Source: Baffinella frigidus
Lineage: Eukaryota; Cryptophyceae; Cryptomonadales; Baffinellaceae
Length of the DNA stretch: 26,563 bases
NCBI GenBank assembly: GCA_026770585.1
Contig: MU648078.1
Span: 1 to 26,563, forward strand
Direction: 5' to 3'
A program made the translations under genes and the position numbers. The notes under the pieces are model-generated. The model searched no databases, was not told where the DNA came from, and was given only the letters and a program-made list of their open reading frames with translations. Within the stretch, counting starts at the first letter, position 1. Every line of letters begins with the position of its first letter. Below, one piece after another: positions 1-26,563 of this stretch.

Positions 1-30
<30 letters not shown>
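1..30. repeat. (AT)15 microsatellite
   Basis: The window opens with fifteen uninterrupted AT dinucleotides. The tract may extend beyond the left edge. No gene overlaps it. Confidence 0.97.
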
Positions 31-33
<3 letters not shown>

Positions 34-65
34 TTCGTTAACCGATCCTGATGTTAGGACTCCAT

Positions 66-135
66 TTGAAACATTCGAGACCACCCCTATGGGGTTTTGA
101 GATTATCGGGTTTGGGAGGTCACGTCCCCCCGGAC
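66..135 (+). repeat. Dispersed intergenic repeat, copy A
   Basis: This stretch aligns with 6325-6424. Both run TTGAAACATTCG, a variable patch, CCCTATGGGG, TTGAGATTATCG, GGTTTGG, then AGGTCACGTCC and GGACGTG. The two copies differ by small indels, and copy B has a duplicated AGGTCACGTCCAATTGGA block. Each is followed within about 60 bp by a CACGTG palindrome. Neither copy has a convincing reading frame, so I treat the pair as a dispersed regulatory or mobile-derived repeat. Confidence 0.8.
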
Positions 136-152
136 GTGTAGATAACCGAGGT

Positions 153-240
153 ACACGTGTCCCATCTAAAAACGGGGTACTCAAGGTACCACGTGTTTCG
201 TCTAAAAATGGGTTACCCCAGGTATTTCGAGTTGACTAAA
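153..240 (+). promoter_or_regulatory. CACGTG sites plus GTTGACTAAA element
   Basis: An ACACGTGT palindrome lies at 153-160 and a second CACGTG at 190-195, followed by GTTGACTAAA at 231-240. The same pairing recurs upstream of the genes at 15828, 18478 and 20267. It ends about 90 bp before the ATG at 333, with a TATA-like TGTTTAAG at 254-261 in between. A promoter role is inferred from position and recurrence only. Confidence 0.5.
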
Positions 241-332
241 CGGAATCATTAAATGTTTAAGAGATTAAACCCTGTTTGAGGGTTCTATCACCACAAACAC
301 CCCCCACTGACACGAATCGACCACATTGAACG

Positions 333-623
333 ATGCTCAAGCTCGGATATGACAACCCCCTCCCCGAAATCTATTGGGACAATGGGTGTGCTCGTCGGGC
401 TTACAACGATCCTCTCGAGGTCTTCTTTGACACCCGGTTGGAGATCGACGTCGGGTTCGAGCGGGCCTACGCTAGCTACGAGCGCGACATGTTATTAGCG
501 ACGGAGCGCAAGGCCAAGCTCGACCTCCAAGCCAGGGACCAAGGCTGTGTGGTCAAGACTACTAAGACCACCAACCGGACCGTGCGTAAGTCCGCTCTAC
601 TGTACGCCATCAACGAAGTGTGA
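333..623 (+). CDS. Unassigned small protein, 96 aa
   Basis: An ATG-started frame of 96 codons ending in TGA. I do not recognise the family. The product is soluble and charged, with an aromatic, acidic N-terminal half and a helical, basic C-terminal half rich in Lys, Arg and Thr. No membrane segment or signal peptide is visible. A TATA-like TGTTTAAG lies about 72 bp upstream of the ATG, a spacing like that of TATTAAAG before the gene at 10038. The stop codon falls inside the first copy of a 24-bp direct repeat (608-655). It is small enough that a chance frame cannot be excluded, but the promoter-like context supports it. Confidence 0.55.
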   Translation: MLKLGYDNPLPEIYWDNGCARRAYNDPLEVFFDTRLEIDVGFERAYASYERDMLLATERKAKLDLQARDQGCVVKTTKTTNRTVRKSALLYAINEV

Positions 624-655
624 CACATCTCCATCAACGAAGTATGACACATCTC
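608..655 (+). repeat. 24-bp direct repeat spanning a stop codon
   Basis: Two adjacent copies of CATCAACGAAGT(G/A)TGACACATCTC, at 608-631 and 632-655, differ at one base. The first copy contains the TGA stop of the gene at 333. The same arrangement, a repeat across a gene end, recurs at 11428, 21582 and 3016. Confidence 0.9.
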
Positions 656-756
656 CAAGGGACTACTACTCAACAAAAGCGTTAGGTGGTGGCGGTGGTG
701 TGGTGTGGTGGTGGTGGGCCTTGGCTTCTGTGAAAGTGGTAACTCTTGGCATTATG

Positions 757-764
757 TATAAAAG
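757..764 (+). promoter_or_regulatory. TATA box TATAAAAG
   Basis: A consensus TATAAAAG lies 56 bp before the ATG at 820. This gives a predicted transcript start near 785-790 and a leader of about 30 nt. It is one of the clearest core promoters in the window. Confidence 0.75.
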
Positions 765-819
765 ACACCCAACCAACTCTTCTACCAGTGCGGTGCGGTG
801 CAGTGTAGTGTAGTGGTGC

Positions 820-1599
820 ATGTCTGGGGTTGATGGATACAGGTGGTATCCACAGACGATGCGTTCTGATGGAACCTTTCTGGGTGACGGGGCCGGTGAT
901 AAGGAGAACGGGTACAATCCAGAGGACGGGTACAATCCAGAGAACGGTATGCCACAGCATCCAGAGCACATAGAGGAGCTATCGAAGCTTACAGCGATGG
1001 GGTATGCTGGAGGACAAGTAGCAGATGGCGAGTATGTGTCGGAACAGCACCGGCGTGTTGTTGGTTATCTTAGCGAGGCCATGCAAATTCTGTGGAATCG
1101 ACTGCGGGTCGACTCAACCACCCAAGAGGAGTACGACGCTTTGCACGCCGATACACTGCTTGCATCACACGCGAAGCGTGCGATGCGTGAGGTGAATTTG
1201 ATGGAGCGGTGTTTTCACTCGTTTGGGTATCTCCGGAGGGTTGCTGTCGAGAAGCTGTACAGCGCATTGGTTGCGCTGCATTTCTGTGCGATGCAGATAA
1301 GGGCGGAAGCTGTGCACGACAAAAAGCCGCTGCACGGGTTGTTTGAATATGCACCACGGTTGTTGCCGACGTGCATCAAATTGGGCCAGGAAGTGATCGT
1401 TCTGGGTGGTCCTATTGATATGCGGAACCGGGGTTCTGCTCGTCCGTCCGGTAGGATGTGCGGCTGGGATAACGACGATGTCCGTAATAGTTGGGATAAC
1501 GACGATGTCCGTAATGGTGGGGATAACGACGATTTCCGTAATGGTTGGGATGACGACGATGTCTGTGATGGTGGGTGTAACCCACCCGCCGTTGATTGA
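820..1599 (+). CDS. Unassigned protein with C-terminal WDNDDVRN repeats, 259 aa
   Basis: The start is the first ATG after a consensus TATA box. The N-terminus is Asn/Gly rich with a duplicated YNPE(D/N)G motif near residues 30-45. Residues 50-195 look like an all-helical domain with several short basic helices and a few cysteines. The last 50 residues are four 9-residue acidic repeats of the type WDNDDVRN(S/G), coded by a 27-bp DNA repeat, so copy number can vary without breaking the frame. No membrane segment is seen and I recognise no family. The acidic tail suggests a protein-binding or metal-binding surface, but that is inference. Confidence 0.7.
   Translation: MSGVDGYRWYPQTMRSDGTFLGDGAGDKENGYNPEDGYNPENGMPQHPEHIEELSKLTAMGYAGGQVADGEYVSEQHRRVVGYLSEAMQILWNRLRVDSTTQEEYDALHADTLLASHAKRAMREVNLMERCFHSFGYLRRVAVEKLYSALVALHFCAMQIRAEAVHDKKPLHGLFEYAPRLLPTCIKLGQEVIVLGGPIDMRNRGSARPSGRMCGWDNDDVRNSWDNDDVRNGGDNDDFRNGWDDDDVCDGGCNPPAVD
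1465..1572 (+). repeat. 27-bp in-frame tandem repeat, 4 copies
   Basis: The unit starts TGGGATAACGACGATGTCCG and codes WDNDDVRN plus one residue. Copies begin at 1465, 1492, 1519 and 1546, with growing divergence toward the stop codon. Confidence 0.9.
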
Positions 1600-1672
1600 A
1601 TGTGGTTTACTTACTATTGCTATTTTTAGACCCCGATGGGGGTTCAGGTCTTTCGTGGTTTCGTGAGTATGA

Positions 1673-1680
1673 TATTAAAG
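1673..1680 (+). promoter_or_regulatory. TATTAAAG core promoter
   Basis: This octamer is identical to the one at 9964-9971 before the 9-TM gene. It lies 54 bp before the ATG at 1734. It decides the start of that gene, because the earlier in-frame ATG at 1695 would lie upstream of the expected transcript start. Confidence 0.5.
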
Positions 1681-1733
1681 ACGACCCCCTGGAGATGTGT
1701 ACTTGTCAACAACAGAACCAACTCACGCACACG

Positions 1734-2537
1734 ATGACGGGCATGATTAGCGCTTCGGAGGGGTTGTTCGTGAGGAAGCTTGGGGAGATTCGCCTCATCA
1801 TGAAGGAGTTGCAAAACTTCAAGGCCTCTTTGTCTCGCAAGGGTGGCTTGGTCGTAGGCAACGGGTTTGTGTCATTCGAGGAACCTGCGTGGATCGCGGA
1901 TCAGTGGATTGTCGGCCCTGAGATCGACAGTATCACCCTCGATGACTTCGTGGGGGTGGTGGTACCTTACTTGCATACGTGCACGGCCAATGAGCGGATC
2001 CATCATATCTTCCAGGGCGGGAAGCCCCGGTCAGTGCCCGAGATCCTGGAAGCGTGGTCCTTCGTATGGTGCGAACAATTCAGCAAGGACGCTTCCTGCT
2101 ACTGGTCGCATGTCGTGAGCGTTCGCGACGACCAGAAGTTCCGCAACCGGTTCGCCCCAACTGCGGTCGTCCCACAGACGTTCGGGGACGCCTTCCCGCA
2201 TACCTTCGCATGGCAGGAGGCACACCCGATCGAGACCGCGCGTTGCTCCCATGAGGAACGCCCCGTCAACAACCCTCCTTACCAGATGCCTTCCTACATT
2301 CCCAGCCACTACCCCCCGCTTCACCAGCCCCAGTTGGAATCACTCGCAGCGACCCTGGGCCCCGAGAAGCGGGCAATCTGGGATGCCAGTGAGGACGTCC
2401 GCGCAAACCAGAAGCGCATGCTGGTGGACGAGGCAGGTGCAGACAAGGATGACATGGTGCGTCTTGAGCGCGGCTTCAAGCACTCGCGCACCATGGAGAT
2501 CCGTGAGCTCACTGGGGTCTACGCTGACAAACGGTAG
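1734..2537 (+). CDS. Unassigned soluble protein, 267 aa
   Basis: The frame is open from 1596, directly after the stop of the preceding gene. I chose ATG 1734 because a TATTAAAG box at 1673 would give a transcript start near 1700; ATG 1695 is the alternative. The N-terminus carries a likely amphipathic helix (about residues 10-35). A mixed domain follows, then a proline- and tyrosine-rich linker around residues 185-200 (PPYQMPSYIPSHYPP), then a helical charged C-terminus. There are no membrane segments and no motif I can name. Base composition is G+C-rich with strong codon bias, like the nuclease and ankyrin genes, which supports real coding. Confidence 0.72.
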   Translation: MTGMISASEGLFVRKLGEIRLIMKELQNFKASLSRKGGLVVGNGFVSFEEPAWIADQWIVGPEIDSITLDDFVGVVVPYLHTCTANERIHHIFQGGKPRSVPEILEAWSFVWCEQFSKDASCYWSHVVSVRDDQKFRNRFAPTAVVPQTFGDAFPHTFAWQEAHPIETARCSHEERPVNNPPYQMPSYIPSHYPPLHQPQLESLAATLGPEKRAIWDASEDVRANQKRMLVDEAGADKDDMVRLERGFKHSRTMEIRELTGVYADKR

Positions 2538-2638
2538 TAACGCCAACTTAGGGGGCTACGCAAGCGTAGGTAGTGTTCGTAGAGTGATGTTCCCCAGTAA
2601 ATAACACCATTCAATCACATATTGTCTACAGTGCCTCA

Positions 2639-2766
2639 CAGCCTCGTGTAGAAACAGCCTCGTGTAGAAATAGCCTCGTGTAGAAACAGCCTCGTGTAGA
2701 AATAGCCTCGTGTAGAAATAGCCTCGTGTAGAAACAGCCTCGTGTAGAAACAGCCTCGTGTAGAGG
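2639..2766 (+). repeat. 16-bp minisatellite, 8 copies
   Basis: The unit CAGCCTCGTGTAGAAA repeats eight times with only C/T variation at the first position and a degenerate last copy. It starts 101 bp after the stop at 2537. No reading frame there looks coding; 2538-3015 as a whole holds two repeat arrays and nothing else I can support. Confidence 0.95.
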
Positions 2767-2933
2767 ATGATACAGCATCTACTGGGGTGGATCCTAGGCT
2801 GCAAGCTTGCGGACTCCACGCCATTGATTCGAAAAGCATTTCTCAGAAACACCCCCATTCACTCACATCTTTCTTACAGCACCCCACCAATTCGCCCAGG
2901 CTCTTGCCGTTTTGTCGAAAGACCCCCCCCTGA

Positions 2934-3018
2934 ACGCAAGCACCTATTCAACGCAAGCACCTATTCAACGCAAGCACCTATTCAACGCAAGCACCTATTC
3001 AACGCAAGCACCTACTCA
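2934..3018 (+). repeat. 17-bp minisatellite, 5 copies, ending in a minus-strand stop
   Basis: The unit ACGCAAGCACCTATTCA repeats five times. The last unit (3002-3018) has one change, and its final TCA is the reverse complement of the TGA that ends the TRAF-type zinc-finger frame on the minus strand. The array therefore begins exactly at that gene's stop codon. Confidence 0.93.
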
Positions 3019-3489
3019 ATCCATGGACGTGGTGTCCATGGCCTTGGTAGATGTGGTGTCCACGGTCTTGGTGGTCTCACACGCGTCGCTACAACCTCCC
3101 GCCTTCGCGGGAGGTTGGAACCACCCGCCTTCGCGGCGTAGGAGTTCCAGAGCGAATTCACTGCGATTTATCGTGGAGCGGCAGCCATTGCCCCAGTAGG
3201 GGCATTGGTGCTCTTCCTCACCACACACCTTCAGGTGAGCTACCATGTCGCGCCCCTTGAGGAGGCGCGTGCAGCCAGAGTCCTTGAACCAACACTCGCG
3301 CTCAGATTCGTTGCACACCTCGAGGTGTTTGGCCAGTTGGATATCCGTGTAGAGGCAGATGTTACCACACAAACCCTCGCATGCGTTCGGGCACGGTTGA
3401 AAGACCAGGCGTTTGGAGGTGCAGCCAGAGCACTCGTTCTCCTGGGGGCAGGGGGTGTCGTGGATCAGTCCAGCACATTCGACAAACTG
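3016..3489 (-). pseudogene. TRAF-type zinc-finger frame without a start codon
   Basis: On the minus strand an open frame runs from just after a TGA at 3490-3492 to a TGA at 3016-3018. It contains evenly spaced Cys and His in the TRAF zinc-finger pattern: CPNACEGLC...HLEVC, then CWFKDSGC...HLKVC, then a partial CPYWGNGC. A further Cys cluster (CPQENECSGC) lies upstream. TRAF and SIAH proteins use such fingers for partner binding beside an E3-ligase RING. There is no ATG before the fingers. An upstream frame (3830-3465) overlaps this one by about 25 nt in another register. Possible readings are a decayed gene, a one-base assembly error, or an exon: a pyrimidine-rich tract ending in CAG lies just upstream of the Cys cluster. 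The C-terminal 35 residues are Thr/Asp/Lys low complexity. Confidence 0.6.
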
Positions 3490-3530
3490 TCAATGGGACG
3501 TGTGTGAGGCTCTGGCGGGCGCCCGTTGAC

Positions 3531-3672
3531 GGGTGCTTGGCGGGTGCTTGGCGGGTGCTTGGCGGGTGCTTGGCGGGTGCTTGGCGGGTGCTTGGCGGGT
3601 GCTTGGCGGTGCTTGGCGGGTGCTTGGCGGGTGCTTGGCGGGAGTTTGGCGGGTGCTTGGTGGGCGCTTGGT
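3531..3672. repeat. 11-bp minisatellite, about 13 copies
   Basis: The unit GGGTGCTTGGC repeats about thirteen times, with one 10-bp copy at 3608-3617 and variant copies at the right end. Because 11 is not a multiple of 3, each copy change shifts any frame through it. On the minus strand all three frames stay open and code Pro/Ser/Lys-rich repeats (HPPSTRQAPAK). Confidence 0.95.
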
Positions 3673-4141
3673 GCAAACGGTGGGGTGGGACTGACCGGAG
3701 TGCTGAACTTGTTGGGTGCGTCTTGGAACACCTTGAACTTGGCGCCGAACTGCTTGCACTTGCCCATGTTCTGGATGGTGTTTGGCACCGTCTGCAATCT
3801 TTGTCCGCTGGTCAAAGTCAACTCGTCCACTTTGTCTTGGTTCGCATTTGTTTATAAAGTCAATCCGTCCACTTCCGATAAAGTCAATTTCTTCCGTCGG
3901 TTTGCAGGGTTTGCAGTGTTTGTTCTAAAAAACGTTTGCAAGCATCCTTGCGGTACATACAGCCCCTAACACAACTGATGTAGCGACGGCCTCTGTTGTA
4001 ACGCCGAGTGGGTCTACAGATTCGGCATGCCACGCGTCTACTGCATCGAAAAACTTGTGCAACGCGTGTCTCGCGTAGGACATCGTTGGGTTGGATGGTG
4101 CTAATCAGAGACACATCTCTTTTTAAAGACCAATGGACGTA
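3673..4141. other. Unassigned stretch, possible lost 5' part of the TRAF-like gene
   Basis: On the minus strand 3830-3673 reads as a plausible soluble protein start (Lys- and Phe-containing, non-repetitive) feeding into the 11-bp array. It begins with GTG rather than ATG, after a TATA-like TTTATAAAC reading near 3855. A second minus-strand frame at 3884-4150 is Cys/Arg rich but lacks an early ATG. I see no firm gene here. Confidence 0.3.
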
Positions 4142-4244
4142 ATATAACACGTGTTATATCACGTCCAGACCACCGCAGGCTGTGTATATCTAGACGGGTT
4201 CCCGTCTCGGATACCCGCCTAGGTATGTTGTCCATAGGACAACA
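4142..4244. promoter_or_regulatory. Cluster of perfect inverted repeats upstream of the 7-TM gene
   Basis: Four inverted repeats lie in 103 bp. An 18-bp perfect palindrome centred on CACGTG lies at 4142-4159 (ATATAACACGTGTTATAT). AGACGGG-TT-CCCGTCT lies at 4192-4207. ATACC/GGTAT lies at 4211-4226. TGTTGTCC-ATA-GGACAACA lies at 4226-4244. The cluster ends 22 bp before the TATA box of the next gene, so protein binding sites or DNA cruciforms are likely. A transcribed hairpin is also possible. Confidence 0.7.
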
Positions 4245-4265
4245 ACCATTCGATTGTATTGTTAT

Positions 4266-4273
4266 TATATAAA
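4266..4273 (+). promoter_or_regulatory. TATA box TATATAAA
   Basis: TATATAAA lies 21 bp before the first ATG (4295) of the 7-TM protein. The predicted transcript start is close to the start codon, so the leader must be very short. Confidence 0.6.
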
Positions 4274-4294
4274 CGTATCGTGTTTTCCAGTCCT

Positions 4295-5674
4295 ATGATG
4301 TCAATTTCTCGTCTACAGCGTTGTCTCTGTGTGATTAAAGGTTGTGTACCCACCTCAATCGCATTTATATGCGCCACACATGTCGTCGACCTGTTCATAC
4401 GAATCCTTTTGTTATCTGTGGGGTTGGTGTTATTTTCAGATCTGGGGTGGCCGAATGCATCTGGTCTAGTAATGACTACGATACACCTACAAGCAGACGA
4501 CCATTTGAATTCTCCTAGTGGTCCCTTATCCGATGGACCTGCACTTGATGAATCCCATTATATCGCCGCGGTTTTGGCCAAAGGGTCTATATTCCCTCCA
4601 ATCCTGTGGTCGTTGGTCGTTCTATCATTACTGATAGCCGATATCGTCAGATGTCGGTTAGTACTGTCCCACAAATGCTGCATTGGTGCCAAGGGGGTAG
4701 ACATTATATGGTTTGGCAATACAGGCATGGCAGTACCACCTCTTGTAGGACTCGTCGTTATGCAAATCAGTACAGACGACATGCTTACGGTTGCGTTGTT
4801 GGTGGTACTCATGGCATTTGCAGCTGTATGTGATCTATGTGCTACGGAGATATCTGCACTCAATCGGGTCGAAATGGCCCCGTCCAACGATAAGGTTTGC
4901 AACGAAATTGCATGGACTTTGCATGTTTTACACAATCTTACAGTATTTACCGTGTTACTCACCGGGGGTGCTGGGTTTGTGGTCCCTATATTCGACGATC
5001 CTGACACACTCAAATTAGATATAAAGTCTCTGACGATGATACTTTTTGTTTTGCTGCTTCTGACACTCGGTTTCACACAGTCCTGTACCCACTTCTTGTG
5101 TATGAAGAGGCGAACGGTGCCGTCTGGTCGCGACTCTATAAAACCGGAGCCACTAGAAGATGAAATCTTCCAAGACAGTGTAGTCATATTCCCTGGGAGG
5201 TGGGACGCAGTAGAACACATGTCTGCTAGTCCGTACTACGAAACGCCATCTGAAAATGATGGTACGTCTGGACAGCAATTTGAATTACTAGACCTGGCGT
5301 ATTCTGCGCGAGTTTTTAACCAACTCTACGGGTGTCACGTCTATCATGAACATAATGATGCTGTCACTAAGACACCGCCGTCGGTCTTGAAACCTGTGCA
5401 ACACCAAACAACCGTGGATTCGGTGGACACAATGAATCAACACGGTGGTGACTGTTGCGTGAACGAGCCTGTAATTGTAGACAATGTGTCCACTGTCGCC
5501 GAGATCGATCGTTTTGAACCCATTGGTCGTCTCAACGATAACGACGACGCTGGTCCCCGCGCTTGTCGTATGGACCCAGTACTCGTAAAGTGGAGTTGGT
5601 ATTACACACTAGACATACTCGTGAACTCGTTGTTGGTAACAACGCTAATAGATATGACCGGTGTGATAAACTAG
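4295..5674 (+). CDS. Multi-pass membrane protein, 7 predicted TM, 459 aa
   Basis: ATG 4295 (or 4298) is the first ATG after a TATA box. The frame is open further upstream, but only from a TTG. Hydrophobic segments lie at about residues 27-50, 98-118, 143-158, 163-183, 209-232 and 245-268. A hydrophilic, Asp/Thr-rich stretch of about 165 residues follows, then a last segment near 438-455. The loop after the first segment is about 45 residues and contains a possible N-glycosylation site (NAS). The overall plan, one N-terminal TM, a loop, a bundle, a hydrophilic tail and a final TM, resembles the 464-residue protein at 10038. I do not recognise a named family. A viral envelope or host-membrane protein is the natural inference. 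Confidence 0.82.
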   Translation: MMSISRLQRCLCVIKGCVPTSIAFICATHVVDLFIRILLLSVGLVLFSDLGWPNASGLVMTTIHLQADDHLNSPSGPLSDGPALDESHYIAAVLAKGSIFPPILWSLVVLSLLIADIVRCRLVLSHKCCIGAKGVDIIWFGNTGMAVPPLVGLVVMQISTDDMLTVALLVVLMAFAAVCDLCATEISALNRVEMAPSNDKVCNEIAWTLHVLHNLTVFTVLLTGGAGFVVPIFDDPDTLKLDIKSLTMILFVLLLLTLGFTQSCTHFLCMKRRTVPSGRDSIKPEPLEDEIFQDSVVIFPGRWDAVEHMSASPYYETPSENDGTSGQQFELLDLAYSARVFNQLYGCHVYHEHNDAVTKTPPSVLKPVQHQTTVDSVDTMNQHGGDCCVNEPVIVDNVSTVAEIDRFEPIGRLNDNDDAGPRACRMDPVLVKWSWYYTLDILVNSLLVTTLIDMTGVIN

Positions 5675-5720
5675 GCACCCCTAAAATGTTTCTATGCTTA
5701 AACGTGCAAAGATCATTCGT

Positions 5721-6188
5721 CTATGGACGAGTCACACCAATCGGTGTTATCTTCAATATTAAGTCTTTCACCCATTGGTCGAGTTCGATTAGTGTGCGTT
5801 GGTCATGTTGCCAATTAGGTCGGACACGGCGTCGGTGTCCGGGTGACGTGTCTGGGTTATCATGACGACATTGAGCAAATGCTATTACCTGCCTTAGGTA
5901 TGCATGTACATCTGCAACTAACAGAGGGGTGTCCTGTGCCGCATTGTATGTAGCTATGGCCGGTTTCCTGCTGTGGATCTTGTTCATCGTTTCAAGGATT
6001 TCGTCGTACTTAGATATGAGAACACCGAGCTTGACTCCTTCGTATTTGTCGATCATAAACATTTCTGCATATTTTCGTACATATTCATCCGTGGTCTTTA
6101 GATCGGCTTTGATCGTTATGAGTTCCTCTGGAGTTAACATTCTAGCCGGATAGTGGTATGGGTAAGGACCGGGTGGTGTTCTTGACAT
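5721..6188 (-). CDS. Unassigned protein with Pro/Tyr-rich N-terminus, 155 aa
   Basis: The start is ATG 6188, about 50 bp downstream of a minus-strand TATAAG; an upstream extension to 6320 has only a GTG start and runs into repeats. The first 15 residues are Pro/Tyr rich (PPGPYPYHYP). The rest is helical and charged, including a stretch around residues 17-75 (EELITIKADLKTTDEYVRKY) that could form a coiled coil. It contains no membrane segment. The gene ends 46 bp from the stop of the convergent 7-TM gene, with no clear AATAAA between them. The family is unknown; a small structural or tegument-like protein is possible but unproven. Confidence 0.68.
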   Translation of the reverse strand: MSRTPPGPYPYHYPARMLTPEELITIKADLKTTDEYVRKYAEMFMIDKYEGVKLGVLISKYDEILETMNKIHSRKPAIATYNAAQDTPLLVADVHAYLRQVIAFAQCRHDNPDTSPGHRRRVRPNWQHDQRTLIELDQWVKDLILKITPIGVTRP

Positions 6189-6218
6189 GACAGGTCGTGT
6201 TGTCGGATAGACTTGCTC

Positions 6219-6265
6219 GTAAGTGAGTTGAACCGCTCTTATAGTAAGTGAGTTGAACCGCTCTT
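6219..6265. repeat. 25-bp direct repeat carrying a minus-strand TATAAG
   Basis: GTAAGTGAGTTGAACCGCTC plus TT occurs at 6219-6240 and 6244-6265. The junction reads TATAAG on the minus strand (6243-6238), about 50 bp before the ATG at 6188. The repeat may have duplicated a promoter element. Confidence 0.75.
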
Positions 6266-6324
6266 GTAGTAAGTATGGACCATGGGGTGTATGAATCCGG
6301 GGTGGTGTCAAGTGTCCCACCCCG

Positions 6325-6424
6325 TTGAAACATTCGATATCATCCCTATGGGGGGGGTTGAGATTATCGAGGTTTGGAGGTCACGTCCAATTGGAAGTGG
6401 AGGTCACGTCCAATTGGACGTGGA
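6325..6424 (+). repeat. Dispersed intergenic repeat, copy B
   Basis: This is the partner of 66-135. It shares the TTGAAACATTCG, CCCTATGGGG and TTGAGATTATCG blocks and has an extra duplication of the AGGTCACGTCCAATTGGA block. It leads straight into the tandem CACGTG array. Confidence 0.8.
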
Positions 6425-6544
6425 GACATTCATGGTAACACGTGTTGGAGACATTCGTGGTAACACGTGTTGGAGACATTCGTGGTAACACGTGTTGGTA
6501 TATTCACCAACCGGGTCTGATAACAGTACTGGGTAACACGTGTT
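6422..6544 (+). promoter_or_regulatory. Three 25-bp repeats plus one site, each with AACACGTGTT
   Basis: A 25-bp unit (GGAGACATTCGTGGTAACAC plus GTGTT) repeats at 6422, 6447 and 6472, putting identical AACACGTGTT palindromes at 6437, 6462 and 6487. A fourth copy of the palindrome lies at 6535-6544. The sites are evenly spaced, close to two and a half helical turns apart, and end about 105 bp before the nuclease ATG. This looks like a multi-site operator or enhancer for an E-box-like DNA-binding protein. Confidence 0.65.
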
Positions 6545-6648
6545 GTACATCTTCTGTCCGTAACCCGTTACAGTATCCGCTTTTTGTATTTCAGGTACAC
6601 ATCAAAAGACGTGGCACGAACGGCGGTCTCTAGGCGGGTCTGTCCGTG

Positions 6649-8166
6649 ATGACTATAGACCGGTCGTTTATTGAGAACTTCAAAGCGATATCACCCGAAG
6701 CATTCGATACTCGGCCTCCTGAGAATGTCCCGGTGGTCTTCATAGACTGACAATTGAAGCTGCAATGCCCAGAAGGCATATACGACTGGAACCAGTTTGT
6801 AGTGTGTCTCTACCAACGTATGATCGATCGGTACCTGGCAATGGACGGTGTTAAAACGGTTATCCTGGGGTTTGATGACAGCACGAACAGTCCCTATGCA
6901 AAGGCTGCAACACAAGCCAAGCGACGGTCGCGTTCGGAATTGATGGAATGGCACGAGCTCATGCCACTACCCCAAAACATTCCGGCAAATTACGGGACTC
7001 TCTTGTTCAACCGGAACTTTAAAACGCGGGTCATCAAATACATCATCGAACAAGTGACCCTCAACTCCAACGTCAATGCCGACCAACGTATCATCATCGA
7101 TTATATGCAGGCCCCCTACGTCGCAGTGGGGATCGGCTCAGGGCTGCAGGGCACTCACGTGGGTAATGGTGGAATCCCTGAGAGTGCTCTGGAATTCGAG
7201 ATCGCGTGTCCGCTTGGGGAGTGTGACGTCAAATGGGTACGTTATGTTGGAATGGGGGATCTCATCTTGGACGCGGTGGACTCGGACTATGTCATAATCG
7301 CACTCGCGACGATTGAGAGGCTCAAACGTGCAGCGCCTCGCATCTTCGTGAAACGGCTTCTCCTGGAGCCCGGGAATGCCGCATTGGCAGTTGCAGGGGA
7401 CGACGGTGAGGGCGCCAAGAAGACTGGTGTTAAGAAGCGCAAGGGTGGTATGTTCACCGTTCCGGACAGCAATGCCAACAAGGAAAATGTGAACCCAAAC
7501 AACAATGCTCCCGTCGTGAAGAAGCCCCGGGTTTACGAGTATGCAGACGCCGGGGTGATCGTTGACGCTTTGCGTGGCACACTCAGCAAGCGTACACCGG
7601 ACGCGCTAAAGCCTCACATGATGCGTATCTTGGCTCATCTGGTCGCACTCTGTGGGTGTGACTTCACTCGTGGTGTAAAGTGGTTCAATGCCACCTCTGC
7701 CTTCAAAAACGCTGGGCTCTTGTGGCCTGGTCTATGTGCAGCTGCGACCGTGGACAACGAGACGGGTGTCGTCGTCATGGACCCGCGTTTGATAGCGGAG
7801 CGTGTCATCGGTGTTCTTTGGAAGGAAGTTCAGTTTAAAAAGCTGTGCGACAACCCTGCGATGAAACATGCCGACTTCGAAACTCTCTTCAAGGAGCTGT
7901 CTACCAATACGACGATTAGTGCGTTCAGGCGCGATAGGTTGATATCTCCGATGGAACTGTGTTGTTTGGTACGCAGTTCAAACTGGTGCTGTTTCTACTG
8001 GTCTGACCCCGAACATACGCCATGTTCGTTGACAGGCGGGGAATATGGCTTCACGCGTACCAGGGCTGGAGGTGCCGTTCAGTTTGACGATAAGAGGCCT
8101 CTCCCGTCTAAGATTGAGAGGAAGGCACTTGATGCGATGCCCCATACCTGGCTTACACCGTCGTAG
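6649..8166 (+). CDS. FEN1/XPG-like 5' nuclease with one in-frame TGA, 505 codons
   Basis: This is a flap-endonuclease-like (PIN-fold) protein, a family that cuts 5' flaps or RNA/DNA ends using a cluster of acidic residues. ATG 6649 opens a frame whose codon 33 is the Asp of VVFID, matching FEN1 Asp34 in place and context. Codon 34 is TGA (6748-6750), and the same frame continues to 8166. Beyond it lie GFDD (codons 74-77, like FEN1 Asp86), GMGDLILDAVDSDYVIIAL (about 202-220, like the FEN1 Glu158/160 and Asp179/181 region) and LCGCDF (Asp at 338, like FEN1 Asp233). An insert around codons 255-296 is Lys/Asn rich and may be a nuclear signal. Without codons 1-33 the enzyme would lack one metal ligand, so the TGA is either read through, an error, or a recent inactivation. 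Poxvirus G5-type and other NCLDV nucleases are the likely relatives. Confidence 0.8.
6748..6753 (+). other. In-frame TGA in a near-leaky context (TGA CAA TTG)
   Basis: The stop is followed by CAA TTG, matching five of six bases of the CARYYA context known to promote stop-codon readthrough in plant viruses. Other genes here end in TGA, and Trp is coded by TGG, so a general code change is unlikely. No selenocysteine tRNA is visible in the window. Confidence 0.5.
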
Positions 8167-8197
8167 TCTGTGAGACGCGTGTCGGGTGTATGCTGTA

Positions 8198-8328
8198 TTT
8201 GCCACAACCTTGGTTGTGGCTTTGTGGATTTGCCACAACCTTGGTTGTGGCTTTGTGGCTTTGCCACAACCTTGGTTGTGGCTTTGTGGCTTTGCCACAA
8301 CCTTGGTTGTGGCTTTGTGGCTTTGTGG
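8198..8328. repeat. 31-bp hairpin repeat, 4 copies
   Basis: GCCACAACC-TT-GGTTGTGGC, a perfect 9-bp inverted repeat, recurs at 8201, 8232, 8263 and 8294, separated by CTTTGTGGATT-like spacers. It fills the gap between the nuclease stop (8166) and the stop of the convergent homeodomain gene (8400). Plausible roles are transcript-end formation or a replication/recombination site. It is not a CRISPR array: the spacers are near-identical. Confidence 0.9.
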
Positions 8329-8373
8329 CATCCGGAGACACTGTGTGGGTGTAATTGTGAAGTGAAATGGTGA

Positions 8374-8379
8374 TTTATT
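8374..8379 (-). terminator. AATAAA polyadenylation signal
   Basis: AATAAA on the minus strand lies 21 nt after the stop of the homeodomain gene, a normal distance for a polyadenylation signal. Confidence 0.6.
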
Positions 8380-8399
8380 GAATACACTTCCACCCCGTG

Positions 8400-8960
8400 T
8401 TACAAACTTTTCGACACCTGCGTGTAGCTCAGGGGTGTACTACCCTTCTTAGAATAGCGCTTGCGGTGGTTGTTGCAAAAATGGCTCACTTGAGTGGCTG
8501 TGATTCCGATGATCTTTGCGATCGCCCTCCTATCTTCGAGGGTCGTATAGGGCTCCGGAAAACGTGCGATCCACTCCCTCAGCTTCCTAGTGTATTCTAC
8601 ATGGCGGCCGTCCTTATTCTTGAAAGGATTGAACGCTCCCGTGGCCGTGTGTTTGCGTTTGACGGGCTTGTCTTCTGCAGCAAATTCCATCTTGGGTGGG
8701 GATTCCATCTTGGGTGGGGACCCAAGATGGGTGTACGGCGGGGTGTACAGTGGGGTGTACGAGCAAGATTCCACGTGGTGGGATGTGTGTACCAGCCAAA
8801 TTTCTTTGGAAATTGCGTCACATTCACCGAGACATGGTGTGTCGAGAGGTTCTACGAGAATGATATGGTGTCCATCGCTTGTGGGTCCTACCAACTTGTC
8901 GCCGTGGTCAGGAGTTGGAACGATCATGCCATCGGTAATGTCCCAGGACCCGCACACCAT
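8400..8960 (-). CDS. TALE/KN-like homeodomain protein, 186 aa
   Basis: The C-terminal third (about residues 112-172) reads as a homeodomain of the TALE type. It has W130, the PEPYTTLEDR segment matching the PYP loop and helix 2 start of TALE proteins, IAKIIGITATQV as helix 2 and turn, and recognition helix VSHFCNNHRKR. The invariant Asn51 and Arg53 equivalents (N164, R166) are present; Trp48 and Phe49 are replaced by F161 and C162. A KRKH stretch near residue 101 may be a nuclear signal. The first 95 residues are unassigned and include a duplicated SPPKME motif coded by an 18-bp repeat. It is probably a sequence-specific DNA-binding regulator. AATAAA follows 21 nt after the stop. An overlapping plus-strand frame (8397-9149) is open, but its product shows no recognisable domain. 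Confidence 0.8.
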   Translation of the reverse strand: MVCGSWDITDGMIVPTPDHGDKLVGPTSDGHHIILVEPLDTPCLGECDAISKEIWLVHTSHHVESCSYTPLYTPPYTHLGSPPKMESPPKMEFAAEDKPVKRKHTATGAFNPFKNKDGRHVEYTRKLREWIARFPEPYTTLEDRRAIAKIIGITATQVSHFCNNHRKRYSKKGSTPLSYTQVSKSL

Positions 8961-9043
8961 GTGAAACGTGGATGTCTCTCGTATTGTGTGTATGAGTTCT
9001 GTGTGGATCGTCGATGGGTTAGTTTATGCCAGATGATGGGCCC

Positions 9044-9053
9044 AACACGTGTT
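9044..9053. promoter_or_regulatory. AACACGTGTT palindrome between divergent genes
   Basis: This perfect 10-bp palindrome lies 84 bp upstream of the homeodomain ATG (minus) and 170 bp upstream of the coiled-coil gene ATG (plus). AT-rich TATAATA lies beside it at 9060-9066. It may serve both genes. The rest of 8961-9222 shows nothing I can name. Confidence 0.5.
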
Positions 9054-9222
9054 GCCAAATATAATAGGTCTGGAATGTCAAGTTGTGTGGTATGGGATAT
9101 AACGATGCTTTTAGATCCGTGCCACTTTGCTTTCAGGTCCGCATGGTAAAAATAACTCTAAATGTTTACACGTATGGCTATGAGTGTCTCTTTGAACTAC
9201 TGAATCCCTGGTACTATCTGAC

Positions 9223-9873
9223 ATGTGTAAGACCGATAGGGAGAGTGATGCAGAGAGTATGTGTAGCGACGAGGTTGTTGTTGGGTATGACGATGAGGAT
9301 GTGAATACGAGCCCGGATGGTGTCGACTCGGACAAGCCTGTGCATATGGGTTCCTCGAACCCCCTTTCTATGATCGCCCAGGGTCGGATGGAGGCGTTGG
9401 AAAACCTTGTACACACCAAGAACGACGAGATTAAGCGCCTTCGTGAATCGGCTGGCGAGAGGATTACCTGTGTGAGTAACGAACTGGCGCGTGTTAGTCA
9501 GTCTTTTGTTGAACACAAGGAACTGGCTTTCCACGAGATGCAACGTGAACGTGTGGGTGTAGCTGCAGGCCTGGAGGCTCGCAAAACGGCGTCAAACAAA
9601 GTAGTTGACATTGCTCGTAGTATCATTGCCACCGGTGACGCCAAGATCGCCGAACTGGAGTGTGTGGTCGACGAACAGCAGCGTTTGATCCAACACCTAG
9701 AGGACGATCTGTGCGGTTTGCGCGCGTCTCGGAAGAAGTCACGCGCCGATAGGAATACCACAGAAACCAGCGGGGATGCGGCTCGTAGTGGAGAGACTGT
9801 TCGTAGTGGGGGGGTGGCTCGTAGTGGTGGTTCTCGTAAGCGCCGCCGTATGTCCCAGCATGTTCGTCGCTGA
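9223..9873 (+). CDS. Coiled-coil protein with Arg/Ser-rich basic tail, 216 aa
   Basis: ATG-started frame. The first 45 residues are acidic (Asp/Glu/Ser). Residues 50-165 are long, charged helices with heptad spacing typical of a coiled coil. The tail holds three copies of (A/V)RSG(G/E) followed by SRKRRR, likely a nuclear or nucleic-acid-binding signal. No membrane segment. The acidic-coil-basic layout resembles the first two thirds of the protein at 18478, which adds a RING-like end, but I see no clear sequence match. Probably a nuclear scaffold or regulator. Confidence 0.75.
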   Translation: MCKTDRESDAESMCSDEVVVGYDDEDVNTSPDGVDSDKPVHMGSSNPLSMIAQGRMEALENLVHTKNDEIKRLRESAGERITCVSNELARVSQSFVEHKELAFHEMQRERVGVAAGLEARKTASNKVVDIARSIIATGDAKIAELECVVDEQQRLIQHLEDDLCGLRASRKKSRADRNTTETSGDAARSGETVRSGGVARSGGSRKRRRMSQHVRR

Positions 9874-9963
9874 GAGAGACATCTTCTGTGTTGGGTGTGA
9901 CTTATACTGTCGGGTGTGAAGATATCGGACATTGGTTGGCGGGGAGTGTTCGTCACATCGAAC

Positions 9964-9971
9964 TATTAAAG
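9964..9971 (+). promoter_or_regulatory. TATTAAAG core promoter
   Basis: Identical to 1673-1680 and near-identical to TATTAAAC at 22056. It lies 66 bp before the ATG at 10038. Confidence 0.5.
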
Positions 9972-10037
9972 TATTGTTAACTCGTCTCTTTGTGTAAACG
10001 TTGTCCCTTGTGTTCGGTACACTACAAAGTTTAGAAT

Positions 10038-11432
10038 ATGGGAGATGCTGATACATTGAGCACCCCCCTACAAACGATAGAGGAGAAGACCCCGGGGAAC
10101 ATACTTCTCGATGCACCCAATTGGGTCAACTATGGTCGCGTTATACTTGATGTTGTCATGACAATATTGCTTTTTTGGGTAGTGGTCTTGGATGTTGGTC
10201 GGGACGAGAAGCTTCCTGGCGTGTCTCTTCATGTACATGAGATGCCAGTCTATCTTAAACAGCGTGTCGGTTTCAGTTCTATGTGGGCTACATCTCATGA
10301 AGGTGATGATACGAATGCAAGCAAACTGGCCGCTTTTAAGGTGCTGGCAGCTGAAGCGTGTGATACTATCCAGACCCATCCGATGTGTAAATGCATTGCA
10401 GTTGCCGGTACTGAAATCGTCACCAAGAATTGTCTACTACAACACCCGACCCCCTCCATGAATCTGGACTGGAATATTGGTGCAGTTTCTTCGGCCATGG
10501 TCGTATGGTTCTTGGCATCTCTTGCAACTTCCATTGGTACTCTTCCGATTATTAATACCTATGTCACACAGATGGCGCCCGAAGAAAATGGTGCGCATGG
10601 TCATGTCATGTCCTATAGTCGTACCATCGTCGTTTCATACGTCCTGGTCACTCTTTGTGCCATCGTTGTGCCTATAATCATAACTGCAACCCAGTTTCCA
10701 GAGAGTATCAAACACATGGGAAGTCTGTGGAATATGCTTTCTTGGAGCGCAGGGGCCCTTGGTGTATTGGCGGCATATAACTACGAGACTATCGTCAACT
10801 ACTTCAGCTACTCTATATTCGAGAAAGAAGATGCTTCGACACACCCGGATACGCCCAAGTACAACGCAATGGTAATGCATCTATCGATAAACAACTGGAT
10901 GTTGTATGTGCATCTTCTCGTGGCGGCACCTGCTATCGCAATGGTTCTTCATCTCACGCAGCAGTGGACCGAATACCATACGATCGTAAACACTACGCTT
11001 GTGCTGTCAACTGTCTTTGCGGTGGACGCATTCGCTGTCGAGATGGCTAACTTCTGGGCACATCGCACTGCCACCAGGACGGTGGAAGCTACGCAGACGG
11101 GTTCATCCGATGATGAAAAGCAAACGATGCAGGCCTTGCATACGCGACTTGGACTCATTCGTCTGTTTGCGTGGATTGTTAACGCTGTCATGCTTCTATT
11201 GCTCTTCACTCTTGCGTACCCCGTCGAGGTTGAACAGCAGCAGACCAATAGTGCTGTCTTTGTGGTGGTGGTGGTCGCATTTGCGGCTGTGTTTCTGGCA
11301 CCTGATCTAGTTCGGGAGTTTACCGATCGTGTTTCGTTTAACTCCATCCAGTTTCGTTTGTATGGTGATTTTATGATACGTGCATTGGTGTTGTTTTTCG
11401 TGTGGCGTGCGGGTTCTGTCGAGCGCACATAA
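10038..11432 (+). CDS. Multi-pass membrane protein, about 9 TM, 464 aa
   Basis: ATG 10038 lies 66 bp after a TATTAAAG box. Hydrophobic segments lie at about residues 35-53, 149-170, 196-217, 232-249, 289-306, 316-336, 373-395, 405-421 and 444-457. Between the first two lies a loop of about 95 residues with four cysteines (109-132), likely a disulfide-bonded outer domain. SYSRTIVVSYV (192-202) before TM3 resembles SYGRFMAVASYV in the protein at 25107, and both are followed by an ILP/VVP-type end and an AL...AY..E helix. This hints at common ancestry. No named transporter, receptor or rhodopsin motif is visible. The stop codon lies inside the first of three 20-bp repeats. Probably a viral envelope or host-membrane protein. 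Confidence 0.85.
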   Translation: MGDADTLSTPLQTIEEKTPGNILLDAPNWVNYGRVILDVVMTILLFWVVVLDVGRDEKLPGVSLHVHEMPVYLKQRVGFSSMWATSHEGDDTNASKLAAFKVLAAEACDTIQTHPMCKCIAVAGTEIVTKNCLLQHPTPSMNLDWNIGAVSSAMVVWFLASLATSIGTLPIINTYVTQMAPEENGAHGHVMSYSRTIVVSYVLVTLCAIVVPIIITATQFPESIKHMGSLWNMLSWSAGALGVLAAYNYETIVNYFSYSIFEKEDASTHPDTPKYNAMVMHLSINNWMLYVHLLVAAPAIAMVLHLTQQWTEYHTIVNTTLVLSTVFAVDAFAVEMANFWAHRTATRTVEATQTGSSDDEKQTMQALHTRLGLIRLFAWIVNAVMLLLLFTLAYPVEVEQQQTNSAVFVVVVVAFAAVFLAPDLVREFTDRVSFNSIQFRLYGDFMIRALVLFFVWRAGSVERT

Positions 11433-11487
11433 ACAAGGGGTTTGTTTCATAAACAAGGGGCTTGTTTCATAAACAAGGGATTTGTTT
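11428..11487 (+). repeat. 20-bp hairpin repeat, 3 copies, spanning a stop codon
   Basis: The unit CATAAACAAGGGGTTTGTTT repeats at 11428, 11448 and 11468. Each unit contains AAACAA/TTGTTT arms, so each can fold. The TAA stop of the 9-TM gene lies in the first unit. Confidence 0.92.
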
Positions 11488-11513
11488 AGGCTGAAGGCGT
11501 GTTATAATATTAA

Positions 11514-11519
11514 AATAAA
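11514..11519 (+). terminator. AATAAA polyadenylation signal
   Basis: Plus-strand AATAAA lies 82 nt after the stop of the 9-TM gene and just beyond the hairpin repeats, followed by a GT-rich tract at 11537-11580 like a downstream element. Confidence 0.55.
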
Positions 11520-11536
11520 CGTATAATCAATAGACC

Positions 11537-11580
11537 TGGGTGTGTGTGTGTGCGTGTGTGTGTGTGTGTGTGTGTGCGTT
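11537..11580. repeat. (GT)n microsatellite
   Basis: An almost pure GT tract with a few GC interruptions. It lies between the polyadenylation signals of two convergent genes. Confidence 0.9.
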
Positions 11581-11628
11581 TCCTTGGAAATAAAAGACAG
11601 ATGAGAGCTGTAGTTGAGTGTGGTGATG

Positions 11629-11634
11629 TTTATT
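11629..11634 (-). terminator. AATAAA polyadenylation signal
   Basis: Minus-strand AATAAA lies 33 nt after the stop of the cysteine-rich gene at 11667. Confidence 0.6.
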
Positions 11635-11666
11635 TCAACACACCCTCACACATCCGCACTACCACT

Positions 11667-12956
11667 CTACTGCCCACAAAGCCGTTTCTGTTCGGGTTCC
11701 CCCGAATCGTTGGACACGTACCCGTCGTCTGACCCACTGTCGTTGAGACGCTTCTTGGCTAGACCTTTCTCCCTTAGGTGTGATTCGTAGAACCTGATGT
11801 CGTCGTACTCGATCTCCTTGAGAGTGTTTGCGAAGATATCGAGGCTGTAGATGAAGGCATCAGAGTGGTAGTTGAGTTTCTCCACATCTTTGTGGATACG
11901 CTGGTGTTCGCACCGATCAAACGTCCCACACACCAGGCACAGACTGAACATGTTCTTTGAGAAGTGGATGTTGTCGGTGTCCCACTCAAGTGGGTGCATA
12001 CACCCACCGCGCGGAAAGGTTCCCATCATGGAGGGGTTGTCTTGAAAAGCCTTTCCTTTGGCGTGACATTTGCAGATGCGGATGTCGCGAGGGAATACGG
12101 TACAGCATTCGATACAACCCGAGTGCACTACAGACTTGTACTTGTCTTGGTCGCAGTTGCAGTTCCCGTCCTTTGTGTCCCGGACGCCCGCTTGCGGGCG
12201 TGTCATGATACCACATGCGTCGAACTTCCGGCCGTATTGGTCTGTCTTTATCATTGCGTGTAGCATGTCGGAATATTCGTGAAGGATGGCGGTTGAACAA
12301 GGGGCTTTGCAGTTGAACAGCGCCTTATTTGTCATCCCGATCGCCGTCCTGGTCATATGGTCGTCTGGGTGGGTTCCGATGACGTCGTAGTCCTCCATGG
12401 AAGGGACGCAAGACACCCGGTTGGGATGGATGCGAGACACTTGGTTGGACACAACCCCCTCGGTAGGTTCGACGGCCGCGGGCTTGTCTTCACACCCCAC
12501 AACCTCGTTGCCGTTGATTTCGTTGATTTGGGGCACGACCTCGTTGTTGTCGTTGGGCATGAACTCGCCGTCGTCGGACAGTTCGTCTGTCTGTGCCGAC
12601 TTGTGTTGGGACTTGTCCTCTTTGGAGTTCGCTTTCACAGGCTTCAAGGTCTTTGAGAATTTGATGATTTTCGTCTTGTGTTCGTTGGAGATCGGCAACT
12701 CGTAGCGCACGTGTGCGTTCATGAACCTCTGGAAGTCCTTGGTGGTTTCCTCGTGCCATTTGATGTAATGCCAGTGCGACTCGAAGACACACCTCTTCCC
12801 GGAAGTGAGACAGAGGACGAGTCTGTTGACGAGAACAATGGGCTGTTCGGACAGGAGGTCGTATACGTCCTCGAGCATCTCATCGATAAAAACGTTGCTG
12901 GTGTCGCCCTCGTCGTTGCTATCATCGGCACTGTCGTAGGTGCTGTCGGCAGACAT
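11667..12956 (-). CDS. Cysteine-rich acidic protein, probable zinc binder, 429 aa
   Basis: I chose ATG 12956; the frame is open to 13016 but begins there with TTG. The first 25 residues are Asp/Ser rich. A folded segment follows (about 30-110, with WHYIKWHEETTKDF), then an acidic Asn/Glu linker. Residues about 205-355 hold at least sixteen cysteines in short-spaced pairs (CNCD, CIECC, CKCH, CLVC) with several His, so two or more zinc sites are likely, though the spacing fits no standard RING or C2H2 finger I can name. The tail is Ser/Gly/Asp-rich and ends in KRL. AATAAA follows 33 nt after the stop. GTTGAGCTAAAA repeats lie 90-127 bp upstream. A role in transcription or ubiquitin pathways is possible but unproven. 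Confidence 0.78.
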   Translation of the reverse strand: MSADSTYDSADDSNDEGDTSNVFIDEMLEDVYDLLSEQPIVLVNRLVLCLTSGKRCVFESHWHYIKWHEETTKDFQRFMNAHVRYELPISNEHKTKIIKFSKTLKPVKANSKEDKSQHKSAQTDELSDDGEFMPNDNNEVVPQINEINGNEVVGCEDKPAAVEPTEGVVSNQVSRIHPNRVSCVPSMEDYDVIGTHPDDHMTRTAIGMTNKALFNCKAPCSTAILHEYSDMLHAMIKTDQYGRKFDACGIMTRPQAGVRDTKDGNCNCDQDKYKSVVHSGCIECCTVFPRDIRICKCHAKGKAFQDNPSMMGTFPRGGCMHPLEWDTDNIHFSKNMFSLCLVCGTFDRCEHQRIHKDVEKLNYHSDAFIYSLDIFANTLKEIEYDDIRFYESHLREKGLAKKRLNDSGSDDGYVSNDSGEPEQKRLCGQ

Positions 12957-13045
12957 GTGGACTTTGGGATTCGTGGACTTGTTTTGGTTTCGTGTCGTAT
13001 GGGACTGTCGGTACAATCCGGGTCCCTCATAAAGTGGGATGGCTA

Positions 13046-13106
13046 GAGAGTTGAGCTAAAATCTTTGAGAGTTGAGCTAAAAGATTCCAGTATTTAGAGG
13101 TTGGCT
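13046..13106. promoter_or_regulatory. GAGAGTTGAGCTAAAA repeats between divergent genes
   Basis: GAGAGTTGAGCTAAAA occurs at 13046-13061 and 13067-13082, with a looser GAGGTTGGCTAAAA copy ending near 13101. The GTTGA(G)CTAAA core matches GTTGACTAAA found beside CACGTG elsewhere. The block lies between the cysteine-rich gene (minus) and the gene at 13155 (plus). Confidence 0.5.
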
Positions 13107-13154
13107 AAAAAATCAATTTTAAAATAAATATATGAAACGAAACACATATAGGAC

Positions 13155-13628
13155 ATGCCCTTGGACCTATTTCTTATTATTCACCCCGGGTTTTACGTGT
13201 ATGTGTTGGTAGTTATACGTTCCCGTAACATGCGTGAGATCAATACAGATCTAAACCACTTGGTATGTGCAGGTGAAGATTTGTCAGACCACTGGCCGCT
13301 AAAATCACGGGCCGTTGTCAAGATGTTGGAAAAGAAGGAAGTTTATTGTAGCTGGTTTCAATTAAATGGAGGTACGGTGGAAGACCAGGTTCCGGCACTA
13401 CGAGTTTCTAACAAGTATTATACCATGCCACTCCGGATCCAAAAGAGTATATTCAGACATATGCGGCTACATGCTGCGTTTGTGAACCGTGAACGGACTG
13501 CCACTGGTGTAGAGAAACTACGCATCCCGATTACACTCCTCCGAGAGAAGATGCGGACAGCGAGACGCTTCATGGTATATACCCACCCCCGTCGTATCCC
13601 ACATAGAGTGTATACTTGTCGGATTTAG
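13155..13628 (+). CDS. Unassigned basic protein, 157 aa
   Basis: ATG 13155 follows an AT-rich TAAATATATG about 27-30 bp upstream. The first 22 residues are hydrophobic (LFLIIHPGFYVYVLVVI), either a signal anchor or a buried strand; a later ATG at codon 26 (MREINTD) would remove it. The rest is soluble and basic, with Arg/Lys-rich segments near residues 90-150. The sequence LSDHWPLKSRAVVKMLEKKEVYCSW contains a likely helix. I recognise no family. The next gene begins 66 bp after the stop on the same strand, so the two may be co-regulated. Confidence 0.62.
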   Translation: MPLDLFLIIHPGFYVYVLVVIRSRNMREINTDLNHLVCAGEDLSDHWPLKSRAVVKMLEKKEVYCSWFQLNGGTVEDQVPALRVSNKYYTMPLRIQKSIFRHMRLHAAFVNRERTATGVEKLRIPITLLREKMRTARRFMVYTHPRRIPHRVYTCRI

Positions 13629-13693
13629 TCTGTTGGATATTTACTCTTACATAGTACAGTGTGGTGGTTGACACTTATTGTTCACGTCAGGTC

Positions 13694-14206
13694 ATGCGTA
13701 AGAAAACTGCGAATGTGTTGGATACTACCACTACTAATACGGGCGTTTCAAACAAGCTCATTTCAAAGCCCACACGGCGGCCGCCGTCTGTTCACACGGT
13801 AACTGCTGCTTCTGCCAACTCGACCAAGACAGACCGTGAGTGGTATGATATACAGCAAACGGCATCCCCTCAGAAGACCGTCAAAGGATCCGAGTCACAT
13901 GGGGTGGTGTATGCCAATGAAGACACTGTTAGTAATAGCAGTAGTCGTGATAGATCTATAACTCCATTGGAAAGTGACCTACTTCGGTACCTTACAACCC
14001 ATATATCACCACCTGATGCCAGTGACAATGATGAGTTCTTTGTCGGGGTAACCGAGTTTGTGATCGGTCGGGATGAGTATTTGCAGGGTATTGTTAGACT
14101 CGTCAAAAGTGACTGTCCAGAAGTAGCACAGGACATTCAAGTATTCCTTGATGCGATGCAACAGGCGTTTCTTGACGTGGCTAAGGTACCAGCCGTTTTT
14201 GTTTGA
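13694..14206 (+). CDS. Unassigned protein with disordered N-terminus, 170 aa
   Basis: I chose ATG 13694; the open frame reaches back to a GTG at 13661. Residues 1-95 are Thr/Ser/Asn-rich and probably disordered, with a basic start (MRKK). The C-terminal 75 residues (SDLLRYL to the end) form an acidic helical domain with motifs such as FVGVTEFVIGRDEYLQGIVRLV and a hydrophobic last turn (VPAVFV). No membrane segment. It sits in a plus-strand run of three genes (13155, 13694, 14276) with short gaps. The family is unknown; the layout fits a virion or assembly protein, which is only inference. Confidence 0.65.
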   Translation: MRKKTANVLDTTTTNTGVSNKLISKPTRRPPSVHTVTAASANSTKTDREWYDIQQTASPQKTVKGSESHGVVYANEDTVSNSSSRDRSITPLESDLLRYLTTHISPPDASDNDEFFVGVTEFVIGRDEYLQGIVRLVKSDCPEVAQDIQVFLDAMQQAFLDVAKVPAVFV

Positions 14207-14228
14207 ATAGTGGGTTTGGTAACGACAT

Positions 14229-14236
14229 TATTTAAG
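14229..14236 (+). promoter_or_regulatory. TATTTAAG core promoter
   Basis: TATTTAAG ends 40 bp before ATG 14276. The same octamer lies 33 bp before ATG 19785, so it looks like a variant core promoter with fixed spacing. Confidence 0.5.
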
Positions 14237-14275
14237 CCTGCGGTATGTTCCAATGGGTATATTGGTAATATTAAA

Positions 14276-14851
14276 ATGGATCGTAGGAATGGGTACAGGG
14301 TTCCGTCTGTCGAAGACTACGAAACCCTGTTTGGACCCGCCGGTGACGGATCCAAAGCCCATGAACGTGCATACAATAGACATAAGTTGAGCGCATGGTG
14401 GCGTGGGCACCCTCCCAAATGGGTTGCCGGAGACCACAACCCATTTCTCGGTATACCTGCCCATAGTATGGACCCTCCCTATAGAATCTATGGGGGTGCT
14501 AAGGAGGGTGCTTATTTCTATAAAGAATATGACAACGATCTTACACCGTCTCCAGCGAAACGCGCTCCATCTCCGACACGGACGCCTGCCCGTGAACACG
14601 CGGTGGAACAGGAGGCACTTCATGAAATGGCAACGGTTATTCAGGGACTTGGTTCACATAGAAACCGTGGCGGTGGCCTTGGAATGGATCCAATGCGACA
14701 TGGTCCACACCCGGAAACGACGGCCGCCAATAAACTACGGATGGAAAAGGAGACACTTGCGGAAATGAAACGTAAATTTACCGCCAAGGCAGACATCCTC
14801 AAAGCCCAACTGGCTGCAAATGCTTCTAAGATTGCGGGTTCCAAAAAGTAG
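14276..14851 (+). CDS. Unassigned protein with C-terminal coiled coil, 191 aa
   Basis: ATG 14276 is preferred over a GTG at 14210 because a TATTTAAG box ends 40 bp upstream of it. The N-terminal 75 residues are aromatic and Pro/Gly rich (WWRGHPPKW, a YRIY motif) and read like a compact domain. A Pro/Ser/Arg linker (about 86-100) is followed by a Gly/His/Met-rich patch and a basic helix (about 148-185) likely to coil. The end is Lys rich. No membrane segment or known motif. Related genes could be found by profile search of the WW-containing N-terminus. Confidence 0.66.
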   Translation: MDRRNGYRVPSVEDYETLFGPAGDGSKAHERAYNRHKLSAWWRGHPPKWVAGDHNPFLGIPAHSMDPPYRIYGGAKEGAYFYKEYDNDLTPSPAKRAPSPTRTPAREHAVEQEALHEMATVIQGLGSHRNRGGGLGMDPMRHGPHPETTAANKLRMEKETLAEMKRKFTAKADILKAQLAANASKIAGSKK

Positions 14852-14901
14852 CAATATAGGTATCTTCTGGGTCACAGACGTAGGTCGTAATGTAGTAAGT
14901 G

Positions 14902-15360
14902 TTAGGTGGCGCGGGCCCAACTCATCCAAGATGTGTCTTCTTCTTGTGCACTTGTGTATTGTATCTCTTCTTCTTCTGGTATAACGGGAAGAGGGAAGCA
15001 ACTAGGGCATATTGTTGTAAATAAAGCCATCACATTAGACCTTACTATCTCACGGCCTATGATGTTTGACATGTGGAGTGTCTCATTGGTTATACCGAAC
15101 AAAGCCGCTTCTATCCCCATTGGATCTGTACCGACTGAACTATGGACTAATTCTTTGATCTGGGTATAGATCATAATTGAAATTAGTAGTTTTAGTCCGA
15201 ACCAAACCACGGTTACAACATGCCGAAAAAAAAGATTGACACCGATGACGCACACGATTAGTGGTATGGCGGTTGACCACCATTGATGTGTTGGGTCAAA
15301 CAACATCGCCAAAGCTCCGTTGCCGGGGAACCATAGACCGTATAATGCGGCGGTGTCCAT
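14902..15360 (-). CDS. Small membrane protein, 2 TM, acidic C-terminus, 152 aa
   Basis: ATG 15360 lies about 37 bp downstream of a minus-strand TATAAAG. Two hydrophobic segments, about residues 30-45 and 48-66, form a hairpin. A charged amphipathic stretch and a C-terminal tail follow, the tail with PSCFPLPVIP and an EEEE run. Both ends probably face the same side. The gene sits 50 bp from the stop of the plus-strand gene at 14276. I recognise no family; a virion-membrane protein is likely given the many membrane proteins nearby. Confidence 0.75.
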   Translation of the reverse strand: MDTAALYGLWFPGNGALAMLFDPTHQWWSTAIPLIVCVIGVNLFFRHVVTVVWFGLKLLISIMIYTQIKELVHSSVGTDPMGIEAALFGITNETLHMSNIIGREIVRSNVMALFTTICPSCFPLPVIPEEEEIQYTSAQEEDTSWMSWARAT

Positions 15361-15396
15361 GCAAATGACTTTATGTGGCACGCCTGTCCTCCGTCA

Positions 15397-15403
15397 CTTT
15401 ATA
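15397..15403 (-). promoter_or_regulatory. TATA box TATAAAG
   Basis: Minus-strand TATAAAG lies 37 bp before ATG 15360. Confidence 0.65.
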
Positions 15404-15450
15404 GAATACGCAATCATAAATCAATAAAACCGCTATACCAATGTTGGGTG

Positions 15451-15625
15451 ACACGTGTTGACAATAAAAACACTCAAGAAATATGGGTGTTAATTTTGGA
15501 ACAAAATTGGACAAGACCAATAGATGCGAACCAATGTGAGTGAGGTCTGTTGACTTAATATGGGTACCACGTGTTGGCGAACTAAAGTAGTAAGCTAAAA
15601 TGGCGAACTAAATTGGCGAACTAAA
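15451..15625. promoter_or_regulatory. CACGTG sites with repeated GGCGAACTAAA elements
   Basis: ACACGTGT at 15451-15458 and CACGTG at 15568-15573 are followed by GGCGAACTAAA at 15576, 15602 and 15615 and a GCTAAAA at 15594. The stretch lies between the 2-TM gene (minus) and the C2H2 gene (plus). The spacing of the ACTAAA repeats is irregular, 26 and 13 bp. Confidence 0.55.
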
Positions 15626-15716
15626 TTGACGAACGAACATTTCCTGCACATATTCCCAGCGTGTCGAGAATCTACCAAATCCATCACCTGGCACGAATTG
15701 TGACACGCTCTTCGGA

Positions 15717-15804
15717 ACCTCCCTCACAGACCCCCTCACAGACCTCTCTCACAGACCTCTCTCACAGACCTCTCTCACACACCTCCCCCACACACCTCCC
15801 CCCC
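15717..15804 (+). repeat. Pyrimidine-rich 14-bp repeats before the C2H2 gene
   Basis: Units like CCTCTCTCACAGAC and CACACACCTCCCCC run up to 24 bp before ATG 15828. The strand asymmetry (C+T about 75 percent) suggests a leader element or a triplex-prone tract. Confidence 0.75.
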
Positions 15805-15827
15805 GTCTTGCCACTGTGCATCCTCGC

Positions 15828-16634
15828 ATGACGTCTACTACCCACGGCGTTGGTTACGCACCGGTCGTTTCCAACGAACCCACCGCGATTCCCTGGCCTG
15901 CGGGTGTCGTGCGTTCTACGGACACCAGCAATGGTGTGACCGAGTTGACTCCCAGCGAGATTTTGTCAAGCATCATCGATACCATCAAAACGCTCAACCT
16001 CGTCACGACCTCGTTGGAAGACCCCGCCGCCATCTCGCCCGCCATACTCGTATTCATGGAACTGACGAACCGGCAGTCGGCCCCCCTTCTCGCTCCGCCG
16101 ATGCCCACTTTTGCCCCGTCGATGCCTCTTCACGCTCTGTCGCAACACCTTCACGTTTCCCCGGCACCGCTCCGCGTCCCATCGGTGCTTCTTCACACTC
16201 CTCCGGTGTCCATGCCCGTTCTGCCGACGCCTCTTCCCACTCCGTCTACTACACCGCTTCGGACGAAGCGCGCACGTGAAGAAGACCTTGTCAACCCGTC
16301 CAACCCGCCTGAGACTGTTGCTAGGATCAAGGCGGAGAAGACGTTCCAGTGTCCGGTTTGCGCCCAGATGTTCTCCCAGAGGGCAAACATGAAAGGGCAC
16401 ATCGAATCGATCCACAACAAGGTCAAGTACCAGTGCAGCATCTGTGACGAGCATCTCTCCAGCAAGACCAACCTCAACCACCACATGAAGAAGACCCACG
16501 CAGCCGCCGGCGTCTACTGTGCCTTCAAGTATTGCACTACATGCGACGTGCACATGCGGGGGGACCTTGCCCGGCACACGCGCAGCCCCAAGCACCAGCG
16601 CAAGCTCGCCGCTCTTGCAGCATCTTCGTTGTAA
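15828..16634 (+). CDS. C2H2 zinc-finger protein, 268 aa
   Basis: I chose ATG 15828; a GTG lies four codons earlier. Residues 1-80 are a mixed N-terminal domain with a helical stretch (SEILSSIIDTIKTL). Residues 85-145 are a Pro-rich linker with repeated (S/T)xPxPL motifs. KTKRARE-like basic residues near 147 may be a nuclear signal. Three zinc fingers follow: C175/C178/H191/H196, C203/C206/H219/H224, and C236/C239/H250/H256 with a longer final His spacing. It is probably a DNA- or RNA-binding regulator. AATAAA lies 150 nt after the stop, beyond a G-rich repeat. The gene meets the 7-TM gene tail to tail. Confidence 0.88.
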   Translation: MTSTTHGVGYAPVVSNEPTAIPWPAGVVRSTDTSNGVTELTPSEILSSIIDTIKTLNLVTTSLEDPAAISPAILVFMELTNRQSAPLLAPPMPTFAPSMPLHALSQHLHVSPAPLRVPSVLLHTPPVSMPVLPTPLPTPSTTPLRTKRAREEDLVNPSNPPETVARIKAEKTFQCPVCAQMFSQRANMKGHIESIHNKVKYQCSICDEHLSSKTNLNHHMKKTHAAAGVYCAFKYCTTCDVHMRGDLARHTRSPKHQRKLAALAASSL

Positions 16635-16705
16635 TCGGCACAACGAAATCAGCACACATGTCTGCCGATTACAGCAACACGAGGGGTGTCTATGTAGTCC
16701 TGCTG

Positions 16706-16775
16706 TGCGGCGTGGGGTGGTGTGGGGATGGTGCGGGGGTGGTGCGGGGATGGTGCGGGGGTGGTGTGGGGATGT
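16706..16775 (+). repeat. G-rich imperfect repeat
   Basis: About five copies of GGGGATGGTGCGG / GGGGGTGGTGCGG. Many G runs of three to five could fold as a quadruplex in the 3' leader of the C2H2 transcript. Confidence 0.75.
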
Positions 16776-16784
16776 GTCTGTTTC

Positions 16785-16790
16785 AATAAA
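16785..16790 (+). terminator. AATAAA polyadenylation signal
   Basis: Plus-strand AATAAA lies 24 bp before the stop of the convergent gene at 16814, and is the only such signal between the C2H2 stop and that gene. Confidence 0.6.
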
Positions 16791-16813
16791 ACCACGGTGT
16801 GGGCATGTGTCTG

Positions 16814-17716
16814 TTACAGTAATTTTACACCCCCCAACACAATGAACAACACCAATAGTATGTACAATACCAAAATGCCTATTTGCATGGGAACCCGGTA
16901 GAAGAACGAGTCTGTCTTACACACAAGCATGAACAGACTAACCCCGTCCATATATGTGTCCAGTATCACGCCACATAAGAGAAAGTCGAGCCATAGTAGC
17001 GAGTAGACCGCCAAAACCTCAAGAATTGCGAGTACAGACAACAGATCCGTATTACCATGTTTCGCATTCTCTTTCACATTGTCTATGACTTGGTTTTCAT
17101 CAACTTGCACGGCAATAAAGAGTATCACAAACACCCCCCCGACAATGGCACCGCCTGTGAAAATGAATTTTGCGAGAATCTTCCGACTGTTGTCGCCATG
17201 CAATGTTACACAAAAATGGAGAGTAAACGATGATACGACCCAGACCGTCGTAAAAAGTACATGGAACGTCTCGAGCATGTCATATTGCAGTATGAGAAAT
17301 GCTGAATATGTTGCCAATGGGATGCAGATTTGCGCGATTGACGCGTATAAAATTGGACTGGCGGCCACGCCCAGGGATCGAATAGCCGTCACCCACACAA
17401 TCCCAGAAGCCCAAATCGCAGTGCTGACAGCCGAGTTTGCTTTGAACCCATCTGAAATCATTCGTAGGTTTCCTTGTGGGAATGTGCAACCATCTGGAGA
17501 GCATGTGAGAAACGGTATACTTATGGACATCAGTATAAGGTGCAGCTGGGCAATGTGTACGACAAATGCCATTGCCAGTCGGAAGCTGGAGGTTTGTTCC
17601 AGACTGTTGCCCAGACTGATCTGTCCATGGAAGGTCTTATTCCTGCATTCGGGGAGATCTGAGTGTATGTCGAATCTTGTAACGGGGTGTTTGTTAGGTA
17701 TAGCCTTGTATTCCAT
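16814..17716 (-). CDS. Multi-pass membrane protein, 7 predicted TM, 300 aa
   Basis: ATG 17716 lies 37 bp after a minus-strand TATAAG. Hydrophobic segments lie at about residues 47-69, 95-112, 120-142, 149-170, 183-203, 224-250 and 278-297. The N-terminus is hydrophilic with an NKT glycosylation motif. The first outer loop holds two cysteines (TCSPDGC). The order of TM1, a short Cys/Pro loop and a tight helical bundle loosely recalls Frag1/DRAM/Sfk1-type proteins, but the match is too weak to name. It overlaps no other gene. A host-membrane or envelope role is likely. Confidence 0.82.
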   Translation of the reverse strand: MEYKAIPNKHPVTRFDIHSDLPECRNKTFHGQISLGNSLEQTSSFRLAMAFVVHIAQLHLILMSISIPFLTCSPDGCTFPQGNLRMISDGFKANSAVSTAIWASGIVWVTAIRSLGVAASPILYASIAQICIPLATYSAFLILQYDMLETFHVLFTTVWVVSSFTLHFCVTLHGDNSRKILAKFIFTGGAIVGGVFVILFIAVQVDENQVIDNVKENAKHGNTDLLSVLAILEVLAVYSLLWLDFLLCGVILDTYMDGVSLFMLVCKTDSFFYRVPMQIGILVLYILLVLFIVLGGVKLL

Positions 17717-17753
17717 ACTGGTAACGGCTGTTCTCGTATCTGAAAACAGACCG

Positions 17754-17759
17754 CTTATA
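17754..17759 (-). promoter_or_regulatory. TATAAG box
   Basis: Minus-strand TATAAG, the same form as before the gene at 5721-6188, lies 37 bp from the 16814-17716 start codon. Confidence 0.5.
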
Positions 17760-17841
17760 TCTGAGATATCGGTTTATTAGTCGGTAGTGTGTCTAGCTGT
17801 GGGGGTGGGACGACTGTAACGACAAACTGGTTGTACTATCC

Positions 17842-17909
17842 GCCCCTGTAGCTCAGTTGGTTTAGAGTGCAAGCCTTTTAAGCTTGTGGTCGTGGGTTCC
17901 GGGTGGGGC
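17842..17909 (+). tRNA. Degenerate tRNA-Lys(TTT)-like gene
   Basis: The 5' half is intact: acceptor GCCCCTG, perfect A-box TAGCTCAGTTGG (17849-17860), D stem, and a five-pair anticodon stem CAAGC/GCTTG with loop CTTTTAA (anticodon TTT, 17877-17879). The T arm is broken: GTGGGTTC has no pairing 3' half, and only the outer acceptor bases pair (GGGGC). It is about 5 nt too short. It resembles the intact copy at 17958-18029, so it is probably a decayed duplicate. Confidence 0.6.
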
Positions 17910-17916
17910 TATAAAT

Positions 17917-17935
17917 GCGCGCAAAAGAAGCGCGC
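17917..17935. other. GCGCGC hairpin between the two tRNA genes
   Basis: GCGCGC-AAAAGAA-GCGCGC folds perfectly. On the minus strand the intact tRNA is followed by T-rich CTATTTTCTTTTTG (17940-17953), a good RNA polymerase III terminator, before the hairpin. Confidence 0.7.
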
Positions 17936-17957
17936 TGGCAAAAAGAAAATAGGTATA

Positions 17958-18029
17958 CCCCCGGGCAGTCTTGATCTGCCGTCCACTCAGTTAAAAGCTG
18001 AGCGCTCTACCAACTGAGCTGCGGGGGCA
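17958..18029 (-). tRNA. tRNA-Lys(TTT)
   Basis: A full 72-nt cloverleaf: acceptor GCCCCCG/CGGGGGT (seven pairs, one G-U), D arm GCTC...GAGC with A-box-like CAGCTCAGTTGG, anticodon stem CTCAG/CTGAG with loop CTTTTAA (anticodon TTT), and T stem GGCAG/CTGCC with loop ATCAAGA. The only odd feature is A in place of the first T of the T loop. A T-rich terminator follows. It may supply Lys-AAA decoding. Confidence 0.88.
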
Positions 18030-18211
18030 TCGGTGGGTGGTTGCGGTTATAATGCACACACAGGGAAGAGTTGATCTCGGTGTACTTAGAAGGGTTGCTC
18101 ACACGGTAGGTGTCGAGACCCACCAGGGGCATTTTTATCATGCTTTCCAGCGGTGTTGAGCCCGCGTTGACCGATTCCAAATGGAGTGGTGGGGGTATTT
18201 TAGCTCATACC
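18030..18211. other. Intergenic stretch with no recognised feature
   Basis: I see no gene, RNA or repeat between the tRNA and the tandem TATA array, although A+T content rises toward the right end. Confidence 0.5.
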
Positions 18212-18334
18212 TCGTTTTATATCCCAGATCTCGTTTTATATCTTTAGATTTCGTTTTATATTTTTAGACTTCGTTTTATATTTTTAGATATCGTTTTATA
18301 TTTTTAGATATCGTTTTATATTTTTAGATATCGT
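18212..18334. repeat. 20-bp tandem repeat with a TATAAAA in each unit, about 6 copies
   Basis: The unit TCGTTTTATATTTTTAGATA begins at 18212, 18231, 18251, 18271, 18291 and 18311, with a partial unit at 18331. On the minus strand each unit reads TATAAAACGA. The array lies 144 bp before ATG 18478, facing away from it, and no gene start is visible to its left except the tRNA. It could be an array of TBP sites or an AT-rich unwinding element. Confidence 0.92.
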
Positions 18335-18350
18335 GTTAACTTTGTGTCAA

Positions 18351-18379
18351 CACGTGGTGGCATTGTTTTGTTGACTAAA
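18351..18379 (+). promoter_or_regulatory. CACGTG plus GTTGACTAAA module
   Basis: CACGTG at 18351-18356 is followed after 13 bp by GTTGACTAAA at 18370-18379, about 98 bp before ATG 18478. The pair recurs before the genes at 333, 15828 and 20267. Confidence 0.55.
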
Positions 18380-18477
18380 CGAACAGGCCCCCCCCTGCAA
18401 ATAGCTTGGAACTTTCTCGTTCTTCCATTCATCCAACCAAAGTACCTCCATCCACGTTTTCAACCCTCCCTGGTGGC

Positions 18478-19497
18478 ATGTCTGCCATCGGTAGCATGCC
18501 TCCCGACCAACCATCTAGCGCTGTGTGTGGCAATTCTTCGACCAATGACCCCGCCGTCGCATCTGAGGGTCCCGTCTCTACCACCCCCAATCACAAGCGC
18601 AAGACCACTTCCAACGCAGAGGCCAGCGAGAGTGACGATGATTGCATCATGGCAAACGCCATCGGCGTCTCGGGGAATTTCTCTACCACCGGCACCAAGG
18701 ATGCCATGTTCGAGACGACGAAGCGGTTCAAGGCCTCATCCCGGAGGTACTCCAACATCAACAAGAACCTCAACAAGAGGTTGGCTGCGGTGAATGAACA
18801 AAACGTACAGCTGGAAACCTTCCTTGCCAGGAGTCGCGCTTCCCACGAGCTCGCCAAGACAATGACGAACAATGCCGTGACCACTGCAGTCGGGAAGGCA
18901 AAGGCGGAGGGGGCTCTCACCGTTGCGACGGAGGTCACCAAGGCGAAGATTGCGGCGCAGAAAGCCCACCAATATGATATGACAGGTGTCCGGAATGCGT
19001 ACGAGGTCCGGATTGCCGGTTTTCGTGATATTAACAGGAAAACCCTCCACGACGTCAAAGAAGCGGCCAACGAAATCCGCTTCACGCAGCTATTCGACAG
19101 CAGCCTTACCAGGGGCGAACATTTCTGTCCCGTTTCACAGCTCCCTATCATGGCGATTGAGGGGGTTGTCGCGCTGGTAGCAAACTGTAACTGCAACTGT
19201 ATCGTCAAGTTGTCGCACGGTTCGAAGTACATCCACGACTTCGACGTTGGGAACGAAGTCTGCTGCCTCACGTGCCGCGAAGTCGTCCACAGTGTCGTCG
19301 TGACCACTGCAAGGCAGTCGGAGAGCATGTACGCGTGGCGGGTGATGGAGCGTCTCACCTCCTGTTCCAGCGAACAGAAGCTCATCGACGACCGTCTCGC
19401 ACAGATAGAAAAGGCCGCGGAGGACAAGACGGTTCAAGACACTCATACGTTGCGCACGTGGGTTGAGAACCTCGTGAAGACTGCGCCGAAAGTTTGA
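18478..19497 (+). CDS. Coiled-coil protein with RING/U-box-like domain, 339 aa
   Basis: I chose ATG 18478; the frame is open back to a TTG at 18406. Residues 1-70 are Ser/Pro/Asn rich with basic KRK patches, probably disordered. Residues 85-205 form a long charged helix region (coiled coil). From residue 217 the sequence FCPVSQLPIM, then CNCNC (237-241), LSH (247) and CCLTC (262-266) reads as a RING or SP-RING/U-box variant: the first pair is C-P-V-S rather than C-x2-C. Such domains recruit ubiquitin or SUMO enzymes. A C-terminal helix closes the protein. A CACGTG/ACTAAA module lies just upstream, and a hairpin plus a 10-bp repeat follows the stop. An E3-like regulator is my reading; zinc-site completeness is uncertain. 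Confidence 0.78.
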   Translation: MSAIGSMPPDQPSSAVCGNSSTNDPAVASEGPVSTTPNHKRKTTSNAEASESDDDCIMANAIGVSGNFSTTGTKDAMFETTKRFKASSRRYSNINKNLNKRLAAVNEQNVQLETFLARSRASHELAKTMTNNAVTTAVGKAKAEGALTVATEVTKAKIAAQKAHQYDMTGVRNAYEVRIAGFRDINRKTLHDVKEAANEIRFTQLFDSSLTRGEHFCPVSQLPIMAIEGVVALVANCNCNCIVKLSHGSKYIHDFDVGNEVCCLTCREVVHSVVVTTARQSESMYAWRVMERLTSCSSEQKLIDDRLAQIEKAAEDKTVQDTHTLRTWVENLVKTAPKV

Positions 19498-19526
19498 GAC
19501 AGTAGTTACAGTCTAGGGGTGGGCAT

Positions 19527-19546
19527 CCACTCACTAACGTGAGTGG
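19527..19546 (+). other. Perfect 8-bp hairpin after the stop
   Basis: CCACTCAC-TAAC-GTGAGTGG lies 30 bp after the stop at 19497 and abuts the 10-bp repeat. Confidence 0.75.
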
Positions 19547-19600
19547 GTATTAGTGGGTATTAGTGGGTATTAGTGGGTATTAGTGGGTATTAGTGGGTGT
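19541..19600 (+). repeat. 10-bp minisatellite, 6 copies
   Basis: The unit TAGTGGGTAT repeats from 19541 to 19600 with small changes at both ends. It lies 44 bp after the stop of the RING-like gene. AATAAA follows at 19627-19632. Confidence 0.93.
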
Positions 19601-19626
19601 GTGGTCATAAGGAGTGTATGGGGGAC

Positions 19627-19632
19627 AATAAA
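19627..19632 (+). terminator. AATAAA polyadenylation signal
   Basis: This lies 130 nt after the stop at 19497 and beyond the minisatellite, the same order as for the genes at 10038 and 15828: stop, repeat, AATAAA. Confidence 0.5.
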
Positions 19633-19744
19633 AGATCATGGAATCAACAATGACACGGGGGTCGGTATTCTGTGGTTGTCTTGTCGCATGTGGTCGTACA
19701 ATTCAACAGGTACGTCGAGTGTTGGTACCGCAGAGATTTGGCGA

Positions 19745-19752
19745 TATTTAAG
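19745..19752 (+). promoter_or_regulatory. TATTTAAG core promoter
   Basis: Identical to 14229-14236; it ends 33 bp before ATG 19785. Confidence 0.5.
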
Positions 19753-19784
19753 ATTTATTCGAGACATTGTCTCGAAAACAGGAA

Positions 19785-20162
19785 ATGGATTCCGGAATGA
19801 GTGAAGATTGGACGAGCGTATGGCGAGCAGTCAAGACTGAAACCATAGACGGTGTGCAAAAAGCTATAGACCAGATTCAATCACGAAATTGTAGAACTGG
19901 TCCCTATGTGAGCTTTCCCGGGGGACACAGTGAAACGTCTCCACTTTACGAAGCAGTCCTACTTAACGACGCTGGGAAAGTGCGCCTGTTACTCCATCAC
20001 GATGCTGACATATTTTCACCACACGAAGGGAGCTGCCCTCGAGAAGTTGCACAGGAACTATACGAAAAGAACGGAAACACACACTTGGATGTGTTGGAAA
20101 TCCTCAACGAAGCACATGATGCCTTCGAGTACCAATCAAAATATGGAGGGGAACCCCTTTAG
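19785..20162 (+). CDS. Short ankyrin-repeat protein, 125 aa
   Basis: ATG 19785 follows a TATTTAAG box; a second ATG lies four codons later. The middle of the protein (about residues 50-80) carries an ankyrin unit, SPLYEAVLLNDAGKVRLLLHHDADI, followed by a second, looser helical pair (REVAQELYEKNGNTHLDVLEILNEA). Ankyrin units bind partner proteins. The protein is soluble and mildly acidic. It lies directly before the larger ankyrin gene at 20267 on the same strand, and could be a paralogue or a truncated copy. I see no F-box-like end. Confidence 0.78.
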   Translation: MDSGMSEDWTSVWRAVKTETIDGVQKAIDQIQSRNCRTGPYVSFPGGHSETSPLYEAVLLNDAGKVRLLLHHDADIFSPHEGSCPREVAQELYEKNGNTHLDVLEILNEAHDAFEYQSKYGGEPL

Positions 20163-20190
20163 TTGACTAAAATTTTCAGTTGACACGTGT
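20162..20190 (+). promoter_or_regulatory. GTTGACTAAA plus ACACGTGT module
   Basis: GTTGACTAAA at 20162-20171 is followed by ACACGTGT at 20183-20190, the reverse order of 18351-18379. A TATA-like GATTTAA lies at 20214, 47 bp before ATG 20267. The first bases touch the stop of the short ankyrin gene. Confidence 0.55.
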
Positions 20191-20266
20191 TACCCAAAAT
20201 AGCAAAATTGCATGATTTAACCAGACCGGATGATTTCTCAGTAATCTCATCTACCATCCACGCATC

Positions 20267-21595
20267 ATGGCACGCAAAGGGGTATCTTCAATGACCATTG
20301 CATGGAACGACTTCATGTCGGCTGCCAAGGAAGATTGTAGGATGTTTTCATTTACGACCTGCGCCAAGAAGACCGCCATCGCATGCAAGGTCGAGCAAGA
20401 CTGGCGTTCGTGGGTCGCCTCTGCAAAGCCTACCAAGGCAGTAGCGATGAAGAACGCCAAGACCCTGGCTACCTGGGTCGTCAATATGCAGGGGCCTCCT
20501 TCAATCCTCCTCATGTTGTTGTCCGAGTGGGAAGTCCCTGCGGATTTCACGATGCATGGAAACGCCACACTCCTCTTTCGGGCGATCGCCAAGAATGACC
20601 CTGGTAGCATTGACATCCTGCTAGACGGCCACGGGGATAACAAGGCTAGCCCGACGACGACTCGGCAGCTCTCGACACAAGAAGCATTCAAGAACCCTCT
20701 TCTCATGGCCATGCGGATGACTCCCAGTGTCCACTACGACGATGCCACTCATGCGGTTGTCGACCGAACCGGTTACGTGGTCAGAAAGTTGTTGCATGCC
20801 GGTGCCAACTTCATCGCTTCCGACCCCGAAGAAGAGGATCTCATCGGCCAACAGATCGTACAAGAACTCGCCGCGTGCGGCAACGTCGAGGTCGCCGAAA
20901 TGCTAATTGAAAACGCGGGTGTTGACATCTCCCGCATCGACTTCAACATGACGTACAACCGTATCTCGTACGCGACAAGGTTCGACGTCGCGCACCAGGC
21001 AAGTTGGCAGACCGTCGAGCAGGACGCAACGCCGCTTCTGTGTGTGCGGAAACATGCCACAACAATGCCAGACGGTACACACGCCGCTGCCTGCGAGCAC
21101 ATCTACACGGACGGTCCGTGTGTTGCGAAAAACTGCAACATGGGCTTGGTCAAGTTGCTTGTCGCCAACGGCGCCAACCCTCTCTCCGAAGGGATTCTAC
21201 ACCGCGAACAGTTCCCGGGTGGGACGGGTATCCACCTCGAGCTCTGTTACCACGCGACTACCGAGCTTGTCCTGGCCATGTACAAGCGCGCCTATGCCGC
21301 ACGGGTCTTCTGCTGCTGTGTTCTACAGCGGGCCATCGACAAAAAGAACAGCACGGGGGGTGTCAAGAAGGAAACTGGGGTTGCTACACGTAGGTCTGTT
21401 TCGTTTCCGCCGGAGGTACTTCAACTGATCATCAAGTTTGCGGGAATCGGAGAAACCGTCGTCTCCGATCCCAACACCCCGTGGGTCCCCTCGATGGCAC
21501 CGCGGTGCACTGGCACTCACCATCCCGTTTCAGACCCCTGGGCCAACGAGTATGTCCTCGTGGATGCACTTCTCGGGAAGAGAGAACTTGCGTAG
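20267..21595 (+). CDS. Ankyrin protein with F-box-like C-terminal motif, 442 aa
   Basis: ATG 20267. Residues 1-75 are a basic, Ala-rich helical start. Ankyrin-like units are visible near residues 99-121 (ATLLFRAIAKNDPGSIDILL), 170-185 (VVRKLLHAGANF), 203-218 and 291-306 (NMGLVKLLVANGANPL), with long inserts between them. Near the end SFPPEVLQLIIKFAG (379-393) resembles the F-box or PRANC start seen in poxvirus ankyrin proteins, which link bound targets to cullin-1 ubiquitin ligases. A Cys-rich FCCCV lies at 348-352. G+C-rich third positions match the nuclease and C2H2 genes. The TAG stop lies inside an 18-bp repeat. It is probably a substrate receptor acting on host proteins; the F-box call needs a profile test. 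Confidence 0.83.
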   Translation: MARKGVSSMTIAWNDFMSAAKEDCRMFSFTTCAKKTAIACKVEQDWRSWVASAKPTKAVAMKNAKTLATWVVNMQGPPSILLMLLSEWEVPADFTMHGNATLLFRAIAKNDPGSIDILLDGHGDNKASPTTTRQLSTQEAFKNPLLMAMRMTPSVHYDDATHAVVDRTGYVVRKLLHAGANFIASDPEEEDLIGQQIVQELAACGNVEVAEMLIENAGVDISRIDFNMTYNRISYATRFDVAHQASWQTVEQDATPLLCVRKHATTMPDGTHAAACEHIYTDGPCVAKNCNMGLVKLLVANGANPLSEGILHREQFPGGTGIHLELCYHATTELVLAMYKRAYAARVFCCCVLQRAIDKKNSTGGVKKETGVATRRSVSFPPEVLQLIIKFAGIGETVVSDPNTPWVPSMAPRCTGTHHPVSDPWANEYVLVDALLGKRELA

Positions 21596-21689
21596 TGGCG
21601 AGAACTTGCGTAGTGGTGGGAACTTGCGTATTGGTGAGAACTTGCGTAGTGGTTGGGGCTGGGGTAGTGGTGGGAACTTGTGTAGTGGT
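21582..21689 (+). repeat. 18-bp tandem repeat, 6 copies, spanning a stop codon
   Basis: The unit GAGAACTTGCGTAGTGGT (one copy degenerate) starts at 21582 and repeats to 21689. The TAG at 21593-21595 ends the ankyrin gene; because the unit is 18 bp, the same TAG recurs in frame in most copies, so array expansion does not lengthen the protein. Confidence 0.93.
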
Positions 21690-21729
21690 GGGGGTTGCAG
21701 AGGCACGGAAGCAGATGTTGAGCCGGTTC

Positions 21730-22023
21730 TTACAAAATCATTATTATTAGTGGACTCACCAGCACGACCGACACCAGCAACGACACCATCGCTCGTATGA
21801 ACGCTGTCGCTATTGTACCAATGCGCGACAACCTCATTGTCGTGCTACTGTCGCTGACGTACATGTCTTCGTTAAATATAACCTCGGTCGCAATAAACAC
21901 GGGTAGTACATACAACCCACTGCTGTACATACAAGTGGGGTGTATGTACAGCAGTAGGGTGTATGTACAGCAGTGGGGTGCATGTACAGCAGTGGGTGTG
22001 CCAGGTGCTCCGATGGGTGGCAT
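21730..22023 (-). CDS. Small membrane protein, 2 hydrophobic segments, 97 aa
   Basis: ATG 22023 is the first ATG of the frame; a GTG lies two codons upstream. The N-terminal half overlaps a 19-bp repeat and is Cys/Tyr/His/Pro rich, so a later start near MYSSGLYVLPV is possible. Two hydrophobic segments follow, about LYVLPVFIATEVIF and AFIRAMVSLLVSVVLVSPLIIMIL, the second reaching the C-terminus. It looks like a small membrane protein, but its first third may be chance coding of the repeat. No family recognised. Confidence 0.5.
   Translation of the reverse strand: MPPIGAPGTPTAVHAPHCCTYTLLLYIHPTCMYSSGLYVLPVFIATEVIFNEDMYVSDSSTTMRLSRIGTIATAFIRAMVSLLVSVVLVSPLIIMIL
21916..21994. repeat. 19-bp tandem repeat with an inverted copy
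   Basis: GGGTGTATGTACAGCAGTA repeats at 21938, 21957 and 21976. A 17-bp inverted copy, CCCACTGCTGTACATAC, lies at 21916-21932 and pairs perfectly with 21961-21977, so a long hairpin can form. Confidence 0.88.
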
Positions 22024-22055
22024 GTGCACATGTGTGAGAGGTGATTACATCTATT

Positions 22056-22062
22056 TATTAAA
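22056..22062 (+). promoter_or_regulatory. TATTAAA core promoter
   Basis: TATTAAAC lies 70 bp before ATG 22133, close to the spacing of TATTAAAG before the 9-TM gene at 10038. Confidence 0.4.
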
Positions 22063-22132
22063 CAATGGCAAAACTTCCAGCAATCCCATGTGTCTAAATT
22101 GGCTTCTCGTGTGATGTTTCGTGCTCGTACAC

Positions 22133-22324
22133 ATGGATTCGCACGCGCAGCCCCCGCACGCGCAGCCCCCGCACGCGCAGCCCCCGCACGCGCAGCCCCG
22201 AATGGGCACAGTGAAAATGCTAATATGTTGGAACATTGCCATCGCCATATGTGTGGTCGTACTTAAAAAACGACACATATTCTACACGGGAATCTACGGA
22301 GATTATACAACGAAGCCACTATAA
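22133..22324 (+). CDS. Small single-pass membrane protein with HAQPP repeats, 63 aa
   Basis: I chose ATG 22133; a GTG lies four codons earlier. After MDS come four HAQPP units coded by a 15-bp repeat (22142-22201), then one hydrophobic segment (about residues 28-47, MLICWNIAIAICVVVL), then KKRH and a short Tyr/Thr-rich tail. The basic residues after the segment suggest that the C-terminus is cytoplasmic and the repeats are outside or luminal. Repeat number can change in frame. It is short, but repeat, membrane segment and charge pattern fit a real gene. Confidence 0.6.
   Translation: MDSHAQPPHAQPPHAQPPHAQPRMGTVKMLICWNIAIAICVVVLKKRHIFYTGIYGDYTTKPL
22142..22201 (+). repeat. 15-bp in-frame repeat, 4 copies
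   Basis: The unit CACGCGCAGCCCCCG codes HAQPP. It repeats at 22142, 22157, 22172 and 22187, the last with one base changed. Confidence 0.95.
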
Positions 22325-22343
22325 TTACGCCACTACAACTAAG

Positions 22344-22441
22344 CCAACACACCTAATCCAACACACCCAAGCCAACACACCCAAGCCAACACACCTAAGC
22401 CAACACACCTAAGCCAACACACCTAAGCCAACACACCTAAG
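22344..22441 (+). repeat. 14-bp minisatellite, 7 copies
   Basis: The unit CCAACACACCTAAG repeats seven times with C/T and G/T variants. It starts 20 bp after the stop at 22324 and ends 26 bp before ATG 22467, filling the gap between two small genes. Confidence 0.95.
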
Positions 22442-22466
22442 CCATTCCCCCTGTGTCTACAGCAAC

Positions 22467-22712
22467 ATGCCCACACAAACAAATCTGTGCTCCATGCTGG
22501 TAGACATGAAACATGATATTAGTGTAAGCCGTAAGGATGTTCACATGGACAAGAACGATTTGTGTGATATTGTGGACACGCGTATCGCACAGATCATAAA
22601 ACAAATCATATCGGCTCCGTACTGTACGAACTTCTCCTTCGAAATCGACCAGCCCGCTGAGTTGGACACGTTTGACCGCGCAGCACTCTACCAGATGGAG
22701 AGTGACATGTGA
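22467..22712 (+). CDS. Unassigned small acidic protein, 81 aa
   Basis: ATG-started frame after the 14-bp array. The product is soluble and helical, Asp/Met rich, with a likely amphipathic helix (DTRIAQIIKQIISAPY, about residues 37-52) and an acidic end. No known motif. No TATA box is obvious. It could be a small regulatory or structural protein; chance coding is possible at this length. Confidence 0.5.
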   Translation: MPTQTNLCSMLVDMKHDISVSRKDVHMDKNDLCDIVDTRIAQIIKQIISAPYCTNFSFEIDQPAELDTFDRAALYQMESDM

Positions 22713-22744
22713 TGATAAAGTAACTGGTTTGTATACTATGGTAC

Positions 22745-22842
22745 CCCTTAAGGGCCCAACTGGTGATTAATCGCCCGTGGAAGCCCTAGGCAGGTCCTAG
22801 GACCCTACGATAGGGTGTATGGACCTACTGGTCACTTAAGGG
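22745..22842. promoter_or_regulatory. Intergenic cluster of palindromes
   Basis: CCCTTAAGGG (22745-22754), GGTCCTAGGACC (22793-22804) and CCCTA-CGA-TAGGG (22803-22815) are inverted repeats, and CTTAAGGG recurs near 22835. The flanks (CCCTTAAGGGCCCA on the left, CACTTAAGGGA on the right) are partly inverted copies of each other. The cluster lies between the stops of the convergent genes at 22712 and 22886, so a transcript-end or replication role is as likely as a promoter. Confidence 0.6.
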
Positions 22843-22885
22843 ATACGTATATTACATCCATATTCATATTCATATATGGAACACG

Positions 22886-24553
22886 TTAACGTATTTCGTG
22901 AACCGCCTTCCGTGACGACTCTTCATCTTGCATACATATTTCCGCAACTTTGTCGACCGCGTAGGTGTACTTAGTCTTAAAATTTCCGACAGCTATCAAC
23001 ACTTGATGGCTTAGGACCCCACAGAAATTTTTCCATATATGGGGCCAAATGTCCACGTTTTGGTATGACGCAATATAAAGCTGTAGGAACTTCAACCACG
23101 AGAGGTCTTTTGAGTCCGTGTATGAGAAATCCGTGAAACATTCCGCGCGGAATGCTATTAGTTCGGTGAATGGGGTGACATGAACTGTTAGTAAGTGTAA
23201 GAACTCGATGATCGCTGAAGCCTGTGGCTTGCATAGCCGGTTTGCCAACATATTCGACGCGATTTCAGAATCGTTTAGAAAGTGCTTTCGTATCGCATCG
23301 GATGGGTCTGCAAAGTTCATCTGTGCAACCAGTACATATCCCAAAAGCTTGCTCTTGTGTGAGATTGCGGGTGGTACACGCGCCCTCAGAGACCATCCTT
23401 GTAGGCTATCCTCTTGCATCTGCGACATTTGCGATGCAGCGTTCGTGTTTTGTGTTTGTTGTCCATGTGGTAGACCGTTGGAACCGATTGAATCTACACC
23501 ATCGCTATTTGTTTCAACTGTCGCACCTAGCGTGGTCTCATCTTGGAACGTCCCAACGCGGTATCGTAGACGTACACGTCCACTTGCATTGTGTTGTTTT
23601 GTATTCTCCCGCTGGGACCACTTTAGCATGCTTTCTTTTGTGTCCAGGAAGAAGATACACTTATCGTGGAAATCTGGTGCTATAATGAGGTTCTGCATGA
23701 ACCAGGTAAGATCATGTGAAAATTGTGCCTGGGTAAATCGAGTATCCGCAATCGAAGCGGTGAAGATATTTGCAGCTTCGTGTGCATTGGACGTTGCCGG
23801 CATTGTTTCAACAAGAAACGCTTTAATCGCGACAAGGCTGCTTATGTTCTTGATATTTGTCAGCAAGTACAGCTTCAGTGTGTCCGTTGTAGAGAGGTTA
23901 TCTACGCCAATCTGTTCCAGTGTGCCAAATACAAACTTGATGGTGGGTAGATCGTGTCCAAAGTCACTGTCGACCGTAAACAGATACTCTTGCACTTGCG
24001 CTTCTGTAAACGAAAGAATCTGCAGTATCTTCTGCCACTCCGAGTACTCTCCGTAAACATTCTCAACCCGTCGTTCAACTCGCAATAGTCCTTGTTGCGA
24101 TGCCTCGTAATTCAGTCCTTCGCAGATACTTGTCGTGTCCGCGAGTTTCAAACTGGATACGATGCTACGTTTGAAGCTGTTAATAACGTCCCGTGGCAAC
24201 ATGTTACTCGTTTGAGTGAATGTAAGGTATGCGTTTATGATTGAGTTGAAGTTTTGTTCCTCGACGAGCTTGGTTGATTGCATGAATAGAGAAGTGAGTT
24301 CTGCTGTTGCATTGAAGCCATCGTCCATGTAACGACTTTGTTCCTTGATTGCATCGACGTCTAGCTGTTGTGCAAATCGTTGACTTGCGTGTGATAAATG
24401 GCGACCTGTGTGTGTCTGTTCGGAACCACCCCGCACAAGTAGAGCGTGAGACCCTACACTTTGTATGTGGCCATTTTGAGAAACGGGGAAGTCAAATATT
24501 GTGTCATTCGTTCGAGTGGGTGGTGGTATTCCATTGGCTGTGATTTGTTCCAT
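22886..24553 (-). CDS. Large unassigned soluble protein, 555 aa
   Basis: I chose ATG 24553 (MEQITANG). An earlier ATG at 24592 lies only 12 bp beyond a minus-strand TATAAT and would probably precede the transcript start. Residues 1-60 are Pro/Thr/His rich. Residues 65-320 are mostly helical, with repeated hydrophobic helices (FNSIINAYLTFTQTSNML, TLKLYLLTNIKNISSLVAIKAF). A Gln/Asn-rich linker (about 355-385) separates a second helical domain containing SWLKFLQLYIASYQNVDIWPHIWKNF. No membrane segment, zinc site or enzymatic motif is visible. Two-domain helical build, size and lack of enzyme motifs would fit a virion structural protein, but this is inference. It is divergently transcribed from the gene at 24664. 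Confidence 0.8.
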   Translation of the reverse strand: MEQITANGIPPPTRTNDTIFDFPVSQNGHIQSVGSHALLVRGGSEQTHTGRHLSHASQRFAQQLDVDAIKEQSRYMDDGFNATAELTSLFMQSTKLVEEQNFNSIINAYLTFTQTSNMLPRDVINSFKRSIVSSLKLADTTSICEGLNYEASQQGLLRVERRVENVYGEYSEWQKILQILSFTEAQVQEYLFTVDSDFGHDLPTIKFVFGTLEQIGVDNLSTTDTLKLYLLTNIKNISSLVAIKAFLVETMPATSNAHEAANIFTASIADTRFTQAQFSHDLTWFMQNLIIAPDFHDKCIFFLDTKESMLKWSQRENTKQHNASGRVRLRYRVGTFQDETTLGATVETNSDGVDSIGSNGLPHGQQTQNTNAASQMSQMQEDSLQGWSLRARVPPAISHKSKLLGYVLVAQMNFADPSDAIRKHFLNDSEIASNMLANRLCKPQASAIIEFLHLLTVHVTPFTELIAFRAECFTDFSYTDSKDLSWLKFLQLYIASYQNVDIWPHIWKNFCGVLSHQVLIAVGNFKTKYTYAVDKVAEICMQDEESSRKAVHEIR

Positions 24554-24603
24554 CTGGGCTCCTCTGTTACTTGTAAGTTGTGTATATACCATGTATACCG
24601 TTG

Positions 24604-24640
24604 ATTATATTTGTTTATCATCCATGACATTGGTATATAG
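24604..24640. promoter_or_regulatory. Bidirectional promoter, TATAAT (minus) and TATATAG (plus)
   Basis: The two start codons are 110 bp apart. A minus-strand TATAAT (24609-24604) serves the 555-residue gene and a plus-strand TATATAG (24634-24640) the 126-residue gene. The plus box is only 23 bp before ATG 24664, so that leader is very short. Confidence 0.5.
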
Positions 24641-24663
24641 AGACAAATAACAACGGTATCCAA

Positions 24664-25044
24664 ATGCTCGCATCTGAACAACACGCTAGTGCTGCTTCTC
24701 TAGTGGACGAGGCTTCTATACTGTCCGCGATGTTTGCACAACCACTATTACACAGCAACCCGTCATCCCATATAAACCACAGTACCAGTACAGGTTCGAA
24801 CGTCCCCAGTACATATTCGAATGTCTCCAACAATACAGCACAGTGCAATGGTGACATATCCAACGTTGACGTTGGATATGCCAACGAGACATATCCAACA
24901 GACACGTCGAGGTTAATAGAAATATATCCCGGGGTACGTGATGCATACTCCACTTATAGTCACGAAACGGGTTGTCATACAGCGGTCCGCATCCCTGCCA
25001 TGCCAACAATGTGGAGTTGTGTAAAGAATGCCTTCACACGGTAG
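24664..25044 (+). CDS. Unassigned Ser/Asn/Thr-rich protein, 126 aa
   Basis: ATG 24664 follows a TATATAG box. The N-terminus is Ala/Ser rich with a short helix (LASEQHASAASLVDEASILSAMF). The middle is Ser/Asn/Thr low complexity with several NxS/T sites, and includes a DNA inverted repeat at 24855-24880. The end holds two spaced cysteines. No membrane segment. It may be a partly disordered structural or secreted protein. The multi-pass gene at 25107 follows 62 bp downstream. Confidence 0.6.
   Translation: MLASEQHASAASLVDEASILSAMFAQPLLHSNPSSHINHSTSTGSNVPSTYSNVSNNTAQCNGDISNVDVGYANETYPTDTSRLIEIYPGVRDAYSTYSHETGCHTAVRIPAMPTMWSCVKNAFTR
24855..24880. repeat. Perfect inverted repeat inside a coding region
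   Basis: CATATCCAACGT-TG-ACGTTGGATATG has 12-bp arms and a 2-bp centre. A third copy of CATATCCAAC lies at 24890-24899. Confidence 0.9.
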
Positions 25045-25106
25045 TCTTTGTAGAAAAGCGAGTGGTGTGAGGGTATCTATACTTCATCCGAACAAGGTCT
25101 GATAAA

Positions 25107-25757
25107 ATGATCCCAAATGTTCGATCGTATCTTCAATACACACGGCCTAGTCATGTAACTCTTAAGGTGATGCAGTGTGTGTTGTTTGTGTTCTTCAACC
25201 GCGCACAACGTGTCATGCGCAACGGGTCTGTCATAGTCAACAGTTTGGACTTGCGTGGTACTGCCATGTTGCCGCTGGGTGTCAGCGTGGCGTTGCATAT
25301 AGCATTACTGTGTCCAGGGCTCGTAATCCCTACTCGCCGTGGACGAGTTCCTGTCTTGTGTAGTCTGCTACATGTCATATTGGTGTATATGTTGGCAGCG
25401 CTGCTTGTCACGTTTGCACTGGATCGGTATACGACAACTGCAAGCTTCATCGCCGTTCTTCTCGCTTCTCACTTGTGTTTGGTTGTGCGTCCTCTTGACA
25501 ACGACCTAGTCCCTGCACAGATATTATCATATGGTCGTTTCATGGCCGTGGCGTCGTATGTAATACCTGTTGTCTCGTGGATACTACTTCCTGTGCTACG
25601 GGTACATGAACTTGAAGCAATCGCGCTACTCTACATACCGGATGCACTTTGTTTTGTGTTTGCCTATACAATTGAATTTGTTGCAATTTTGTTGAATGTG
25701 GCAACCGTCGCTGGGTGTTCTATATGTGGTATCGGGGCTGGTAGGAGTACGGATTAA
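25107..25757 (+). CDS. Multi-pass membrane protein, 5-6 TM, 216 aa
   Basis: ATG 25107. The first 50 residues are basic and amphipathic. Hydrophobic segments lie at about 55-75, 83-104, 110-128, 145-165 and 170-208 (possibly two). SYGRFMAVASYV (141-152) before a TM ending in ILLP, followed by a helix with AYTIEF, parallels SYSRTIVVSYV, VVP and AYNYE in the 464-residue protein at 10038. The two may share a membrane core. The C-terminus is Cys/Gly rich and short. A 29-bp direct repeat begins three bases after the stop. Family not recognised. Confidence 0.8.
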   Translation: MIPNVRSYLQYTRPSHVTLKVMQCVLFVFFNRAQRVMRNGSVIVNSLDLRGTAMLPLGVSVALHIALLCPGLVIPTRRGRVPVLCSLLHVILVYMLAALLVTFALDRYTTTASFIAVLLASHLCLVVRPLDNDLVPAQILSYGRFMAVASYVIPVVSWILLPVLRVHELEAIALLYIPDALCFVFAYTIEFVAILLNVATVAGCSICGIGAGRSTD

Positions 25758-25759
25758 AG

Positions 25760-25817
25760 ACATAGTGGTTCAATACACGCTACATTGTACATAGTGGTTC
25801 AATACACGCTACATTGA
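25760..25817 (+). repeat. 29-bp direct repeat after a stop codon
   Basis: ACATAGTGGTTCAATACACG plus CTACATTG(T/A) occurs at 25760 and 25789, directly after the TAA at 25755-25757. Confidence 0.92.
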
Positions 25818-25866
25818 AACACGAACACGTCTCTCTTGGGTTGGAGTAGTCACTTGGGGGATGCAC

Positions 25867-25872
25867 TTTATT
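25867..25872 (-). terminator. AATAAA polyadenylation signal
   Basis: Minus-strand AATAAA lies 103 nt after the stop of the Gln/Pro-rich gene at 25975. Confidence 0.5.
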
Positions 25873-25974
25873 ATACACTATATTATACATTATTTCCGGT
25901 GTTTGTCAAACGGTTGGAATTGGCGGTGTTGTCGGTCTTTGCGACGTGTTCGGCACTGGCGGGGTGTTCGGGGT

Positions 25975-26563
25975 TTACAGTCCGTTTATAACTTGCTGCT
26001 TCTGTCTCATATACGAGGGGTTGAATGGCGGTTGCGGCGGCATTGGTGGCGGCATTGGTGGCGGCATTGGTGGCGGCATTGGTGGCGCCGTTGGTGGCGG
26101 TAGCGACGGTGCCATTGGTATCGGTGTCAGTGGTAGCGGTAGCGACGGTACCCGCGATGGCGGCCGCGGTGGCGGCGGTGTCGGCGGTGGCGGTGGTATA
26201 GACTGTTGGTATTGCTGTGGCTTTGTCGATTGGTATGACAGCTGTTCCATCAGCTGTTGCTGATTGTCCATCATCTGTTGCTGCTTGTCCATCGCTTGCG
26301 GGTTTGAGGGGAACCCATACTGTTGGTTGTCCATCACTTGCGGTTTTGAGGGGAACCCATACTGCTGGTTGTCCATCGTCTGGTTGCGAGGGGCTTGCCC
26401 ATACTGCATCTGATGAACCTGCTGCCCTTGCATCCATTGGGGACCAGCTTGGTCATACTGTGCCTGTTGCTGGCCAGGTTGGTCATACTGTGCCTGTTGC
26501 TGGCCAGGTTGGCCATACTGTGTCTGTTGTTGGTCATACTGTGCCTGTTGCTGGCCAGGTTGG
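25975..26563 (-). CDS. Gln/Pro-rich repeat protein, 5' end beyond the window, at least 196 aa
   Basis: The minus-strand frame is open from the right window edge to TAA at 25975, so the start is missing. The visible N-terminal part is repeats of QPGQQQAQYDQ, coded by 33-bp units. A set of DNQQYGFPSxPQ repeats, a Gln/Met-rich segment and a long Pro-rich tract (PPPPPTPPPP, then PMPPP repeats coded by 12-bp units) follow, and the protein ends NPSYMRQKQQVINGL. It is low complexity throughout, with prion-like Gln/Tyr composition that may favour condensates or act as a scaffold. The other frames here are also open because of the repeats, but the Gln/Tyr/Pro frame alone runs unbroken to the window edge with ordered motifs. 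AATAAA follows. Confidence 0.72.
   Translation of the reverse strand, partial: QPGQQQAQYDQQQTQYGQPGQQQAQYDQPGQQQAQYDQAGPQWMQGQQVHQMQYGQAPRNQTMDNQQYGFPSKPQVMDNQQYGFPSNPQAMDKQQQMMDNQQQLMEQLSYQSTKPQQYQQSIPPPPPTPPPPRPPSRVPSLPLPLTPIPMAPSLPPPTAPPMPPPMPPPMPPPMPPQPPFNPSYMRQKQQVINGL

What the first reader, a model, noticed from the sequence alone, without database searches (positions are those of the whole stretch)
8400..8960. TALE/KN-like homeodomain in an apparently viral gene set
The C-terminus of the minus-strand protein reads as a homeodomain with the PYP-type loop, a helix 2 of the TALE kind and Asn51/Arg53 equivalents in the recognition helix. Trp48 and Phe49 are replaced by Phe and Cys, which is unusual. 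Homeodomains are rare in viruses, so it may be a captured host regulator that binds viral or host promoters. TALE proteins prefer TGAC/TGACA-like cores, and GTTGACTAAA elements occur before several genes in this window, so the protein could bind them. That link is speculation.
Basis: partly seen in the sequence, partly recalled or inferred. Interest (0 to 1): 0.75.

Follow-up and report, generated by a model that had tools for sequence, protein, structure and literature searches.

The report
Odd homeodomain gene in virus-like contig
A short contig from an alga's genome assembly, packed with genes in the manner of a giant virus, carries a small gene for a homeodomain, the DNA-binding module best known from developmental regulators, and cousins of that gene lie both in other virus-like contigs and in host-like contigs of the same assembly.

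Summary
ORF 8400-8960 (-), 186 aa, ends in a homeodomain (about aa 117-172): all 24 PDB sequence hits are homeobox proteins (best PBX1, E 3.9e-4); a six-member profile reaches PKNOX1 at 5.4e-7. It is KN-like but not strictly TALE: two extra residues before position 48, not three, and F-C, not W-F, at 48-49, in six of six members compared. The window is the whole contig C1294 of a 382 Mb assembly of a plastid-bearing alga. It is gene-dense, with ankyrin, TRAF-type and C2H2 domains; sister contigs add a serpin, MORN and RING. No viral hallmark was shown; those searches were uninformative. Relatives lie in three other dense contigs and four sparse, host-like ones; two of the four are disrupted, one of them a weak match, E 0.032. 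Homeobox-annotated proteins are already recorded for giant viruses, so the class is not new; the variant and its spread over virus-like and host-like DNA are the news. Most likely a virus-carried transcription regulator.

The parts
8400..8960 (-). 186-aa open frame: N-terminal region of low model confidence plus C-terminal homeodomain
8445..8612 (-). homeodomain, about aa 117-172 (three helices)
8454..8498 (-). helix 3 (recognition helix), aa 155-169, with F48 C49 N51 R53 by homeodomain numbering
   Evidence: numbering (recalled) carried over from the PBX1 alignment
8684..8720 (.). 18-bp direct repeat, 2.1 copies, inside the homeodomain ORF, before the part that codes for the domain
8198..8325 (.). 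31-bp tandem repeat, 4.1 copies, with a 9-bp-stem hairpin, between two convergent genes
6754..8166 (+). conserved 470-aa frame, a family found on six other contigs; function not identified. DNA similarity to relatives begins at 6648, and an in-frame TGA at 6748-6750 interrupts the front of the gene
9223..9873 (+). 216-aa protein with weak coiled-coil-family matches, all below cut-off; a 29% identical relative lies on C1308
10038..11432 (+). 464-aa protein with hydrophobic stretches (by eye, membrane-like); relative on C1308 in the same order
3016..3372 (-). TRAF-type zinc finger protein
   Evidence: PF02176, E 6e-9, above cut-off
15816..16634 (+). C2H2 zinc finger protein
   Evidence: PF00096, E 6.4e-7, above cut-off
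20267..21595 (+). ankyrin repeat protein
   Evidence: PF00023, E 1.6e-6, above cut-off
22467..22712 (+). 81-aa frame; by eye its sequence recurs at the end of the 263-aa frame in L022 (C433), beside the same next gene
   Evidence: DNA match to C1162 at 22549-22706
22886..24592 (-). 568-aa conserved protein, no known family; relatives on six contigs, three of which also carry the 470-aa family close by
25107..25757 (+). 216-aa protein, 72% identical relative on C1162 in the same order
22742..22845 (.). about 104-bp dispersed repeat; copies of 100 bp or more at 77-88% identity in both dense and sparse contigs

Best explanation
The gene codes for a small sequence-specific DNA-binding protein, a homeodomain of a local, KN-like but not strictly TALE variety, carried on a giant-virus-like element of an alga. 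SHOWN: the homeodomain by sequence and predicted fold, retained N51 and R53, the changed W48-F49 to F-C, the +2 extension, relatives in three other dense and four sparse contigs, and a short repeat shared by both kinds of contig. INFERRED: the dense contigs are DNA of related large DNA viruses, wholly or partly endogenous; the gene passed between host and virus long ago; the product enters the nucleus or viral factory and sets transcription by placing helix 3 in the major groove through N51 and R53, possibly as an early regulator. The last point rests on analogy: a putative homeobox protein of mimivirus is classed as an immediate early gene (PMC11998528, passage).
For: Homeodomain. Family in the same assembly. 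One homeodomain match on each of the dense contigs C1294, C1073, C1065 and C993. Dense coding: 0.69 of the window lies in frames of 150 aa or more; 11 of the 17 stretches fetched around relatives reach 0.68-0.85, against 0.19-0.39 for three host antenna-gene loci and 0 for the C413 and C384 loci. Virus-like domains. Recurrent neighbours: the 470-aa and 568-aa families lie close together on C1341, C1132 and C1069. On C1073 the homeodomain gene and the 470-aa family are about 7 kb apart. Homeobox-annotated proteins of Barrevirus, Harvfovirus and mimivirus appear among weak fold matches.
Against: No capsid, VLTF3 or DNA polymerase B match anywhere in the assembly; uninformative, but no support. 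Seven IMG/VR scans found no relative. Matches of the window's own copy are modest: Pfam below cut-off, not among the three matches of the KN family search of the assembly, no Foldseek E <= 0.001. The W48-F49 core pair is changed. C1308 keeps the neighbours without the homeodomain. A neighbour is interrupted by an in-frame stop, so the contig may be a decaying relic. Four relatives are in host-like contigs, so a host gene family fits too. The tree of six homeodomains is unresolved, supports 30-48.
Confidence: 0.55

Rival explanations
1. The dense contigs are not viral but gene-dense host-associated mobile or accessory DNA (a giant transposon, plasmid-like or supernumerary element), and the homeodomain is one member of a host gene family that such DNA has copied.
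For: Relatives in sparse, host-like contigs C378, C331, C413 and, weakly, C384. A 104-bp repeat common to both kinds of contig. No viral hallmark found. A 568-aa family member sits in the 330-kb contig C433, where nearby frames match frames of host-type stretches.
Against: Mix of ankyrins, serpin, TRAF/RING fingers and MORN in long uninterrupted frames resembles large DNA viruses (recalled). No transposase or integrase model matched among the 26 window ORFs scanned at E 0.1 or in the 21 families found for 48 sister ORFs at E 0.001.
Confidence: 0.25
2. The domain is a homeodomain-like helix-turn-helix of another class (transposase or CENP-B type, or SANT-like) and not a regulator.
For: CENP-B_N appears at E 0.029 for the isolated window domain. 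REST corepressor SANT domains appear low in the profile hits.
Against: Homeobox_KN is the best Pfam family for the window domain, and all six members match it at E<=0.5, the best at 1.7e-5. The first 19 of 41 profile hits are homeobox proteins. No catalytic domain was matched in the ORF.
Confidence: 0.08
3. The gene is already a relic: a remnant in an endogenous element without present function.
For: The neighbouring 470-aa gene has an in-frame stop near its start, its C1073 relative falls into two frames, and two sparse-contig homeodomain copies are disrupted.
Against: The window's homeodomain frame and those on C1073, C1065, C993, C378 and C331 are open over the match, although pairs share only 16-23 of 43 residues, which suggests selection held them.
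Confidence: 0.12

Closest known systems
Homeobox-annotated proteins of giant viruses: mimivirus R749 (Q5UP03), Barrevirus A0A3G4ZQS0, Harvfovirus A0A3G5A082
   Same: Proteins annotated as homeobox from large DNA viruses; listed at ranks 9, 3 and 5 of 74 fold matches.
   Different: Matches are weak (E 0.2-0.54, prob 0.16-0.69); I did not have their sequences, so shared descent, loop length and F-C pair were not compared.
TALE / KN homeodomains (PBX, PKNOX, MEIS; algal ORO, SAM, KNOX/BEL)
   Same: Nearest by sequence profile (PKNOX1 E 5.4e-7) and by Pfam KN; MEIS1 heads the structural list (Z 8.1, rmsd 2.0, 54 aligned), tied with non-TALE homeodomains.
   Different: Extension +2 instead of +3; F-C instead of W-F at 48-49; PYP loop motif (recalled) in only two of six members. 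ORO/SAM sequences were not compared.
Giant endogenous viral elements of algae
   Same: Dense short genes, ankyrins and many minisatellites in an algal assembly.
   Different: No shown hallmark genes; no relative in seven IMG/VR scans.

Membership tests
Homeodomain | three-helix homeodomain fold | tested here: met
   helices; 50 of 50 listed rows homeodomain proteins by title, none at E <= 0.001; best Z 8.1, 48 of 50 listed titles name a homeodomain or POU protein, two (9yzt, 4qtr) do not say; the tool warns that Z near 8 is common for helical folds
Homeodomain | N51 and R53 in helix 3 | tested here: met
   window has both; family R53 six of six, N51 five of six (C331 has K)
Homeodomain | W48-F49 core pair | tested here: not met
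   F-C in six of six
TALE superclass | three extra residues between helices 1 and 2 | tested here: not met
   L16-to-48 distance 34 in six of six; PBX1 and PKNOX1 35; ordinary homeodomain 32 (recalled)
Pfam Homeobox_KN (PF05920) | score above curated cut-off 24 bits | tested here: not met
   window 15.6 bits whole, 17.8 domain alone; C1073 and C1065 relatives are above it (25.3, 25.2), C993 below (18.8)
Nucleocytoviricota | major capsid protein, VLTF3, family B DNA polymerase | tested here: inconclusive
   no match, but controls rang nowhere for the first two, and the polymerase search missed host enzymes that must exist
Giant-virus homeobox proteins | homology to mimivirus R749 or the Barrevirus and Harvfovirus proteins | tested here: inconclusive
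   weak fold matches only; sequences not compared

The most novel reading that the evidence does not exclude
A lineage of algal large DNA viruses has taken up and diversified a host KN-type homeodomain and uses it to take over the host's life-cycle or ploidy switch, the process that TALE homeodomain proteins control in algae; the gene has also gone back into the host genome, where copies decay.
Probability: 0.1. Interest if true: 0.85.

Novelty: new variant of a known kind. Interest (0 to 1): 0.5.

Why it matters
Homeodomain proteins of the TALE class switch life-cycle phases in green and brown algae (passages of abstract and introduction of Arun et al. 2019, PMC6368402). A related domain carried by virus-like DNA in an alga, with kin in host-like contigs of the same assembly, is a concrete candidate for gene traffic that touches developmental control. 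It also adds a well-delimited variant (F-C pair, +2 extension) to the homeobox-annotated viral proteins.

Tried and rejected
FEN/XRN nuclease for 6754-8166: the motif was recalled, but no Pfam match better than E 0.16, no credible PDB match, and the model is too poor to use (mean pLDDT 42.8; Foldseek best E 3.1). Not claimed.

568-aa protein: no PDB sequence match, no PHROG among the ten proteins scanned, one weak Pfam row, poxvirus Bcl-2-like, E 0.069, below cut-off; unknown.

Hallmark searches of the assembly and COX1: no match, uninformative. Host identity: chlorophyll-binding proteins present; rows for the best complete one are named fucoxanthin, ACPI, VCPI and similar antenna proteins, the top row being LHCI-11 of 9vfj with no organism shown. 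A literature search by assembly size found nothing. Species not determined.

Hairpins behind genes as in mimivirus (recalled rule): mean best stem 5.7 bp behind 24 genes against 5.4 in 300 random windows; 4 of 24 reach 8 bp against 6.3% at random. Two of those four are the same repeat seen from both sides. Rejected as a general rule here.

Direction of transfer from a tree of six homeodomains: unresolved.

Bacterial promoter scan of the region: 0 found against 1.2 expected; terminators 3 against 1.5; not used.

Print searches for viral homeodomain/homeobox proteins: (search listings). Looked into by passages: PMC12993054 (only its reference list names TALE homeodomains), PMC11998528, PMC4053784, PMC6368402.

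Full report
WHAT IS THERE. The window is the whole contig C1294 (26,563 bases) of an assembly of 382 Mb in 1,364 contigs. ORF 8400-8960 on the - strand codes for 186 aa. Its first 110 residues matched no Pfam family at E 0.1 and have low model confidence. Residues 117-172 form a homeodomain: phmmer against the PDB gives 24 sequences at E<=1, all homeobox proteins, best PBX1 at 3.9e-4. Pfam Homeobox_KN is the best family at E 0.015, below cut-off. The predicted model has three helices in the right places. The 50 listed Foldseek rows, of 429 at E<=10, are homeodomain proteins by title, with E 0.043-0.22. The structural re-alignment puts Meis1 first at Z 8.1, rmsd 2.0, 54 residues, tied with non-TALE homeodomains; that tool warns that Z near 8 is common for helical folds. 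The sequence evidence carries the claim.

A FAMILY IN THE SAME ASSEMBLY. The window protein finds five other places at E<=2e-4: C378, C1065, C993, C1073 and C331. The C378 copy as query adds C413 (E 1.4e-6, one stop inside) and C384 (E 0.032, weak), and two hits at E 1 and 3 that I do not count. A profile of six domains (not C413 or C384) reaches PKNOX1 at 5.4e-7, and its first 19 of 41 rows are homeobox proteins. In all six, positions 48-49 are F-C in place of W-F, R53 is kept, and N51 is kept in five. The distance from helix-1 L16 to position 48 is 34 in all six, against 35 in PBX1 and PKNOX1 and 32 in an ordinary homeodomain (recalled). The domain is thus KN-like but has two, not three, extra residues, so strict TALE membership fails. 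Pairwise identity over 43 residues is 16-23, so the copies are old. The window copy is closest to C378 (23 of 43), but the tree is unresolved.

TWO KINDS OF CONTIG. I measured the share of bases in ATG-started frames of 150 aa or more, leaving out frames with N. Window 0.69. Of 17 stretches fetched around relatives, 11 lie at 0.68-0.85 (one of them, on C1073, is nearly half N). Two are intermediate: C1144 0.42 and one C1065 piece 0.41, which is more than half N. Four are low: C433 0.11, C378 0.09 and 0, C331 0. Three short antenna-gene loci of the host give 0.19-0.39, and the C413 and C384 loci give 0. The measure includes spurious antisense frames, and the stretches were chosen for their matches, so it describes these stretches only. 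Homeodomain genes on C1294, C1073, C1065 and C993 lie in dense DNA; those on C378, C331, C413 and C384 in sparse DNA. C413 and C384 are disrupted: the domain of C413 lies in pieces in different frames and C384 keeps a fragment.

IS THE SETTING VIRAL? Window domains above Pfam cut-off: TRAF-type finger, C2H2 fingers, ankyrin. Among 48 ORFs from sister contigs (48 of the 79 listed): ankyrins in 11, alpha/beta hydrolase in 2, and one each of serpin, ephrin-receptor-like repeats, MORN and RING. The conserved 470-aa and 568-aa families occur close together on C1341, C1132 and C1069. The order of the 470-aa, 216-aa (9223-9873) and 464-aa genes is kept on C1308, but with 5.8 kb of other frames and no homeodomain between the first two. 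C1162 keeps the 568-aa gene and the two genes beyond it. This looks like a group of related large DNA viruses or their endogenous remains. Against it: no capsid, VLTF3 or family B polymerase match, though the polymerase search missed host enzymes, so these say nothing; and no relative in seven IMG/VR scans or, for the homeodomain protein, in phage records.

TIE TO THE HOST AND STATE OF DECAY. A repeat of about 104 bp at 22742-22845 recurs in nine of the 22 stretches searched, in five of them over 100 bp or more at 77-88% identity, in both sparse (C378, C413) and dense (C1308, C1065, C993) contigs. C433, a 330-kb contig, holds a 568-aa relative and frames that match frames of host-type stretches. 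So the dense DNA has probably lived with this genome. The gene beside the homeodomain is damaged: similarity to relatives starts at 6648, but an in-frame TGA stands at 6748-6750. The C1073 relative falls into two frames. Open relatives exist. The homeodomain frame itself is open.

THE HOST. It has chlorophyll-binding proteins: nine matches, several of them exon-sized. The best complete one is nearest to antenna proteins with names used for algae with red-type plastids (the reading of the names is recalled). The species is not determined.

HOW IT MOST LIKELY WORKS. Helix 3 with N51 and R53 should contact DNA as in other homeodomains (established knowledge); the F-C change alters the core next to it. 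With a short N-terminal part of low model confidence and no enzyme domain matched, a transcription regulator is the simplest role. A putative homeobox protein of mimivirus is classed as immediate early (passage of PMC11998528), which suggests an early regulator; that step is analogy. TALE proteins control life-cycle phase in algae (PMC6368402, passages), so a virus or element with a related domain could touch that switch; this is speculation.

VERDICT. Real homeodomain, virus-like surroundings, strict TALE membership not met, viral hallmark missing, class already recorded in giant viruses. The interest lies in the variant and in its spread over virus-like and host-like DNA of one alga.

Noticed in passing
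window 17955-18029 (-) and 17842-17898 (+): A tRNA-Lys (TTT) and a second, weaker tRNA-like match on the other strand close by.
   Followed up: no
window, e.g. 2638-2764, 3526-3671, 8198-8325, 18212-18338, 22306-22444: Many minisatellite arrays (42 TRF rows, some overlapping), several between genes.
   Followed up: partly
window 22742-22845: Short dispersed repeat shared by virus-like and host-like contigs, with CCCTTAAG / CTTAAGGG near its ends, as in a miniature transposon (the end motif seen by eye).
   Followed up: partly
window 21712-21899 and L031 2818-3009 (C1065): A 192-column stretch 93% identical between the window and another homeodomain-bearing dense contig, the closest DNA match of the window to any fetched locus.
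   Followed up: no
L033 3671-4558 (C993): A serpin gene (Pfam best E 3.7e-50 among the 48 ORFs; this ORF assigned by eye) on the same dense contig as a homeodomain gene.
   Followed up: no
L024 2277-6887 (C1242): A 1,537-aa cysteine-rich protein, by eye the one with ephrin-receptor-like repeats (best E 1.3e-70 among the 48 ORFs), beside a 568-aa-family relative.
   Followed up: no
L026 1090-2019 (C768): A host antenna protein with what looks by eye like EF-hand motifs in front of the chlorophyll-binding part.
   Followed up: no
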